Source of the DNA: Olivibacter jilunii
Lineage (GTDB): Bacteria > Bacteroidota > Bacteroidia > Sphingobacteriales > Sphingobacteriaceae
DNA: 64,000 nucleotides
NCBI RefSeq assembly: GCF_900607235.1
Contig: NZ_LR027853.1
Coordinates: 1 to 64,000 of the forward strand
Direction: 5' to 3'
Shown: positions 1-64,000 of the stretch, piece after piece
Layout: each line of letters begins with the position of its first letter
Position numbering within the stretch: position 1 is the first letter of the stretch
Program-made: the position numbers and the translations under genes
The notes under the pieces: model-generated
Databases searched by the model: none
Told to the model about the DNA's origin: nothing
What the model saw: the letters and a program-made list of their open reading frames with translations, nothing else

Positions 1-105
1 GAATAGACTGCATATATTATGTGGAGAGCCGTATACAGCGAGAGTTGTACGTACGGTTCGGGGGAGAGTTCAGGGAAACCTACCGATAGTAATATCGATA
101 AGGCG
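1..105 (+). mobile_element. 3' end of a group II intron (domains V and VI)
   Basis: Positions 26-59 form a 34-nt domain V. Its lower arms are GAGCCGTA and TACGGTTC, its upper stem is ACAGC/GUUGU, and it is closed by a GAGA (GNRA) tetraloop. The catalytic AGC triad sits in the 5' arm. Both length and shape match bacterial group II introns. A second hairpin, CGATA-GTAA-TATCG at 84-97, fits domain VI. The 3' splice site is not certain and lies roughly at 100-115. The intron-encoded reverse transcriptase/maturase would be upstream of the window. The intron sits within a gene whose downstream exon follows at once. Confidence 0.8.
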
Positions 106-106
106 T

Positions 107-274
107 CAGGAGCTTATCCCACGCTATTTCCAGAACGTACGGAATTACAGGGACGGGGAAGCGAAGTTGCAGAGCATCGTATTGGGTGGTACTGCTCAAC
201 TCAAGTCACAGAAAGCATTTGAACTATGCTCCGCCTTTGCGGTTGAGGGTGCGGAAATCCTGAACTTCAATTGA
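107..274 (+). CDS. C-terminal exon of an intron-interrupted gene, product unknown
   Basis: The reading frame ending at the TGA at 272-274 is open from the intron end and reads as normal protein (for example RYFQNVRNYRDGEAKLQS, then a C-terminus GAEILNFN). It has no credible start codon, so it is best read as the 3' exon of a gene split by the group II intron. It would be restored by splicing. The position, just upstream of small element genes and a PRTRC cassette, suggests a conserved gene of a mobile element. I do not recognise the family. A different frame over 19-222 is open by chance and crosses the intron RNA. Confidence 0.5.
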   Translation, partial: QELIPRYFQNVRNYRDGEAKLQSIVLGGTAQLKSQKAFELCSAFAVEGAEILNFN

Positions 275-323
275 TTATGAACAGATGGCTGTTTGTACAG
301 GCAGCCGTCTTTAAAATTCCAAT

Positions 324-578
324 ATGGATAGCACGGCAAAGTTTAACGGGCACGCTAAAAGCGTGCGGATCAAGACCATTGAGGGGCATTTAACCGTAAC
401 GGAAATACGGGCAATAAAAGCGATGCTATCTGAACAGGTTTTGAGAGCTAAGGTGAGCAGAAAGACTTACTCAATTACCGAAAAAAACGGCCTGTATTCG
501 GTATTAATTCAGGAAGCGGACCAAAGTTTGGTATACGGAAAAATAGCGGCTCACCGAGCAACATTTAGCATAAGATGA
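324..578 (+). CDS. Small hypothetical protein
   Basis: An 84-residue basic protein of mixed alpha/beta composition without membrane segments. It starts with MDSTAKFNGHAKSVRIK and ends ATFSIR. Family not recognised. It lies in a run of same-strand small genes that leads into the PRTRC cassette. It is preceded by a hairpin with imperfect arms (about 289-316) and followed by a 6-bp stem hairpin (591-609), an arrangement repeated between the genes here. The reading frame is the only sizeable one in this stretch. Confidence 0.55.
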   Translation: MDSTAKFNGHAKSVRIKTIEGHLTVTEIRAIKAMLSEQVLRAKVSRKTYSITEKNGLYSVLIQEADQSLVYGKIAAHRATFSIR

Positions 579-590
579 ATAACCACATGG

Positions 591-609
591 CCACCGCCGT
601 AATCGGTGG
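591..609. other. Intergenic hairpin
   Basis: CCACCG at 591-596 pairs with CGGTGG at 604-609 over a 7-nt loop. There is no T-run, so this is more likely an RNA processing or stability element, or an inter-gene spacer of the element, than a classical terminator. Confidence 0.4.
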
Positions 610-642
610 TAGGCTTTAATCGAATCATTTAACAGAAATATC

Positions 643-1017
643 ATGTCAGAAATGAAAGAAAGAGAAGGATATCGTTCCAAGAATTTTGGACACCTCGGAG
701 TTTACTTTTTGTCGACAGGTCCCGACCCGTCAGGTCCAATGCCGGGGGAGCGGGTGATTATTGTCATTTACAACAGTAAAAATGAAATCGTAAGGAGACT
801 GGAACAGGTGCAGGGGAACTGCGTGGATGAGGGGTGGATAGACTTTTTTGAGAGTGCCAAGTGTAGGCCGTCCGTGTACCAGTACCATATCGTTGACATT
901 GACCAAAATGGTAATCGGGAAATACTCGCATCGCATACAAATCCCGCTGATGCGCGGGCGTGGCTGGACGGGAACTTTCCAAAATGGTCTGAAAAGCACG
1001 GAGTACGGGAAGATTAA
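643..1017 (+). CDS. Hypothetical protein of a mobile element
   Basis: A 124-residue soluble protein. The segment GERVIIVIYNSKNEIVRRLE suggests a beta-hairpin-rich fold, and the C-terminal half holds WLDGNFPKWSEKHG. No catalytic motif or signal peptide is visible and I do not recognise the family. It lies co-directionally between two other small genes with a hairpin on each side. A 167-codon open frame on the opposite strand (730-1233) covers two genes and looks like a shadow. Confidence 0.55.
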   Translation: MSEMKEREGYRSKNFGHLGVYFLSTGPDPSGPMPGERVIIVIYNSKNEIVRRLEQVQGNCVDEGWIDFFESAKCRPSVYQYHIVDIDQNGNREILASHTNPADARAWLDGNFPKWSEKHGVRED

Positions 1018-1026
1018 ATGATCATA

Positions 1027-1052
1027 GGCAACCTTCCGAACGGATGGTTGCC
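1027..1052. other. Intergenic hairpin
   Basis: GGCAACC (1027-1033) and GGTTGCC (1046-1052) are perfect inverted repeats around a 12-nt loop between two small genes. No T-tract follows. Confidence 0.4.
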
Positions 1053-1085
1053 ATCCGAAAAAGCAGGGATGGAGTTTGAAATCAA

Positions 1086-1475
1086 ATGAAAAAGGAGCAG
1101 GATATGAAAGCATTGGAAGAATTGAACAGTACGGAAAAGGGACGGCTATTGATGCAGCTTTTCCCGTCCCACCTGACAGCACTGGTGGACTATATCGGTA
1201 CAACCTGTAAGGAACTGCGGGAGCAGGAAGCACAGTTGCGGAAGGAATGGAACAGCCGTAGTATCGTCACGGCAGACTACTGGTTTGACCTTGTGGGACA
1301 GGCCGAGAAGCTTATCGATGACCTGCACTTCACATTGGAGCGGAACCCGAAGGTTTTTGCAGACCAGTTTTTCTATAGCCACTTGGCGGTATTTACCATC
1401 GACTGTATTTGCAGCTATGCCGAAACGGTCGGAACAGAGAACAGATTCAGGAAGGCCGTGGAACTGCTTTTTTGA
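1086..1475 (+). CDS. Hypothetical, mainly helical protein
   Basis: A 129-residue protein, largely predicted helical, with conserved-looking aromatic and Cys residues in its second half (DYWFDLVGQAEKL, HLAVFTIDCICSYAE). No known motif. The first ATG is at 1086. A second in-frame ATG at 1104 is preceded by AGGAG at suitable spacing and may be the true start. The next gene begins 27 nt after the stop, so the genes are probably co-transcribed. Confidence 0.55.
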   Translation: MKKEQDMKALEELNSTEKGRLLMQLFPSHLTALVDYIGTTCKELREQEAQLRKEWNSRSIVTADYWFDLVGQAEKLIDDLHFTLERNPKVFADQFFYSHLAVFTIDCICSYAETVGTENRFRKAVELLF

Positions 1476-1502
1476 GCAGACAACTGACAAAACAGGAAGA
1501 TC

Positions 1503-2363
1503 ATGAAAAAGATAACACTCACCCTGTACACCTTCGGGGAACTGGAACCGATGGTACAGGAAAAGGTCATAGAAGATAACCGGTATATCAATACGGGGGA
1601 TAACTTTTGGTGGCAGGATAGCGTGGAGTATTTTGTCCTGCTTTCCAATACGATTGGCGTACAGGCCGAGCCTGACAAAATATGGTTCAGCGGTTTTTAT
1701 TCGCAGGGCGACGGAACTGCTTTTGAAGCAGCGATTGATATCATGGCATTGGTGGATGGTGTGCGCTCGGAGCGTTGGAAAGAAACGTTCCCTTGTTTGG
1801 AATTGCCTTTTGAGGCGCCCGAGATGGACAGACGGGTACTGGACTTATTGCGCAACGGTCGGGTAGATTTCAGGGCGGGAACAAAGGCGACACGCAACTC
1901 AAATGCCATTTCACTCCGTAGCATATACAGCTTGTCAAGCGATATGCACAGGGAGCATGTCAACATATCAAAGGAGCTTGAAAAACTCGAAGCTTGGATT
2001 GACCATGCGGTGCACGTGCTTAACGGTCACTTCTTTAAGGTACTGACATCAAATTTCGAAACAGAGATACGTGATGAAGCCGTAAAGGATACACTTATTG
2101 AACACGGATACCTGTTCACGGCAGATGGCAGAATGGCGGAATTTTTAACAAAACTATCGGAAATGGAAACAATTGAAATTACGGATATGGGCGGGAACCG
2201 TATAGCGGTGGACGATCTTGAAGCAAGTATCAAACAGGCAGCGCTTTTCATGGGCTATGCGCACAAGGAGAAGGGGTGGGAAGAAATGGACAGGGAGCGG
2301 GCAACCTACTGGAAAGATATACACGAAAAACTAATGAAATTAAAGGAGGAAGGAAATGGTTAA
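1503..2363 (+). CDS. Hypothetical protein, possibly phage- or plasmid-type
   Basis: A 286-residue protein. The N-terminal region (about residues 1-75) contains NRYINTGDNFWWQDSVEYF followed by an acidic and aromatic stretch. The C-terminal half is helical and charged, with a likely coiled coil near the end. It has no signal peptide or membrane segment. An upstream GGAAG sits near the ATG. Its stop overlaps the next start (2356) by 8 nt, which shows translational coupling. I cannot assign a family with confidence. Confidence 0.6.
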   Translation: MKKITLTLYTFGELEPMVQEKVIEDNRYINTGDNFWWQDSVEYFVLLSNTIGVQAEPDKIWFSGFYSQGDGTAFEAAIDIMALVDGVRSERWKETFPCLELPFEAPEMDRRVLDLLRNGRVDFRAGTKATRNSNAISLRSIYSLSSDMHREHVNISKELEKLEAWIDHAVHVLNGHFFKVLTSNFETEIRDEAVKDTLIEHGYLFTADGRMAEFLTKLSEMETIEITDMGGNRIAVDDLEASIKQAALFMGYAHKEKGWEEMDRERATYWKDIHEKLMKLKEEGNG

Positions 2364-2613
2364 GAGCAGAAAAAGGAAAGGTAAATATCTTTTGAAATGG
2401 CACAGCGGGGTTATCACATATGCCAAGCTAATGGGCGTCAATTCGGAAAGGGTAAGGGTGGCGATGGAAGCAGGGGAGATTGTAGCCGACCTTATAGGAG
2501 TTGAGCAGGAGAAAATGATAGACTTAAGGAAATATGGAGACTTCGTTTTTTGGCAGGAAGCGCAAGATAAAGAAATGCCGAAAGATGGTAAAAAGGAAGA
2601 GAGGACAAAATGA
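2356..2613 (+). CDS. Small hypothetical protein
   Basis: An 85-residue protein with a very basic start (MVKSRKRKGKYLLKW) and a charged C-terminus. The middle (VITYAKLMGVNSERVRVAME) may form a short helix-turn-helix-like unit, but this is weak. It overlaps the previous gene by 8 nt and the next by 4 nt (ATGA), so it belongs to a tightly coupled operon. Function unknown. Confidence 0.5.
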   Translation: MVKSRKRKGKYLLKWHSGVITYAKLMGVNSERVRVAMEAGEIVADLIGVEQEKMIDLRKYGDFVFWQEAQDKEMPKDGKKEERTK

Positions 2614-2843
2614 ACAATGTTCAGCTATATGGCGCTTTCTGTACCGCGATGGGCGGATTGTTTTGGCTGCTGGTGCAGCGGAGGCGTTTTTATCGTAGGG
2701 GATTGGGAGGCTTGCAGCACTTCCGAAACTTTTGGACAGGGCTAATCGTCAGCGTAATGGAATGGGCAGTTGCGGTTGTGTCAATCTTAGCGCTACTGCT
2801 CGGGGCGTTCCTGCTTATTCTGGGAGCGCTCTATGGAAATTAA
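2610..2843 (+). CDS. Small two-helix inner-membrane protein
   Basis: A 77-residue protein with one hydrophobic segment near residues 6-22 (GAFCTAMGGLFWLLV), a basic loop (RRRFYRRG) and a long hydrophobic C-terminal segment (about residues 44-75). This gives a probable hairpin topology. It overlaps the upstream gene by 4 nt and the downstream PRTRC E gene by 11 nt, which makes it part of the same transcription unit. Similar small proteins sit next to PRTRC genes in other Bacteroidota as far as I recall. Any transporter name for such a short protein would be unsafe. Confidence 0.5.
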   Translation: MNNVQLYGAFCTAMGGLFWLLVQRRRFYRRGLGGLQHFRNFWTGLIVSVMEWAVAVVSILALLLGAFLLILGALYGN

Positions 2844-3399
2844 TCGGAATTTAAAATTGGAACTGATGGAAACAAATTTTTTCAAGAACCTTGCCGATAT
2901 AGGCGTGCAGGGAAATATGGTGCTAATGGTCAGGCAATTGGAGAACAGCGAATTACTGGTGCTGCTCCACCTGACGGGCAATAATGTAAAAGATGCAGTG
3001 GTGAAAACCATCCAGCCCCTGAAACTCAGTGGAACCGCTGAAGAACTGGACAGTCGTTTCTTTGAGACGGTAACGGCTCCTGTGAAGAAAGTGTCGGGAT
3101 TCTTGGCGGAGGTGGAGGCACAGGAAAAAAGCCTTGCTGAAGCGAGGAAGAAATGGGATGGGCAGAAAAAGAAGGCTAAGCCTACAGCTCAGGCAGAGGA
3201 AACGGAGAAGAACGAAGAAAAGGAAAAGGCTTTTTCCGAAGCAATGCAACGTGTAACAGAACTGGAACGGGCAATGGATTACAGCGCAGCGATAGGTGAA
3301 CTGCCCGACGCAGCGGAATATCCCGATAAACGGCAGGAGATCGCTACCAAGCGGAAGGAACTGGAACAGAAAGAGAAATTGGGAGCTACACTTTTTTAA
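2833..3399 (+). CDS. PRTRC system protein E
   Basis: A 188-residue protein. The N-terminal part (about 1-90) is a compact domain (FFKNLADIGVQGNMVLMV, LLHLTGNNVKDAVVKTIQPL). The remainder is a highly charged Lys/Glu helical region with a probable coiled coil. The form and its position directly before PRTRC C identify it as protein E of the PRTRC (ParB-related, ThiF-related cassette) system. That cassette is known from plasmids and integrative elements, and its function is unresolved. The start ATG overlaps the preceding stop region. Confidence 0.7.
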   Translation: MEINRNLKLELMETNFFKNLADIGVQGNMVLMVRQLENSELLVLLHLTGNNVKDAVVKTIQPLKLSGTAEELDSRFFETVTAPVKKVSGFLAEVEAQEKSLAEARKKWDGQKKKAKPTAQAEETEKNEEKEKAFSEAMQRVTELERAMDYSAAIGELPDAAEYPDKRQEIATKRKELEQKEKLGATLF

Positions 3400-3423
3400 T
3401 GTTAACCTCAAAATCAACAAACT

Positions 3424-3642
3424 ATGTTATTGGTCAATGAATTGGAAAGAAAGTTCCTGTTCTCTGAGAACGGACAGGAAATCAAACTGGCAGACCCTGC
3501 CACCGAATTACAGCCCGAGGATGTGCGCGATTTTTATTCCGCTCTTTATCCCATCCTGACGACAGCGAAAATCGAAGGGCCCGTTATTAAAGATGATGAA
3601 GTGCAGTATGTTTTTCGCACGAAGATGGGAACAAAGGGATAA
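3424..3642 (+). CDS. PRTRC system protein C
   Basis: A 72-residue protein in which ELERKFLFSENGQEIKLADP and the motif EDVRDFYSALYPILTTA are typical of the small PRTRC C protein, as is the end of the domain (VQYVFRTKMGTKG). Length matches the family. It sits 24 nt after protein E. The protein is short, acidic and without membrane segments. It presumably acts with the other cassette members in element maintenance, but this is inference. Confidence 0.8.
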   Translation: MLLVNELERKFLFSENGQEIKLADPATELQPEDVRDFYSALYPILTTAKIEGPVIKDDEVQYVFRTKMGTKG

Positions 3643-3687
3643 GGAAATGAAAACAGTAAATAAACGCAGGATTGTAAACGAACAGAC

Positions 3688-4797
3688 ATGCAAGCAATGG
3701 GAAACATATCAGCGCGTGGGCGCATTTGTCAGGAACCTTGGCAGGGCAAAGGACGCATCGGAAATACATCGGGACAACAGGAGGAGCGCACCGCTCAGCT
3801 TATTGGAAATGCTTTTCTGAAGCACCGCTTTAGTGCAGAACATCTCTGTCCGCATAGGGAACTGATGGCATGGCGTAAAGTGGAGCGGGAGTACTTCCGC
3901 TCACTTGCCAACTTATGCGCTTTTTACGGAATTGATGAACCTGATGTAACAGAGATTCCCTATCCGCAGAATATTGTGCATTCCCTTCAGCAGGTCAGCG
4001 CTGGACTGAATGCATGCAGCGGGGAGCTGGAATTGTTGCTGCTGCAAAAAGACAACGGACGTACGGTACTGGCAACGGCAAAGTGCTACGCGACTGGCAA
4101 TAAGATTTTTTACCTCCCCGTTACTACACTGCATCGTCTATGGAAAGGTAGAGAGCGTATCAAAACCGTCAGGCTGGCGATGTCATTGTGTGCCTATATC
4201 TATCAGGTGCTGGACATTCCCTTCTATGCGGACGAATCCAGTTACCTATGGGGAACCTATCAAACACTGCAAGAATGGTTTATGCAGGGGGAAGATGAAT
4301 GGACAGATGAAGAGGCGCACGAGGAACTGATGGGCGAACTGCTGTTTATCCAATCGGCAGGGGAGCAGGTGCTCGCTGAAATAAGCAAAAAACAACACCT
4401 TGAACGGCTGGAAATAAGAACGGCTGCCTATATCCCCCATAACGAAAATGAGAGACGGCTCCGTTCGGTCTGCTATCAGGCATGCTCGTTAAAGCGTGAT
4501 TTTCCCGAACGATCTCTCATGGCCTCTATGTCTGCCGATATGTCGGAAGACCCATCCGAGAATCACCTTTATGCAGAGATGTTTATCGGTTTCTACTGGG
4601 GCGGTGAAAGTGACGTGCTGGACGAACACCTCATGAATTACCTGAATGACCACTTTTGCGAATGCAGTTCAGGGGATGAAGCGAGAGCTTTTCAGTTTTT
4701 TAACAGAAAACCAAAGAAAGAGTGTCACGACCTTTCCTTTGAAAAACGGGCATTTGAACTTTTGGACAGCGCAGCTTATACGCTTTTCAGAATTTAA
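3688..4797 (+). CDS. PRTRC system protein F
   Basis: A 369-residue protein assigned as PRTRC F by position (between C and B) and size. Readable segments include HRELMAWRKVEREYFRSL near residue 60 and several hydrophobic-aromatic helices in the second half. The start is uncertain. The first ATG of this frame at 3688 lacks a clear ribosome site. A better-placed ATG at 3647 (after AAGGGATAAGGAA) opens a different frame that ends at 3820. Either translation starts at 3688 (or 3697), or the 5' end carries a frameshift. The stop lies 19 nt before the PRTRC B start. Confidence 0.6.
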   Translation: MQAMGNISARGRICQEPWQGKGRIGNTSGQQEERTAQLIGNAFLKHRFSAEHLCPHRELMAWRKVEREYFRSLANLCAFYGIDEPDVTEIPYPQNIVHSLQQVSAGLNACSGELELLLLQKDNGRTVLATAKCYATGNKIFYLPVTTLHRLWKGRERIKTVRLAMSLCAYIYQVLDIPFYADESSYLWGTYQTLQEWFMQGEDEWTDEEAHEELMGELLFIQSAGEQVLAEISKKQHLERLEIRTAAYIPHNENERRLRSVCYQACSLKRDFPERSLMASMSADMSEDPSENHLYAEMFIGFYWGGESDVLDEHLMNYLNDHFCECSSGDEARAFQFFNRKPKKECHDLSFEKRAFELLDSAAYTLFRI

Positions 4798-4816
4798 CGG
4801 AAGAAAGGAGAAAATA

Positions 4817-5536
4817 ATGAAAAATATAAGCAGAATACTGGAAGATAGCTACAGACCTGTTAAGGCTTTGGTTATCTTCTCAAAAGGAAGAAAGTGGGAA
4901 GAGGAGACGTACGTGGAAAGCTATGATATGGACGAACAGGGTATGCCCATCAATGCGCACCCCTTGTCTGAAAAGGAATGCGCGAAAATGGCCTATGCGC
5001 TGAGTACGGACAACAGGGGACGTTCGTGTCTGACAGCAAAAGGGTTGCTTCCAAAAAATATCCTGCACCTTTCGATGACAGGTTCGGAAGGAGGGAGCGT
5101 TGTATGGTTTACCCCTGCCCAATGCCGATCGCTCTATTTTCGGAGAGCGGAAATTCCCGATGGAGTGGCCAGCGTACCACCCCTTGTCTGGAAGGCGACA
5201 ACGGAAACGCTCTACCTGTGGGCGCTTAAAAGTACAGCAAAGCTGACGGAGGACACTGCTCTCTATAAAGCTCCTTTCCTCAATATCTATGCAGGTGGTA
5301 ATGTATGTATGGGAAACGTAGATATCGTAGCGGGGAAGATGGGAAGCTTGGAGGAGTTTATCACTTTTTGGGAACAGGCATTTTGGAACAGTGCCTTCAG
5401 CCATACGATAGACACAAATATCGTAAAAGATGAGGATGCGGAACTGTTTTGGAGGCAGCTGATCGGGACGGAAAAAAAATTTCCAGTGAACAGGCTTGTC
5501 CGATTGGGAAGGAATTTAAAATCGATACTGAAATGA
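4817..5536 (+). CDS. PRTRC system protein B
   Basis: A 239-residue protein beginning MKNISRILEDSYRPVKALVI. The start at 4817 is chosen because GGAAGAAAGGAG lies directly upstream. An earlier in-frame ATG at 4646 would overlap gene F by 150 nt. Features typical of PRTRC B are the VVWFTPAQCRSLYF segment, the VPPLVWKA segment and the NIYAGGNVCMGNVDI segment near residue 165. The stop overlaps the ThiF-like gene start (ATGA). It is a cytoplasmic protein of unknown activity that occurs only with the cassette. Confidence 0.75.
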   Translation: MKNISRILEDSYRPVKALVIFSKGRKWEEETYVESYDMDEQGMPINAHPLSEKECAKMAYALSTDNRGRSCLTAKGLLPKNILHLSMTGSEGGSVVWFTPAQCRSLYFRRAEIPDGVASVPPLVWKATTETLYLWALKSTAKLTEDTALYKAPFLNIYAGGNVCMGNVDIVAGKMGSLEEFITFWEQAFWNSAFSHTIDTNIVKDEDAELFWRQLIGTEKKFPVNRLVRLGRNLKSILK

Positions 5537-6357
5537 AGAAGATAAAAAAATATGCACATTTCTGTGCTCCCTACCTGCTTGACCCGACTAATCCTGTTAC
5601 GGTCAATCTAATTGGGGCGGGAGGGACAGGAAGCAGCATGCTCACGGCACTGGCAAGGATAGACTTTGCCCTGTGCAGCTTGGGACATGCGGGACTTGAC
5701 GTGAATGTCATCGACCCCGATACGATAGAGCGGGCAAATGCTGGGCGTCTGCTGTTTACCGAAGAGGAAGTAGGACTGCCAAAGGCGGTGGCCTTTGTGA
5801 ACAGGGTGAACCGAACCTTCGGTACCTACTGGAAAGCGTTCGACCAACCGTTTTCCGAAGATATTCCGATGGCTAATATTTTCATTTCCTGTGTAGACAG
5901 TGTGGATGTGCGTTTTCAGGTTGCGGATCGTTTAAAGCAATTTAGAGAGAAGAGGCAGATGTATCGGGATACCCCTTACTATTGGATGGATTTCGGCAAT
6001 AATAGAGACTGTGGTCAGGTGCTGCTTTCCACGGTCACTGCTACCAAACAGCCTAAATCAAAAAAGTTTATCCCTGTAGCGCATCTACCCTTTGTGACAG
6101 ATGAATACGGCAGCGATCTGCTGAGCGCAGAAGCGGGGGATGATACGCCAAGTTGCAGCTTGGCCGAGGCACTGGAAAAGCAGGAGCTTTTTATTAATTC
6201 AACCGTCGCCTCTAACGGGGCTGCACTTTTGTGGCAGCTTTTCCGACAAGGCATGCTGACCAATAGGGGGGTCTTCATAAACTTGGAGGACTTCCGCATG
6301 CAGTCGATTAAGGTCAGTTCTGCGATAAAGGCCGACGTTGAAAAAATAGCTTCGTAA
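5533..6357 (+). CDS. PRTRC system ThiF family protein
   Basis: A 274-residue E1-like adenylyltransferase-fold protein. It has the glycine-rich ATP loop IGAGGTGSSML (about residues 27-37), the acidic/Asn motif VIDPDTIERANAGR, and ISCVDSVDVR further on. These are hallmarks of ThiF/MoeB/E1 Rossmann domains. No ubiquitin-like partner is visible nearby. The start at 5533 overlaps the stop of PRTRC B by 4 nt, so the two are translationally coupled. It is the last gene of the cassette. An unusual inverted-repeat block follows. Confidence 0.85.
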   Translation: MKKIKKYAHFCAPYLLDPTNPVTVNLIGAGGTGSSMLTALARIDFALCSLGHAGLDVNVIDPDTIERANAGRLLFTEEEVGLPKAVAFVNRVNRTFGTYWKAFDQPFSEDIPMANIFISCVDSVDVRFQVADRLKQFREKRQMYRDTPYYWMDFGNNRDCGQVLLSTVTATKQPKSKKFIPVAHLPFVTDEYGSDLLSAEAGDDTPSCSLAEALEKQELFINSTVASNGAALLWQLFRQGMLTNRGVFINLEDFRMQSIKVSSAIKADVEKIAS

Positions 6358-6384
6358 CCAGTCGACCGTCGGAAATCGTTCGGC

Positions 6385-6455
6385 GGCTGGCATTTTTCCC
6401 TTGCCAGGGATAAAATGCCAGCCGTTCAGAAAGCGGCGTGGGCGGAATGCCCACG
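6385..6455. repeat. Two consecutive large hairpins after the PRTRC cassette
   Basis: The arms GGCTGGCATTTTT and AAAATGCCAGCC flank a second nested stem CCCT/AGGG between 6385 and 6423. A further perfect 7-bp hairpin, CGTGGGC/GCCCACG, follows at 6437-6455. The first could terminate the PRTRC transcript. The pair could also be a structured RNA or protein-binding site. Confidence 0.5.
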
Positions 6456-6516
6456 TTAATCGGTTTTCCGTTGGATGAATTTAAGATGATATTGTTTTAC
6501 CCAAAAATTTGTTGAA

Positions 6517-7008
6517 ATGAAACTTGAGATTAAAATCGAGAAATATGTCAAACTGCGAATCATCAAATATGCCTGCCGAGAAGATGGGAGTACCGATTAC
6601 CATGAAGGGAAAGAGTATTTGAAAGAATATGATCTTCCGCGGGAGCTTTATGAGCGTAAACAGTGGGTGATGCGCTGGCGCGCGGCATGGTTCCAGTGCA
6701 GGTATCCCCGAAATGAAATCTGTAGGCAGATTAGCTTTTATGATCTTAAGAGCGGGGTGGATCTGGAATTAGAGCCGGTTCTCAACAGACTGGTTTCAGT
6801 CAAAAGAATGGTTACCAAATTGCGCAACGCGATAGCCGAATATGAAGCTGAGCGGGCAACGGAACTGATATGGGAAAAGGAATATGATTCCCTTTATCAG
6901 AAAGCACTTTCCAAACTAGAACGCTATGTCACGCAGCGGGACAGGCTTCAGCTGGAAGCAGACAATCTCAAAGTCCGTATTGGTTATGCAAAAAGAAAGG
7001 CAGGTTAA
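6517..7008 (+). CDS. Hypothetical coiled-coil protein
   Basis: A 163-residue, strongly charged protein. The first half has aromatic/basic content (WVMRWRAAWFQCRYPRNEIC). From about residue 85 it is continuous heptad-like helix rich in Glu, Lys and Leu. No signal or membrane segment. It is preceded by the double hairpin, so it may have its own transcription start. Family not recognised. Placement next to the PRTRC cassette suggests an element-borne accessory protein. Confidence 0.5.
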   Translation: MKLEIKIEKYVKLRIIKYACREDGSTDYHEGKEYLKEYDLPRELYERKQWVMRWRAAWFQCRYPRNEICRQISFYDLKSGVDLELEPVLNRLVSVKRMVTKLRNAIAEYEAERATELIWEKEYDSLYQKALSKLERYVTQRDRLQLEADNLKVRIGYAKRKAG

Positions 7009-7125
7009 TGTGATGATCTGTGTTATCCTTATCAATAAGAATGTTCCTTTCAAAGTCTAACTGATATTGAATCCCTTCAATTTCAATCACCCTGCTTTCA
7101 GGTATTTCAAATTTATATATTTATT

Positions 7126-7983
7126 TTAAATTTTCCTTCCCTTTCGCCGTTCCCTTTTCTCTGTTTTTGCAGCGATATTTTTCTGCTTTTGCTTCGGGGG
7201 AATCTTAATATCGTAGAATTTCCAGGGCACAACCTTTGCCACGTGGTTCATTGATAGATCATAACCTATAAGACCAGAACGAGGGTCTCTGCCATAAGCC
7301 AGTCCGGATCCTATAGGGTCGATTGACTCCAGATTAGGTACCTCTAGTATGACTCGGTCTTCCGTTCGGTCTATGCTGCCATCGTAAAGAGGATTTACGG
7401 CTTTCCGTTCACTGATGTTGTAAAAAAGATGATAGACCTCCATATCTTCATAATAGAGATCGTAGTGGAAAATATCCAGGCGAATCTCTTCTCCGGTTCC
7501 ATCTTTAGGCCGGAGGGTGTTTTCTTTGACGTCTATCTCATATATGTGACCGACCAGATCAATGGTAACGGGCTCTCCATTCATTCTTCTATTAAAAACG
7601 TCCTGATTAACCATTATCTCAAAGTCTGTTTTAATCGCTATATCCCGAAGTGTACATTTGTATTTCCGGCACATGCCATCAGGGTCCAGAACTCCAATAC
7701 GCGGTATTTTAACCGGGATAGCAGGATCATTAATATTCGGCCCTTTAGAATCTACATCTCCGAAAATCTCCTGGACGACTTCATCAATGGTTGATGCAGA
7801 CCGGACAAAATGAAAGTTTTTTGAAACGGCGCTATACTCAAATGAATAATTCGTACCATCATTATGCATATATTCGAAGTAAATCTCATTGTTCGGATTG
7901 TACTTTTCGATAAGGGAGTATCTATCTATATCAAATAGAAATGTGGTTCCCTCAATTTCAATTTCTGGCAATTCTTTTTTCAT
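7126..7983 (-). CDS. Hypothetical protein
   Basis: A 285-residue acidic protein with a very basic tail (KKxKxRRKGRKI type, last 25 residues). The body reads as beta-rich (FLFDIDRYSLIEKY, GVLDPDGMCRKYKCTLRDIA, VTIDLVGHIYEID). The final part has GSGLAYGRDPRSGLIGYD. No known catalytic motif. It runs opposite to the PRTRC genes. Upstream of its start another short frame on the same strand, ending in KSKAMVQGMKK (about 8002-8090), lacks a start and may be the end of a decayed neighbour. Confidence 0.55.
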   Translation of the reverse strand: MKKELPEIEIEGTTFLFDIDRYSLIEKYNPNNEIYFEYMHNDGTNYSFEYSAVSKNFHFVRSASTIDEVVQEIFGDVDSKGPNINDPAIPVKIPRIGVLDPDGMCRKYKCTLRDIAIKTDFEIMVNQDVFNRRMNGEPVTIDLVGHIYEIDVKENTLRPKDGTGEEIRLDIFHYDLYYEDMEVYHLFYNISERKAVNPLYDGSIDRTEDRVILEVPNLESIDPIGSGLAYGRDPRSGLIGYDLSMNHVAKVVPWKFYDIKIPPKQKQKNIAAKTEKRERRKGRKI

Positions 7984-8124
7984 CTCTTACCTCCAATCAC
8001 TTTTTCATTCCCTGAACCATCGCCTTACTTTTATGATAATGTTTTTCTGCTTTTCCGCCGGCATTCTTAATATTATAACACTTCAGCCAAAAGAAATAAG
8101 ATACCTTCTATAAGAAAGCATTTT

Positions 8125-8213
8125 CCAACCCTACGCTATGTCACATTGCGGGACGAGGTTCAGCAAGGAATAGATGCCATAGGTCTGCATTCGCTGAGTA
8201 AAAAGAAAAGATA
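8125..8213 (+). pseudogene. C-terminal fragment of an unidentified protein
   Basis: One plus-strand frame reads LRYVTLRDEVQQGIDAIG and ends with a Lys-rich tail and a TAG at 8211-8213, immediately before a perfect terminator hairpin. There is no start codon and the upstream frame is soon lost. This looks like the 3' stump of a deleted gene that has kept its own terminator. Family unknown. Confidence 0.35.
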
Positions 8214-8236
8214 GGCAAGTCTGTCCTATCTTTTTT
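8206..8236. terminator. Bidirectional rho-independent terminator
   Basis: A perfect 10-bp stem (AAAAGATAGG at 8206-8215, CCTATCTTTT at 8225-8234) carries A- and T-runs on its two sides. It separates the plus-strand gene stump from the minus-strand gene ending at 8259. Confidence 0.75.
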
Positions 8237-8258
8237 ATCTAATTTAATAAAATCGGTT

Positions 8259-8624
8259 CTATTCTAGCAACAGTATCCAGTCTTTCGCTTGTTTTGCCTG
8301 TTCGTTATACATGATTTTCCATTTACCTGCCGGGATAAGCTGTTCATTAAAGTACCATAAATGAAAACGTTTCCATAGCACGCGTAGATTGTCAACAGCA
8401 TGGACAACCCTTTCTCTTCGGTATGAGACGGGGGTGTTCGTTTCGGTAAAAAGTACATTGACCATTGACGGATCGATGGAAAACAGGAAGGCATAATATT
8501 CAACTCCCTGACTCTGGTTCATAAGCCACACTTCGGCATTAATATCACACATAAGCCGATCAAATTCCTTAGCTAATTTTTTCAAGCGTCTTTCGGAGAA
8601 ATGTGTTAAGCCGGAGTTATTCAT
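8259..8624 (-). CDS. Hypothetical protein
   Basis: A 121-residue protein. The N-terminus is basic (HFSERRLKKLAKEFDRLM) and the central part contains SIDPSMVNVLFTETNTPVSY. It ends KDWILLLE. No membrane segment or enzyme motif. It ends just before the shared terminator at 8206-8236. It lies 30 nt downstream of the next minus-strand gene, so both probably form one transcript. Role unknown. Confidence 0.5.
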   Translation of the reverse strand: MNNSGLTHFSERRLKKLAKEFDRLMCDINAEVWLMNQSQGVEYYAFLFSIDPSMVNVLFTETNTPVSYRRERVVHAVDNLRVLWKRFHLWYFNEQLIPAGKWKIMYNEQAKQAKDWILLLE

Positions 8625-8654
8625 GAACTTGTAGAGATACGTGTATATGCTATT

Positions 8655-8948
8655 TTATTTTAGTTGTAATTTTTGGAGTCTTTCATCCAGCTCCGTTAGC
8701 CCAGCTTTCGAAAGGCAGTCCATCGATAGTTCCTCCAGTTGTTTAATAGCCTCTTGCGATATGGTATCCAATAATCCCTGCGGTTTTTCGCCGCCCTGTA
8801 AAGAAATGCCCCGTTGGATCACCTGCGTGAGCAGAAGTACCATGGTCCTGCTGATTCTTAAATCTATCTTTACGTTTTCGTTCATTCCGGGAATGCATAA
8901 CAACGTTTCATACACACGTCCCAAATCTGTAGTTGTAAGCATATTCAT
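8655..8948 (-). CDS. Hypothetical helical protein
   Basis: A 97-residue protein, predicted all helical, with IDLRISRTMVLLLTQVIQRG in the middle and a Leu/Glu-rich C-terminus (ELDERLQKLQLK). It may dimerise. It is first in a two-gene minus-strand unit with the gene at 8259-8624. I do not recognise a family. Confidence 0.5.
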   Translation of the reverse strand: MNMLTTTDLGRVYETLLCIPGMNENVKIDLRISRTMVLLLTQVIQRGISLQGGEKPQGLLDTISQEAIKQLEELSMDCLSKAGLTELDERLQKLQLK

Positions 8949-9527
8949 TTATTTTGTAGCCAATAAAAGTCTTGGCACAAATATACTCTAGGGCGAGCGG
9001 ATTATCTTAATCAGATTTTGAGCAGGATGCTGACTGATATATGAATATCATCGCTGTGTTTTCAGGATTAAAAAATTAATGGATTCGGACCGTGGGGTCC
9101 TTGAACAGCTGAAGAAAAATTTCATAACAGAAGACAATTAGTTTGAATCGTTTAAAACTAAATTATTAGCCAGCTCCAACAAAAAAAAGCAGGATCATAG
9201 ACCTAACCGCAAATAGTAGAGGATTCATTCTCAATTTCTCCACCTAGATCTGAAGCCAATAGCGAATAAGCATTCAATCGGTCAACAGCGGAAATAAGGC
9301 GGTATTTATTTAATTAATCTCCGAAAAGTTACATCACCAGTCGGACAGTTCCCCAATCTTAATCCGATGCACTCAAAGAAAAAGTCGCACAAAATGGGTA
9401 TCCGTCCGTGCAACGGACAGAACCTCCTTTGCTTCGCCATTTTGTTTCCGTTTTCTTCTCTCAGTCCGACTTTGGCTCGTAAGCATTCCGGCGTCAATTA
9501 ATTTTTTTATTCATTTAAAACACAGTT
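8949..9527. other. Gene-poor spacer with fragments
   Basis: No convincing intact gene. A plus-strand frame around 9035-9141 (contains KLMDSDRGVLEQLKKNF, stop at 9139-9141) has no start and looks like a gene end. A 63-codon minus-strand frame (9306-9497) is possible but unsupported. A small perfect hairpin, GTCCGT-GCA-ACGGAC, lies at 9404-9418. The last 100 bases form the leader of the JAB gene. Confidence 0.4.
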
Positions 9528-9986
9528 ATGAAAAATCAATTTATCGCCAATGAACTTCGTCTGACTTATTACAAGAACGAATCGCTAAATGTTTCGGATT
9601 TTAAAAAATTAAACTGTTCAGATACGCTTAGCAATGCCTTTAGAAAAATTTGGAATAACAACGAAATTGAAATACGTGAAAGCTTCTATGCTATTTACCT
9701 TAACACGGCGCTCAAGGCTGTAGGATATTTTAAAATAGCAGATGGCGGAGTAGATTCCGTCGTGGTTGATTTGAGATTGTTGATAACTCCGGCATTGCTT
9801 TCAAATGCAAAATTTGTAGCGATAGCACATAATCATCCGTCGGGTTGTTTAACACCAAGTCAAACAGATAAGATCATAACTGAGCAGGTAGTTAAGGCAT
9901 GCGGAATTATGCAGATGAAACTCATAGACCATATCATCCTTTGTGCCGAAGGCTATTATTCGTTTTCAGATAACGGGGGGGTGTAG
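9528..9986 (+). CDS. radC: RadC-like JAB domain protein
   Basis: A 152-residue JAB/MPN-fold protein. The metal-binding signature HNHPSG occurs near residue 102 and is followed by the Ser/Asp context LTPSQTDKIIT. The family's IDHIIL motif comes near the C-terminus, then GYYSFSDNG. It lacks the helix-hairpin-helix part of full RadC, as is usual for copies on integrative elements. Its biochemical role is not settled, and such proteins are common markers of Bacteroidota mobile elements. It lies alone between spacers, upstream of the primase-like gene. Confidence 0.85.
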   Translation: MKNQFIANELRLTYYKNESLNVSDFKKLNCSDTLSNAFRKIWNNNEIEIRESFYAIYLNTALKAVGYFKIADGGVDSVVVDLRLLITPALLSNAKFVAIAHNHPSGCLTPSQTDKIITEQVVKACGIMQMKLIDHIILCAEGYYSFSDNGGV

Positions 9987-10176
9987 CTCCCCAAATTATG
10001 TTTATTACTTCAGTTTACATTGGTACCTCGCTATAGTTCTGATAGACTACCACAATCCCGTCAAAGAAAATTGGATAGCGCATCTACATTGCTTGTTTAC
10101 AATTTAATCAAGGTCGTTCCTTTCAAAAGTACCTCACTAACTTTGTTGCCGTTTAACGAAAAGATGTGGAGGTAAT

Positions 10177-11061
10177 GTGTGGAAGATTCCTGATGAACAG
10201 CAAATGGATCTGGAGCCGCTCAGAGAAATAGATCTCGTAAGTTATCTTTCTTCTCTGGGTTATGAGCCCGTCAGAGTACGAAGACAGGACTATTGGTACC
10301 TTTCTCCACTGAGGACAGAGCGCACAGCTTCTTTCCGGGTTGATCGGATCAGGAATCGTTGGAAAGATTGGGGAGATGGTCAGAGTGGTGGTTTTATCGA
10401 CTTCGCCATGAAATTTCATGGATGGACCTTTCCTGAGTTTCTGAAGAATTTTTCGGAACAGTATCATCGACCGGTAGCCGCTCACCGATTGCCAAAAGGT
10501 GAAATTAACGATACTTCTCCGTTAGTAGAGATAATTAGCGTACACCCTCTTACGTCCATCGCGCTCCTGCGCTATCTGGACCATCGGTGCATTCCGCGGA
10601 AACTGGCCTTTCGTTTTTGCAGGGAAGTTAAGTACCGAATGAACGGCAGTAGTTACTATGCCATAGGTTTTAAAAATGATCGGGGAGGCTACGAACTCCG
10701 CAACCCGTATTTTAAAAGTTCAACTACACCCAAAACGGTTACCACCTTCGATAACGGCTCTGATACGCTTTTTGTAGTGGAAGGTTTTTTTGATTTCCTT
10801 TCATTGCTGACCGTCCTTGAAAATGAAAAGATCGATAACGTGAATTTCCTGGTTCTCAATTCCCTTTCTTTTTTCGAGGGAGCAAGAGGATATATGGAAA
10901 AGCATAGACATGTCAATCTGTTCCTGGATTGGGACAAAAGCGGTCGGAGTGTTACCGAATACGCCTGCTCACTCGCGGGTTGTTACGGCGACAGCAGTGA
11001 TCTGTATGCCGGATTTAAGGATTTCAACAAATGGCTGATAGAGAACAGCAAGATTAAATAA
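10177..11061 (+). CDS. Toprim/CHC2-like primase-related protein
   Basis: A 294-residue protein. The N-terminal region (about 15-85) has the shape of a DnaG zinc-finger domain (YWYLSPLRTERTASFRV, then WGDGQSGGFIDFAM) but the zinc-ligand Cys residues are missing. From about residue 190 a Toprim domain shows FVVEGFFDFLSLL and LFLDWDKSG. Translation likely starts at GTG 10177, because GGAGG lies 5 nt upstream. The next in-frame ATG is at 10204. Such proteins accompany mobilization genes in Bacteroidota and presumably prime complementary-strand synthesis after transfer. Confidence 0.8.
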   Translation: MWKIPDEQQMDLEPLREIDLVSYLSSLGYEPVRVRRQDYWYLSPLRTERTASFRVDRIRNRWKDWGDGQSGGFIDFAMKFHGWTFPEFLKNFSEQYHRPVAAHRLPKGEINDTSPLVEIISVHPLTSIALLRYLDHRCIPRKLAFRFCREVKYRMNGSSYYAIGFKNDRGGYELRNPYFKSSTTPKTVTTFDNGSDTLFVVEGFFDFLSLLTVLENEKIDNVNFLVLNSLSFFEGARGYMEKHRHVNLFLDWDKSGRSVTEYACSLAGCYGDSSDLYAGFKDFNKWLIENSKIK

Positions 11062-11068
11062 AAAGTAT

Positions 11069-11821
11069 ATGGAAAAAGCAATGAAGACTTCGGAAGAGGC
11101 AGGAATTATTGAAAGGGCACTGGAAGAGCGGGGATATAGCGCATTTTTTGGCGAAGGGTTGAAAGAGCAGATCGCTTCCTTCGTAAATGATCCAAAGAAA
11201 CCCAATGTGATGGAGCTGGATAAACTAATGGAAGGTGACAGGCTTTTGTTTTCGTTATTGATCAGATCCTTTGACCAGGCCAATCCCGTTCCTGCATTTC
11301 TGGTTTCAAGAGGTCTGCCCGACGGAAAAAAAGCAGAGCTGTTCATCCATTCGGTCATGTCGTTTGCCAAAGCGGCCAATCTTGTTCATGGAAGGGCAGT
11401 GCAATTGAACTCCAACAGAATCGGTGAATTTGATCCTATATGGGTAAGAGCAAGGTTCAATGTCGATGGAAGCGGTTCGGGTGAAGTGGTAAGGGTGAAC
11501 GCCTATCAAATGGAGGGAAAAAGGGAACTGAAGAACCTTTTCAAACTTCTGGAACTGGAGAATGAACCGAATATCTTTACCAAGGAGCTCTGGGTAATGA
11601 AACTGGCCGGTGGAGATATGCCCTTATTAAATACCCGTTTTGGTAAGTTTTATATATCCGCAGAACCGGAAATCAATTCTCTTTCTCTATGGGATAAAGA
11701 CAAGAACCTTTTAATCCCCGATATCAAGGATGAGAAAGAAAGGAAGAAAACCTTCAATACAGATATCCAGTCTGAAGAGGAACTGAAACAACCGAAGGTA
11801 AAGAGAACCGCAAAATTATAA
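11069..11821 (+). CDS. Hypothetical protein, mobilization region
   Basis: A 250-residue, mostly polar protein of unknown family. It starts 7 nt after the primase-like gene and is likely co-transcribed with it. Segments such as SRGLPDGKKAELFIHSVM and VRVNAYQMEGKRELKNLF do not point to a known enzyme. The C-terminus is charged and probably disordered. It precedes the candidate oriT, so a role in DNA processing during transfer is a reasonable guess, but nothing in the sequence proves it. Confidence 0.55.
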   Translation: MEKAMKTSEEAGIIERALEERGYSAFFGEGLKEQIASFVNDPKKPNVMELDKLMEGDRLLFSLLIRSFDQANPVPAFLVSRGLPDGKKAELFIHSVMSFAKAANLVHGRAVQLNSNRIGEFDPIWVRARFNVDGSGSGEVVRVNAYQMEGKRELKNLFKLLELENEPNIFTKELWVMKLAGGDMPLLNTRFGKFYISAEPEINSLSLWDKDKNLLIPDIKDEKERKKTFNTDIQSEEELKQPKVKRTAKL

Positions 11822-11993
11822 TACATCAGTGTTTATAGAATAAAAATCCCGTTGGGATCACGGCAATTGCCTGGTCTCCGCAATTGGCAAGATGTACCGT
11901 TGTTAAACACAACGGAAATGCCCTAGATCCTCCAAAGTCGGAACGGGAATAAAGAATCTGTCAGAACGGGAATTAGTAAATGGGAGATAAGCG
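11822..11993. other. Candidate origin of transfer (oriT)
   Basis: This 172-nt gap sits directly before the relaxosome accessory gene. It contains a perfect 7-bp inverted repeat with a 5-nt loop (CCGTTGT at 11897-11903, ACAACGG at 11909-11915). It also holds two direct copies of GAACGGGAAT (11941-11950 and 11964-11973) whose starts are 23 bp apart, about two helical turns. Inverted plus direct repeats next to relaxase genes are the usual layout of oriT. The nick site cannot be read from sequence alone. Confidence 0.45.
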
Positions 11994-12383
11994 ATGGAAG
12001 GGAAAGAAAATATCAGAAGCAGGATCGTCGGTCTGCGATTAACAATCAAAGAATACGATCGGATCAAGGCGCTATCAAAGGAAAGTACTACCCCTCAATT
12101 GAGTGAGTATATCCGCAGGGTTATACTTGAAAAACCGGTTACATTTTTCACGCGAGACCGGTCCATGGATGAACTGATGCAGGAGCTGATGCTGCTGCGA
12201 AAAGAGCTCAACAGTATAGGCATTAACTTCAACCAAGCGGTGAAAAAACTCAATGCGCTGGATCGAACAGGCGAGCTGAAATCGTGGGCGACGTCCTATG
12301 AAATGGACCGGAGACAGCTATTGAGACAGATAGAAAATATTGCGGCGGTGGTGGCTAAAATGGGCGGGAAATGGTTGCAGTGA
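11994..12383 (+). CDS. mobC: Plasmid mobilization relaxosome protein, MobC-like
   Basis: A 129-residue protein. The N-terminal IVGLRLTIKEYDRIKALS followed by LSEYIRRVIL matches a ribbon-helix-helix DNA-binding unit. The second half (LLLRKELNSIGINFNQAVKKL) is the MobC-type helical domain. It would bind oriT and help the relaxase. Its end overlaps the relaxase start by 13 nt, which shows coupled expression. Family known as MobC/BfmB-type relaxosome accessory proteins. Confidence 0.8.
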   Translation: MEGKENIRSRIVGLRLTIKEYDRIKALSKESTTPQLSEYIRRVILEKPVTFFTRDRSMDELMQELMLLRKELNSIGINFNQAVKKLNALDRTGELKSWATSYEMDRRQLLRQIENIAAVVAKMGGKWLQ

Positions 12384-13657
12384 TCCACGCAAGTAGGAGC
12401 TTCAGAACGGTGCTGAACTACAATGAGAATAAGGTCAGGGAAGGTATGGCCGATTGCATTTCCGCAGGCAGTTATCCTAAAAACGTAGTCGATCTGGCTT
12501 TTAATGAGAAACTTAATCGCCTACGGGATCAGGCGGCACTCAGACCGTCGGTGAAAGTAAACTGCGTCCATATTTCGCTGAATTTCCACCCTTCCGAATC
12601 GCTTTCAGGGGCGCAACTGGAAGTTCTTGCCGAGGATTACCTCGACCGTTTGGGATTCTGCGGTCAACCCTACCTGTTGTACAGACACTATGATGCTGCG
12701 CATCCACATGTCCATTTAGTAACAACAAATATCCGGAATGACGGAAGCGCCATCAAGCTCCACAATATCGGTAAGTCCAGATCGGAGGAAGCCAGAAAAG
12801 CAATTGAAGAAAAGTACCATCTGGTACGGGCAACGGACAGTGAAGCAACAGAAAACACTGTAAAAAGTGCTTATTCGCAGCGCATAGAATACGGGAAATC
12901 CGAAACTCGGAGAGCTATCGCGGGTGTCCTGGCGGGTGTGCTTACGACCTATTGCTATGGTTCCGTTGCAGAGCTCAACGCATTGCTCGGTCTTTATAAT
13001 GTGGAGGCATCCAGGGGAAAGGAAGAATCCAGAATCTACAAAAACAGGGGACTGATCTACCGCATACTCGATAGCCAGAGCAGAGCGATAGGTGTACCGA
13101 TCAAAGCCAGTTTACTTCCTGGGAAACCCACGCTGAACTTTCTTGAAGAACGCTTTGTCATGAACCGGATTGTACGGAGACAGCACCGTTCAAGGTTAAG
13201 GAATGCCATTGATATGGCCTTTTTAAAGGGACAGGTAAGTACGGTAAATGACATCGTCGGATTGCTGAAAACGCAGGGCATCGACACGGTAATCAGACGG
13301 AATAATAATGGTGAACTATACGGGATTACCTATGTAGACCATACCACCAAATGTGTATTCAACGGAAGTGAACTGGGCAAGAATTACAGTTCAAATGCGA
13401 TCAAAAAAAGGAGCGGTGAAAGGGATCTTCCGGTGTCACCATTAGGACAATCCGGACAGAAAGAGTGGGTTAAAAGGCAAGAAAAAGACATAGATCCGAG
13501 GCTCGTTCCAGTCGAGCAATCGATAGAGACAAATATAACAGGGGATTTTATGGAAACCCTTATCGGTCCAGAGTATGCAAACGAGCTATTGCCATGGGAA
13601 TTGCGCAATAGATTGAAGAGAAAGAGGAAGAAAAAGCGGTCACAGGACGAACGCTAG
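12371..13657 (+). CDS. mobB: Relaxase/mobilization nuclease
   Basis: A 428-residue relaxase. The N-terminal domain has HISLNFHPSE and, at about residues 111-115, the metal-binding HPHVHLV motif within the context RHYDAAHPHVHLVTTN, as in MobA/VirD2-type (MOBP) relaxases of Bacteroidota. The C-terminal part is basic and probably contacts DNA. It would nick oriT and lead the strand into the recipient through the coupling protein. It overlaps mobC and is followed after 16 nt by the coupling protein gene. The candidate oriT lies upstream. Confidence 0.88.
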   Translation: MVAVIHASRSFRTVLNYNENKVREGMADCISAGSYPKNVVDLAFNEKLNRLRDQAALRPSVKVNCVHISLNFHPSESLSGAQLEVLAEDYLDRLGFCGQPYLLYRHYDAAHPHVHLVTTNIRNDGSAIKLHNIGKSRSEEARKAIEEKYHLVRATDSEATENTVKSAYSQRIEYGKSETRRAIAGVLAGVLTTYCYGSVAELNALLGLYNVEASRGKEESRIYKNRGLIYRILDSQSRAIGVPIKASLLPGKPTLNFLEERFVMNRIVRRQHRSRLRNAIDMAFLKGQVSTVNDIVGLLKTQGIDTVIRRNNNGELYGITYVDHTTKCVFNGSELGKNYSSNAIKKRSGERDLPVSPLGQSGQKEWVKRQEKDIDPRLVPVEQSIETNITGDFMETLIGPEYANELLPWELRNRLKRKRKKKRSQDER

Positions 13658-13673
13658 GAGGGGGAGAAACACA

Positions 13674-15668
13674 ATGCAGACGGGAGAGAATGAGCAGGCA
13701 TTAAGGAAGATCCTGGATATGACCAGGCTGATCAGTATGAGCATACTGGCCCTGCATTTTTATTACTATTGTTATGGTGCCTTCAGGGGATGGCAGCTCC
13801 ATCTGGAGATAACCGACCGCTTGCTCGGTAATATTGCCCTTACCGGCCTATTCGGTTTTTTTCATAAGTCGAAACTTTTTGCGCTGTTTTTTCTGGTGAT
13901 CTCCCTGCTCGGGGCAAAGGGGAAAAAGGATGAAAAGCTGGATTACCGGGCGGCCTTTGCCTATATCATTACGGGCCTGCTGCTCTATTTTATAAGCTAT
14001 CTGTGTCTCCTGTTGGATCTTGGTATCGGTTACATCGCGATCGCTTATATGTCAGTAACCTTTACCGGATACCTGCTGATCTTAACAGGAGGAACACTTT
14101 TAACACGTATTATAAAGGCCAACCTTGCTGACGACATTTTCAATGCCGAAAACGAAACATTTCCACAGGAAGAGGGGCTCATGACCAATGAATTTTCCAT
14201 CAACCTAAGAGCTAAATATCGGTTGAAAGGAAAGATACGCGAATCGTGGCTGAATTTTATTGCGGTTTTTCGCGCATGCCTCGTGCTGGGCAGCCCGGGT
14301 GCAGGAAAATCGGCGTTTGTGATCCGCCATTTTATCAGCCAGGCCCTCAACCGTCCGAAGAACTATGAGCCGTATACGATGTTTGTATACGACTTTAAAT
14401 TTCCCGATCTATCGATCATTGCCTATAACCACTGGCTGAAAAACAGGCATCGGTACCGCGCCAAATCGGATTGCTTTTTTGTTAATTTCGATGATCTGAG
14501 CAGATCGCACAGAGGCAATCCGCTCGATCCACAGGCAATGGATGATATCACCGATGCATCGGAATCCGCCCGAACTATCCTGCTCGGGCTTAGTCCCGAG
14601 TGGAAAAAAAAGCAGGGCGATTTTTTCGTGGAGTCTCCAATAAATTTCGTAACGGCGCTGATCTGGTTTCTAAGGAAATATATGGATGGAATTTACTGCA
14701 CTTTGCCCCATGTAATCGAACTGATGCAGCTCGAATACGACGAACTCTTTACGGTTCTACGTCTGGAAAAAGAGATCGAGGTGCTGGTCAATCCGTTCAT
14801 AAACGCCTATATAAATGATGTTATGGAGCAGCTCGAAGGGCAGATTGCCTCAGCAAAGATCGCTATGGCGAGGTTGGTTTCTCCCGCGCTTTACTATGTC
14901 CTTTCGGGGAATGATTTCAGTTTGGATATCAATGACCCGGATCATCCCAAACTGATCTGCATGGGCAACAACCCGCAAAAACTTCAGATTTACGGTGCGG
15001 TACTTTCGCTATATGTGAACAGGTTATTGAAGATCATTAACAAGAAAAACAAACTGAAATCAATGCTGATCTTTGATGAATTTCCCACCCTGACTGCGGA
15101 CGTCATACCCACGATCAGCACGGGCAGATCAAATCTGATAAGCTGTATTCTTGGTATCCAGGATGTAAGTCAGCTGCGGAAAGATTATGGAAAGGAACAG
15201 GCTGATGTGATCATGAATATCGTAGGAAACATCGTTGCAGGGCAGGTAACAGGGGACACTGCTAAACAGCTTTCCGAGCGGATCGGAAAGATCATGCAGG
15301 ACCGCCAAAGCCTTTCGATCAACAGTGGCGATACGTCCATCAGCAAGAACAAACAGCTGGAATATGCCGTTCCGGCTTCCCGGATTGCAGCCCTCAGTTC
15401 GGGGGAATTCGTGGGAATGCTCTCCGATACACCCCAACAGCGGATGCCACTTAAAGCCTTCCATTGTGAAATCCAGAACGATTTTGATGCCATTGAAAAA
15501 GAGGAGAAAGCATACAAGCAGATCCCCATTATTCGTCAGGTAGATAGCGCTATGGTCATGGCTAACTACTACCGGATAAGGCAGGAGGTACGTGACATCG
15601 TCTCAACCGAAATGAACCGGATGTTGAACGATCCTGCGCTGAGACATCTTATCGTAAAGAAAAATTAA
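13674..15668 (+). CDS. traG: Type IV coupling protein (VirD4/TraG/MobC family)
   Basis: A 664-residue protein with N-terminal membrane segments within residues 15-150. A Walker A motif GSPGAGKSA lies at 206-214 and a Walker B LIFDEFPTL near residue 465. Conserved blocks such as NLISCILGIQDVSQLRKDYG follow. This is the hexameric ATPase that links the relaxosome to the transfer channel at the inner membrane. A strong ribosome site (AGGAGGGGG) precedes the ATG. Together with the two genes before it, it makes a complete mobilization module. Confidence 0.9.
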   Translation: MQTGENEQALRKILDMTRLISMSILALHFYYYCYGAFRGWQLHLEITDRLLGNIALTGLFGFFHKSKLFALFFLVISLLGAKGKKDEKLDYRAAFAYIITGLLLYFISYLCLLLDLGIGYIAIAYMSVTFTGYLLILTGGTLLTRIIKANLADDIFNAENETFPQEEGLMTNEFSINLRAKYRLKGKIRESWLNFIAVFRACLVLGSPGAGKSAFVIRHFISQALNRPKNYEPYTMFVYDFKFPDLSIIAYNHWLKNRHRYRAKSDCFFVNFDDLSRSHRGNPLDPQAMDDITDASESARTILLGLSPEWKKKQGDFFVESPINFVTALIWFLRKYMDGIYCTLPHVIELMQLEYDELFTVLRLEKEIEVLVNPFINAYINDVMEQLEGQIASAKIAMARLVSPALYYVLSGNDFSLDINDPDHPKLICMGNNPQKLQIYGAVLSLYVNRLLKIINKKNKLKSMLIFDEFPTLTADVIPTISTGRSNLISCILGIQDVSQLRKDYGKEQADVIMNIVGNIVAGQVTGDTAKQLSERIGKIMQDRQSLSINSGDTSISKNKQLEYAVPASRIAALSSGEFVGMLSDTPQQRMPLKAFHCEIQNDFDAIEKEEKAYKQIPIIRQVDSAMVMANYYRIRQEVRDIVSTEMNRMLNDPALRHLIVKKN

Positions 15669-15695
15669 TAGGAACAAACAATACAGAACTTAACT

Positions 15696-16073
15696 ATGAA
15701 GAAGAAGAATTTGATACCCGGAGAAGAAATTGTAAGATTGATTTTGGCGTTGCAAACGTGGGATGAGGAAGCTGTGATGGAAGATCTCGATTATGCAGGA
15801 GTGGCTACAAAAAGCTATGTCCGAACGGAGGTCAGGATCGAAGAGCTGCGAAGGCAGGACATCCATCTACATACGTTTATAGACGACCGATATGATATTG
15901 GACCATTGTTAACAGAAATACCTCCTATCCTAATAGGAAGGCGCTATACACATGGACCTTACAGCGAAAATTTAGTTGTGGATGGATTTTACCGGGTTGC
16001 TGCAGCGTACGCAGCAGGTTTAAAAATGATTGAGGCATATGTTCCTGAAACAGGTACGGTTTATATTACATAG
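15696..16073 (+). CDS. ParB-N-like hypothetical protein
   Basis: A 125-residue protein starting 28 nt after the coupling protein. The C-terminal part, NLVVDGFYRVAAAYAAGL, resembles the ParB/sulfiredoxin-fold motif (normally DGxHR) that binds nucleotide. The segment between is acidic. Length and order (last gene of the mobilization cluster) suggest an accessory or partition-like protein, but the match rests on one motif. Confidence 0.5.
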   Translation: MKKKNLIPGEEIVRLILALQTWDEEAVMEDLDYAGVATKSYVRTEVRIEELRRQDIHLHTFIDDRYDIGPLLTEIPPILIGRRYTHGPYSENLVVDGFYRVAAAYAAGLKMIEAYVPETGTVYIT

Positions 16074-16173
16074 GACCTGTTCGTTAATGAGATCACGTAT
16101 CCGAATATTATATTAAACAGATGGTTTGGTCATTGATTTTATTACAGTAAGCCGTTTTTGTCGTATATTCTCG

Positions 16174-16208
16174 TTATCTATAATCTTTATAACACGGATT
16201 ATAGATAA
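16174..16208. repeat. Perfect 12-bp inverted repeat
   Basis: TTATCTATAATC at 16174-16185 is exactly inverted at 16197-16208, with an 11-nt spacer. It lies between the convergent ends of the mobilization cluster and the dihydrolipoyl dehydrogenase gene. It could be a bidirectional terminator or a recombinase or regulator site at the border between element core and cargo. Confidence 0.5.
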
Positions 16209-16273
16209 TCACTATTCCTTTTTCATAAATAGTTCGACAAAATCGATTTGAACAATTTTTTACGGTTTGTTGA

Positions 16274-17674
16274 CTATATATGAATAGCAATCTTATGAAC
16301 ATTCAGACAAGCTTCTCGAAGGTTTTCGTAATAAGTGGGGTGCCCATGTGTCGTCCGAAATACGTCTTCCGATGAAGCTCTAAATTCCAACGCTATACTT
16401 GCTTCGCCTATCAGGTCGGAGGCCCTCTCTCCGATGATATGAAAACCCAATATTTCATCTGTATCTTCGTCTGTTAGAACTTTCGCAATACCTTCCGTTT
16501 TTCCACTTGTGATTGCTCTTCCAGATGCCGAGAAAGGGAAATGTCCAACCCTGTATCTCCTCCCGGCAGCTTTTAATTCTTCTTCAGTCTTGCCAATGCC
16601 TGCCACTTCGGGACTTGTATATACAATGGTTGGGATAAAATCATAATTGATGTGCGGTTTCTGTCCTGCGATAATTTCAGCTACGTATATACCTTCTTCT
16701 GACGCTTTATGTGCCAACATTGGACCTTTTATTACGTCTCCGATAGCATAAACACTCTTAATATTTGTTTCCAAGTTTCCATCTGTTACAATCTGCCCTT
16801 TCGCCGAAAGCTCAATTCCAATTTTTTCAAGACCTAATTGGGCCGTGTAAGGCTTTCTGCCAATAGCGATAAGACAATAATCTCCTCGCAGTGTGATGCT
16901 TTTTCCCTCCCCGTCTTCTGCTGTAACAGATACTTCCTTTCCATTGTTGACTGCTTCTGTTACTTTATGGTTCAGTAGAAAATTGAAGCCAAGATTTGTT
17001 TTAAGCGATTTCTGAAGTTCGGATCCCATTTTCCTATCCATAGTGGCTATGATACTATTTGTATATTCCAATACGGTAATTTCACTTCCAAGCCTACCAT
17101 AGACAGAACCAAGTTCCATACCGATTACCCCACCACCAACTACAATCAGATGTTTTGGAATTTCTTTTAACGTGAGCGCTTCAGTTGAACTGATAATTCG
17201 CTTCTGATCAATGTCTATATTGGGAAGGGATGCAGGCTTTGAACCGGTAGCAATGATGATGTTTTTTCCGGTAACTGTTTTTTCTCCATTGTCGGATTTA
17301 ATTAAAATATTATTTTTATCGATGAAGGAAGCAACCCCGGTGAAAACACTTACCTTATTTTTTTTCATCAAATAGCTAACGCCGCCATTTATTTTGGAAA
17401 CGACACTTGATTTCCGTGCAATCATATTCGACAAATCTACTCTCGGGTTATCAACGGAAATCCCATGGCTCTGCGCGTTTCTTATCTCGTGAAAGCGCTC
17501 AGAACTGTCCAACATGGCTTTAGATGGTATACAACCAACATTTAGACAAGTCCCTCCCAACACAGGATATTTTTCGATAATTGCTGTCTTCATTCCTAAT
17601 TGTCCGCATCGTATTGCTGATACATAGCCGCCTGGGCCTGAACCTATTATAATCACATCAAATTGGTTTTCCAT
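16274..17674 (-). CDS. lpdA: Dihydrolipoyl dehydrogenase
   Basis: A 466-residue flavoprotein disulfide reductase. It has an N-terminal FAD loop IIGSGPGGYVSA, the redox-active disulfide motif GGTCLNVGCIPSKAML (about residues 40-55) and an NAD loop VVGGGVIGMELGS. A second FAD motif includes AIGDVI. The C-terminal dimer interface ends with the catalytic His-Glu region THGHPTYYENLREA. It normally reoxidises lipoamide in 2-oxoacid dehydrogenase complexes, but no E1/E2 gene is near. Here it is a solitary cargo gene between mobilization and metal-efflux genes, perhaps used in redox or metal stress. Length is normal. Confidence 0.92.
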   Translation of the reverse strand: MENQFDVIIIGSGPGGYVSAIRCGQLGMKTAIIEKYPVLGGTCLNVGCIPSKAMLDSSERFHEIRNAQSHGISVDNPRVDLSNMIARKSSVVSKINGGVSYLMKKNKVSVFTGVASFIDKNNILIKSDNGEKTVTGKNIIIATGSKPASLPNIDIDQKRIISSTEALTLKEIPKHLIVVGGGVIGMELGSVYGRLGSEITVLEYTNSIIATMDRKMGSELQKSLKTNLGFNFLLNHKVTEAVNNGKEVSVTAEDGEGKSITLRGDYCLIAIGRKPYTAQLGLEKIGIELSAKGQIVTDGNLETNIKSVYAIGDVIKGPMLAHKASEEGIYVAEIIAGQKPHINYDFIPTIVYTSPEVAGIGKTEEELKAAGRRYRVGHFPFSASGRAITSGKTEGIAKVLTDEDTDEILGFHIIGERASDLIGEASIALEFRASSEDVFRTTHGHPTYYENLREACLNVHKIAIHI

Positions 17675-18350
17675 TTTTTTTTCTATTTTATGACTATGGT
17701 TTCCAGTATTTCTCCGGCTGTTTGGAAAGGCTTACTGTACATCATAGTAAACTGTTATACATTTAAAAATTGAAACGACAATCATAAATTTTTAGATTGT
17801 GTGATATTTTTATTTTTATAGCTGCTGTTTATATATTCGTACCAACAACGAAAATCTACGACACCATCCTTTGAAAGCTATGCCATTCATTAATATCCAT
17901 CGTAAGTTCCTGATATTCGCTTGAATATCTGTATATATTTTCTTGTGAAATGTCGGTAGCAAAATAAATGTAAATAAGAGCATTTTAACTTTCCTTGTAC
18001 TGATTTTAAATCTGGTACACATACAGAGGATTTGTATAGTTGGATCCTGATTTAATTTCAAAATAAGCCTAATGCAGGAAACAATTCTCGTTAAACATAA
18101 TTTTCCCTGATTTTTAAACTGATGGAGAAATCAGTATTGCAAAGAAAAGTGAATACAATATTATAAGGATTATGTTGTAGCCATAGACTTCTCGAAATGT
18201 GTATTAAAAAGATTTTTCGCGATTGGTAGGCTGAGAAATATAGCCTGTAACATTTTTCTAAATATACGTATTGGGTTGAGGTCATCCGATTATTTCAAAT
18301 TTGTACCAACTTCTCTAGAGCTACGCAAAATCTAATCCCAAATAAATAAA
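17675..18350. other. Gene-free A+T-rich spacer
   Basis: About 680 bases with no convincing gene on either strand. The short minus-strand frames (17816-18061, 18091-18285) have compositions expected from random A+T-rich DNA. The first 100 bases should hold the promoter of the dihydrolipoyl dehydrogenase gene. The right end merges into a terminator. Confidence 0.5.
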
Positions 18351-18386
18351 AAGATGCTGTCCAAGCATCTGCACAGACAGCATCTT
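18341..18386 (-). terminator. Rho-independent terminator of the His-rich gene
   Basis: An 11-bp perfect stem (AAGATGCTGTC at 18351-18361, GACAGCATCTT at 18376-18386) is followed, on the minus strand, by TTTTTATTTATT. It ends the minus-strand metal block. Confidence 0.8.
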
Positions 18387-18421
18387 AAAATCTTTCCGGG
18401 TTAATGAGCGGCCTATATCAA

Positions 18422-18640
18422 TTATCCTTCCTGTTTGCCCTTATGATGCTCTTTTTCCGGGTGATGTTCAGGGTGTTGATGATGTTCATCCTCCTCGTGT
18501 TGTTCCGGCTTATTGGGATCAAAGCCCTCATGATGTTCTTTGTGGGGATGATGTTCCTTTTCCCTGTGGTGTTCGGAATGAGAATGCTTTTCTGTGCCTT
18601 TACCGTTTTGAGCCTGTTCTGGCGATGTTTGATTTTCCAT
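18422..18640 (-). CDS. Histidine-rich small protein, putative metal binder
   Basis: A 72-residue protein almost entirely of His, Glu, Lys, Pro and Gln, with repeated EHH, HEH and EHHP units over its whole length (for example EHHREKEHHPHKEHHEG). There is no signal peptide or hydrophobic core, so it should stay cytoplasmic and disordered. Repeated His clusters indicate chelation of Zn, Co, Ni or Cu. It is the last gene of a minus-strand block with MgtC-like protein, porin and RND efflux genes, and a strong terminator follows. Other frames over the same DNA are shadows. Confidence 0.65.
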   Translation of the reverse strand: MENQTSPEQAQNGKGTEKHSHSEHHREKEHHPHKEHHEGFDPNKPEQHEEDEHHQHPEHHPEKEHHKGKQEG

Positions 18641-18813
18641 AAGTTTTTTATTAATAATACTACTTTCAAAAGATGCCGAATATCCGATTCGTTATGCTTA
18701 CAACACCTGTCGTACAAAATTTGTTTGGCCCACTTTTTCGATGTTTTAAACAATAATAGAATTTAGCGTGACCTGACGATTATCAAAATTATTTTCCTTT
18801 TGCCTTCTGCGTA

Positions 18814-19263
18814 TTATTCTTTTTTGTTGCTAAAGAGTTTTGCGACGAACCTTCTATACCAGTTAAATTGATTGACAAAGAATATTAACAGCGTAAGACC
18901 GGTGGCAGAGAAGGCAAGTACATACATGTTAAGCGCAATCGCCACGCCTACAGCAGAAGTAGTCCACAAACCTGCTGCCGTTGTTAAGCCCTTGGGCATA
19001 TTCCTTTCGTCCCGAAAAATAATACCCGCCCCTATAAAGCCAAGTCCCGTGGCAATAGCAGCCAGTGTTCTGGCTATCGCAGAACTGTCTTCGCTGAGAT
19101 GGGCGGAAATGGACACAAAAAGACAGGCGGCCACGCATATACATGCGAATGTGCGTATGCCCATATTGTTTTTATCCCTTTCCCTTTCAAGGCCTATAAT
19201 GCCTCCCAAAAAAGCCGCTAAAACTAACTTTGCGGAAAGTAAAAGCTCAAATTCTATATCCAT
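18814..19263 (-). CDS. mgtC: MgtC/SapB family membrane protein
   Basis: A 149-residue protein with four to five hydrophobic segments. It carries the MgtC family hallmarks LVLAAFLGGIIGLERE near the N-terminus, then FVSISA, GLGFIGAGIIFRD and GLTTAAGLWTTSAVGVA. It is the short form without the C-terminal ACT-like domain. MgtC proteins act in the inner membrane and influence Mg homeostasis and F-type ATPase activity. It is positioned between a porin gene and the His-rich gene in a minus-strand metal block. Confidence 0.85.
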   Translation of the reverse strand: MDIEFELLLSAKLVLAAFLGGIIGLERERDKNNMGIRTFACICVAACLFVSISAHLSEDSSAIARTLAAIATGLGFIGAGIIFRDERNMPKGLTTAAGLWTTSAVGVAIALNMYVLAFSATGLTLLIFFVNQFNWYRRFVAKLFSNKKE

Positions 19264-19317
19264 TTCTTCATGTTTGTCAGGGGATGATATATTTGTTTCA
19301 TTTTTTGTTGTAGGCTT

Positions 19318-20703
19318 TCAAAAGCTGAACTGCATTCTCAACGTCGCAATACCTTCCTTATCTATATTCCCATAGCCCGCGATCTTTGTTTTTTCATTGG
19401 TAGGCCTCTCGTACCACAACGTAACTTTCATATAGTCGTTGATGTAACGGAGCAAACCAAGTCCCCATGTGTCATACCTTATGTCTGCTTTGGTAAATCC
19501 TTTGGAAGGGTCGACGTCGTCTCCGTTAATTTTTTTATTCGGATCGTACCAGTCATATTTAAATATCAGAACATTATTCCAGCTACCAATGTTCTGAAGA
19601 AAATAGAAATATCCTCCATCAAAAAGTCTTGTCGAGAGCGGAACCGGATTTCCCTGTTCGTCGACCGGTAAACTACCGGGTGTTTCGGATGTGCCTAAAG
19701 TGGACGTTTGCAAACCACGGATATATTCAAATCGGAATTCGGTTTGGCCTTTTTTGCTATTGGGCAGTATGATCTGCATATCGGCACCCACATAATTCCT
19801 TGCCGCGTTCTTACCTATATTATTAGCGGAAGAGTCAGCCCGCATTATAAAAAGATTGTTCTCCTGACGGGTCTTGTATATCAATGCGTTCCTGCTCGTT
19901 ATACCTCCCCAAAAGCCACTTACCCCTCCGGCAATCCGCACTTTTGATTTGCCTATTTTCTGTTTTTTACTGCTGATTCTCATAATGACATCTTTACGAT
20001 TGTCATATTCCATCGTTCCGGACATACCCTGCCCGTTGTAAATGCCAAGGTCGACCGTCAGCCATTTCATTGCAGATTCTGCCCTCCTTGGATTAAGACT
20101 GACCATAAAGCCAAGATCCCTTTCCGTTTTCATCAGAATCTGGGACATCCGGCCTCTTTCGGGAGCCTCCCTGTATGAGGATGAATATAACACTTCGTGC
20201 CCGAATGGCCTGGCCATCATGCCTGCCGAAAAATGAAAAAGTTTAAACTTATTTTCATAGAAACGTCCCCAGAAGTCCCGGATATTTACACCCCTTTCAG
20301 TTCCGTCAAATTGAAAAAGAAAATAAACGGATGGACTTCCATCATCCAGATAATGGGAAAAATCCATTCGGAAGCGCCCTCTTCTCAATCTGAAGCGATT
20401 GCTTGAATATGCTCCCCAATCTCCGCCCTGATAAATATTGTCGTTACCCCTGGTCTGTGATATTTGGAACTGGGGCTGCATATAACCGCTGAACCCGATA
20501 TGACTGTATTGATTGTAGAGTTTAATGATATTACGTCCGAATATGGTGTTCGTATCTATCATGTTGGTCAGTAGCCCGTTATCGTTCCTCAACATTTCGG
20601 GTAATTCTCTTTTCAGCTGCGCGCCAACGTGTTGGACACATAAGAATGTTCCCAACAGAAGTAATGCCTTTATGCAGCTTCTATTCAATGGCAGCATAAG
20701 CAT
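19318..20703 (-). CDS. Outer-membrane porin (OprO/OprP-like)
   Basis: A 461-residue beta-barrel protein with an N-terminal signal peptide (LLLLGTFLCVQHVGAQ). The mature protein has many amphipathic strands and ends in Phe (ATLRMQFSF), a typical C-terminal outer-membrane signature. Segments such as GYMQPQFQIS and RFRLRRGRFRMDF match phosphate-selective porin-like proteins of Bacteroidota. It lies downstream of the adaptor and pump genes, so it may let substrate cross the outer membrane as part of the metal block. Substrate specificity cannot be told. Confidence 0.7.
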   Translation of the reverse strand: MLMLPLNRSCIKALLLLGTFLCVQHVGAQLKRELPEMLRNDNGLLTNMIDTNTIFGRNIIKLYNQYSHIGFSGYMQPQFQISQTRGNDNIYQGGDWGAYSSNRFRLRRGRFRMDFSHYLDDGSPSVYFLFQFDGTERGVNIRDFWGRFYENKFKLFHFSAGMMARPFGHEVLYSSSYREAPERGRMSQILMKTERDLGFMVSLNPRRAESAMKWLTVDLGIYNGQGMSGTMEYDNRKDVIMRISSKKQKIGKSKVRIAGGVSGFWGGITSRNALIYKTRQENNLFIMRADSSANNIGKNAARNYVGADMQIILPNSKKGQTEFRFEYIRGLQTSTLGTSETPGSLPVDEQGNPVPLSTRLFDGGYFYFLQNIGSWNNVLIFKYDWYDPNKKINGDDVDPSKGFTKADIRYDTWGLGLLRYINDYMKVTLWYERPTNEKTKIAGYGNIDKEGIATLRMQFSF

Positions 20704-20831
20704 ATCTCTTTTATATTACATTTCATAATACTGTTCAATTTAGCAAAACGGAGATCAAACGAACATCATTGCTCTCTGTTCTGAAATTAGGTGTTAACGT
20801 TTGAAAATTGAGTCTGCGTGTAATGGAAAGA

Positions 20832-20870
20832 GGATATAGCCGGCTATTATATAAGCTTTCGGCTATATCC
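20832..20870 (-). terminator. Hairpin between adaptor and porin genes
   Basis: GGATATAGCCG (20832-20842) and CGGCTATATCC (20860-20870) form a perfect 11-bp stem. It follows the adaptor gene stop on the minus strand. There is no strong T-run, so it may only attenuate transcription into the porin gene or stabilise the mRNA end. Confidence 0.5.
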
Positions 20871-20994
20871 ATTCCCCAGTTAACTGCAATACCTCAAATG
20901 ATGGGATCCAAACATATCAATGCCCGTATCCAGTTCGTATTGACCCTAAAAAGGAATCGCTCGAGCACGGATCAATAGTGGCCGTTGATCAAAA

Positions 20995-22320
20995 TCAATG
21001 TTCATGTCCACCGGTATTGCTCAACTTGGCATTGATAAAGAAAGCTCCCTTTACAACCACTTCGGATTTGTCGGGAATCTCACCGACAGGAGTGATGGCG
21101 GTATAGCCCAGTTCGGTTACACCTTTGGATACTTCTACTTTTTCGAAATTCATGTTGGGACCATGGTCTTTATTTTCTGCCAGATGATCGTGCTTATCAT
21201 CTGTTCCATGTTCGTGTGGCTCCTCACCGCTACCATGAGCTTCGCCTTCTTCATGCCCATGTTCACTTTCGGGCTCCTTGTCGGTATGTACAAAAATGTA
21301 ATATTTTCCATCGGCCTCCACAATGGCCTCACTAGGGACTGCAGTAGCAAGAACATCTTCTATACTCACCATACCCGAAATATTCATGCCATCGATCAAT
21401 CCGTTTTTTTCACCCGTAACCAGGCAATGAACAGCCACGGTCTTGCTATCGTCTTCAAACGATGAACCTATGTTGAACACCTTGGCCGTATAGCTGGCGG
21501 CCGGGTTGTTGGTAATCGTGAAATTTACCGTCTGTCCGACTTTGATATTTGGAAGGTCCCGTTCGAACACCTGCATATCCAAGTGTAACAATCCGTTATC
21601 CACGATCTCGACCACGGGCGAAGACACATCGACATAATTGCCAATTTTGGCAAATTCCCTGCTGACCGTGCCGCTTATGGGGCTGCCGACAAATAATACC
21701 GACTGGATATTGGCGCTGCTGATTTTGTCCGGATTTATCCCCATTAGCTGGATCTGCTTTCGCAGTGAGGCTTCACGGGCACGTATCGTGTTAAGTTCTG
21801 CGGTGGCATTTTGCAGATTCTTCAGGGCACCGGCACTGCCTTCGTTCAATTCTTTCTGTCGCTGCATTTCCTGTTCGGACAGGGTTATCCTGCTGGACAG
21901 CGCCACATATTCTTCCTGAAGCTGTAGAAACTGTGGATTTTCGATGGTCGCTATTACCTGGCCTTTTTTTACATAATCTCCCAACTGGACCTTCAGCGTC
22001 TTGACAACGCCGCCGTAGAGCGATGTGGCGTTCGCTTTATTGTTGTTCGGTACCCGCAACCTTCCGTTGGCCTTAATGAAAGCAGTGAGGTTCCTCTTTT
22101 CGATGGTTCCCATCCGAATATTCACGGCCTTGATCTGCTCCAGGGTAAGAGTGGCAATGGTTGACGATCCTTCTTCCCCATGTTCTTCTTCACCGGTAGC
22201 TTCAGATGCCTTCGCCTCTGTCCCGTGGCCATGTCCGTCATCTTCGCTGTGTTTTCCCCCGCAACCGTTCAATGAAACAACAACGAGGAAGGCAAATAAT
22301 ATTTTTATCAAGATTTTCAT
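20995..22320 (-). CDS. czcB: RND efflux periplasmic adaptor, CzcB/CusB type
   Basis: A 441-residue membrane-fusion protein. It has a lipoprotein signal with lipobox VVSLNGCGG, then a His/Glu-rich linker (GGKHSEDDGHGHG). The biotinyl-lipoyl half motifs and a long coiled coil (LQLQEEYVALSSRITLSEQE) come next, then beta-barrel parts. A second His-rich insert near residues 355-385 (EHGHEEGEAHG, HEHGTDDKHDH) is unusual and suggests metal binding. The gene lies 6 nt downstream of the pump gene. It bridges the inner-membrane pump and the outer-membrane channel. Confidence 0.88.
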   Translation of the reverse strand: MKILIKILFAFLVVVSLNGCGGKHSEDDGHGHGTEAKASEATGEEEHGEEGSSTIATLTLEQIKAVNIRMGTIEKRNLTAFIKANGRLRVPNNNKANATSLYGGVVKTLKVQLGDYVKKGQVIATIENPQFLQLQEEYVALSSRITLSEQEMQRQKELNEGSAGALKNLQNATAELNTIRAREASLRKQIQLMGINPDKISSANIQSVLFVGSPISGTVSREFAKIGNYVDVSSPVVEIVDNGLLHLDMQVFERDLPNIKVGQTVNFTITNNPAASYTAKVFNIGSSFEDDSKTVAVHCLVTGEKNGLIDGMNISGMVSIEDVLATAVPSEAIVEADGKYYIFVHTDKEPESEHGHEEGEAHGSGEEPHEHGTDDKHDHLAENKDHGPNMNFEKVEVSKGVTELGYTAITPVGEIPDKSEVVVKGAFFINAKLSNTGGHEH

Positions 22321-22326
22321 TTTGTC

Positions 22327-25300
22327 TTATTTGTTATTAAAGTAATTAAACTGAATGGCGGACTGGTTATAGGAATTCAACACATCCAGGTAATTCTGGC
22401 GTATCCCGATCGCCTGGCTTAAAAACTGGCTTAATTCCGCAAAACTGATCTCCCCGGTCCTGTAACTGAGTGTCGACGCGTTGATGATTTCCTCGGCCTG
22501 TTTTAAACCGGATGTCTCATAAAAATTTAACAGGTAGAGGTTCTTCTCAATTTCCGTCATCGCCGCTGATTTTCGGGTCTGCAGCAATTGCGTCTGGTAG
22601 GCGAGTGTTTTCTCCTGTACCTCTTTCTCCGCAATAGCGGTCTTTACTTTGTTACGATAGGCCTTTGCCCCAAATAAAGGAAATGAGGCCATAACGGAAA
22701 AACCTGTAAACGGATCATTTGCCCCCCAGAGCCGCTGACTGAAAAACCTTCCCGAAAGCTCGGGCCTATTGGTGTTTTTCTGTACGGCGATATTGGATGA
22801 AGCTATGTTTATATTCTGTTGCTGCAGATCCAGTAACGGGTGCGACTGAACACTTTCTGATAACTCCAGGTCAAGTTTTTCCAGGGGTGCCGCTATCGGA
22901 AGCAGCCATTCATTACGGTCCAATAGCATCATCAGCTGCTGCTGCTGAACGACCATGTCTTTTTTGTTCTGCTTCAGTAATGCCTGTAGTTCCCGGAGTT
23001 TGGCTTCGGCAGCAATTTTGTCCAACCTGGCGACATCACCTGCTTTAACGCGTACTTCGGTCGCCCTGAACAGGCCTGTATATATGCTGTCGAGCCGTTT
23101 AAACAGATCCTGCCTGTCCTGTAGGTACCACAACTGGTAATAGGCGGTCCGGACATCTCTTTTGATGGCGGTTTTTAATACCCCAGTATTGGTCTGGGCA
23201 TACACCAACTGTTCTTTCAGATAATTCCGGCGCGCCGCATATAATCCCGGCCAGGCAATGCTCTGGGATATACCGATCTTTAATATGCCGATCCTGTCGG
23301 AGGGACGGAAATCTTCGTTCTCTGCGAATAATCCGGTTTTGGGTATTTCAGTCGCGGTTTTTACGTTCAGTTCCGCGCTGTGGATTTCTGCCCGGTTAAC
23401 CGATATCTGCCGGTTGCTCTCCAGCGCGGTTGCGATGGCCGTATCAAGGGATACCCGTTGCTGGGCGGAAACAGAAGATATTCCCATAACACCTAACACG
23501 ATCAAAATGACCGGTAATGTTTTTACTTTGAAGTTACCTTTGAGGTTCACCTTTGAATTGAAAATGATATATAACAAAGGCAATACAAACAGTGTCAGGA
23601 ATGTTGCCGATATCAATCCGCCGATTACGACCGTGGCAAGGGGTTTTTGTACTTCGGCACCTGCGCCGGTACTTATGGCCATCGGCAAAAAGCCGAGCGA
23701 GGCGACGGTTGCCGTCATCAATACCGGACGTAGCCGGGTCATGGTGCCTTCTTTTACCCTTTGCAATATATCGCTCATGCCTTCTTTCTGCAATTGGTTG
23801 AATGTTCCTATCAATACGATACCGTTCAATACCGCTACGCCGAACAGTGCGATGAAACCGATACCGGCGCTGATGCTGAAGGGCATGCCCCGCAGCAGTA
23901 ATGCAAATACACCACCGATGGCACTCATGGGTATGGCCGTGAATATCAAAGTTGCCTGCTTGAAAGAATGGAAGGTGAAATATAATAACATAAAGATGAG
24001 CAACAGTGAAACCGGCACGGCTATCATAAGTCTTGCGCTTGCCTTTTGGAGGTTTTCGAACTGGCCCCCATAGGTGAAGTAGTAACCTGAAGGTAGTTTT
24101 ATCTTGGCTGCCAACTGGCGTTGTATGTCCTCTACCACGCTCTGCACATCTCTTCCGGCAACATTGAACCCGATGACAATCCTCCTTTTCCCCGCTTCGC
24201 GGCTGATCTGGGCGGGACCGAGTTTGTAATCAATGGTGGCAACCTGCGATAACGGTATCTGGATTTCTCTGTTGGTGGGAACCATCAGGTTGCTCACATC
24301 CTCGATACTACTTCTGTGGGTACTGTCCAATCGCACTACCAGGTCGAACCGTCTTTCATTCTCATAGACCTGGCCGGTACTCTTACCCGCGAAAGCAGTG
24401 CTGACCACATCGTTCATATCCTGAACGGTCAAGCCGTAATTGGCAATACGGGTGCGATCGTATTCTACATTAATCTGGGGAAGTCCGCCCACCCGTTCGA
24501 TCTGCGGAGATGTCGCCCCGGGGATGGTCTGGATAATTTCGCCGACTTCATCGGCATAGGCGGCAAGGGTATCCATGTTTTCCCCGAATATTTTTACCGC
24601 CACATCCTGCCGAATGCCTGTCATGAGCTCATTGAAGCGCATCTGGATGGGTTGGTTTTTTTCAAAGAAGATACCGGGCACGACCTCCAGTTTTTCCATC
24701 ATGGCATCTGCAAGTTCTGTATAACTCCTTTCCGACTTCCATTCGTCCTGAGGTTTGAGAACGATCATCATGTCGGTAGCTTCGGGAGGCATAGGATCCG
24801 TCGGAACTTCAGCGGCTCCTGTTTTTCCCACCACCATTTTCACTTCATCAAATTGTTTTATGATGCGCGAGGCTTGCATGGAAGTTTCAATGCTCTGGTT
24901 GAGCGAGCTACCCTGTGGAAGGATACAGTGGAAGGCGTAGTCGCCTTCCTGCAACTGGGGAATGAATTCACCCCCCATCCTGCTGAAAAAGAATAACGCT
25001 ATAGCAAATAACGCGACCGTACACCCCACAATTATATATTTTACCCGGATGGCTTTTTGCAATAAAGGCTGGTAAATACGTTGCAGTTTTTCCATCATCC
25101 TGTCACTGAAGGTTTTTTTATGTTCAACGTTTTTGGATAAAAACAGGGCACACATCATGGGAATGTAGGTCAATGACAATATCAACGCTCCGAAGATGGC
25201 AAATCCTACCGTTTGCGCCATAGGCCTGAACATTTTTCCTTCAACACCCACCAGGGAAAGAATGGGAATGTAAACGATCAGGATAATGATCTCACCAAAA

Positions 25301-26646
25301 GCCGCGCTGGTCCGTATTTTAGAGGCAGATATAAAGACTTCTTCATCCATCTCGGACTGCGTTAGCCTGTTGACGGATTTGCGTAGTCCCAGATGGTGCA
25401 TGGTCGCTTCCACGACAATAACGGCGCCGTCTACAATAAGACCAAAATCAATTGCCCCCAGGCTCATCAGGTTCGCACTGACGCCGAAAACGTTCATCAT
25501 ACCCAGGGCAAAAAGCATTGCCAGGGGAATAGCCGATGCGACGATAAGGCCCGCGCGAAGATTGCCCAGAAACAACACCAGTACAAAAATTACGATCAGT
25601 GCGCCTTCAATAAGGTTTTTTTCCACGGTACTGATCGCCCGCCCCACTAGGTCTGTACGGTCCAGGTAAGGCTCTATCGTGATATCATCCGGCAGGGATT
25701 GCTGGATGGTGGGCAGTTTTTCCTTAATACGTTTTACTACTTCATTACTGTTCTCGCCTTTCAGCATCATTACCACTCCTCCAACGGCATCCACTTCGCC
25801 ATTGTAGGTCAAAGCACCGTAGCGCACGGCATTGCCGAACCTTACCTCCGCCACATCATTGATATAAATCGGCGATGCACCCGTGTTTTTTACAACTATT
25901 TTTTTTATATCCGCTAAAGAAGTTACCAGGCCGATACCGCGGATAAAATAGGCGTTGGGCTTTTTATCAATATAGGCACCGCCTGTATTCTGGTTGTTTT
26001 TTTGCAATGCCGTGAAAATGTCGGGAATACTTACGTCCATGGCCCGCAACCTATCGGGATTAACGGCCACTTCGTATTGCTTCAATTCTCCACCGAAGCT
26101 ATTTACTTCTGCGATACCCGGTGTACCGTACAGCTGACGGGCGACAATCCAGTCCTGCATGGTCCGCAGATCCTTGGCATTATATTTACTTTCACTGCCT
26201 TTTTTCGGGTGAATGATGTATTGGTAGACTTCTCCCAATCCGGTACTGACCGGGGCCATTTCAGGCGAACCGATACCTTGGGGGATCTGGTCGACAGCCT
26301 CGCTGAGCCTTTCGTTGATGAGCTGCCGGGCGAAGTAAATATCGACATCCTCCTCAAAAACCACGGTTATTACCGATAGCCCGAAACGGGAAATACTCCT
26401 GATTTCTTCAATTTTCGGAACATTGGCAATACTCTGTTCAATAGGGAAAGTCACAAGCTGTTCCACTTCCTGACCAGCCAATGTGGGGCAGGAGGTGTAT
26501 ATCTGTACCTGATTATTCGTAATGTCAGGTACTGCATCGATGGGAAGTTTTGTTGCACTCCATGCTCCCCATATAATAAGCAACAAAGTCATTAAACCGA
26601 TAATGATTTTGTTTTTTATGCTGAATTTTATAATACGATCTAACAC
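22327..26646 (-). CDS. czcA: CzcA-type RND metal pump fused to a TolC-like outer-membrane factor
   Basis: A 1439-residue protein. Residues 1 to about 1035 are a full RND pump. It starts MLDRIIKFSI (GTG codon at 26646) and carries PDITNNQVQI and the TM4 signature DFGLIVDGAVIVVEAT. The Asp/Asp/Glu pattern of that signature is typical of CzcA-like Zn/Co/Cd pumps rather than CusA. At about 1035-1061 there is a signal-peptide-like stretch ending SSVSAQQ, followed to the end by an outer-membrane efflux (TolC/CusC) domain. Internal cleavage would release the channel to the outer membrane. The adaptor gene follows, and a paralogue with the same design is at 30694-35082. Confidence 0.9.
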   Translation of the reverse strand: MLDRIIKFSIKNKIIIGLMTLLLIIWGAWSATKLPIDAVPDITNNQVQIYTSCPTLAGQEVEQLVTFPIEQSIANVPKIEEIRSISRFGLSVITVVFEEDVDIYFARQLINERLSEAVDQIPQGIGSPEMAPVSTGLGEVYQYIIHPKKGSESKYNAKDLRTMQDWIVARQLYGTPGIAEVNSFGGELKQYEVAVNPDRLRAMDVSIPDIFTALQKNNQNTGGAYIDKKPNAYFIRGIGLVTSLADIKKIVVKNTGASPIYINDVAEVRFGNAVRYGALTYNGEVDAVGGVVMMLKGENSNEVVKRIKEKLPTIQQSLPDDITIEPYLDRTDLVGRAISTVEKNLIEGALIVIFVLVLFLGNLRAGLIVASAIPLAMLFALGMMNVFGVSANLMSLGAIDFGLIVDGAVIVVEATMHHLGLRKSVNRLTQSEMDEEVFISASKIRTSAAFGEIIILIVYIPILSLVGVEGKMFRPMAQTVGFAIFGALILSLTYIPMMCALFLSKNVEHKKTFSDRMMEKLQRIYQPLLQKAIRVKYIIVGCTVALFAIALFFFSRMGGEFIPQLQEGDYAFHCILPQGSSLNQSIETSMQASRIIKQFDEVKMVVGKTGAAEVPTDPMPPEATDMMIVLKPQDEWKSERSYTELADAMMEKLEVVPGIFFEKNQPIQMRFNELMTGIRQDVAVKIFGENMDTLAAYADEVGEIIQTIPGATSPQIERVGGLPQINVEYDRTRIANYGLTVQDMNDVVSTAFAGKSTGQVYENERRFDLVVRLDSTHRSSIEDVSNLMVPTNREIQIPLSQVATIDYKLGPAQISREAGKRRIVIGFNVAGRDVQSVVEDIQRQLAAKIKLPSGYYFTYGGQFENLQKASARLMIAVPVSLLLIFMLLYFTFHSFKQATLIFTAIPMSAIGGVFALLLRGMPFSISAGIGFIALFGVAVLNGIVLIGTFNQLQKEGMSDILQRVKEGTMTRLRPVLMTATVASLGFLPMAISTGAGAEVQKPLATVVIGGLISATFLTLFVLPLLYIIFNSKVNLKGNFKVKTLPVILIVLGVMGISSVSAQQRVSLDTAIATALESNRQISVNRAEIHSAELNVKTATEIPKTGLFAENEDFRPSDRIGILKIGISQSIAWPGLYAARRNYLKEQLVYAQTNTGVLKTAIKRDVRTAYYQLWYLQDRQDLFKRLDSIYTGLFRATEVRVKAGDVARLDKIAAEAKLRELQALLKQNKKDMVVQQQQLMMLLDRNEWLLPIAAPLEKLDLELSESVQSHPLLDLQQQNINIASSNIAVQKNTNRPELSGRFFSQRLWGANDPFTGFSVMASFPLFGAKAYRNKVKTAIAEKEVQEKTLAYQTQLLQTRKSAAMTEIEKNLYLLNFYETSGLKQAEEIINASTLSYRTGEISFAELSQFLSQAIGIRQNYLDVLNSYNQSAIQFNYFNNK

Positions 26647-26839
26647 AATATATTTCGTTCTTTATACGCTTAATTTAAATGTCTGGGTTTTCCTTCCGGG
26701 AAGGCAAGTATGGGAATATGTCATGCCGCTGGCTGGTTATACGCAAACTGTTACATGTTACATACTAGCAACGTATGTTGACAACGAGGTACCGAAAACG
26801 TTTGGGTGTTTCCTAACGGTTAGACAATATTCAATAAAA
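26647..26839. other. Spacer upstream of the minus-strand pump gene
   Basis: 193 bases between the Cys-rich small gene and the pump gene. No gene is visible. It contains a near-palindrome CCTTCCGGGAAGG at about 26692-26704 and repeats of TTACAT. It may hold a pump promoter or only be a leader. Confidence 0.3.
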
Positions 26840-27160
26840 CTAAGCGTTGATCTTTGGTGGTTGCCAGATACTTCCGCGATAATTGGAAAAGAATATAAGG
26901 TTACCCGAGAGGACTTTTTTCCGACTGAAGAACTTTAGAGGGGAGGTTAAATCGGGAAAACCTGAATAAAAAGAATTTATTGAAATGCTGCAACAGGTAC
27001 ACTGACAAAAAGGGGAGCAGTAATCATCACTGTCCTGATTGTGGCTGTGCGTTTGGAATGATGTGGTGCGCCGTTCTTCACATTCATTGGTAATGTCACT
27101 GCACGGCACCGTAAAAAGTGTCGAGAAATAAAATAATAATATGGTTGCAATCCATTTCAT
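26840..27160 (-). CDS. Small exported Cys-rich protein ending in a WQPP motif (paralogue 1)
   Basis: A 106-residue protein with a signal peptide (KWIATILLFYFSTLFTVPC). A Cys cluster CSPFCQCTCC lies near residue 50, and the C-terminus is SIWQPPKINA. The same layout (signal, Cys cluster, final WQPP) occurs in the proteins at 27483-27785 and 30114-30434, also beside RND metal pumps. I recall such proteins as a Bacteroidota family of unknown function (possibly DUF6660). The gene has a TACATTTG (-7) element at 27169-27176 and lies upstream of the pump gene. A metal-sensing or metal-handling periplasmic role is inference. Confidence 0.65.
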   Translation of the reverse strand: MKWIATILLFYFSTLFTVPCSDITNECEERRTTSFQTHSHNQDSDDYCSPFCQCTCCSISINSFYSGFPDLTSPLKFFSRKKVLSGNLIFFSNYRGSIWQPPKINA

Positions 27161-27482
27161 TCAATGCGCAAATGTATAAAATTTAGGGGAAATTAATTAA
27201 AAATTTAGCGTTTTTAGGATTTACCAGTGTAACATTTTCCTTGGTTTGTCATTTTATATACGCTAGCAACAAAAAAATGGGAGTTCATCAGTTTATCTGA
27301 ACAACCCTCAATAAAGACCTGTTTTTCGGGACCGAAAATTATAACCAATACGGATCATGGGTGTCGATTAGAAGGGAAATACTTTTTTTGTTATAGGATA
27401 TTCCACTTATATAGGAAAATACACGACTCTTTTTATTTTTGTAAATTGATTTTTTTATGTTTGCAGTAAATATCTATAGGAA
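27161..27482. promoter_or_regulatory. Divergent promoter region between two Cys-rich genes
   Basis: About 320 bases without a gene between divergently transcribed small genes. On the minus strand TACATTTG occurs at 27176-27169, nine bases before the ATG at 27160. On the plus strand TATTTTTG (27434-27441) and TATGTTTG (27456-27463) lie before the ATG at 27483. All match the Bacteroidota -7 consensus TAnnTTTG. The -33 elements are weak, which suggests activator control, perhaps by metal. Confidence 0.5.
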
Positions 27483-27785
27483 ATGAAGTTTGTCGCATAT
27501 ATACTGATCAGTCTCATTTTGACGGTGAGTGCGGTTTATGTGGACAATGACAATGTTCCTGTCAATAGTGTAACCAGACATGAACACTCAAAATCGAATC
27601 TCGGACACGATAAATGCGCCTCGCAGTGTAACATTTCAGTTTGTTTTCATTTTATAAATCTTGAGTCCGAGATTCCTGTCTTTGCATCCATTGAAAGTCC
27701 TGAAAAGCCACGGCCCTTCAATGTGCGCTTTGCAAAACTGTTATCTTCTTTAGAAGTCTGGCAACCTCCCAAATCCATCCTTTAA
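27483..27785 (+). CDS. Small exported Cys-rich protein ending in a WQPP motif (paralogue 2)
   Basis: A 100-residue protein with a hydrophobic N-terminus (VAYILISLILTVSAVYV). Spaced Cys residues follow (DKCASQCNISVCFHF), and the C-terminus is EVWQPPKSIL. It is the same architecture as the proteins at 26840-27160 and 30114-30434 but with a thinner Cys cluster. It is divergent from paralogue 1 and upstream of the CmoA/ICMT/HD genes. TATGTTTG at 27456-27463 is a good -7 element. Function unknown. Confidence 0.6.
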   Translation: MKFVAYILISLILTVSAVYVDNDNVPVNSVTRHEHSKSNLGHDKCASQCNISVCFHFINLESEIPVFASIESPEKPRPFNVRFAKLLSSLEVWQPPKSIL

Positions 27786-27953
27786 ACTTTAATTCAGCTC
27801 CGGATATCCGATCGATCGTGTCGTTCAGGTCCGGAATACTATGCTCTGGCCCTTTCGGGAACTTAAGACAACAATGAGGTGTTTTCCTCGATGTCGCTTA
27901 AGCTCCGGTAGTGGTCTCCTAATAACATAACGCATTATTGATAAAGTAATTAA

Positions 27954-28685
27954 ATGGAAAAAGATAAAATTTTTGAAGAAAAAAAACTGGGTGGACAGGA
28001 TTTCAAATTTGGTGAAAAGGTCGTACAGGTTTTTGATGATATGGTAAGTCGTTCCGTTCCGTTATATCCGGAAATTCAACGGATGGTCGCGGAGCTGGCT
28101 GCTACCTACAGTATGGAAGGAACCGACATTTACGATATGGGATGCTCTACAGGAACAACTTTTTTGGCACTGGATCCGATTGTGCCGGAATCGGTATCCT
28201 TTGTAGGTATCGATAATTCCCAGGAGATGTTGGATAAGTGTGAGCAGCGCTTTCGGGAAAAAAACATAAAGCGTATCTATACGCTGAAGTATGCCGATCT
28301 CAACGGAACCGTATCCGTTAGCAATGCATCGATCGTAATTATGTGCCTGACACTGCAATTTGTACGGCCCATGAACAGGCAGCGTATGCTCGAGTCTATT
28401 TTTGAGGGAGTGATCCCGGGAGGATGTGTTTTACTGGTGGAAAAAGTGCTGGCAGAGGACAGTGATTTCAACCGTGATTTTATCGATTTCTATTACCAGA
28501 TGAAAAGAAGAAACGATTATTCTGATCTGGAGATCGCCAGAAAAAGGGAAGCGCTTGAAAATGTGCTGGTTCCCTATAAAACCAGCGAAAACATCGCGAT
28601 GCTCCGGCAGGTGGGCTTTTCCCGGTGCGAGATTTTTTTCAAATGGTACAATTTCGTGGGTATAATAGCAAAAAAGGGTATATGA
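27954..28685 (+). CDS. cmoA: CmoA-like carboxy-SAM synthase / methyltransferase
   Basis: A 243-residue class I SAM-fold protein. The N-terminal FDDMVSRSVPLYPEIQRM, motif I YDMGCSTGTTFLAL, and the C-terminal FKWYNFVGIIA are characteristic of CmoA. In E. coli CmoA turns SAM and prephenate into carboxy-SAM for CmoB, which modifies tRNA wobble uridine. No CmoB is present in the window. Here the gene overlaps an isoprenylcysteine-methyltransferase-like gene by 4 nt and lies within a metal-resistance block, which is a strange home for a tRNA gene. Identity by motif is good, function in this setting is open. Confidence 0.75.
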   Translation: MEKDKIFEEKKLGGQDFKFGEKVVQVFDDMVSRSVPLYPEIQRMVAELAATYSMEGTDIYDMGCSTGTTFLALDPIVPESVSFVGIDNSQEMLDKCEQRFREKNIKRIYTLKYADLNGTVSVSNASIVIMCLTLQFVRPMNRQRMLESIFEGVIPGGCVLLVEKVLAEDSDFNRDFIDFYYQMKRRNDYSDLEIARKREALENVLVPYKTSENIAMLRQVGFSRCEIFFKWYNFVGIIAKKGI

Positions 28686-29398
28686 TAGGGATTGGTTCGT
28701 TTTTTTTTAAATATAGAAACGTTGTTTTTATATTTCTCTACCTGACACTGTTCCTGCCTTCTCCTGCGATTGCTGATCCGGTTTCTGAAGGCTGGATCAC
28801 TGTTGCTGTCGGATTATTGATCAGTCTGTGCGGCCAACTGGTCAGGGGCGCTACAATCGGGATGTCCTATATTATCAGAGGGGGAAGGGATGGCCGTGTT
28901 TACGCTGAGGGCCTGGTCACCGAGGGTATTTTTTCCCATGCAAGAAACCCTTTATATATCGGTAACATTTTAATGTTGTTGGGTATGGGGATTCTGGCAA
29001 ATTCACTGCTGTTTGTGCTGGTGGTGATGCCCTTTTTCTGTTTTATTTACCAATCGATCGTACTGGCCGAGGAAGCCTTTTTGCGGAATAAGTTCGGGGA
29101 AAATTACGACCTCTACTGTAAGGACACCAATAGGTGGATGCTCCGACTTCAAGGGATCGGGAAGACATTCAGATCAATGCGATTCAATTGGAAGAGGTGG
29201 ATCGTCAAGGAGTACAATACGCTATTCATCTGGCTTACAGCGATGGTCCTGCTGTTTTTTTTCAGGTACCCGGCATTCGTGCCGTCAGGTGAGCATGAGA
29301 AACATATGCTGTTAATGGTTATGGTCGGATGTCTCTCCATCGGTTACGTTTTTGTGCGCTGGAACAAAAAACGGGGACCATGGCGGGACGTAAATTAA
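28682..29398 (+). CDS. Isoprenylcysteine carboxyl methyltransferase (ICMT)-like membrane protein
   Basis: A 238-residue polytopic membrane protein. ATG at 28682 overlaps the CmoA stop (ATGA). There are about five hydrophobic segments. The ICMT/phospholipid methyltransferase signature GIFSHARNPLYIGNILMLLG and the following EEAFLRNKFGENYDLYCK are present. The ICMT superfamily methylates small molecules or protein C-termini at the membrane using SAM. The co-occurrence with a SAM-modifying CmoA-like protein is notable. The true substrate is not evident. The C-terminal 60 residues hold two more hydrophobic stretches. Confidence 0.8.
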   Translation: MIGIGSFFFKYRNVVFIFLYLTLFLPSPAIADPVSEGWITVAVGLLISLCGQLVRGATIGMSYIIRGGRDGRVYAEGLVTEGIFSHARNPLYIGNILMLLGMGILANSLLFVLVVMPFFCFIYQSIVLAEEAFLRNKFGENYDLYCKDTNRWMLRLQGIGKTFRSMRFNWKRWIVKEYNTLFIWLTAMVLLFFFRYPAFVPSGEHEKHMLLMVMVGCLSIGYVFVRWNKKRGPWRDVN

Positions 29399-29407
29399 GC
29401 TTTGCAA

Positions 29408-30001
29408 ATGGAAACACAATTGCTGAGTAAGCTGGAACAATATGTGGTGACATTATTGAGGGGAAATTTGCCGAAAAATATGTTTTACCACAACATCGGT
29501 CATACCAGAAACGTCGTTGCCGGATGTGCAGAGCTGGCTGCTGCCATGACGTTGAGCGAAAAGGAGACAAAAATAATATTGGTTGCAGCATGGCTGCACG
29601 ATACAGGGTATGTCTCCGGCTATCGTGACCACGAAAGGTACAGCATAATTTTAGCTAGCGGCCTATTGCAACGAATGGCACTGACCGGAGAAGAAATCAA
29701 AGACGTGTGCACCTGCATTGAGGCAACACGTATGCCGCAGTCGCCCCAGAGCGAGCTGGAGGAGATTCTGTGCGATGCGGATATGAGGCATCTTTCCCTT
29801 CCCGGCTATATCGATGACCTCAAACTGTTACGGCTGGAATGGCATGCCATGTTGGGTATGTCTTTCAGTGATAGCGAATGGTATGAGGTAAATCGGAAGT
29901 TTCTGAAGGAACATACCTATTTTACGGACCATGCCCGTCAGGTATGGGAAATGGGGAAAAGAAAGAATGTTGGGAAATTGGATCAGCTATTGTCCCTTTA
30001 A
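29408..30001 (+). CDS. HD domain phosphohydrolase
   Basis: A 197-residue protein. The start is the ATG at 29408 (an upstream TTG at 29402 is unlikely). HD-domain residues are visible: FYHNIGHTRNV, VAAWLHDTGYV, ACAE-like helix residues, and a later DADMRHLS region. This metal-dependent fold hydrolyses phosphate esters in nucleotides or signalling molecules. It lies 9 nt after the ICMT-like gene and so belongs to the CmoA-ICMT-HD unit. Substrate unknown. Confidence 0.8.
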   Translation: METQLLSKLEQYVVTLLRGNLPKNMFYHNIGHTRNVVAGCAELAAAMTLSEKETKIILVAAWLHDTGYVSGYRDHERYSIILASGLLQRMALTGEEIKDVCTCIEATRMPQSPQSELEEILCDADMRHLSLPGYIDDLKLLRLEWHAMLGMSFSDSEWYEVNRKFLKEHTYFTDHARQVWEMGKRKNVGKLDQLLSL

Positions 30002-30046
30002 ACGGCTACCCCAACTTTTTGGTTTAATATTTGTTGGAAAGCTGTA

Positions 30047-30070
30047 AAAAAAATATAGCTATATTTTTTT
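30047..30070. promoter_or_regulatory. 24-bp perfect palindrome, candidate operator
   Basis: Positions 30047-30070 are perfectly palindromic around AGCT (A-run, TATAGCTATA, T-run). It overlaps the expected -33 region of the promoter whose -7 element TAATTTTG lies at 30087-30094. This is a typical place for a repressor or metal regulator. It could instead terminate the HD gene transcript. Confidence 0.5.
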
Positions 30071-30086
30071 ACCGGTAAAAATTATT

Positions 30087-30094
30087 TAATTTTG
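30087..30094 (+). promoter_or_regulatory. -7 promoter element TAATTTTG
   Basis: It matches the Bacteroidota consensus TAnnTTTG, 19 nt before the ATG at 30114, and would drive the second efflux cluster. Confidence 0.5.
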
Positions 30095-30113
30095 TGGTAG
30101 GCTATTGAGTAAA

Positions 30114-30434
30114 ATGAGAATTGTTTCATTGATCTGTATATTGATTGTTTGTATTCAAAGCGCTTTGCCGTGTTCTGATACCGGTATGGGTATTTCCAAA
30201 TCCCCGAGTGAGCGTGCCGATATTTACAGTAATCTCAGCGACAATAGCCACCAGAGCGATGGGTGCGCCCCATTCTGCCAGTGTAGCTGTTGTGCTACCC
30301 ACCTGATTCAATATCCGGCAATGGTCTATAACATATTCATCCCCGAAAAAGTTAACGATTATGTCGTATATACTTCCACCGATGCTTTGCAGATTCCCAC
30401 TGAGGTCTGGCAACCCCCTCAATTAACTGCCTAA
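30114..30434 (+). CDS. Small exported Cys-rich protein ending in a WQPP motif (paralogue 3)
   Basis: A 106-residue protein. The ATG at 30114 is preferred to the TTG at 30105. It has a signal peptide (RIVSLICILIVCIQSALPC), a Cys cluster CAPFCQCSCC near residue 55 and the C-terminus EVWQPPQLTA. It is very close in design to the protein at 26840-27160. It is first in the plus-strand efflux cluster. Its promoter has a 24-bp palindrome in the -33 region. A periplasmic metal-binding or signalling role is inferred from context only. Confidence 0.65.
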   Translation: MRIVSLICILIVCIQSALPCSDTGMGISKSPSERADIYSNLSDNSHQSDGCAPFCQCSCCATHLIQYPAMVYNIFIPEKVNDYVVYTSTDALQIPTEVWQPPQLTA

Positions 30435-30515
30435 AATCCCTTTTTAGTTAAACAGAAAATATCCCGTTGGCGGATATTACCGTATTTATTTATTTATTAT
30501 TTCAATTAGAAGGTA

Positions 30516-30689
30516 ATGGCTGGTAAGAAACCATACCGGAGAAACGAAATAAGACAGCGCCCTTCGGCCAAATACCAAAAGCCGAAGTGGATGAAGGTTA
30601 TAAGACTGATCAGCCTTATAATAATTTCCCTGCTGACGGCATTTGCCTTGGTAGCGCTTGTCTTACATTTTATCTCGCATCTCAAATAG
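30516..30689 (+). CDS. Small basic single-pass membrane protein
   Basis: A 57-residue protein that lies between the Cys-rich gene and the pump gene. The first half is very basic (GKKPYRRNEIRQRPSAKYQK) and the second is one transmembrane helix (LISLIIISLLTAFALVALVL). The stop at 30687-30689 is 4 nt before the pump start at 30694, and AAGGTA precedes the ATG. It resembles the protein at 40381-40584 in layout and could be a small accessory subunit of the efflux system. Confidence 0.55.
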   Translation: MAGKKPYRRNEIRQRPSAKYQKPKWMKVIRLISLIIISLLTAFALVALVLHFISHLK

Positions 30690-30693
30690 TTAT

Positions 30694-33600
30694 ATGCTTA
30701 ATAAAATAATAAAATTCTCAATAGAGAATAAACTCATAATTGCACTGATGACCCTGGGACTGATATTCTGGGGAGTGTACTCCTTAAAGAGGTTGCCGAT
30801 CGATGCCACACCCGATATAACCAACAATCAGGTCCAGGTTATCACACTGAGCCCATCACTGGCTACACCGGAGGTGGAACGGCTGATCTCCTTTCCAGTC
30901 GAACAGACGATGTCAACCATTCCGGAAATTGAACAGGTACGTTCGATCTCCCGTTTTGGTCTTTCGGTCGTCACAATCGTATTCCACGATGATGTTGATA
31001 TTTACTGGGCGCGTCAACAGGTAAATGAAAAATTGGTAGAGGCCGCGAATAATATACCGCCTGAGATCGGTAAGCCCGAGATATCTCCCATTTCCACTGG
31101 ATTGGGGGAAATCTATCAATATGTTGTCCATGCAAAGCCCGGCTACGAAAAAAAATATGATGCGCGGGAGTTGCGCACCATTCAGGACTGGGTTGTCCGC
31201 CGCCAGTTGCTTGGAACACCCGGTGTTGCCGAGGTCAACAGTTTTGGGGGGCTGCTCAAGCAATTCGAAATAGCGCTTGATCCCGATAAACTGAACAGCT
31301 ATAATTTGAGTATTACCGATGTCTTCGGCGCTCTGGAGCGTAATAACCAGAATACCGGTGGCGCTTATATCGATAAAAAGCCCAACGCCTATTTTATCAG
31401 GAGCGAAGGCCTTGTCGGCAGCCTGGACGATATCAGAAAAATAGTTGTCAAAAAGCAGGCAGATCAGGTGCCGGTACTTATCGAGGATATCGCTACAGTC
31501 CAGCTGGGAAATGCCGTCCGCTACGGAGCCCTCACCCGTGCAACAAAAAAATCAAAGGGCGAGGCTGTAGGTGGTATCGTGATGATGTTGAAAGGTTCGA
31601 ACGCAAAGGAAGTTGTTGCAAGCGTTAAAGAACGTATTGATCGCATTAACAAGACGCTGCCTGAAGGCGTAACGATCGAAGCCTTTCTTGATAGGAGCGC
31701 TTTGGTTGACCGGGCGATCGGTACCGTTGCCAAGAACCTGATAGAAGGTGCGCTCATTGTTATATTTGTCCTGGTACTTTTCCTGGGCAACCTGCGGGCG
31801 GGTATTATCGTTGCCTCGGTTATTCCACTTTCCATGCTTTTCGCCATCTCCATGATGAACTTATTCGGCGTGAGCGGAAACCTGATGAGCCTAGGGGCGA
31901 TCGATTTCGGATTGATCGTCGATGGCGCAGTCATAATTGTCGAGGCGACCATGCACCATCTGGGGTTGTGGAAAGGAAGCAACAGGCTGAACCAATCGGA
32001 GATGGATGCTGAAGTCTACGAATCGGCATCGAAGATCCGCTCGGCAGCGGCCTTCGGTGAGATCATTATCCTGATCGTATATTTACCGATCCTTGCTCTG
32101 GTGGGTATTGAAGGGAAGATGTTCGGCCCGATGGCACAGACCGTGTCCTTTGCGATACTCGGTGCCTTTCTGTTATCCCTGACCTATGTACCCATGGTAT
32201 CATCGGTAGTATTGAGTAAGAAAATCGAACATAAACGCACCTTCTCCGACCGTATGATGGATTTTTTCCATCGTTATTATGAGCCCATATTGAAGCTGGC
32301 ATTACGGAACAAGGCGAAGGTCGTACTTTCAGCAGTCGTGCTATTGGCAGTAAGCATTTTTATTTTTTCAAGAATGGGAGGTGAATTTATCCCGACACTC
32401 GAAGAAGGAGACTTTGCCGTGGAAACCCGTTTGTTAACGGGGAGCTCACTGAGCCAGAGTATCGATAAGGTGAACCAGGCCTCTGCCATACTGATCAATA
32501 AGTTTCCGGAAGTGGTCGAGGTGGTTGGGAAAATAGGTGCCGCCGAGATCCCGACCGATCCAATGCCGATGGAGGCGACCGATCTGACCGTGATATTGAA
32601 GGATAAAGACGAATGGGTTTCTGCTGAAGGACGGGAAGATCTGGCCAACAAGATGGCTGAGGCGCTGGAACCTGTTACAGGTGTTACGTTCGGATTTTCG
32701 CAGCCCATTCAGCTCCGGTCCAATGAGCTCATCTCGGGTGTTCGCCAGGATATCGGTATTAAAATTTTCGGTGAAGACCTCGATCAGCTTGCCAGGCTGT
32801 CACAGGAAGTTGGGAAATTGGCCGGGTCCGTCCAAGGTGCGGCGGACATTTATGTGGAACAGGCAACAGGTCTGCCCCAGATTGTGGTAAAAATCGATCG
32901 GGCCCAGCTGGCCCGCTTCGGAGTTGATGTCCAGGCCGTAAACGAAGCGGTGAACGCCGCCTTTGCCGGTCAGTCTGCCGGTTTGGTCTATGAGGGCGAA
33001 CGCCGTTTCGATATGGTTGTACGTCTGGATACCGCTTACAGAAAGGATATCGAAAATGTACGTAATATATATGTATCCTCACCCGATGGTGAACGCATAC
33101 CCTTATCGCAGTTGGCCTCTGTTGATTTTCAGGTAGGACCCAACCAGATACAGCGCGAAGATACCAAACGCCGGATTATCGTTGGGCTGAACGTGCGTGG
33201 CAGGGATATTGAAAGTGTGGTTGAAGAAATACAGCAGAAAATCAATCAGCGGATCAAGTTGCCTACGGGATATTACATAACCTACGGTGGCCAATTTGAA
33301 AACCTTCAGGCGGCGAGTAAACGGTTGTCCGTGGCCGTTCCCGGAGCCCTACTGCTGATCCTGACCTTGCTGTACTTTACATTCGGTTCTGTAAAACAAT
33401 CCCTTTTGATCTTTACAGCAATACCGATGGCTGCTATAGGCGGTGTTTTTGCACTTCTGCTACGCGGAATGCCCTTTAGCATTTCCGCTGGTGTTGGTTT
33501 CATCGCATTATTTTGTGTTGCTGTTTTAAATGGTATTGTGCTCATTACTGAGTTCAACCGTCTTAAGAATGATGGGATCGAGGACCTGAATGAAATTATC

Positions 33601-35082
33601 CTCAAGGCTACCTCCGTGCGGTTAAGGCCCGTACTGATGACCGCCACCGTTGCTTCGCTCGGTTTTATGCCCATGGCGCTTTCTACGGCAGCTGGTGCCG
33701 AGGTTCAAAAACCACTGGCCACAGTAGTGATCGGTGGTCTGGTTACTTCTACTATCCTCACACTTTTGGTTTTACCTGTACTATATACCTACTTCGAAAG
33801 GATACGGTTCGGTAAGCTAAACAAGAATAGCGCAGTCGGTCTGATTTTGTTGCTGCTTTTGGCAATGCCTTACCGGGGACAAAGTCAAACCGCGGAGCCG
33901 GTGGACACCAAGGTGCTGACCATGGAGGAGGCCATTCAGTTGGCCCTGCAGAACAATCCTGCCGTCCGCGTTTCTACGTTACAGATCGATCAGCAGAAGG
34001 CCTTGCGGGGAGCAACATTTGATCTGGGAAAGACTTCGGTAGATCTGCAATACGGACAGATGAATACCATCAAAAGGGATAACAATATTTCTGTTTCCCA
34101 AGGGATTCCCAATCCCGTTCTCTTTGCCAAACAGCGGAAACTGGTCGAGGAGCAGGTGAAGAGCGGAGAATACAATCTGGGAATTACCGAAAATGATCTC
34201 ATCTACCAGGTGAGGGCTGCTTATGGGCAATTAAATTATTTCCTCTCGCTCGAAAAGCTTTTTGAGCGCCAGGACTCTATCTATAGTGGCTTCCTTAAAG
34301 CATCGTCCATCCGGTACCGGACCGGTGAAACGAACCTCTTGGAGCGGACAACCGCAGAAACCCAGCTCAATGAGATCCGCAACAGATTGGAGAAGAACCG
34401 TTCGGATATATTGATATACAAGGCGGAGCTCAGGCGTTTGCTGCGTACGGACGACAGCGTTATGATCGCAGACGATAGCCTAAAGAGGCAGGTATGGAAT
34501 CCTGAGGAAGGTCCGGGTGCATCGAATAACCCCTTGCTCCTCTTTAGAAAACAACAGGTAGCGGTGGCGGACAGGAATGTAGGGGTCGAACGCGCAAAAT
34601 CGGGCCCCGATTTTAGTATCGGTTATTTCAATCAATCAATTATCGGAAGTCAGAACGTGAACGGCAATGAGGTGTATTTTGATGCCGGTAAGCGTTTTCA
34701 GGGTGTTCAGGTCGGCGTTTCCCTGCCACTGTTCTTCCGGCCTTTTTCGAGCAGGGTCAGGGCGGCAAAGATCGGCAAACAGGTCGCCCAATCGGAAGCG
34801 GAACTGACTGAAGTAAATCTCAGCTCCCAATATCAGCAGGCACGTCAGGATTTTTTCAAAAACCTGCGGAGTATCGAGTATTATGAAGCCAGCGCGCTGC
34901 CCAATGTGGAGCTGATTCTCAGGCAATCGCAGATAGCCTTCCAGAATGGGGAGATTGGTTATGTTGAATTCAGTGTTGCATTGCGGACCTATACCGATAT
35001 CAGGTTTGCCTATCTGCAGGCACTGAACCAGTACAATCAGTCGGTTTATACCTTACAGTATTTAACAGGAAACAATCAATAA
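30694..35082 (+). CDS. czcA: CzcA-type RND metal pump fused to a TolC-like outer-membrane factor (second copy)
   Basis: A 1462-residue paralogue of the protein at 22327-26646. The start is the ATG at 30694 (MLNKIIKFSI), aligned with that paralogue. A TTG at 30658 is rejected. The N-terminal about 1040 residues form the RND pump, with PDITNNQVQV and the TM4 signature starting at Asp404 (DFGLIVDGAVIIVEAT), the CzcA-like divalent-metal type. Residues about 1047-1064 are a second signal-peptide-like segment (LILLLLLAMPYRGQSQ), then the TolC domain to the end. The adaptor gene starts 6 nt later. It forms a whole tripartite pump from two genes. Confidence 0.9.
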   Translation: MLNKIIKFSIENKLIIALMTLGLIFWGVYSLKRLPIDATPDITNNQVQVITLSPSLATPEVERLISFPVEQTMSTIPEIEQVRSISRFGLSVVTIVFHDDVDIYWARQQVNEKLVEAANNIPPEIGKPEISPISTGLGEIYQYVVHAKPGYEKKYDARELRTIQDWVVRRQLLGTPGVAEVNSFGGLLKQFEIALDPDKLNSYNLSITDVFGALERNNQNTGGAYIDKKPNAYFIRSEGLVGSLDDIRKIVVKKQADQVPVLIEDIATVQLGNAVRYGALTRATKKSKGEAVGGIVMMLKGSNAKEVVASVKERIDRINKTLPEGVTIEAFLDRSALVDRAIGTVAKNLIEGALIVIFVLVLFLGNLRAGIIVASVIPLSMLFAISMMNLFGVSGNLMSLGAIDFGLIVDGAVIIVEATMHHLGLWKGSNRLNQSEMDAEVYESASKIRSAAAFGEIIILIVYLPILALVGIEGKMFGPMAQTVSFAILGAFLLSLTYVPMVSSVVLSKKIEHKRTFSDRMMDFFHRYYEPILKLALRNKAKVVLSAVVLLAVSIFIFSRMGGEFIPTLEEGDFAVETRLLTGSSLSQSIDKVNQASAILINKFPEVVEVVGKIGAAEIPTDPMPMEATDLTVILKDKDEWVSAEGREDLANKMAEALEPVTGVTFGFSQPIQLRSNELISGVRQDIGIKIFGEDLDQLARLSQEVGKLAGSVQGAADIYVEQATGLPQIVVKIDRAQLARFGVDVQAVNEAVNAAFAGQSAGLVYEGERRFDMVVRLDTAYRKDIENVRNIYVSSPDGERIPLSQLASVDFQVGPNQIQREDTKRRIIVGLNVRGRDIESVVEEIQQKINQRIKLPTGYYITYGGQFENLQAASKRLSVAVPGALLLILTLLYFTFGSVKQSLLIFTAIPMAAIGGVFALLLRGMPFSISAGVGFIALFCVAVLNGIVLITEFNRLKNDGIEDLNEIILKATSVRLRPVLMTATVASLGFMPMALSTAAGAEVQKPLATVVIGGLVTSTILTLLVLPVLYTYFERIRFGKLNKNSAVGLILLLLLAMPYRGQSQTAEPVDTKVLTMEEAIQLALQNNPAVRVSTLQIDQQKALRGATFDLGKTSVDLQYGQMNTIKRDNNISVSQGIPNPVLFAKQRKLVEEQVKSGEYNLGITENDLIYQVRAAYGQLNYFLSLEKLFERQDSIYSGFLKASSIRYRTGETNLLERTTAETQLNEIRNRLEKNRSDILIYKAELRRLLRTDDSVMIADDSLKRQVWNPEEGPGASNNPLLLFRKQQVAVADRNVGVERAKSGPDFSIGYFNQSIIGSQNVNGNEVYFDAGKRFQGVQVGVSLPLFFRPFSSRVRAAKIGKQVAQSEAELTEVNLSSQYQQARQDFFKNLRSIEYYEASALPNVELILRQSQIAFQNGEIGYVEFSVALRTYTDIRFAYLQALNQYNQSVYTLQYLTGNNQ

Positions 35083-35088
35083 AAAAAT

Positions 35089-36300
35089 ATGAACAGTAAA
35101 ATAAAGTTAAAGGGGGCGTTGTTTTTCTTGGCATTGACGTCTTTGCTCACCTTTTCATGCGGACAGAAAGATACCCAATCCGAGAATGAGGCGGTAGAGG
35201 CGGAAACGGAAGAGAATCCAAACATGGTTGAACTTACTTCGGCCCAGTATGAGGCTTCCGGTATCGCTACGGGAGGCCCTGAGATGAAGTCCCTGAGCGG
35301 TACACTCAAAGTGAATGGCTTTGTGGATGTTCCCCCGGAAAACCTGTACAGCATTACCACCCAGATGGGAGGTATTGTAAAATCAGTGTCGGTCTTACAG
35401 GGAAGTACGGTCGGCAAAGGAAAAGTTATTGCTGTACTGGAGAACCAGGACTATGTACTCATGCAACAGGATTACCTGGAAAGCAGCAGTCAACTGGAAC
35501 TGGCAGAAACGGAGTATCAGCGGCAGCTCGAACTTTCCAAAGAGAATATCAATGCACAGAAAATCCTGCAACAGGCAAAGGCGCAGCGCCAGACTATGCT
35601 CGCACGCACGAACGCCCTCCGGCAAAGGCTCAAACTGATCAATATCGATGCAAATACATTGAACAGTGGTAACATCCGCAGCACCATGAACATTTATGCT
35701 CCTGCATCGGGTTACATAACAAAAGTAAACATTAATGTAGGGAAGTTTGTTGCGCCTAATGATGTTATGATGGAACTTGTCAGCAGCAACAGTCTCCATA
35801 TCGAACTGAAGGTTTTTGAGAAGGATGTATCTAAATTGGCGGTCGGTCAGCAGGTCCGTTTCATTTTAAACAATGAGACAGAAGAGCGGATGGCGAAAAT
35901 CGTACTTGTCGGCAAAGAAGTTGGCCCGGATAAAACCGTAACGGTACATTGTATTGCAAGTGACAATTTGGGAAATCTGATTCCCAATACGTATCTGAGG
36001 GCTTTTATAGAAACAGGCAGCAATAAAGTCACCGCTCTGCCCGAAACGGGAGTGGTGGATTATCTGGGTAAAAAATACATTTTCGTTGAGAAATCAGAGC
36101 AGAAAGGTGGCGCTGGGGACGAAAAAGCACCGAAAACTACCCGTATGCATACCTTCGAGATGCTGGAAGTAACCACGGGTCTACAAGAGGCGGGATATGT
36201 TGAGGTAAAGCTTCCCGAAGGAATCGATACGGCCGCGATTGTAAAAACAGGGGCCTACGATGTGCTTTCCAAAATGAAGAACAGTGAAGAAGAGGAGTAA
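35089..36300 (+). CDS. czcB: RND efflux periplasmic adaptor, CzcB/CusB type (second copy)
   Basis: A 403-residue lipoprotein adaptor. The signal has lipobox LLTFSCGQ. It has lipoyl motifs, a coiled coil (LQLE... QRQLELSKENINAQKIL) and a beta-barrel domain. It is shorter than the minus-strand adaptor and lacks its His-rich inserts, which suggests different metal handling. It is coupled to the pump gene 6 nt upstream. A 10-bp perfect hairpin follows at 36324-36348. Confidence 0.88.
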   Translation: MNSKIKLKGALFFLALTSLLTFSCGQKDTQSENEAVEAETEENPNMVELTSAQYEASGIATGGPEMKSLSGTLKVNGFVDVPPENLYSITTQMGGIVKSVSVLQGSTVGKGKVIAVLENQDYVLMQQDYLESSSQLELAETEYQRQLELSKENINAQKILQQAKAQRQTMLARTNALRQRLKLINIDANTLNSGNIRSTMNIYAPASGYITKVNINVGKFVAPNDVMMELVSSNSLHIELKVFEKDVSKLAVGQQVRFILNNETEERMAKIVLVGKEVGPDKTVTVHCIASDNLGNLIPNTYLRAFIETGSNKVTALPETGVVDYLGKKYIFVEKSEQKGGAGDEKAPKTTRMHTFEMLEVTTGLQEAGYVEVKLPEGIDTAAIVKTGAYDVLSKMKNSEEEE

Positions 36301-36323
36301 CCGCTTGGTATTCGGTTTAAGGC

Positions 36324-36348
36324 ATACGCTATCAGTTAGATAGCGTAT
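36324..36348. other. Perfect 10-bp hairpin after the adaptor gene
   Basis: ATACGCTATC (36324-36333) and GATAGCGTAT (36339-36348) with a 5-nt loop. No T-run follows, so it may be an mRNA 3'-end stabiliser or an operator before the CDF gene. Confidence 0.5.
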
Positions 36349-36404
36349 GTTAATCAGTAAAACTAAAGAAAGAAAATAGGTAAATAATCAACATTGCAGA
36401 CAAA

Positions 36405-37286
36405 ATGGAAACCGTATCGACAGCTTTTAAACACAAGCGAAAATTGAAAGTGGTATTGGCATTTACATGTTCCTACCTGATTGCAGAGGTTGTGGGGGGA
36501 ATATGGACTGGGAGTCTGGCCCTTTTGGCTGATGCGGGACACATGCTTACCGATGTGGGAGGACTTGCCTTGGCGCTCTTTGCCATTAATATGGCGTCCA
36601 GACCTCCATCTGCGGAAAAAACTTATGGCTATTACCGAGTGGAAATTCTGGCAGCGCTGACCAATGCGCTTGTTCTGATAGGAATTTCCGTCTACGTGCT
36701 GTATGAGGCATACCTGCGTTTTTTGGATCCCCCTGAAGTCCAGAGCAAAGGAATGTTGATTGTTGCCGCCATCGGACTTGTGGTAAACATTCTGGGTATG
36801 TTGATCCTGCGCGGGGCCTCAAAGGGCAGTTTAAACATGAAGGGAGCCTATTTCGAAGTACTTTCCGATATGTTGACATCCATTGGGGTCATTGTAGCGG
36901 GGATAATCATGCTCACCACGGGCTGGTACTATGCCGATCCCCTCATTTCGGCCGGTATAGGTCTGCTCATTCTTCCCAGAACCTGGATTCTTTTGAAGGA
37001 TTCGGTCTCTGTACTTTTGGAGGCAACACCCAAGGATGTAAATGTGGAAGCGTTAAAATCCGCGATATTGGGATTGGAAAAAGTTAAGGGTGTATATGAT
37101 CTGCACGTCTGGTCATTGACTTCCGGAATAAACGCCATGAGCGTTCACATCATCGTTTCCGGGGATAGCGAATATGATGAATTGCTGAATACCATAACGG
37201 AATATATAAAAAGTAATTTTACGATAACCCATACCACGTTGCAACTCGAATATTCGGACAAACTCGAACCACACGCCGGTTGGTGA
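36405..37286 (+). CDS. czcD: Cation diffusion facilitator metal exporter
   Basis: A 293-residue inner-membrane protein with six hydrophobic segments. It has the CDF family's TM2 motif SLALLADAGHMLTDVGG, which carries the metal-site His and two Asp. The TM5 counterpart is FEVLSDMLTSIGVIVAG. A cytoplasmic C-terminal domain follows (VYDLHVWSLTSGINAMSVHI). The family exports Zn, Co and Cd by proton exchange. It is part of the plus-strand metal cluster after the pump and adaptor and before the P-type ATPase. Confidence 0.92.
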   Translation: METVSTAFKHKRKLKVVLAFTCSYLIAEVVGGIWTGSLALLADAGHMLTDVGGLALALFAINMASRPPSAEKTYGYYRVEILAALTNALVLIGISVYVLYEAYLRFLDPPEVQSKGMLIVAAIGLVVNILGMLILRGASKGSLNMKGAYFEVLSDMLTSIGVIVAGIIMLTTGWYYADPLISAGIGLLILPRTWILLKDSVSVLLEATPKDVNVEALKSAILGLEKVKGVYDLHVWSLTSGINAMSVHIIVSGDSEYDELLNTITEYIKSNFTITHTTLQLEYSDKLEPHAGW

Positions 37287-37346
37287 TCGGTACGGGGTGT
37301 AATGTCAGGAGGAATTGTTACTACATCTTACAATACTTAATTAATT

Positions 37347-39875
37347 ATGAAAAAGACAAAACTTAATATCGATATACTTTTTCCGGATATCACAAACGGA
37401 GATGACAAGTGCATAGATCGTCTCATTACCCATCTGGAGGGCTACAAGGGAATCGAAAAAGTGCATCTCAGTAAAAAGGCTGATCAGAAAGCGGCGCAAT
37501 TGTGCTTTCATTACGATCCCGGCCGTATGCATGCCGGAGAGGTTGTGCAGATAGCAAAAAGGGTCGGTGCAGAACTGAACAATCGCTATGGGCACATGCT
37601 CCTGCAGAACGCAAAGGTCCGTGAGCCGCGTCAGGCCAAGAGACTGGAAAACTCACTGCGAAAAATCAAAGGGGTAACCCAAGTTTCTGTAGCGGGCACC
37701 GGAATGATCAGCCTGGAATACGACGATACCCTTGTTCATAAAAACATACTATTGAAAAAGCTTGAAAATGAGGATGTCCGGCTTGTGCAGGAATCCGGCC
37801 ATTCGCTCGAAAAGAAAAAAGAAAAGCTTCAGCATCCGAGCGATGACAATCGGAAAGGGGATAAAAAAAATACTGTAGAGTCAGAAGGGGATAAGCAAAT
37901 AAAAGTCTCCGGTGACGCAGATACCGGCCATGAACATGGCGGTTGGTTCGGCCATAACAGTGAATTGATATTCAGTCTGATCTGTGGAGCCTTATTGGGG
38001 ATTGGCTACGGACTGACCTTTATAGAGGGCGTTTCAGAATGGATTCCAAAAGGATTTTTTTGGGGGGCTTATTTCTTCGGGGCCTATTATGTTATTATTG
38101 AGGCCTATGAGGCAATATCCAAGGGTGAGTTTGAGATCGACTTCCTGATGTTGGTCGCAGCACTGGGAGCAGGTATTCTTGGCCAGTGGGAAGAAGGCGC
38201 CCTTTTATTGTTTCTTTTCAGTCTGGGGCATGCACTGGAACATTTTGCCATGGAAAAGGCCCGCAAATCCATCGAGGCATTGGCCGATCTAGCGCCGAAA
38301 ACCGCACTCCGCAAGAACCAAAATGGTACAGAAGAAGTCCCTATCGAAGAGTTGGGGGTCGATGACGTAATCGTCGCACGGCCCAATACCCGCATCGCTG
38401 CAGATGGTATAATCATAAATGGAACTAGCAGTGTGGATCAGTCGCCGATCACCGGTGAGAGTATTCCCGTTGACAAATCGGCACTTGAAAATTCTTCCGG
38501 GAAGGTAGATTTCCAAACCGTAGATCAAAAATACAAAGCATTTTCAGGCTCCATAAACGGGAATGGAACCCTTGAAATTAAAGTGGTGCGCACGGCAAAG
38601 GATTCCACCATATCCCGTGTTATTGAAATGGTTAATGAAGCGCAGACACAGAAATCCCCAACACAACAGTTTACCGACCGCTTTGAAAAATTCTTTGTTC
38701 CGGCAGTTCTGCTATTAGTTGTATTGTTGTGCTTTGCCTTTTTGGTTATAGACGAGCCATTCAAGGACAGCTTTTACCGCGCGATGGCGGTTCTGGTGGC
38801 AGCAAGTCCGTGTGCACTGGCGATATCTACACCGAGTGCCGTACTCAGCGGTGTTGCAAGGGCCGCCCGCGGAGGGGTTTTGGTTAAAGGAGGCAGACCA
38901 CTGGAGGACCTGGGCTCGTTGACAGCCCTGGCGTTCGACAAAACGGGGACACTGACAGAAGGCAAGCCTAAACTTACCGAAGTCAAACCGCTGGAAGGAA
39001 CCAGCGAAGAGGAGCTGCTCGGTATTGCAGTAGCGGTTGAATCCCTGAGTGACCATCCGCTTGCCAAGGCCATTGTTAGGGATGGTAAGGCCCGTCTGAA
39101 GGATCGGCAGATCCCCTCCGCGGAAAATCTGGAAGCGATATTGGGAAAAGGTATCAGGGCCAAGCTAGGGCAGAACACAATATATCTGGGAAACCTTCCA
39201 CTCTTTGAGAAACTCGATGATAGGACGCCGTCCGATGAGTTGGTTTCCGCCGTCAGAGCGTTGGAAAGCAAAGGAAATACCACCATGGTCCTACGTAAAG
39301 ATGATAGCTATCTCGGCCTGATTGCCGTCATGGACACACCGCGTGCCGAAGCGGCAGATACATTGAAATCACTTCGGGAATTAGGTGTTAAAAGGATGAT
39401 CATGTTGACCGGCGATAATCAGCAAGTTGCCGATGCCATAGCCGAAAAGGTAAAATTAACGGATGCCTGGGGTGGATTGCTGCCGGAAGATAAAGTGGAG
39501 GCAATAAAAAAACTCAGGAACGAGGAAAAGAAAGTTGCCATGGTAGGCGATGGCGTCAACGATGCACCTGCTATGGCCAATAGTACCGTTGGGATTGCAA
39601 TGGGAGCTGCGGGTTCGGATGTGGCACTGGAGACGGCCGATATTGCGCTTATGGGCGATAAACTCAACCTGTTGCCTTTTGCCATCGGGTTAAGTAGGAA
39701 GTCCAAGAGAATCATCAAACAGAATCTTTGGATAAGCCTGGGCGTTGTGGCCGTATTGATCCCGTTGACTATTCTGGGCGTCACATCCATTGGCCCGGCG
39801 GTGATGGCCCACGAGGGGTCAACGTTGATTGTGGTCTTTAATGCGCTACGCTTATTAGCTTATAAAGTAAAGTGA
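37347..39875 (+). CDS. P1B-type heavy-metal ATPase, P1B-4-like
   Basis: A 842-residue pump. The N-terminal 190 residues hold two repeats with HMA-like fold shape but no CxxC metal motif, then a Lys-rich linker and a HEHGGWFGH segment. The core has phosphorylation motif DKTGT (Asp531), a TGES motif, an HP-locus motif (SDHPLAK) and MVGDGVNDAP. The TM6 motif is SPC (residues 487-489), not CPC, and TM8 carries HEGST (from residue 822). SPC with HEG[GS]T defines the P1B-4 (CoaT/CzcP/PfeT) subgroup for Co, Zn, Ni or Fe. It fits with the CDF and CzcA-type genes next to it. Confidence 0.88.
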   Translation: MKKTKLNIDILFPDITNGDDKCIDRLITHLEGYKGIEKVHLSKKADQKAAQLCFHYDPGRMHAGEVVQIAKRVGAELNNRYGHMLLQNAKVREPRQAKRLENSLRKIKGVTQVSVAGTGMISLEYDDTLVHKNILLKKLENEDVRLVQESGHSLEKKKEKLQHPSDDNRKGDKKNTVESEGDKQIKVSGDADTGHEHGGWFGHNSELIFSLICGALLGIGYGLTFIEGVSEWIPKGFFWGAYFFGAYYVIIEAYEAISKGEFEIDFLMLVAALGAGILGQWEEGALLLFLFSLGHALEHFAMEKARKSIEALADLAPKTALRKNQNGTEEVPIEELGVDDVIVARPNTRIAADGIIINGTSSVDQSPITGESIPVDKSALENSSGKVDFQTVDQKYKAFSGSINGNGTLEIKVVRTAKDSTISRVIEMVNEAQTQKSPTQQFTDRFEKFFVPAVLLLVVLLCFAFLVIDEPFKDSFYRAMAVLVAASPCALAISTPSAVLSGVARAARGGVLVKGGRPLEDLGSLTALAFDKTGTLTEGKPKLTEVKPLEGTSEEELLGIAVAVESLSDHPLAKAIVRDGKARLKDRQIPSAENLEAILGKGIRAKLGQNTIYLGNLPLFEKLDDRTPSDELVSAVRALESKGNTTMVLRKDDSYLGLIAVMDTPRAEAADTLKSLRELGVKRMIMLTGDNQQVADAIAEKVKLTDAWGGLLPEDKVEAIKKLRNEEKKVAMVGDGVNDAPAMANSTVGIAMGAAGSDVALETADIALMGDKLNLLPFAIGLSRKSKRIIKQNLWISLGVVAVLIPLTILGVTSIGPAVMAHEGSTLIVVFNALRLLAYKVK

Positions 39876-40380
39876 TATAATCTCGTCCTGTGGCGTAATC
39901 TGCAAATGGACCAGTGCTGTTTTTTTATAGTGCTAATTCATAGTCAGCAAGAACGTGAATGTTCTCAAAACTTGGAATGGCTTTATTATTGGAGACCTAC
40001 ACTGCATACCTCACTGTTTATCTATATTAAGCAGTTTATCGCTTTTGGTGATCGAGTGTGTTTAAAATATAGGCTTTCGTGGATAGGACTAAGTACCTTA
40101 TATTAAGCTTGGAAATGGCCGCGCACAAGTTTTCGTGGCGGATAGACGTTTATAAATTAGCTCATGATTAGGTACGACTTAACCCAGAATCTGTTTTAGG
40201 CTGCAGGTCTGAAATCAGGTTTGTTCAATACGTAATTAATGCTTATCATGATCCCTCATATTCCAAGAATCGCCGTATGTTTAGGACGAGCATTGTTTCT
40301 CCTCCAACCTTTGCAATGAGAGATTTGAACAATTCAAGACTTAAATGCTAATAGCACCACAGCTGTTACAGAATAGTAAT
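39876..40380. other. Gene-free spacer
   Basis: About 500 bases after the P-type ATPase with no gene I can support. The short frame at 39906-40106 has no ribosome site and no family-like composition. Confidence 0.45.
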
Positions 40381-40584
40381 ATGACCAAGAAGAAGAAACG
40401 AATAAAGCGGAAACCAAGTAGACAAAACACCCTTCGAGCCGCGCCAAGACGAAGGGACAAAAAGCCAAGAACAACAATAGAGAAGTTAGCAATGATTGCA
40501 GCATGGGTCATTCTTATTTTAACGATTTTTGTTCTAACGGTTTATACGATATTATATGATAGATTTTTGGATAGATTTGACTAA
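40381..40584 (+). CDS. Small basic single-pass membrane protein
   Basis: A 67-residue protein starting MTKKKKRIKRKPSRQ at 40381 (an upstream ATG at 40345 is possible). The N-terminal half is strongly basic. One transmembrane helix follows (LAMIAAWVILILTIFVLTVY), then a short charged tail. It resembles the 57-residue protein at 30516-30689 in plan. It stands alone, with a terminator-like hairpin near 40725-40757. Confidence 0.45.
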   Translation: MTKKKKRIKRKPSRQNTLRAAPRRRDKKPRTTIEKLAMIAAWVILILTIFVLTVYTILYDRFLDRFD

Positions 40585-40724
40585 AGTAGGCTAATTTAAT
40601 AAATCAACTTTTGCTCACTTCCACGATATCAAGTTTTGGGTAGTTAGACAGAAAGAATTGAATTAATTTCGTAAGTCCGAAAAGCCGATAGGGTCCTTAT
40701 AGAGAAAATTTTGTTATTTATCAA

Positions 40725-40757
40725 TCGCTAGCAAAACAAGCTGGCGATTTTTTATTT
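40725..40757 (+). terminator. Terminator-like hairpin
   Basis: ATCGCTAG and CTGGCGAT pair over about 8 bp with one wobble, then a T-rich tract (TTTTTTATTT). It precedes the promoter of the gene at 40908. Confidence 0.45.
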
Positions 40758-40838
40758 CAAAGAGATAGGTAATCAATCAAAGCCGATATTTTGTTTGTTA
40801 AATGTCAACTTCACGGGAGTATAATGAAGACAATTTTG

Positions 40839-40846
40839 TATCTTTG
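40839..40846 (+). promoter_or_regulatory. -7 promoter element TATCTTTG
   Basis: An exact match to TAnnTTTG. It places a transcription start near 40853, downstream of the earliest ATG codons of the frame. This supports a translation start at or after 40908. Confidence 0.5.
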
Positions 40847-40907
40847 CAACAATCGAAATAACTGTACTTATTTGAAGCTGATATCACAAATAGGGAGAAT
40901 TTTCATC

Positions 40908-41267
40908 ATGTGCATGGTCCTTTCGGGAATCATGAAAAACACTATTCTCTATACAATTTACGAGTATGACAAGGCTTCCTTTATAGCGATGTATTGCAAA
41001 AATAAAGATAGGCCACAGCTGAAATGTAATGGCAAATGTAAACTGGCCAAGATGCAGCAGGAGGAAAATGAGAAGAATACAGCCAATGCCCTGAAACAAT
41101 TACAATCGGAAGTCATCTGCTTTTACCCCCTAAGAACAACACCGTTTTCAGATAAGGAACATTGCTTCTTTATCCTGCCGACAAACGGGATAGTCACAGA
41201 TACCCAATTATACTCGTTTATATATGTATCGAAATTGGTTAAGCCACCAGAAACCTATTTAGGTTAG
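40908..41267 (+). CDS. Hypothetical protein with hydrophobic N-terminus
   Basis: About 119 residues if started at ATG 40908 (others at 40914 and 40932). The N-terminal MCMVLSGIMKNTILYTIYEY is followed by MYCKNKDRPQLKCNGKCKLAKM, a Cys-rich stretch CxxC-like, then a Lys-rich helix and a C-terminus ending PPETYLG. Similar small proteins occur upstream of metal-linked lipoprotein/TonB receptor genes in Bacteroidota as far as I recall. The Cys pair KCNGKCK may bind metal. It is probably first in the transcription unit with the next two genes. Confidence 0.55.
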   Translation: MCMVLSGIMKNTILYTIYEYDKASFIAMYCKNKDRPQLKCNGKCKLAKMQQEENEKNTANALKQLQSEVICFYPLRTTPFSDKEHCFFILPTNGIVTDTQLYSFIYVSKLVKPPETYLG

Positions 41268-41510
41268 AAAATAGCTAGCGTTCCCCTCCATCCATCGACA
41301 GAGATTTTATCGTTCAATGCCGGATATTTATATCGGCAGATTGTCGGGTGCATCGGTATCCGGTAAATCGGTCCTTTGTCCATTTTTAATTTTTCCGGTT
41401 GCCTGTCTGCACTATTTTATCAAATTGTTAAGTACTCCGAAGGATACGTTAACTGCTTTAATAGGGATGCACATGACGGGCCTCCTAAATCAACTTCTAA
41501 AATTTTAAAA

Positions 41511-42356
41511 ATGAATTTTACCAAAATATTTAAATACAGTTGTCTTTTTGCTGTGGCATGCTTTTTTGTTTCCTGCTCCAAAGACGAGAATGTGGCTCCT
41601 TCTAACGAACTGGACGGTTTATCGCCGGCGATGACCTTGGTCAATGAGAACCACCAAATAGAGGTTTATACTGCTGATGGGAAATTTTACACAGGTTATA
41701 ATCGCATTTATTTTCAAATAAGGAATGCCGATGGCTCATTGATCAACAATGCAACCGCCACATGGACACCGGTAATGAACATGATGAATATGAAACATTG
41801 CTGCCCTGCTTCTGCAGTGACAAAAAAAGAGAATGCTCAATCAACCTACGGAGGTCATATTGTTTTCCAGATGGCCGGCGGCGATGAAGAGTATTGGGAA
41901 CTGACCATAAACTATACGATCAATGGCAATGACTATACTGCAAAAAGCAAGATCGAGGTCGGTGCTGCTCCACGGCGGGTAGTAGAGACCTTTCAAGCCA
42001 GTGACGGGAAAAACTATGTCATGGCTATGGTCGAACCGACTGCCCCCCGTGTGGCCATCAATGATATGAAAGCAGTGCTTTACCGCATGGAATCTATGAT
42101 GAATTTCATTCCGGTAGAAGATTACAAGATTAAGATAGATCCAAGAATGCCGGGAATGGGTAACCATACATCGCCCAATAACATGGATCTGACACAAGGT
42201 GCGGATGGTGTGTATCTGGGAAAACTTAGTCTGACGATGACCGGATATTGGAAAATTAACCTTCAACTGGAAAATAATGATCAGGATATCATAAAAGGTG
42301 AACCTGTGACCGAAACAAACGAGGGTAGCAGCATCTATTTTGAGCTGGAATTTTAA
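41511..42356 (+). CDS. Lipoprotein with FixH/YtkA-like domains, putative metal handling
   Basis: A 281-residue lipoprotein. The start at 41511 (MNFTKIFKYSCLFAVACF) gives a signal ending in the lipobox FFVSCSKDE. Two Ig-like beta domains are suggested. The first contains VYTADGKFYTGYNRIYFQI, typical of YtkA/FixH-like domains, and a Met/Cys/His cluster MNMMNMKHCCPAS near residue 90. A second Met-rich stretch is MNFIPVEDY with MPGMGNH. The Met/Cys clusters suggest copper. It sits 30 nt before the TonB receptor gene and may hand metal to or from it. Confidence 0.65.
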   Translation: MNFTKIFKYSCLFAVACFFVSCSKDENVAPSNELDGLSPAMTLVNENHQIEVYTADGKFYTGYNRIYFQIRNADGSLINNATATWTPVMNMMNMKHCCPASAVTKKENAQSTYGGHIVFQMAGGDEEYWELTINYTINGNDYTAKSKIEVGAAPRRVVETFQASDGKNYVMAMVEPTAPRVAINDMKAVLYRMESMMNFIPVEDYKIKIDPRMPGMGNHTSPNNMDLTQGADGVYLGKLSLTMTGYWKINLQLENNDQDIIKGEPVTETNEGSSIYFELEF

Positions 42357-42386
42357 TCGATGTACTAATCAAAGAAATTTTTAAAC

Positions 42387-44390
42387 ATGTTTCGATTTGT
42401 TATACCAGTCATGGCGCTTATGCTGTGTCCGATGATTATTTTTGCCCAAAGGGATACCGTTTCGCAAGCGGATACCTTGACAACAAACCATGAGCTGGAG
42501 GAGGTGGTTATTATTTCGCAAAGAACCCCATCGGCAAAGGTTTCTAAGCCCTTAGGGTCTCTGGATAATTATTTGGGAAGCGCGAACACCGTAAATATGA
42601 TCAGGAGGGGATCGTATGCATGGGAGCCTTATATCAACGGAATGGCCTCGGAACGTAGCGTAATCACAATCGATGGTATGCGGATATATGCTGCATGTAC
42701 CGACAAAATGGATCCCGTTACGTCATATGTTGACATAACCAATCTTTCAGGTGCAAATATACATAGTGGGCAATCCGGATCCACCGGAGCCACTATTGCG
42801 GGAAGCATAGACCTGGAGAGAAAGAAAGGCTCCTTTGGGAAAAAGGCGTTTGACGCAACCATATTCAGCGGTTTTGAGAGTAATAACAGGCAAAAGATAG
42901 GAGGTGGTTCTCTTTCATACGCGCATCCAAAGTTTTTTACGGATATAGATTTTTCTTACCGGGGGGCGGAAAATTATAAAGCAGGTGGAGGTAGGGAAGT
43001 TCCGTATTCGCAATTCACCAAATACAATACTTCTCTTACTGCAGGATATCAGATCAACGAACATGAGCAGGTGGAAACTTCGTTAATATACGACCATGCG
43101 GTCAATATTGGCTATCCGGCCTTAACCATGGATGTTGATTTTGCTAAAGCCATCATCGGATCTGTAGAATATGTGCGACATCATATCTCGCCTACCATAA
43201 AGCTATGGGAAACAAAGCTTTATTATAACAACGTCGTTCATAGGATGGATGACAGTAAAAGACCTGATGTACCTATCCGGATGGATATGCCCGGCTGGAG
43301 CAAAACGGTGGGTTTCTATTCCATGCTGCAAGGGGAGAATGAAAAACATCGTTGGCAAACCAATTTAAGTGGTCATCGCAATCGTTCTCTGGCGGAGATG
43401 ACCATGTTTTCAAATGACCCGGCAGAGAAAGATATGTTTATGCTTACCTGGCCGGGCGTTCTAACTAACTATGGTGATGTGTTCATGGAAGATGAATACA
43501 GAATTTCCAGCGATTGGTCAACGGATCTCAGCGCAGGAATAGCGGTTCATAACAATGTAGTGGATAATCAATTTGGTTTAGAGAGCCTGAAAATCTTTTA
43601 TCCAAATATGCAGAGAAGTAAAAGCCGTTTATTAAAGCGTGCATCGGTCCTGTTTAAATACAACAAAAAGGCGTGGAACGTAGCGGCAGGATTGGCTTAT
43701 GGAGAGCGGGCTCCGAGTGTTTCAGAGGGCTATGGGTTTTATCTATTCAATAGCTTTGACCGCTTTGATTATATCGGGAATCCTGAAATGAAAAATGAAA
43801 AATCAGTTTCGGGAAATGCCAGCTTGTCTTACAACTTACCTGATTTTTCAGTAAAACTCTCCGGGTCATGGTTTTTTATAAAGGATTATATTATCGGACG
43901 ACCTCGAAGTGGGTTGAGCGTAATGACTATTGGCGCAAGTGGTGTCAAAGTTTACGAGCAATTGGAATACGCCCACATTTTCAATACTTCGATTGATTTA
44001 TACTATGCGTTTTTGCAAAACTTTTCATGGTCTGGCAGACTGGGGTATCGGAGGGGAACAGCAAGGGAAGTAAATAATTTACCCCTGATTCAGCCAGTCA
44101 CCTATCGTTCCGACTTAGGTTATTCCTTAAATACTTTTTCTGTTGACCTAGCTGTGGACGGAGCGGCAAAACAGAACCGGGTCAACCCGGAATTTGGGGA
44201 AACGCCGCTGCCGTCTTACGCTATACTCAATCTATCCATATCAAACCGGTTTGCTTTTGGACAGCAATCAATGTTAATTAAGGCTGGCGTAGAGAATTTT
44301 TTAGATAAAAACTACACCACCTTCTCCGACTGGAACCGGATTCCGAGAATGGGAAGAAATTTCTATTGTAACGTGGTATGGAATTTCTAA
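42387..44390 (+). CDS. TonB-dependent outer-membrane receptor
   Basis: A 667-residue receptor with a signal peptide (MALMLCPMIIFAQ), a plug domain to about residue 150 and a 22-strand barrel ending in VVWNF. The plug has SVITIDGMRIYAACTDKMDP, a Cys/Met pattern like that of TonB-linked copper receptors (OprC/NosA). It lacks the large N-terminal CarboxypepD domain of Sus-type receptors. Together with the upstream Met/Cys-rich lipoprotein this suggests copper uptake. The metal is inferred, not shown. Confidence 0.8.
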   Translation: MFRFVIPVMALMLCPMIIFAQRDTVSQADTLTTNHELEEVVIISQRTPSAKVSKPLGSLDNYLGSANTVNMIRRGSYAWEPYINGMASERSVITIDGMRIYAACTDKMDPVTSYVDITNLSGANIHSGQSGSTGATIAGSIDLERKKGSFGKKAFDATIFSGFESNNRQKIGGGSLSYAHPKFFTDIDFSYRGAENYKAGGGREVPYSQFTKYNTSLTAGYQINEHEQVETSLIYDHAVNIGYPALTMDVDFAKAIIGSVEYVRHHISPTIKLWETKLYYNNVVHRMDDSKRPDVPIRMDMPGWSKTVGFYSMLQGENEKHRWQTNLSGHRNRSLAEMTMFSNDPAEKDMFMLTWPGVLTNYGDVFMEDEYRISSDWSTDLSAGIAVHNNVVDNQFGLESLKIFYPNMQRSKSRLLKRASVLFKYNKKAWNVAAGLAYGERAPSVSEGYGFYLFNSFDRFDYIGNPEMKNEKSVSGNASLSYNLPDFSVKLSGSWFFIKDYIIGRPRSGLSVMTIGASGVKVYEQLEYAHIFNTSIDLYYAFLQNFSWSGRLGYRRGTAREVNNLPLIQPVTYRSDLGYSLNTFSVDLAVDGAAKQNRVNPEFGETPLPSYAILNLSISNRFAFGQQSMLIKAGVENFLDKNYTTFSDWNRIPRMGRNFYCNVVWNF

Positions 44391-44492
44391 GATCGATGTT
44401 CGACATAGATAGGTTTCTTCCGTCTATAAGTGGTGAGAATCCATACTTTTTGGCAAGTTGACCTATGGTGCAATCTAGATTGAAATATATGA

Positions 44493-44624
44493 CGCAACAT
44501 TATTAAGACGTCAATCGGACTGATATTTTCGGCCTCGGCGACGGCATTTGCAGCAGCGGCAGGTCTACTAGCGGAAGTGCCGGTTCTTATCAGTCTGGTA
44601 CACTTAGGTCTTTACTTCAAGTGA
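44493..44624 (+). pseudogene. C-terminal fragment resembling an ACR3 arsenite permease
   Basis: The frame ending at the TGA at 44622-44624 reads SIGLIFSASATAF, then AAAGLLAEVPVLISLV and ends HLGLYFK. This matches the C-terminal transmembrane segment of ACR3-type arsenite exporters (family pattern EVPxxxSLV). The frame is closed by a TGA at 44490 and there is no start, so it is a deletion remnant. The match is short and was judged by eye. Confidence 0.4.
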
Positions 44625-45048
44625 CAATTCTTTTGCGGGAACGAAAGGGAGAGGCTAAAGGTAAAAATGATGGCTAAATAATTGTATCCGACTTTTGGTG
44701 TGCTGCTCACCCGGCGGTGAACGATGTGGACTTTTCGTCGCCACCTATCCGTTCCATGATTGCAGTCGCTCCTTTCTTCTCGCTTTTCTTCCAATAGAAA
44801 AGTAGCTTAACCGTCGATTTTTTTTCTGTATACTCAAATGTCTAATGTTTAATAACATTGAGTTAAAAGAAAATATAGAAAAGATACGAAATACTGAATA
44901 TAATCAGTGAAATAGATGTATTTCCTTTAGTATCCCTGTAGGGAATAAGTAAGCTTGTTTTATATTTTTCAGGGCCAAGTCGTATCAGACACTGACTTCC
45001 AAAAGTTCATATAAAGCATTGCTTATAAAAGGTGTTATCCGATTTGCT

Positions 45049-45056
45049 TACCTTTG
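45049..45056 (+). promoter_or_regulatory. -7 promoter element TACCTTTG
   Basis: An exact TAnnTTTG match, 58 nt before the ATG at 45114. The -33 element is not clear. Confidence 0.45.
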
Positions 45057-45113
45057 CTTTTTATCAATCTTTTTCTTGAAAATATAGTTGGATCGGATTA
45101 AAATCGTTTTAAT

Positions 45114-46235
45114 ATGACACATTTCCTATTGACATTGATTCTTCTGGGTGCACTTCAAGGTTTTATTTGTGGTGGATTACTGGTGGCTCGAAGACGGGCA
45201 ACGCTGTCTGAAAAATTATTGGGAACGTTAATTTCTGTCATTGCATTGGCCAATCTGAATATTTTTTTGTGGTATCAACAGCTATCTTCTTTTTGGACTT
45301 CGGTAGGAAATATGCTTCCATTGATGTTATTCATGGCCATAGGCCCATTGCTCCTTCTTTATGTGCGCACGCTGTTAAAGAACGAGTATAGTTTAGCAAA
45401 AAGAGATTGGCTCCACTTCGTGCCCGTTTTGTTTGATCTATTACCTTACCTGATTGCCGGTAGTTTTTACTTGGGGATTTTGCATAAAATGCCATTCGTT
45501 TTTATCGACTATTATAACACATACGTGGATGTTTTACGCTGGATTTCGTTAACAGCATATGTTGGATTGGCCTGGAAAATGGTGTATAAGAACAATCAAG
45601 AGATGAATGCAATGGTAAGAATATTGAGGCGGACCATAATGCCCTTCCTCATTTTTCAGGGGATATGGCTGATTTTCCTCTTAATCTATATTCTACCGGC
45701 ATATCAAACAGCTTTAATCCAATCTGTAGGCTGGTTCTCATTATATATTCCCTTGTCTGCGCTTATTTACTGGATTGGATTTATGGGATTTAACTTAATT
45801 AAATTACCCCTTGCGCGGCAAAAGGCTCAAAAGTGCGGTACGTATTTTGCTGATGAAAAAATAGGTGAGGCCATAAAGCAACTTAGGTATGCTATGGAGC
45901 ACGACGAGCTCTATCTTGATCCGGAATTGAACCTCAGTAATTTAGTGAATTATTCCGGATTATCGCAAAAGCTTATTTCATCCGTTCTGAACCAATATAT
46001 GAACACCAGCTTTACTGAATTTGTAAACAGGTATAGAGTTGAGGCATTTAAAAGGAAGATATGTGAGGCTGATATGCAGCGTTATTCGATAAAGGGAATC
46101 GCTTTGGAATGCGGATTTAGTTCTTTAGCAACGTTTCAACGTGTATTTAAACAGATGACGGGTCAAGTACCATCCTCCTTTCGCCAAGCGAATGGGCTTC
46201 CAACAATCCTCAAATCTAGATTTGAGGATAAGTAA
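45114..46235 (+). CDS. AraC family regulator with an N-terminal membrane domain
   Basis: A 373-residue protein. Residues 1 to about 230 hold six to seven hydrophobic segments (FLLTLILLGALQGFICGGLL and later ones). From about residue 265 an AraC-type double helix-turn-helix begins (LVNYSGLSQKLISSVLNQYM, then IALECGFSSLATFQRVFKQM). Such membrane-linked AraC regulators are common in Bacteroidota. The final residues run into the region before a serine hydrolase gene 49 nt later, which may be its target. Confidence 0.85.
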   Translation: MTHFLLTLILLGALQGFICGGLLVARRRATLSEKLLGTLISVIALANLNIFLWYQQLSSFWTSVGNMLPLMLFMAIGPLLLLYVRTLLKNEYSLAKRDWLHFVPVLFDLLPYLIAGSFYLGILHKMPFVFIDYYNTYVDVLRWISLTAYVGLAWKMVYKNNQEMNAMVRILRRTIMPFLIFQGIWLIFLLIYILPAYQTALIQSVGWFSLYIPLSALIYWIGFMGFNLIKLPLARQKAQKCGTYFADEKIGEAIKQLRYAMEHDELYLDPELNLSNLVNYSGLSQKLISSVLNQYMNTSFTEFVNRYRVEAFKRKICEADMQRYSIKGIALECGFSSLATFQRVFKQMTGQVPSSFRQANGLPTILKSRFEDK

Positions 46236-46284
46236 GGTTTGTAGCTGCTCAGAGAAGCTGCATCTTTGCCAAAAAAAACAAAAG

Positions 46285-47733
46285 ATGCGCTATTTAGTTC
46301 CCATACTCTTACTGGTTGCTTTTGCTGCACACTCGCAGGAGCATTCCGCTAATTTAATTAACCTCGTCGAGCAAAGACTTACTGCAAGTACACTTATAAA
46401 GGACACCTTATCCAGTAGCAAAATAGAAAGCCGCATGATCGATTGGAAAGTCAATGGTTTGAGTTTGGCTGTAATCAATGATGGTGCCTTAGCATGGACG
46501 AAAGTTTATGGTTTAAGAAACGCAATGGATACGGGTAGTAAACTTGATACGGCAACTTTATTTCAATGCGCTTCCATCGGGAAAATTGTTACAACATTGG
46601 CGGCCTTGTATCTGGTAGATAAGGGATATCTCACTCTTGATGAAGATGTGAATAATAAGCTGCTGAGTTGGAAGATACCCGAAAACGATTTTACAGCGCA
46701 ATACAAGGTAACCTTAAGAGACCTTTTAACCCACACTGCGGGATTGATGGACGGCTACGGTTTTTTGGGATACGCTCCCGGTGAAAAAATCCCTAGTCTA
46801 TTATCGATCTTAAATGCAATAGATCCTGCCAATAACAGGAAGAAATTGATCGTTGGCGCCGTACCGGGATCTATTGAACGCTATTCAGGCGGAGGATTCA
46901 TTATTATTCAACAATTAATAGAAGATATTACAAAATTACCATTTGAAAACTTTGTCGACAGTGTGGTATTCAAGCCATTAGGGATGATACATAGTACTTA
47001 TAACTGCACTCCCGATAAGTCGCTCGGCCGTCCTATCGCTATTGCACACCGTGATAACGGAAAACCTTACAAACAATTTGATTATAGAGTCTATCCGGAA
47101 AAGGCGGCCACCGGTTTTTGGAGTACAGCCACAGATTTAGCCCGATTGATGATCGGAATACAAAAAATGAGGGTGGGAGAAACAAATTTGCTCGGTAGGC
47201 AAGTCATAGGGCAGATGTTAAGGCCGCAAATCAACGCCATGGGACTTGGCGTTCATCTAAAGGGCGACAGTTCTGTTGCCGGTTTTTGGCATGCGGGAAA
47301 CAATGCAGGATTTACGGGAATAGTGATGGCTACCTGCGAAACCGGACAGGGGGCAGTGGTGCTGACAAATTCAAACAGGGGTGAATGGCTGGCCATGGAA
47401 ATATTGAGGAGTGTAGCGAAAGCGTATGACTGGCCTATTACCTTATCATTTCTGCCTACATCGGTGCCTGAAATGGCGGAATATTGCGGTTCCTATGCTA
47501 CTGCAGATAAGAAAACATTGAAAATCGATGCCGAAAAGGAACGACTGTATTTTACCAGAAATGGCAATAAAAAGAAGTTCTATATTTACCAGATCGAAAG
47601 AGATAATTTCAGGATTGCCGAGAAGCCGGATAATCTGCTTTTTATTTTTAAGAGAGATAGAGAAGGGCGCGTTATTGGGCTTTCCATGTATGAAAATGCC
47701 GGACAATCCCATTTCTTTTTGGACAAGCTATAA
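46285..47733 (+). CDS. Serine hydrolase of the beta-lactamase class C family
   Basis: A 482-residue exported enzyme. The start at 46285 (MRYLVPILLLVAFAAHSQ) gives a clean signal peptide, whereas the ATG at 46192 overlaps the AraC gene. The active-site SxxK is in CASIGKIVT. The second motif is YSGGGFI in place of YxN, and an HxG-type element is likely in FWHAGNNAGF. A C-terminal domain of about 100 residues (about 380 to end) with a beta-barrel look follows. Class C-like enzymes cover esterases, peptidases and penicillin-binding proteins, so substrate is unknown. Confidence 0.85.
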   Translation: MRYLVPILLLVAFAAHSQEHSANLINLVEQRLTASTLIKDTLSSSKIESRMIDWKVNGLSLAVINDGALAWTKVYGLRNAMDTGSKLDTATLFQCASIGKIVTTLAALYLVDKGYLTLDEDVNNKLLSWKIPENDFTAQYKVTLRDLLTHTAGLMDGYGFLGYAPGEKIPSLLSILNAIDPANNRKKLIVGAVPGSIERYSGGGFIIIQQLIEDITKLPFENFVDSVVFKPLGMIHSTYNCTPDKSLGRPIAIAHRDNGKPYKQFDYRVYPEKAATGFWSTATDLARLMIGIQKMRVGETNLLGRQVIGQMLRPQINAMGLGVHLKGDSSVAGFWHAGNNAGFTGIVMATCETGQGAVVLTNSNRGEWLAMEILRSVAKAYDWPITLSFLPTSVPEMAEYCGSYATADKKTLKIDAEKERLYFTRNGNKKKFYIYQIERDNFRIAEKPDNLLFIFKRDREGRVIGLSMYENAGQSHFFLDKL

Positions 47734-48000
47734 AGGCTCTCTGCCCGGAAATGGTATGGAATAATAATATATCTTCCGAAAGCATTTGTTCGTGTACGGA
47801 TTATCCGTTACCATTTATACGTCAGGAAAGGTTAGCGATAATAAGATAAGATATCATACAGCCGTATGGTAATAGGCTTTCTGGCTTTCACTTTCGCAAA
47901 ATGAGGTTTAAAGGGCTTTCTGAAATATAAAGATAGTTTATATTAAAAGCTACCAAACAAAATGCAAGGTTTTGTCTTTTTTAAATATAAAGTGAGCGCA

Positions 48001-48636
48001 ATGAAAAAGACAAGCATGGTATTGGTCATAGTAATAACCTTTGCGGCCATGAGCCCGCTCATGGCACAAGAACGAGGGCATGGTCATGAAACGTATGGGA
48101 TAAAAAGTCTAGAGTCTTCAGAAAGGGATGCCTATCAGCGACCCGAAAAAGTATTACAATATCTGGGGGATATAAAGGACAAGACGGTCATGGACATTGG
48201 CGCGGGAACCGGCTATTTCTCTGTGAAATTGGCGGATAAAGGTGCCCGCGTGATCGCCGCAGATGTGGACGATCAGCTGCAGACATACTTAAAGGAACGC
48301 ATTGAAAAAAATAATCTGAAAAATATCGAACTGCGCAAAATCCCTTACAACAGTCCATCTCTGCAAAAGGATGAGGTAGATATGGTTTTTATGGCTAACA
48401 CTTATCACCACATAAAAAGTCGACCGGATTATTTTGCAAAAGTGAAACGGGGTACAAAGGAAAATGGTACACTGGTCATCATCGATTTCTTCAAGATCGA
48501 TCTCCCGGTTGGACCACCGACCAGCGAAAAGGTATCTTTGGACGATGTAATTTTCGAACTGAAAGCTGCGGGATATACCACATTTGCGGTGGAAGTAGGC
48601 CTGTTACCATACCAATTTATCGTTAAAGCAAACTAA
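48001..48636 (+). CDS. Exported class I SAM-dependent methyltransferase-like protein
   Basis: A 211-residue protein. The ATG at 48001 gives a signal peptide (LVIVITFAAMSPLMAQ). The ATG at 47962 would hide it. After a His-containing linker (GHGHETYG) comes a Rossmann methyltransferase fold with VMDIGAGTGYFSVKLAD (motif I) and MVFMANTYHHIKS. A methyltransferase with a signal peptide is odd because SAM is not expected in the periplasm. Family members with this layout are known in Bacteroidota, but their substrate is not. Confidence 0.8.
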   Translation: MKKTSMVLVIVITFAAMSPLMAQERGHGHETYGIKSLESSERDAYQRPEKVLQYLGDIKDKTVMDIGAGTGYFSVKLADKGARVIAADVDDQLQTYLKERIEKNNLKNIELRKIPYNSPSLQKDEVDMVFMANTYHHIKSRPDYFAKVKRGTKENGTLVIIDFFKIDLPVGPPTSEKVSLDDVIFELKAAGYTTFAVEVGLLPYQFIVKAN

Positions 48637-48800
48637 TCTCCGCTCTGAGCCACCCTGAAGCACTTCGATAAGGGGTTGTTGAATTCTAAATTCTACTTTG
48701 GGAAAAACTTTTTTGGCAACCATGTTGAGAATCAGGTAGTCGGGAGCAATTTTAGATTTTGGAGTTAAGGTCAATCCATGTTGACCGCTTGTTATCTGAT

Positions 48801-49151
48801 CTAAATTGTGAGCAAGTCATTCATATAAAAAATACTTGCCAAAGGAGACAGAGTCTGTTGGATCTCATTCGTTGTTTTGTCTTTATAAGTGCAAACAACA
48901 ATTGGAATATCTGTCACGTTGAACAAACTGAGAAGAGATGGATCTCTTAAGTATGTTAAAGCGAAAATGACTTTTGCACCTTGTTTATTTAACGGTTCGC
49001 TGTTAATTTCAATTTCTTCGGCAATATCGATCTCCCTAATTGCAATCTGAGCAATTACGCCAGCAATTAATGTTAAAAGTAGCCTTTCTTCTTCTGAGAT
49101 TTTACCTTTGATCCTTCGGTCAGCTATTCTTTTCGCTCTTCTCTTTGCCAT
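48801..49151 (-). CDS. Hypothetical protein
   Basis: A 116-residue protein. The N-terminus is very basic (MAKRRAKRIADRRIKGK) and the body is hydrophobic, with no clear enzyme motif. It opens the low-G+C block that continues into the defence island. A frame on the same strand that runs on downstream (48594-48807, contains PKSKIAPDYLILNMVAK) has no start and may be chance or a remnant. Confidence 0.45.
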   Translation of the reverse strand: MAKRRAKRIADRRIKGKISEEERLLLTLIAGVIAQIAIREIDIAEEIEINSEPLNKQGAKVIFALTYLRDPSLLSLFNVTDIPIVVCTYKDKTTNEIQQTLSPLASIFYMNDLLTI

Positions 49152-49396
49152 ACACGCATTTTCAAATGAATACTAATATGGGGCTTGTTTATAAATTCTA
49201 TATTTAGAAGCTGTTAAATAACACGTATGACTTGTGGAGCCAGCCAAGACTAGACTATCAAAGCAATAGGAGACGAAAACAGGAACAGTGTTTGGTGATT
49301 ATAATTCAATTCTGAATTTTTTATATTTAAGTACTCCAGTTTTGTGGGGAGACGTCAATTACGTCAAGACCTTATACCAATGCATAGAAATTTCCA

Positions 49397-50230
49397 TCAT
49401 TCATACCAACTGGAGGTATCCACATCATAGTCATCAATTGTGTATTTGCTGAACGGAAATTCGGGGCTGATAACATATCGGATGGCGGTATCGAAAGGGA
49501 AGCTTTCATGTAAATCTAATCCGTCACCTTCCCGTCGTTCCTTGCTTGAGCCGTACTCAAGTGTCACATTCAGATTGCCACTAACCTCAACAATAATTTC
49601 AGTGCTATTTATCTCTATGATATGGTAGTCCGACACTTCTGAATAATCGACATAGTGATGCGGAGCGAGCATATCGACATTTTGAAAGAAATTGTTTACT
49701 ATTGATGACAGCATGTGGTCGTCAATGTGGCCATCTAAAAATTGCTTAAGGTCGTTTCGGTATGCTTCAATAGTATCAACTAAATTTATGAAAGCCTGCA
49801 AAACATCCTGCGACAAGTCCTCAATGTCTTTATCTGCCATTCCAAACACCTCTGGATTAACGTGGGTATATTTATTTAATATACTAATGGCGCTTTTTAC
49901 CTCGCCAATGATCTCTGAAAGTGCTTCGGTGTCAAATCCCCAATCTGAAAGACTCTCATCTGTAATTCCTCCCTGTATGGCATACTTGATCCTTTGATGA
50001 CGGGTAGGATTTCCATCAGCGGTTTCTTTTTTAAACCAAGCACATGCTTTTACATTGTCGTCAGGGGATAGGTTATGCAAAAAGTGGCGCGAAAGTTCGC
50101 GGATGGAGTATGCAAAATTGTTCAATCTAAGTTTGTTAGTTGTATCGTTCAAGGTGTCAATAGACGCCGAAAACAGTTCCCTTTCGAAGTCGGTTGTCAG
50201 CAGTTCCTTTATTTTTTCTTGGTTTTCCAT
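49397..50230 (-). CDS. Hypothetical protein, possible pPIWI-associating nuclease-type family
   Basis: A 277-residue acidic protein. The N-terminal half has FAYSIRELSRHFLHNLSPDD, then ACAWFKKE and HQRIKYAIQGG. The middle is helical with a predicted dimer surface, and the C-terminal 80 residues are beta-rich (IIEINSTEIIVEVSGNLNVT). The pattern recalls a family named predicted pPIWI-associating nuclease, but I cannot verify it here. It is divergent from the Gabija-like genes, with 156 bases between, so it may be a functional partner or an unrelated island member. Confidence 0.45.
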   Translation of the reverse strand: MENQEKIKELLTTDFERELFSASIDTLNDTTNKLRLNNFAYSIRELSRHFLHNLSPDDNVKACAWFKKETADGNPTRHQRIKYAIQGGITDESLSDWGFDTEALSEIIGEVKSAISILNKYTHVNPEVFGMADKDIEDLSQDVLQAFINLVDTIEAYRNDLKQFLDGHIDDHMLSSIVNNFFQNVDMLAPHHYVDYSEVSDYHIIEINSTEIIVEVSGNLNVTLEYGSSKERREGDGLDLHESFPFDTAIRYVISPEFPFSKYTIDDYDVDTSSWYE

Positions 50231-50386
50231 TATTTAGGGATTGATTCTCGCTAGTTAAACAATTTTATCAATAATTGTATGATTCCGCAATAGTTCACCT
50301 GGATTTTTCCGCTGTTCCAATGAATTACGTTTTCGACTTGCGAAAATTTATTGATACTTTTATGGCTGAACCCTATAAACTTAGCT

Positions 50387-52270
50387 ATGTATTTGAGTGC
50401 TCTCAAAATCCACAACTTTAGAAAAATTCAGCATCTCCATATCGAGTTTAACAAGGGTGTTAACCTGCTGGTTGGAGAAAATGATGCGGGAAAGACTTCA
50501 ATTCTGGATGCTATAAGGCTTGTCACTGGCGTTCATGGAAATGACTATTTCAGGGTAACCCATGATGATTTTTATACCGACGGGACTACCAGATGCAATG
50601 ATCTTCAGATCACTTGTGAGTTCAAGGACCTTTCCAATCAGGAGTCCGCATCTTTTTTGGAGTGGGTAAGTATCGATGGAGATAAATATTACCTCAAAGT
50701 AACCCTTAGTGCTAAAAGAAGGGATAAGGGGAATTCCCTATTCGAGGTTTACCATGATCTCAGGGCTGGCGAGGATGAAGAGAGTGGTGCCATCGGTGGC
50801 GAGGCAAAAAGTAAACTGAGGGTTACCTATCTTAAACCGTTGCGGGATGCGGCATATGAACTTGCTCCAAGGCGTGGCTCGCGTCTTTCCCAGATATTGG
50901 GTGCATATGAGATTTTCCAACAACAACCCAATGTAGTACATCCTTTGGTCGATTCGATGAACAAGGCCAACTCTGAAATAAAAGATTATTTTGGAGATAA
51001 AGATGGGAAAATAGTAGCAGATACTATTAATGATACCTATCTGAAGGAGATTTCGTTAAAGAACAATCCGCTGAGTTCCAGGTTTGGGATTGCAGGCAAC
51101 GAACTGGGAAGAATACTGGAGAAACTGGAGCTGATTGGGTTTTCCCAATCCGATGAAACGAATCTTGGGCTCGGAAGCAACAATTTGCTGTTTATAGCTG
51201 CTGAGATGCTTTTATTAAAGAAAGATAACGGATACACTGGCCTGAAACTGTCCCTGATAGAAGAAATTGAAGCCCACATCCATCCGCAGTCCCAAATTAA
51301 TCTGATAGACTTTCTCAATAAACACTGTGCCAAGCTGGAATTTCAGAACATCATATCGACGCATAGCAATTCCCTTGCCTCAAAAATCGACCTCAATAAT
51401 CTAATTATATGTAAGAATGGAAAGGCATTTTCCCTTGATCACAAAAATACGATGTTGGAAAAGGGGGATTACGCATTTTTGTCTAGGTTCTTAGATGATA
51501 CAAAGGCCAACTTGTTCTTTGCAAACGGTGTGCTGATGGTCGAAGGTGATGCCGAAAACCTGATGATTCCTGCCTTTGCCGAAAAAATCGACCTTCCACT
51601 GCATAAATACGGTATCTCGATTGTCAATGTTGGTAGTACGGCTTTGCTACGGTATTCCAGGATTTTTCAAAGAAGAAATGGCGAGAAAATGGGTATACGG
51701 GTTGCCTGCATATCTGATAGGGATATACCTCCCAAAGTCGCATCTGATTATACCTATGAAGTTAGGCGAAGCTCTGGAATAGTTGAACAGGTGCCATTAC
51801 TGACTAATGGCAGAAAAACTGAAGAAGATTTCACTGAAATCCAACTTGCCGAAAAGATCACATCAAAAAAAGAAAAGTTCAGGGGAGGTGATGTTGAGGT
51901 ATATGTTGGCAATACATGGACATTAGAGTACGAACTTGCCAACAGTGTGTTGTCACATTTGATCCACCGAGCTATTCAGATTGCGATCAAAATAGATGAT
52001 GGCGGAAAGCCGTTTAGCAAAGTTGATTACCTTAAGGTGCTGAGATCATGTGAAGAGCAGCGCGAAGAATGGAGGGCCAAAGCCTTCACAAACGAACAGA
52101 TTGCCGTTCAGATTTATGCTCCCCTTGAAAGAAAACTTGCTTCCAAAGCAGTAACAGGGCAAATCTTCGCATTTCTTCTGCGCAGAGACAAAACAGACAA
52201 GGCAGCGATCATCGTAGATCCGGCTTTGAAATATTTAGTTGACGCCATCAAACACGCCGCACATGTTTGA
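50387..52270 (+). CDS. gajA: Gabija-like GajA, OLD-family ATPase/Toprim endonuclease
   Basis: A 627-residue protein. The start is the ATG at 50387 (MYLSALKIHNFRKIQHL). The TTG at 50351 is rejected. The ABC-type ATPase has Walker A GENDAGKTS (from residue 30), a signature region and the Walker B LIEEIEAHIHPQSQ. The Toprim domain has VEGDAENLMIP (Glu386 and context) and CISDRDIPP. This is the class 2 OLD design in which a UvrD-like helicase follows. GajA of Gabija is about 580 residues, so this is slightly long. It cuts DNA when nucleotides fall during phage infection. It overlaps gajB by 8 nt. Confidence 0.85.
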   Translation: MYLSALKIHNFRKIQHLHIEFNKGVNLLVGENDAGKTSILDAIRLVTGVHGNDYFRVTHDDFYTDGTTRCNDLQITCEFKDLSNQESASFLEWVSIDGDKYYLKVTLSAKRRDKGNSLFEVYHDLRAGEDEESGAIGGEAKSKLRVTYLKPLRDAAYELAPRRGSRLSQILGAYEIFQQQPNVVHPLVDSMNKANSEIKDYFGDKDGKIVADTINDTYLKEISLKNNPLSSRFGIAGNELGRILEKLELIGFSQSDETNLGLGSNNLLFIAAEMLLLKKDNGYTGLKLSLIEEIEAHIHPQSQINLIDFLNKHCAKLEFQNIISTHSNSLASKIDLNNLIICKNGKAFSLDHKNTMLEKGDYAFLSRFLDDTKANLFFANGVLMVEGDAENLMIPAFAEKIDLPLHKYGISIVNVGSTALLRYSRIFQRRNGEKMGIRVACISDRDIPPKVASDYTYEVRRSSGIVEQVPLLTNGRKTEEDFTEIQLAEKITSKKEKFRGGDVEVYVGNTWTLEYELANSVLSHLIHRAIQIAIKIDDGGKPFSKVDYLKVLRSCEEQREEWRAKAFTNEQIAVQIYAPLERKLASKAVTGQIFAFLLRRDKTDKAAIIVDPALKYLVDAIKHAAHV

Positions 52271-54182
52271 CCTTCGAAAAATTGAAATTACCGACAATGA
52301 GGTTCTCGCTGTTGAGCATAAGTTTGGATTCCGCTTCAATGAAGGGCAGTTGAAACTGTTGAGATACTGGGAGACTGTTGATGTACAAGCATGCCCAGGT
52401 AGTGGTAAGACAACAACACTGGCGGCCAAGCTCATGCTATTGTCCCAAAAGATACCGCCATCGTTTTCTCAAGGCATATGCATCATTACACACACCAACA
52501 TAGCTGTTGAAGAGATAAAAGAGAAATTAGGCGATGCTGCAAAATTCTTTTTCCAGTACCCTAACCATTTTGGTACAATCCAATCTTTTGTTGATAAGTA
52601 CCTTACAATACCTTATTACAAAAACAAGTATAAATCTTCGCCAAAAATTGTTGAGGAATTTGCTTATAATGACATTATCTCTAACTTGTATGAACTGGTG
52701 GTAACAAAGACGGTTGATTTCCTTGAGCGTAAAAATGTTTTTTTAGGTGGGCTGGTTTACAATAGGCACAATTTCAACATATCAAAGAACCTGAATAATA
52801 CTGAAAAATTCGATATTAAGGGACTGAAGCCAGATACATGCGAAAGGTATTATAAGAAAATCCAATCTGCAAAAGAAAAGGTACTTTCATATGGATATAT
52901 GACCTATGACGAGGCTTATTCCATCGCATTCAAGTATATCAGAGAATTTCCCCATGTTCTGGATGCAATCAGACAAAGGTTTCCGATGGTTTTTGTTGAC
53001 GAGATGCAGGACATGGAAGTCCATCAGAGCGCCCTCATATCAACCCTGTTCGGACAAGATTCGATCATTCAAAAAATCGGAGATATCAATCAGTCCATTT
53101 TCAGTTCGAGGGCAAGCGAAGACCAAGCGGAGTGGAAACCTGTGATCAACCAGGATATACAGCTTAGAATATCAAACCGGCTTTCCGGTAACATTGCTGC
53201 TCTGGTAAAAGACATTTGTTGTAGACCGCAGGAAATGACTGGCCGCGACCACTCGGAAATCAAACCGATAATCTTTGTCTACGAAACGCATTCTATACTT
53301 AAGGTCAAAGATGAATTTGCGAAACGGGTAATCATAAATAACCTGGCTTCCGTCGGTGATATCAAAATCATTGGTTCAAGGATTGGAAAGGATTCCAAAT
53401 TGAACATATCTTCATATTGGCCGGAATTCAATAGAGTCTATCAAAAAAGTCATTATAAAAATCTGAATTCCTATCTAAATTATCTCGAAATTAATTTGCC
53501 TTCAATACAAAATGTTAAACAGGTTAGGCTTACTTTTTTAAACTGTATCTGTGAATGCCTCAAAATATGTGGCATAAAAAATCCATTAACGAACTTCAAT
53601 TTTACACCGTTTTCTTTTATCAAATATGTGAACGACGTCGGGCACCCGGATAAAATCATCAACATGGACTTGAAGATTGCTGATTGGATCATCAAAACAA
53701 AAAACTCTGTTTCTATTAAGTCGGATTTCATCAGTTTGATAAGAGGTATTTTAAAATTTTTCGGCGGAAACTCGTGCACTGAACTGGAAGAATTTCTTGC
53801 CAACGAAGACATTGCCGTTGATGAAGAAAGACCAGAGCAGAAAATTTATACGTTCGTTGACGGAGAAAACTCTGTTGACATCCATTTTGACACGATACAC
53901 GGTGTAAAGGGAGAAACTCATAGCGCTACATTGTATTTGGAAACATTTACCAGGTTATATGACGTTGGCGGAAAGATATTGAATTTTATCATTGCTGATA
54001 ACGTGGGTAAAGAGAAGTTGAGAAAAGATAAGGCTTGTTACAAGAAACTTCCACATGCGTATGTAGCATTGACTAGGCCGACTCATTTGTTAGCAATTGC
54101 AGTAAATAAGGAAAGGTTTCTACAGACCCACTTGGAATATTTTGGTGAAGAAAGTAATGGATGGGAGTTAGTTTTTATCTAG
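52263..54182 (+). CDS. gajB: Gabija-like GajB, UvrD-family helicase
   Basis: A 639-residue superfamily 1A helicase. The ATG at 52263 lies inside the gajA end (8-nt overlap). A TTG at 52239 is rejected. Visible motifs are motif I VQACPGSGKTTTLAAKL, motif II FVDEMQDME, the GDxxQ-like GDINQSIF (motif III), and motif VI AYVALTRPTHLLAI. GajB proteins are often about 490 residues, so this one carries about 150 extra residues, mostly between motifs III and V. It would sense or process DNA ends and activate GajA. Context next to GajA is decisive for the name. Confidence 0.82.
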   Translation: MFDLRKIEITDNEVLAVEHKFGFRFNEGQLKLLRYWETVDVQACPGSGKTTTLAAKLMLLSQKIPPSFSQGICIITHTNIAVEEIKEKLGDAAKFFFQYPNHFGTIQSFVDKYLTIPYYKNKYKSSPKIVEEFAYNDIISNLYELVVTKTVDFLERKNVFLGGLVYNRHNFNISKNLNNTEKFDIKGLKPDTCERYYKKIQSAKEKVLSYGYMTYDEAYSIAFKYIREFPHVLDAIRQRFPMVFVDEMQDMEVHQSALISTLFGQDSIIQKIGDINQSIFSSRASEDQAEWKPVINQDIQLRISNRLSGNIAALVKDICCRPQEMTGRDHSEIKPIIFVYETHSILKVKDEFAKRVIINNLASVGDIKIIGSRIGKDSKLNISSYWPEFNRVYQKSHYKNLNSYLNYLEINLPSIQNVKQVRLTFLNCICECLKICGIKNPLTNFNFTPFSFIKYVNDVGHPDKIINMDLKIADWIIKTKNSVSIKSDFISLIRGILKFFGGNSCTELEEFLANEDIAVDEERPEQKIYTFVDGENSVDIHFDTIHGVKGETHSATLYLETFTRLYDVGGKILNFIIADNVGKEKLRKDKACYKKLPHAYVALTRPTHLLAIAVNKERFLQTHLEYFGEESNGWELVFI

Positions 54183-54518
54183 GTCTTAATAGATGAAAAC
54201 AAAAAAAGTTTAAGGTAATCTGATATTCGGAGCGGGTCATTGGTTCCTCAGCTTCAACGGCAGGATCCCTTTTCACAAATTTAAATAGCTGTGTCACCCA
54301 TCGGAAAGAAAAAGCCATTTTTCGCCGATTGGCAAATTTTGAGAAAAGGAGGTAGGAGCAAGGGAGTTGGCCGCCTGTTTTTTTTGTTTTGTTAGCGAAC
54401 GGCAGAATTTGCAAGATATGAGCTCAAATGTAACATCAATCTAAATATTGAAAAATTATTCGGAGTCGAAGAGAATATCAGAAATTTTTAGCGAGGAAAA
54501 AAGGTACATTTGTAATGT
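54183..54518. other. Spacer between Gabija-like pair and the five-gene operon
   Basis: 336 bases without a well supported gene. A minus-strand frame from ATG 54318 (MAFSFRWVTQLFKFVKRD) is possible but unverified. A G/T-rich patch at 54350-54400 and the operon promoter near 54505 are the only features noted. Confidence 0.4.
54505..54512 (+). promoter_or_regulatory. -7 promoter element TACATTTG of the five-gene operon
   Basis: TACATTTG fits TAnnTTTG and lies only 6 nt before the ATG at 54519, so the first mRNA may have almost no leader. A -33 TTTG is not visible, hence weak or regulated. No Shine-Dalgarno sequence can fit between, which agrees with leaderless translation. Confidence 0.45.
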
Positions 54519-56429
54519 ATGGGAAAACCGTTTACTAAAGAAATAGAGAAAATAAATGAAACATTGGAGTGGTCTTTTAAACAGGATGTTGATCTGTTGA
54601 AAAGAGATCTTTCAAATGTTAATAAATGTCCCCTATTTGTTGTGGGTTCAGGAGGTTCACTAAGTGCGTGTTATTATGCCGCCTTATTATATCAGCATGA
54701 TGGAGTAATGTCAAAACCTATAACGCCACTAGAACTATACTATTCGAGAAATGCATTGAGAAATTCAAATGTCTTATTTATAAGTGCGAGTGGTAGAAAT
54801 AATGATATACTTTTCGGGTATAAAACTGCCATTGAATATGAGCCAAACAGTGTGTTTAGCTTATGTATGAAAAAGAATACTCCGCTCGCGAGATTGAGCG
54901 CTGAAAACTCAATTGGGAAACACTATGATTTCCAGTTGTCCACTGGAAAGGATGGCTTTCTTGCAACAAATAGTTTGGTAGCTTTTTTCGGAATTTTATA
55001 TAAGGCCTTTCATATTGAACAGAACTTAGATGAAATCACGATAGATTCTGATGATCCTTTCTATGGAGAGTTAGATAGTTTTATAGATAAAGTAACTCCT
55101 GATTTTACGTTTACGATATTATATGCAGGTTGGGGCCAACCCGTAGCTGTGGACTTGGAATCAAAACTGGCAGAGGCTGCACTCTCAGATGTATTGTTGT
55201 CAGACGTCAGAAATTTTGGTCACGGACGCCACCATTGGTTCGATAAAAGAAAGGCTAAATCAGCAATTATTGCATTGGTAACTCCGGAAGAGAAAAAAAT
55301 TACCGATAAGACACTTGCTCTTTTACCGCAAGATATCCCTGTACTGAGAATTAACTCTAAGCATTCTGATGGTTTTGCCAGTATTGATATGCTTATTAAA
55401 TCTTTTCATTTCATAAAAAGAATAGGACAAATTCAAGGTATCGACCCAGGACGACCAGGTGTGCCTGATTTCGGAAGCAAGTTATATCATTTAAAATACA
55501 GTAGTTTCTACAAAAAGATAGGTGATATATCATGGAATGAGAAAATAGCAATAACCAGAAAGGCTAACTTACCTGCATATGATCTTTTAACTCAAAAAGA
55601 AAAAAAATATTGGCATAAAGCCTACCATGAGTTTAAGGTGAAGTTAAAAAGTACCATATATGGATCAATTATATTTGATTATGACGGTACGATATGCTCT
55701 GCCGAAAATAGGTTTCATGGGATAGAGAAGGAGACCTCACGTCAGTTAATTAATATACTTGAAAACGGGATAGTAATCGGTATCGCTACAGGAAGAGGGA
55801 AATCAGTCAGAACAGATTTGCAAAAATGTATTCCAAAAGAATATTGGTGTCAAGTAATTATAGGGTATTATAATGGCAGCGATATAGGTTTGTTAGACGA
55901 TGAGTCAATACCGGACAAAACAAAAAAAATAAGCAGTACATTGCAGGTTATATTTGATTTGCTAAAAGAATATAACTTTCTATATGAGATAATTCCAGAG
56001 ATCAAGCCAAACCAATTGACTATAGAAATTGGCGATAAAAGGGATTGGCCAAAAGTTAGGTCAACAATTATTCAACTGATAATGCAACAGAATATTCCTA
56101 ATGTACAGATATTGGAGTCAAGTCATTCAATGGATATAATCGATCAATCTGTTACATCTAAGCTGAACGTTGTTGAGTACTGTATTTTAGCAGCAAAAAA
56201 GAAGAATAAGACGGGCAATTGTTTATGTATAGGCGATAAGGGCAGTTGGCCAGGTAATGACTACCGACTTCTTTCTTCCTCGTTTTCGCTAAGTGTAGAT
56301 GAGGTTTCTTCAATTGATTCAACTTGCTGGAATTTAGCATTACCTGGATTAAAAAATTTAAAAGCAGCGCTTTATTACTTATCTTCCTTGGATTTTAATA
56401 ATGAAGGGTTTAAAATAGATATTAAATGA
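54519..56429 (+). CDS. SIS domain-HAD phosphatase fusion protein (operon gene 1)
   Basis: A 636-residue two-part protein. The N-terminal about 340 residues are SIS (sugar isomerase) domains. The first has the loop FVVGSGGSLSACYYAALLY (about residues 40-58) and the ISASGRNNDIL motif, and the second has GHGRHHWF. Residues about 380-625 are a HAD phosphatase with motif I DYDGT (Asp387, Asp389), motif II IATGRG, a motif III Lys in SKLNVVEY and motif IV GDKGSWPGND, as in type IIB (sugar-phosphate) HADs. It likely binds and dephosphorylates a sugar phosphate. Its stop overlaps gene 2 (ATGA). The DNA is A+T-rich. Confidence 0.8.
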   Translation: MGKPFTKEIEKINETLEWSFKQDVDLLKRDLSNVNKCPLFVVGSGGSLSACYYAALLYQHDGVMSKPITPLELYYSRNALRNSNVLFISASGRNNDILFGYKTAIEYEPNSVFSLCMKKNTPLARLSAENSIGKHYDFQLSTGKDGFLATNSLVAFFGILYKAFHIEQNLDEITIDSDDPFYGELDSFIDKVTPDFTFTILYAGWGQPVAVDLESKLAEAALSDVLLSDVRNFGHGRHHWFDKRKAKSAIIALVTPEEKKITDKTLALLPQDIPVLRINSKHSDGFASIDMLIKSFHFIKRIGQIQGIDPGRPGVPDFGSKLYHLKYSSFYKKIGDISWNEKIAITRKANLPAYDLLTQKEKKYWHKAYHEFKVKLKSTIYGSIIFDYDGTICSAENRFHGIEKETSRQLINILENGIVIGIATGRGKSVRTDLQKCIPKEYWCQVIIGYYNGSDIGLLDDESIPDKTKKISSTLQVIFDLLKEYNFLYEIIPEIKPNQLTIEIGDKRDWPKVRSTIIQLIMQQNIPNVQILESSHSMDIIDQSVTSKLNVVEYCILAAKKKNKTGNCLCIGDKGSWPGNDYRLLSSSFSLSVDEVSSIDSTCWNLALPGLKNLKAALYYLSSLDFNNEGFKIDIK

Positions 56430-57526
56430 GGTCGGCTCTCGCAGAAAAATTATTGGTTAAAATAATGGATTGGTCACCTGAAGAGATTTCGAAAGAAAGA
56501 CCCTTGTTACAGGCGTTGGCCAATTTTAAATATGATGAATATCAGCAGTTTTCTCCCGGAACGAGGTTTATCGAGAGTTTAGTGAAATGGCTTTCTCAAT
56601 TTGAACATATAGAGGAAAGAAGATGGGCATACGATTTTATAAAAGACCACTTAATTTTTATTTCCAATAACCAAATTACACATCTTGTTAATATTACTTA
56701 TGCCGAGAAGATTAACCCAGTAATTGTTGATAAGACTGCAACAAGTATTGGTATCAGTAAGTACCTTGTACGTAAGATAGCAAAGAGTACACACTATAAA
56801 TCAATTCTGAGAAGGTCCTTGTTCATTGGGTTAAGTGATGGTTCCAGAATTGACCAGCTTCGAAGAAGTTATACTAGGATTAGCAACGAACAGGTTTTGT
56901 CAACCTATTCAATTTCCAATGATAAAATCACCGACATGCTGGGTGAACTGAAAAAATCTGGTATCAAAAAGAGGTTTAATACGGTTTTCTTAATCGATGA
57001 TTTTACAGCTAGCGGAACTAGTTATTTCCGAAAAAAAGATAATAAATGGGGCGGTAAAATATATAAGTTCATCAATTCGATTTACGGTCACGATGCAGAT
57101 ATAAAATTTTCTGATTTAATAGAACCTTCGGAAAGGTTGGATATCCATATTATTTTCTATATTGCTACAGAAGATGCTGTTAAAAAGCTTAATGATAACA
57201 TCATTGCATTCAAAACGGAATATCCTTCTTATAACTTTCAATTCACCATCGGGACAGTTCAGCTTTTGGAACAGAATATTAAAGATAATGTTCTAAAGGA
57301 AACCAACTTTGTGAACTCAATTAAAAAATATTATGATGATCAGATAAATGATTCCCATTATAAAATGGGTAAACATGATGATCCTCATTTGGGTTTTAAC
57401 GAATGTAGTTTGCCTCTGGTGTTAAATCATAACACTCCAAACAATTCTCTGCCGATACTATGGTTTCCAGAGGATAAAAAATATATAGGCTTATTTCCTA
57501 GAGTAACAAGACATAAAGATGAGTAG
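56426..57526 (+). CDS. Phosphoribosyltransferase-like protein (operon gene 2)
   Basis: A 366-residue cytoplasmic protein. The PRPP-binding loop is clear: FLIDDFTASGTSY, with the acidic pair at residues 191-192. This is the hallmark of type I phosphoribosyltransferases. The N-terminal 120 residues are helical. The region around LFIGLSDGSRIDQLRRS may form the second half of the fold. The flanking segments do not match purine, pyrimidine or ComF enzymes. I recall a conflict-system PRTase family (PRTase-CE) with this look but cannot check. It overlaps gene 1 by 4 nt and gene 3 by 8 nt. Confidence 0.75.
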   Translation: MRSALAEKLLVKIMDWSPEEISKERPLLQALANFKYDEYQQFSPGTRFIESLVKWLSQFEHIEERRWAYDFIKDHLIFISNNQITHLVNITYAEKINPVIVDKTATSIGISKYLVRKIAKSTHYKSILRRSLFIGLSDGSRIDQLRRSYTRISNEQVLSTYSISNDKITDMLGELKKSGIKKRFNTVFLIDDFTASGTSYFRKKDNKWGGKIYKFINSIYGHDADIKFSDLIEPSERLDIHIIFYIATEDAVKKLNDNIIAFKTEYPSYNFQFTIGTVQLLEQNIKDNVLKETNFVNSIKKYYDDQINDSHYKMGKHDDPHLGFNECSLPLVLNHNTPNNSLPILWFPEDKKYIGLFPRVTRHKDE

Positions 57527-59408
57527 GCTTAGAAATCCATTTAGATTACGTGCGTCGGAAAAAATAGAGTCTGACGTGAGTTTTTTACGATTGTATAGTC
57601 CGATTGTGTTAGATGCCTTATGCGAGAAACATAAGGATGGAAAGCTGTGGAATAATGTAATGTATATCCATAGTTCTCCAGGGGCAGGAAAGACATCTCT
57701 GTTGAGAGTTTTTGAACCAGGGACTTTAAATGCATTATTAAATAGTAGATCCGCCGCTGATTACAAAGTTCTATATAATACACTGCGCAGATTGGACGTG
57801 TTGGGGGAACATAATATAGCCACCCTAGGTGTCACTCTTGTATGTACTAGAAACTATGAAATTTTAGAAGAATTGGATATATCAAACGCTCAAAAGATTC
57901 GATATTTTTTTTCGCTTCTAAACTCTCGTATTTTTTTAGCAACTCTACGAGCTATTGTTGATTATGCATCATCCAATTCTAGTTTTAATGAAGTTTTAGA
58001 GGATATTTCCTACAGCTTTGATGATAGGGAAAATTATTTTAAGGATTTGCCAAGGCCCTGTACGGGCAAAGAGCTATATGCTTGGGCATCTAATATTGAA
58101 AGAAAAGTTTATCAAGCTATTGATAGTTTTCTGCCATTAGAGCATTTACAACCTCAAGGCCATGATGAATTGTTCTCCCTGACCGTACTAAAACCGGAGT
58201 ATTTTACCATAAATGGGGCGCCAATCCATTGTAGGTTCTTGTTCATGATTGATGATGGACATAAATTATCGACGTCACAACGTATATCGCTAAAGAAGTA
58301 TATAATTGAACGGCGGGGAAGTTTTAGTATATGGGTATCGGAGAGATTGGAGGCCTTGGATGCAATGGATAATTTAAGGTCGTACATAGGTAGGGATTAT
58401 GAGGTACTTAATCTTGAGAGGTTTTGGAGTGACCATCAAGGTAAATTCGAAAAAGTTCTTGCAAATATTGCTGATAAGCGGGCCGCAAGTTCTACTGAAG
58501 ACGTCAATTCATTCAAAGAGTATTTAGAAAACGAACTTGAAGAAGAAGTTCTTCGAGATGAATTTTTGGAATCCGTTCAAGAAACCAAAAGCAGTATTCT
58601 GAAGATCACGTCTTTCACCAATAAATTTGATAAGTGGTTGGCATATGTTGAAAATACTGAAGCCACGCCATTAGAAAGGGCTATTTTATATAAGAAGCTA
58701 GAAATTTTAATAAATAGGAACGTTGGTAAAAGTCAGCTTGCATTTGAGTTTCCTCTCACCCAGGAAGAACTACTTGATAAATTTAAGTCGGATATAGAGG
58801 CGACGTCTAAGTTATTTTTATCGCAGAAATCGAAGATACCTTATTATTATGGTTTTGGTGATATTGTGAAACTTTCATCTAATAATATTGAGCAATTTCT
58901 TTCATTTTCTGGGGATATTTTCGAAGAAATGCTGTCGAATAGATTGTCGGGCAATCATATAAATATCGGGACAAAACGTCAGCAAAAAATATTAATAGAT
59001 GTTGCAAACAAAAAATGGGAGGAGATATCGAAAATAGTCCCATACTCAAATAATATTGTGGCATTTCTTAATAAATTGGCAGAAGCGTGTAATAAAGATA
59101 CGTATAAACCAAATGCACCTTATGCACCGGGAGTTACCGGATTTGCGATAAAGCATAATAAAAACATATTCGATAAAAATGCCAATTGGTATGAAGATGA
59201 GGCTTATATGCCTTTAGTAAATGTTATATCCACTTGTGTAGCTTTCAATTTATTGGAAATAAAGGATGTTAATCAGGGGGAGAAAGGAAAGAAGTGGGAG
59301 GTCTACTATTTGAATCGATGGCTGTGCTTAAAATTTAACCTTCCTTTTGCCTATGGGGGATGGAGACATAAATATACCGATGAATTACTCAAATGGACAA
59401 AAACATAA
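57519..59408 (+). CDS. ORC/CDC6-like AAA+ or STAND-type ATPase (operon gene 3)
   Basis: A 629-residue protein. Walker A SSPGAGKTSLL lies at residues 52-62 and the Walker B equivalent FLFMIDDGHKLS has Asp245-Asp246, with the third position Gly instead of Glu. A winged-helix or sensor-like C-terminal part of about 300 residues ends in a basic patch (YGGWRHKY). The layout is like ORC/CDC6-family regulatory ATPases known from conflict systems. The lack of the usual catalytic Glu suggests a switch rather than a strong motor. It overlaps gene 4 by 16 nt. Confidence 0.7.
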   Translation: MSRLRNPFRLRASEKIESDVSFLRLYSPIVLDALCEKHKDGKLWNNVMYIHSSPGAGKTSLLRVFEPGTLNALLNSRSAADYKVLYNTLRRLDVLGEHNIATLGVTLVCTRNYEILEELDISNAQKIRYFFSLLNSRIFLATLRAIVDYASSNSSFNEVLEDISYSFDDRENYFKDLPRPCTGKELYAWASNIERKVYQAIDSFLPLEHLQPQGHDELFSLTVLKPEYFTINGAPIHCRFLFMIDDGHKLSTSQRISLKKYIIERRGSFSIWVSERLEALDAMDNLRSYIGRDYEVLNLERFWSDHQGKFEKVLANIADKRAASSTEDVNSFKEYLENELEEEVLRDEFLESVQETKSSILKITSFTNKFDKWLAYVENTEATPLERAILYKKLEILINRNVGKSQLAFEFPLTQEELLDKFKSDIEATSKLFLSQKSKIPYYYGFGDIVKLSSNNIEQFLSFSGDIFEEMLSNRLSGNHINIGTKRQQKILIDVANKKWEEISKIVPYSNNIVAFLNKLAEACNKDTYKPNAPYAPGVTGFAIKHNKNIFDKNANWYEDEAYMPLVNVISTCVAFNLLEIKDVNQGEKGKKWEVYYLNRWLCLKFNLPFAYGGWRHKYTDELLKWTKT

Positions 59409-60541
59409 ATAAACTTCGTTGGGATCCCTCTGTTTTTGTCAGGGGAAAAAATACCGTAAACTTTTGGAAAGAACATTTTTCTTCTAGAGACCGTAAACCC
59501 CTTTTTATCTTGGGCAAAGGTTTTGATGTTAGGATGAATATAGCTTTAAAATGCTTATTAGAAGCCAGTCCAGAAACTGAAATGGAATGCTGGTTAATCG
59601 AATTTGAAGAAGGTCTAGGCTCTAATTCTCATAAATATCAACCCTATGTAGATGAGAACTTAAAAGAACTTTATGAGATTATTGATCCAAGCAAAGTGTC
59701 ATCAAAAAAGATTGCCCTTTGGAATAGCAAGTCTAAAACCAAAAAGAAGCGGATTGGAGACAGGCAAGCTGCACACATATTAAGTTCGATCGATCAAATT
59801 AAAGACTTCACTGATATAATTATTGATATCAGTGCGCTTCCTCGTGGTGTTTATTTTTCGCTTGTGGGTAAATTCTTGACTTTTATAGATACTTATCTTG
59901 AGAAAAAAGTACCGAATCTTTTTGTTGTGGTATCCGAGAACGCATCGATAGATGTAAAAATAAAAGAAAAAGGCATTGACGAAGATGTTGGCTACCTGCA
60001 TGGGTTTGGAGGTACTTTAGAGTTGTCATCGTTATCGGATGAACCAGTAATATGGTTTCCAATACTCGGTGAGGATAAAAACGAACATTTGGAACGTGCC
60101 CATTCGCATATAAATCCCAATGAGATTTGTCCTGTACTACCATTTCCCTCAAAAAATCCCAGGAGGTCAGATGCTCTAATAAAAGACTATCATCAGTTGC
60201 TCTTCGATAAGCTTAGTATAGAGCCTCAAAACCTGATGTACGTACCTGAGCAAAATCCTTTTGAAGCATATGGAAGGTTAATTAAGGCAATAATCAATTA
60301 CAACAAGTCGTTAAGATCATTAGGAGGATGTAAGGCTGTGATATCTACTTTTTCAAGCAAACTTCTTTCTATAGGTACACTTCTCACTGCTTACGAGCTT
60401 ATAGGTTGTATTGGTGTTGGTGTCCTTAATGTTGATTCTCAAGGTTATGAAATTGAAGATTTTGAAGAATTAAAAATGTTGAAAGAAAGTAGCGAACTTT
60501 TTGTAATTTGGCTAACTGGAGATCCTTATGATGAAAGCTGA
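59393..60541 (+). CDS. Rossmann-like protein of unknown function (operon gene 4)
   Basis: A 382-residue protein. The first third has LFILGKGFDVRMNIALKCLL, where GKGFD is a Rossmann-like turn. Next come TEMECWLIEFEEGLG and, near residue 145, IIIDISALPRGVYFSLVGKF. The C-terminal part reads as a second alpha/beta unit (VISTFSSKLLSIGTLL, then LFVIWLTGDPYDES). No enzyme family is clear. The order Asp-Ile-Ser before a helix and repeated strand-helix units suggest a nucleotide- or NTP-sensing fold. It overlaps both neighbours, so it must act with them. Confidence 0.6.
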   Translation: MDKNINKLRWDPSVFVRGKNTVNFWKEHFSSRDRKPLFILGKGFDVRMNIALKCLLEASPETEMECWLIEFEEGLGSNSHKYQPYVDENLKELYEIIDPSKVSSKKIALWNSKSKTKKKRIGDRQAAHILSSIDQIKDFTDIIIDISALPRGVYFSLVGKFLTFIDTYLEKKVPNLFVVVSENASIDVKIKEKGIDEDVGYLHGFGGTLELSSLSDEPVIWFPILGEDKNEHLERAHSHINPNEICPVLPFPSKNPRRSDALIKDYHQLLFDKLSIEPQNLMYVPEQNPFEAYGRLIKAIINYNKSLRSLGGCKAVISTFSSKLLSIGTLLTAYELIGCIGVGVLNVDSQGYEIEDFEELKMLKESSELFVIWLTGDPYDES

Positions 60542-61577
60542 AATATTGTCTAACCCCGTATGTATTGGGACTGGTCTTGTAGCACTTGATGTGGTTATTA
60601 GTAACGAGCATGATGTTCCAGCACAATTTTGGGCTGGAGGATCTTGTGGTAATGTAATAACTATTTTATCGTATTTTGGTTGGAAGTGCTTCCCAATCGC
60701 CAGATTATCTAATAATGTTGCTGCGGAAATGTTGCTTCAAGACCTACATAAATGGAATGTGAAGGATGATTTGATAACAGCAACTAGTGATGGTAGTACC
60801 CCAATAATTATACATCGTATTCTGAGAGACAAGGAGGGGGCTCCTAAGCATAAGTTTGAATTCAGAAACCCAGAAGATGGAAGTTATCTACCGTCTTATA
60901 AGCCATGTCTAGCCAAGTCAGTAAAAGGACTAGTTGAACGTATACCGGCTTCTAATGTTTTTTATTTTGATCGCATAAATAGAGGCGCTATAGATTTAGC
61001 AAAGTCGTACAAGGGAAATGGCGCAATAGTTTTTTTTGAACCTTCTAGTGCAAAAGATATTAAGGGCTTCAATGAATGCCTTGAAATAACTGATGTGGTT
61101 AAGTTTTCAAATGATAGGATATCCGACTATGACAAAATGTACCCTATTGGTCGAGTGCCTTTAGAAATACAAACTATGGGTGAAAGCGGTCTAAAATTCA
61201 GACTTAAGGGCGAAAGTGAATGGACGCATTTGGAAAGCTATTCTATTGATAATGTTATAGATTCTGCGGGGGCAGGAGATTGGTGCACAGCGGGAATAAT
61301 TAAGACATTGTTTTATAAGAATAATTCGTCTTTTCCCATTAATAAGGATGATATCGTAAAAGCTCTACGGTTTGGGCAAATTCTTAGTGCTATAAACTGC
61401 ACATTTGAAGGTGCAAGAGGATTGATGTATGCTGTGCCTAATAATGAATTGTTGCTATATGTACAACATATTATATCCTCATCTGTAAAGAAAATTTATC
61501 AAGGTACTAAGCGTAAAGGAGTTTATACGAGCGATAATAGAAATCTAAAAATATCTTCATTATTTGCTTCAATATGA
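60528..61577 (+). CDS. PfkB-family carbohydrate kinase (operon gene 5)
   Basis: A 349-residue kinase of the ribokinase fold. The C-terminal PfkB signature is IDSAGAGDWCTAG, with catalytic Asp251 in GAGD. The N-terminal part has TGLVALDVVIS and WAGGSCGNVIT, the usual substrate-binding glycines of the family. Start ATG at 60528 (a second at 60531) overlaps gene 4 by 14 nt. Family members phosphorylate sugars or nucleosides. It is the last gene. No strong terminator follows at once. Confidence 0.82.
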   Translation: MMKAEILSNPVCIGTGLVALDVVISNEHDVPAQFWAGGSCGNVITILSYFGWKCFPIARLSNNVAAEMLLQDLHKWNVKDDLITATSDGSTPIIIHRILRDKEGAPKHKFEFRNPEDGSYLPSYKPCLAKSVKGLVERIPASNVFYFDRINRGAIDLAKSYKGNGAIVFFEPSSAKDIKGFNECLEITDVVKFSNDRISDYDKMYPIGRVPLEIQTMGESGLKFRLKGESEWTHLESYSIDNVIDSAGAGDWCTAGIIKTLFYKNNSSFPINKDDIVKALRFGQILSAINCTFEGARGLMYAVPNNELLLYVQHIISSSVKKIYQGTKRKGVYTSDNRNLKISSLFASI

Positions 61578-62012
61578 TTTTGGAGCCAGATGCCAGTGGG
61601 AGAAAATATTAATGAATATCCTAGCAATGCTGACTATAATGTAGAGTCCGAGAAAATTTTATATTTTGAAATTTATTTCGAATCATGAAAAAATGTTTGG
61701 AACGGCAACAGGTATCTTAAGGTATGGCAAGGTGTATATCCGCGTTTTGCCAACAATTCAGCTTGCTACAGTTTCCCTGAAACTGCCGTAGACTTGACCT
61801 TTGTTTAATAAATAAATTTTGCATTGTCAATTTTTTCGGTTGAAAGCTAGACCTCTTAAGGTTGCTCCAAACCAAATAATTGAAAGGAATCTCCATATTG
61901 TTTGCATTATTTTATAAAACCTTTGACTTTTAAATCTTGTACAATGGGCTCTATAAGCCGTAAAAAGCTTTCCAAATGTTGAAAGTATTCCCCCTGAAGG
62001 GTACTAAAACCG

Positions 62013-62046
62013 AAAGGCAGCAAGTTTTTAACTTGCTGCCTTTTTC
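62013..62046. terminator. Rho-independent terminator
   Basis: AAAGGCAGCAAGT (62013-62025) pairs perfectly with ACTTGCTGCCTTT (62031-62043), a 13-bp stem followed by T-run TTTTT. It can stop the five-gene operon transcript or the remnant on the minus strand, whose stop codon is inside the stem. Confidence 0.8.
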
Positions 62047-62110
62047 ATATCCCCAAATAGCTGTTTCGGACGATTCGTTAATTCATGGTAAACTTCAAAA
62101 GAATTCTTTT
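62023..62110 (-). pseudogene. C-terminal fragment of an unknown gene
   Basis: The minus-strand frame reads LAEKNSFEVYHELTNRPKQL and ends GDMKKAAS with a TAA inside the terminator stem. An in-frame stop precedes it, and the adjacent frame has a likely continuation (KDLNKWCHLNEVS). This suggests a frameshifted or truncated gene that kept its terminator. Family not recognised. Confidence 0.35.
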
Positions 62111-62351
62111 CAGCCAGTTATGAGCTAACTTACCTCATTTAAATGACACCATTTATTGAGATCCTTTAATTGGTTAAGGAGACAAGTCCTACGACAAGTT
62201 ATTAAAGATTATTATTTTTATTCCACGCACATATCCGCAAGACAATTGTTTGGAACTGTATAAGGCATCATGTAAAATTGATAATAAGCGAGCCTTCTGT
62301 TTAGTCAATTAACGGATAAAAGCGAAGAAGACGTTTTATAACATAGAAAAA

Positions 62352-62774
62352 ATGAAACCAAGAATTTCTGTATTAACCATTGGTGTGGACGATCTCGAGA
62401 GATCGTACCAATTTTATCATGAAGGCCTGGGCTTACCTTCGGACGGAATTATAGGGCAAGAGTTTGAGCATGGCGCAGTAGCGTTCTTTGATCTTCAAAG
62501 CGGTGTAAAGCTGGCAATTTGGCCAAGGAAGAGTATAGCGCATGACACGGGTATCCGGTTGCAACATTCTTCCGCTACCGAATTTACAATCGGACATAAT
62601 GTTAGCAGTAAAGAAGAAGTGGATTTCATTATGGAGCATGCTGATAATGCGGGTGCAAGAGTCATTAAGCCTGCTTCCGATACTTTTTGGGGCGGTTATG
62701 CAGGATATTTCCAAGACCCGGACGGTCATCTTTGGGAGATTGTTTATAACCCCGCTTTTCTCCCTGAGGTTTAA
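62352..62774 (+). CDS. VOC family (glyoxalase/bleomycin resistance) protein
   Basis: A 140-residue protein with two beta-alpha-beta-beta-beta units. It shows VLTIGVDDLERSYQFYHEGLG in the first half and GGYAGYFQDPDGHLWEIVYNP in the second, the typical VOC signature. Metal-ligand positions are likely a first-half residue and the Glu of LWEIVYN. It is a cytoplasmic protein of unknown substrate. It is an ordinary single gene with a terminator-like stem 40 nt after the stop. Confidence 0.85.
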   Translation: MKPRISVLTIGVDDLERSYQFYHEGLGLPSDGIIGQEFEHGAVAFFDLQSGVKLAIWPRKSIAHDTGIRLQHSSATEFTIGHNVSSKEEVDFIMEHADNAGARVIKPASDTFWGGYAGYFQDPDGHLWEIVYNPAFLPEV

Positions 62775-62806
62775 TATGAAGCCGTATTGGTCGACATTAT
62801 CGGGCA

Positions 62807-62836
62807 TAAAAAAACCTCACTTTGGGGAAGTGAGGT
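62807..62836 (-). terminator. Terminator hairpin
   Basis: ACCTCACTT (62814-62822) pairs with AAGTGAGGT (62828-62836). On the minus strand it is followed by a T7 run, so it stops transcripts coming from the AraC remnant. It may also limit readthrough from the VOC gene. Confidence 0.65.
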
Positions 62837-63241
62837 AAAACTACTGTTTTTTAATCAACCTAACCTAATGTGTAAAATGAAAGTAAGTGCCTTTTGATAT
62901 AAAAACTGATACGAAGTAAATCGTTTTTTTTCAGGATAAAGAAATTTTTACACAGAAAGGTGTTTTTCTTACACTAAAAGGTTTTTTGGTGGTACGAAAT
63001 GTCTATTTCCCGATATTTTTGGCGTGAAGCCGTATTTTTTCTTGAAAGCTTTACTGAAATGATGAACATACTTGTAACCCATTAAATAGGAGGCATCCGT
63101 TACATTATGCTCGCCCTTTTGCAATCAGGTGTAATAGTCTACAACGCCAGAAAAGTTGATTAAGAAAAACCTTCATTTTTAATGTAGGATCCTTGAGAAT
63201 TTACCTATTTTGACTAACTATTTTTATTTTTATCGTGGGGT
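62837..63241. other. Spacer with AraC remnant
   Basis: Apart from the remnant at 62969-63125, nothing intact is seen. The last 80 bases form the promoter region of the CheB-like gene and are T-rich. Confidence 0.45.
62969..63125 (-). pseudogene. C-terminal fragment of an AraC family regulator
   Basis: The minus-strand frame ending at TAA (62969-62971) reads LQKGEHNVTDASYLMGYKYV, then HHFSKAFKKKYGFTPKISGN. This is the second helix-turn-helix of AraC proteins. A TGA lies just upstream in the frame and there is no start, so the gene has decayed. A terminator on this strand follows at 62807-62836. Confidence 0.65.
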
Positions 63242-63817
63242 ATGCAAAATAAAGACGTTAGCATTGAATTGTTAATCATCGCTTGTTCAGCGGGAGGAAT
63301 GATGCTTTTAATGGATTTGTTGTCTAGCTTGAAGGAAGATGTCGGCTTTGCGGTGTTGGTCATTGTTCACCGAAACGAAAAGTATGCAAGCTCGTTGGAA
63401 CAAATGGCACAGCATAAATGTGTACTTCGGGTGAAATCGGCAGAAGAAAAGGAAACAATACAAGCAGGTACAGTTTATTTTGCGCCAGCAGGATATCACC
63501 TATTAATTGAAAAAGATCGCAGTATATCTTTAGACGCATCAGAACCAGTCCATTACTGTAGGCCGTCTATTGATGTCAGCATGCAAAGTGCCGCCGAAGT
63601 TTATAAAAAATCACTGGTGGCAATCCTATTGTCAGGAGCCAATAGGGACGGCGCCGAAGGCCTACGAGCTGTTTACAAGTATGGCGGCAAGACCCTTGTA
63701 CAGGATCCGAGTGCCGCATTGGTTGATGTAATGCCGCGGGCGGCCATTGAAACAGGTGCTGTTACCGCAGTTCTTTTGGACGAACAATTGAAAGCATATT
63801 GTAAGAGCCTTAGTTGA
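63242..63817 (+). CDS. cheB: Stand-alone CheB methylesterase domain protein
   Basis: A 191-residue protein of the CheB C-terminal domain only, without a response-regulator receiver domain. The catalytic Ser lies in IACSAGGMM, the His in VIVHRNEKY and the Asp in SGANRDGAEGL, matching the Ser-His-Asp triad. In chemotaxis CheB removes methyl groups from receptor glutamates. Stand-alone forms are frequent in non-motile Bacteroidota and linked to two-component systems. No CheR or receptor gene is near. Confidence 0.85.
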   Translation: MQNKDVSIELLIIACSAGGMMLLMDLLSSLKEDVGFAVLVIVHRNEKYASSLEQMAQHKCVLRVKSAEEKETIQAGTVYFAPAGYHLLIEKDRSISLDASEPVHYCRPSIDVSMQSAAEVYKKSLVAILLSGANRDGAEGLRAVYKYGGKTLVQDPSAALVDVMPRAAIETGAVTAVLLDEQLKAYCKSLS

Positions 63818-63879
63818 AGAAAATTAATGCTCCTATTATCAATGTGTTAACTTTTTTTGAATATTTTGTTTAAAAAATA

Positions 63880-63911
63880 TTTGGAGGGAATGCCTTAATG
63901 TGTTAGTTTTG
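63880..63911 (+). promoter_or_regulatory. Promoter of the tRNA-Leu gene
   Basis: TTTG at 63880-63883 and TAGTTTTG at 63904-63911 are separated by 20 nt, in full agreement with the Bacteroidota promoter consensus TTTG-N19-21-TAnnTTTG. The tRNA starts 24 nt downstream. Confidence 0.75.
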
Positions 63912-63935
63912 CAGTCCAAAATAACACTAAGTACT

Positions 63936-64000
63936 GCGGAAGTGGCGTAATTGGTAGCCGCACCAGACTTAGGATCTGGCGCCGAGAGGCGTGGGGGTTC
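63936..64000 (+). tRNA. tRNA-Leu (anticodon UAG), cut by the window end
   Basis: The sequence begins GCGGAAGTGGCG. The anticodon arm CCAGA-CTTAGGA-TCTGG carries TAG. The long variable arm CGCC-GAGA-GGCG marks a class II tRNA, and the start of the T arm (GGGGGTTC) is seen before the edge. It reads CUA codons. The missing part is the 3' T arm and acceptor strand. Confidence 0.92.

What the first reader, a model, noticed from the sequence alone, without database searches (positions are those of the whole stretch)
54519..61577. Five-gene overlapping operon (SIS-HAD, PRTase, ORC-like ATPase, unknown, PfkB kinase) beside Gabija
Seen: five genes overlap at every junction (4, 8, 16 and 14 nt), are A+T-rich, and have motifs of a sugar-phosphate isomerase/phosphatase, a PRPP-binding PRTase, an AAA/STAND-like ATPase, an unknown Rossmann-like protein and a ribokinase. 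Known: PRTases and ORC/CDC6-like ATPases occur in predicted conflict systems, and defence genes cluster. Inference: the enzymes make, modify or drain a ribosyl or nucleotide compound under control of the ATPase when phage is sensed, giving a new-type anti-phage system.
Basis: partly seen in the sequence, partly recalled or inferred. Interest (0 to 1): 0.92.

Follow-up and report, generated by a model that had tools for sequence, protein, structure and literature searches.

The report
Mobile CARF-gated phosphoribosyl-transfer defence cassette
Five overlapping genes travel together as one cassette across at least ten microbial phyla and look like an immune switch (a nucleotide-signal sensor plus an ATPase) that controls a ribose-phosphate-transferring enzyme with its own set of sugar-processing enzymes; what it actually makes or destroys is not known.

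Summary
In detail: five same-strand genes at 54519-61577, overlapping by 4, 8, 16 and 14 nt, 35% G+C, next to an intact Gabija pair. The 'unknown' fourth gene is a tandem-CARF sensor (PADLOC CARF6, E=1e-122; predicted fold closest to CRISPR Can1, Z 15). The second and third are PRTase-CE and ORC-CDC6-like (both over Pfam cut-off). A CARF-seeded scan of 84,980 species gave 80 loci; of 72 not cut by contig ends, 65 carry all five genes, 5 have NADAR instead of PfkB, 2 are remnants. Co-occurrence is reciprocal, sporadic (3 of 151 family members, 0 of 4 same-genus genomes) and often plasmid-borne. New here: the cassette is two modules. PRTase-ORC-CARF co-evolve (r 0.94-0.97), SIS-HAD and PfkB co-evolve (r 0.94), the two sets only loosely (0.64-0.71), and the sugar module, often with a NADAR ribosyl-glycosidase, is swapped between cores. 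ORC-CARF6 also occurs with a metallophosphatase in the PRTase slot, so the PRTase is probably the effector. 20 of 29 carrier genomes lack recognisable Cas10 and SMODS, so the CARF ligand is probably not a CRISPR/CBASS messenger. Defence role likely but untested; chemistry inferred. New variant of a predicted conflict-system type.

The parts
54519..56429 (+). SIS-HAD fusion (636 aa): N-terminal double-SIS sugar-phosphate isomerase/deaminase-like domain, C-terminal HAD-IIB phosphatase
   Evidence: conserved GSGGS, invariant E219 and H235 (16 apart; aligned to the KLKE...FLHGP stretch of NagB-II 8eol/3hba), HAD D387/D389, K548, D573
56426..57526 (+). PRTase-CE phosphoribosyltransferase (366 aa), proposed effector
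   Evidence: PF24390 9.5e-24; PADLOC PRTase_III-A 2e-12; AF2 model pLDDT 93.7 matches uracil PRTase, Z 9.7 over 137 aa
56990..57016 (+). PRPP-binding loop LIDDFTASG (residues 189-197); D191, D192, G197 invariant in 49 homologues
57519..59408 (+). ORC-CDC6-like AAA+/STAND-type ATPase (629 aa), proposed switch
   Evidence: PF24389 1.3e-26; P-loop G55, G57, K58 and D245 invariant in 35 homologues
57672..57695 (+). Walker A (SPGAGKT region, residues 52-59) of the ATPase
59393..60541 (+). Tandem CARF sensor without recognised effector domain (382 aa; CARF6 family)
   Evidence: PADLOC PDLC01910 1.1e-122; AF2 model pLDDT 94.5; best match Can1 6sce Z 15.0, rmsd 3.1 over 233 aa, next rows Csm6, Can2, Cam1, Card1
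60528..61577 (+). PfkB/ribokinase-family sugar or nucleoside kinase (349 aa)
   Evidence: PF00294 4e-8; profile matches fructokinase 5ey7 2e-17; GAGD with D251 invariant
62013..62043 (.). 14-pair palindrome with T-runs, possible bidirectional terminator below the operon
   Evidence: consensus match only; terminator count not above shuffles
50351..52270 (+). GajA of a neighbouring Gabija system (context, not part of the cassette)
   Evidence: E=4e-195
52239..54182 (+). GajB of the neighbouring Gabija system (context, not part of the cassette)
   Evidence: E=1e-151

Best explanation
A mobile, two-module conflict (probably anti-phage) cassette. Core module: a tandem CARF protein binds a nucleotide-type ligand within one polypeptide, as Can1 does; this trips the ORC-like ATPase, which turns on the PRTase, the effector. 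The PRTase moves phosphoribosyl between PRPP and a base or nucleotide (or runs backwards), spoiling nucleotide metabolism so that phage growth stops. Sugar module: SIS-HAD and PfkB, with NADAR (an N-ribosyl glycosidase) added or replacing PfkB in some loci, process the ribosyl-phosphate compound that the PRTase makes or needs (isomerise, dephosphorylate, rephosphorylate, deribosylate), completing the toxic product or clearing it to restrain the effector. Shown: domain identities, intact catalytic motifs, near-obligate co-occurrence, two co-evolving modules, swapping of the sugar module, the swappable effector slot. Inferred: ligand, direction of the reaction, substrate, defence role.
For: Tandem CARF fold. 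PRTase and ORC families over cut-off, active-site residues invariant. 65 of 72 untruncated loci carry all five and 5 more carry four plus NADAR; SIS-HAD and CARF hit the same 17 plasmid records and the same 3 of 151 family genomes. Distance correlations 0.94-0.97 within the core, 0.94 within the sugar pair, 0.64-0.71 between; e.g. core proteins 55-58% identical between two alphaproteobacterial groups whose SIS-HAD and PfkB are only 26-30% identical. Effector slot holds PRTase or calcineurin-like phosphatase in ORC-CARF6 trios. NADAR in 14 of 80 genome loci and 7 of 14 plasmid loci, including all 6 complete loci without PfkB. One S. meliloti plasmid has two cores around one sugar module. PRTases are the usual effectors of type III-A retrons (PMC12548924) and part of a DprA-PRTase system active against T7 and lambda (PMC9122126).
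Against: No phenotype, ligand or substrate is known. SIS, HAD and PfkB are generic enzyme folds and would equally fit a metabolic role. Flanking defence genes are only modestly enriched by a crude count (149 PADLOC families matched among 103 neighbours, 63 among 103 control proteins). The PRTase could be a synthetase rather than an effector. The ORC-like and CARF proteins have not been shown to touch each other.
Confidence: 0.48

Rival explanations
1. Self-contained signalling: PRTase, SIS-HAD and PfkB build an unusual ribosyl nucleotide, the CARF protein is its receptor, NADAR is its off-switch, and the ORC ATPase is the sensor or effector.
For: 20 of 29 carrier genomes have neither Cas10 palm nor SMODS over cut-off, so the ligand needs another source; NADAR enzymes split ribosyl N-glycosidic bonds (PMC9503650); all enzymes have intact active sites.
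Against: ORC-CARF6 pairs also occur with a calcineurin-like phosphatase and without PRTase or sugar enzymes, so the CARF ligand need not come from them; no obvious toxic effector would remain.
Confidence: 0.2
2. Accessory metabolic operon (salvage or breakdown of an unusual ribosyl compound) regulated by a nucleotide-sensing ATPase, not defence.
For: Three or four of the five genes are metabolic enzymes; carriers are often plant- and soil-associated with large plasmids.
Against: Sporadic distribution, varied neighbours, no transporter kept with it, CARF and ORC-CDC6-like families known from conflict systems, remnants with broken genes (L072, L080, G536), Gabija alongside.
Confidence: 0.14
3. 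Ancillary module of type III CRISPR or CBASS: the CARF protein reads a cyclic oligoadenylate made elsewhere in the cell.
For: CARF fold closest to Can1/Csm6; the window's own genome encodes one SMODS protein.
Against: No Cas10 palm in the window's genome and at most 9 of 29 carriers have Cas10 or SMODS over cut-off; several Cas10 hits are weak; neighbour clustering showed no recurrent cas-like family.
Confidence: 0.1
4. The enzymes make a ribosylated base or nucleotide that is put into DNA or RNA as a self-mark or a block.
For: PRTase with NADAR parallels write/erase pairs of N-linked ribosyl marks (PMC9503650).
Against: No nucleic-acid-modifying enzyme is recognised in the cassette.
Confidence: 0.06

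Closest known systems
PRTase-CE / ORC-CDC6-like / CARF6 trios (Pfam PF24390, PF24389; PADLOC CARF6 models)
   Same: Same three families in the same order; e.g. L129 8147-11998 has PRTase-CE, ORC-CDC6-like and CARF6 back to back.
   Different: That trio has no SIS-HAD, PfkB or NADAR; the window's ORC is a distant member (93 bits against 312-383). I recall PF24389/PF24390 as coming from work on prokaryotic conflict systems but could not read the source papers.
Calcineurin-like phosphatase / ORC-CDC6-like / CARF6 trios (L130, L131; PF24408 wHTH-Calcineurin_assc)
   Same: Same ATPase-CARF pair.
   Different: Effector slot holds a metallophosphatase.
Can1, Csm6, Can2 and other CARF effectors of type III CRISPR
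   Same: CARF fold; two CARF domains in one chain, as I know it for Can1 (its paper is PMC6981274; fold match).
   Different: No fused nuclease recognised, no linked Cas10, partners are an ATPase and a PRTase.
Retron type III-A PRTase effectors and DprA-PRTase
   Same: PRTase as presumed toxic effector; PADLOC PRTase_III-A models match the window protein (2e-12).
   Different: No reverse transcriptase or DprA recognised here; different regulators.
Gabija (GajAB)
   Same: Adjacent in this window.
   Different: Independent, complete system; not a constant partner of the cassette elsewhere.

Membership tests
PRTase-CE / ORC-CDC6-like conflict systems | PRTase-CE domain over Pfam cut-off | tested here: met
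   85.1 bits, cut-off 27
PRTase-CE / ORC-CDC6-like conflict systems | ORC-CDC6-like ATPase over cut-off, encoded next to it | tested here: met
   93.9 bits, cut-off 27; adjacent in every intact locus
PRTase-CE / ORC-CDC6-like conflict systems | Demonstrated anti-phage activity | not testable with these tools
   needs plaque assays
CARF6 family | CARF fold and CARF6 profile match | tested here: met
   407 bits; Z 15.0 to Can1
Type III CRISPR ancillary effector | Cas10 in the same genome | tested here: not met
   PF22335: no match in G000
Type III CRISPR ancillary effector | Effector domain fused to CARF | tested here: inconclusive
   no separate effector domain found in the 382-aa protein by family search or in the fold rows, but an unlisted fold is not excluded
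CBASS | CD-NTase in the operon | tested here: not met
   none of the five genes matches one; one SMODS protein lies elsewhere in the genome
Retron type III-A | Reverse transcriptase beside the PRTase | tested here: not met
   no RT among the proteins at 48.8-61.6 kb
Gabija | GajA and GajB | tested here: met
   for 50351-54182 only; the five genes are not part of it
Housekeeping sugar or nucleotide pathway | Conserved in relatives at a fixed place | tested here: not met
   3 of 151 family genomes, 0 of 4 same-genus genomes; varied neighbours

The most novel reading that the evidence does not exclude
The cassette makes its own immune messenger: PRTase, SIS-HAD and PfkB build a non-cyclic ribosyl nucleotide that the tandem CARF protein reads and NADAR destroys, which would be a new class of CARF ligand and of second messenger in immunity.
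Probability: 0.18. Interest if true: 0.92.

Novelty: new variant of a known kind. Interest (0 to 1): 0.68.

Why it matters
CARF proteins are usually read as sensors of cyclic oligonucleotides made by Cas10 or CD-NTases. Here is a CARF-ATPase pair that mostly lives without recognisable versions of either and is wired to ribosyl-phosphate enzymes, with a sugar module that is exchanged whole between cores. It makes two open questions testable: what CARF6 proteins bind, and what PRTase effectors (also the unexplained effectors of type III retrons) do to the cell.

Tried and rejected
PRTase-ORC fusion in L098: a single 1019-aa frame, but the conserved PRTase C-terminus (HNTPNNS) is read in the wrong frame, so a frameshift, not a fusion. 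The 1026-aa CARF frame in L180 overlaps a separate ORC gene in another frame, so only an open 5' extension. Rhizobial genomes with CARF but no SIS-HAD, or the reverse: contig ends (G697, G726) or a remnant (G664 = L072). Fixed chromosomal place or empty site in the genus: the downstream cheB-like gene has relatives in 4 same-genus genomes, and in the three regions fetched it has none of the window's neighbours, so no empty site could be shown. Recurrent extra partner: neighbour clustering found only NADAR and scattered recombinase, restriction and other families. Literature on the five-gene set: none found in the open library; the CARF census of Makarova et al. 2020 and Burroughs and Aravind 2020 are not held, so a description there cannot be excluded. 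Viral contigs: only 2 relatives; phage records: none.
Full report
Observation. G+C is 34-36%. Catalytic motifs are intact and nearly invariant across 35-57 homologues: PRPP loop LIDDFTASG, Walker A PGAGKT, PfkB GAGD, HAD DYDGT, SIS GSGGS. Gabija genes lie just upstream.

Identity of the parts. Gene 2 is PRTase-CE (PF24390) and gene 3 ORC-CDC6-like (PF24389). Gene 4 has no Pfam match but matches PADLOC's CARF6 profile at 1e-122; its AlphaFold model (pLDDT 94.5) aligns best to Can1 (6sce, Z 15.0, rmsd 3.1 A over 233 residues), a CRISPR nuclease with two CARF domains in one chain, and the next rows are Csm6, Can2, Cam1 and Card1. Foldseek's own top rows (universal stress proteins, KCC/NKCC C-termini) have TM under 0.3 and are not used. 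I found no separate effector domain. The PRTase model (pLDDT 93.7) matches uracil and hypoxanthine PRTases at Z 9.7 and below, a modest score supported by the PRPP loop and Pfam. Gene 1 is a double SIS domain resembling NagB-II deaminase/isomerases, with a conserved Glu-His pair 16 residues apart, fused to a Cof-type HAD phosphatase. From memory, GlmS has the same spacing (E488/H504). Gene 5 is a fructokinase/ribokinase-family kinase.

Co-occurrence. Plasmid records: CARF and SIS-HAD searches, run separately, hit the same 17 records in Alpha- and Betaproteobacteria and one actinobacterium; the single extra SIS-HAD hit covers only the HAD part. Genome scan with a CARF alignment: 113 relatives, 80 kept, from Bacteroidota, Pseudomonadota, Myxococcota, Planctomycetota, Bacillota, Armatimonadota, Acidobacteriota, Nitrospirota, Cyanobacteriota and Thermodesulfobacteriota, plus a Dehalococcoidales bin and two bins labelled Thaumarchaeota (bins may be mislabelled). 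52 loci have the window's order, 12 have SIS-HAD and PfkB in front, 1 has them divergent; 5 gammaproteobacterial loci lack PfkB but have NADAR; 8 are cut by contig ends; L072 and L080 look like remnants. In the window genome's own family, CARF and SIS-HAD occur in exactly the same 3 of 151 genomes (chance of identical triples 1 in 562,475, my arithmetic, which ignores relatedness), and in none of 4 same-genus genomes. In a rhizobial family sample of 190, the three mismatches are contig ends or a remnant.

Two modules. Among 65 complete loci, pairwise distances of PRTase, ORC and CARF correlate at 0.94-0.97, those of SIS-HAD and PfkB at 0.94, across modules at 0.64-0.71. Two alphaproteobacterial groups with 55-58% identical core proteins have SIS-HAD and PfkB only 26% and 30% identical; conversely a group of mostly rhizobial loci and a Bradyrhizobium group share 49-51% in the sugar proteins but 23-35% in the core. 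The sugar module is therefore exchanged as a unit. NADAR (PF08719) sits beside the sugar module in 14 of 80 genome loci and 7 of 14 plasmid loci and is present in all six complete loci that lack PfkB. A S. meliloti plasmid has two PRTase/ORC/CARF cores (one PRTase partial) around one sugar module, NADAR and a regulator. Gene order changes at least 4 times and NADAR presence at least 3 times on the core tree. The core tree follows phyla broadly (13 label changes, least possible 10), so transfer is mostly within phyla.

Which part is the effector? The same ATPase/CARF6 pair occurs elsewhere in the phylum with PRTase-CE (L129) or with a calcineurin-like phosphatase (L130, L131) in front of it. 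A slot whose enzyme is exchanged while sensor and switch remain is what effectors look like; PRTases are also the presumed effectors of type III-A retrons and of DprA-PRTase (PMC12548924, PMC9122126). Hence the committed model: CARF senses, ORC-like ATPase switches, PRTase acts, and the sugar module processes what the PRTase makes or needs. NADARs are ribosyl N-glycosidases (PMC9503650), i.e. they break the kind of bond PRTases make, which suggests a restraint or clearing function; this is inference.

Ligand. Of 29 carrier genomes, Cas10 palm is over cut-off in 5 (several weakly) and SMODS in 6; 20 have neither, and the window's own genome has no Cas10 and one SMODS protein elsewhere. One profile was used for each, so divergent synthetases may be missed. 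So CARF6 is probably not reading a CRISPR messenger in most carriers.

Context. Neighbours include Gabija, type I restriction, MADS, DISARM DrmD, Fic, caspase and ubiquitin-like systems, Tn7-like TniB/TniQ, integrases and conjugation genes. A control of 103 proteins from arbitrary places in carrier genomes matched 63 PADLOC families against 149 for 103 neighbours: suggestive only, since one protein can match many models.

Novelty. The families are named, and the trio exists without the sugar enzymes. I found no description of the five-gene cassette, its modular structure or the NADAR link in the open literature, but two key surveys could not be read. Hence 'new variant of a known kind'.

Noticed in passing
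window 49397-50230 (-) and 48801-49151 (-): A predicted pPIWI-associating nuclease (pP_pnuc_1/2, PADLOC Aga_Nuclease 2e-79) with a small ORF of unknown kind, divergent from Gabija; no Argonaute was recognised among the neighbouring proteins scanned.
   Followed up: no
L130 7804-11786; L131 7692-11706: Metallophosphatase + ORC-CDC6-like + CARF6 three-gene units, a sister architecture with a different effector.
   Followed up: partly
L011 5848-18025 (S. meliloti pRRI128_5): Two PRTase/ORC/CARF cores share one SIS-HAD/PfkB/NADAR/HTH module; the second PRTase is partial.
   Followed up: partly
L135 (G000 C4 301635-302099): SMODS nucleotidyltransferase elsewhere in the window's genome, a likely CBASS.
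   Followed up: no
L168 (G536) and L080: Copies with split reading frames (CARF, PRTase, SIS-HAD in L168; CARF in L080), probably decaying or assembly errors.
   Followed up: partly
alignment A7 (PfkB family), window residues about 108-118: Many members carry H..F...CPxCG, a possible zinc-ribbon-like insert unusual for PfkB kinases; the window copy lacks the cysteines.
   Followed up: no
L012 8212-9620: A nucleoside 2-deoxyribosyltransferase-like gene and an Mrr-like nuclease directly upstream of a cassette, another ribosyl-acting neighbour.
   Followed up: partly
alignment A5 (PRTase-CE), window residues 329-363: Highly conserved C-terminal motif LPLVL.HNTPNNS..LLW....LFPR..RH beyond the PRTase core; its role is unknown and it may define the acceptor site.
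   Followed up: no
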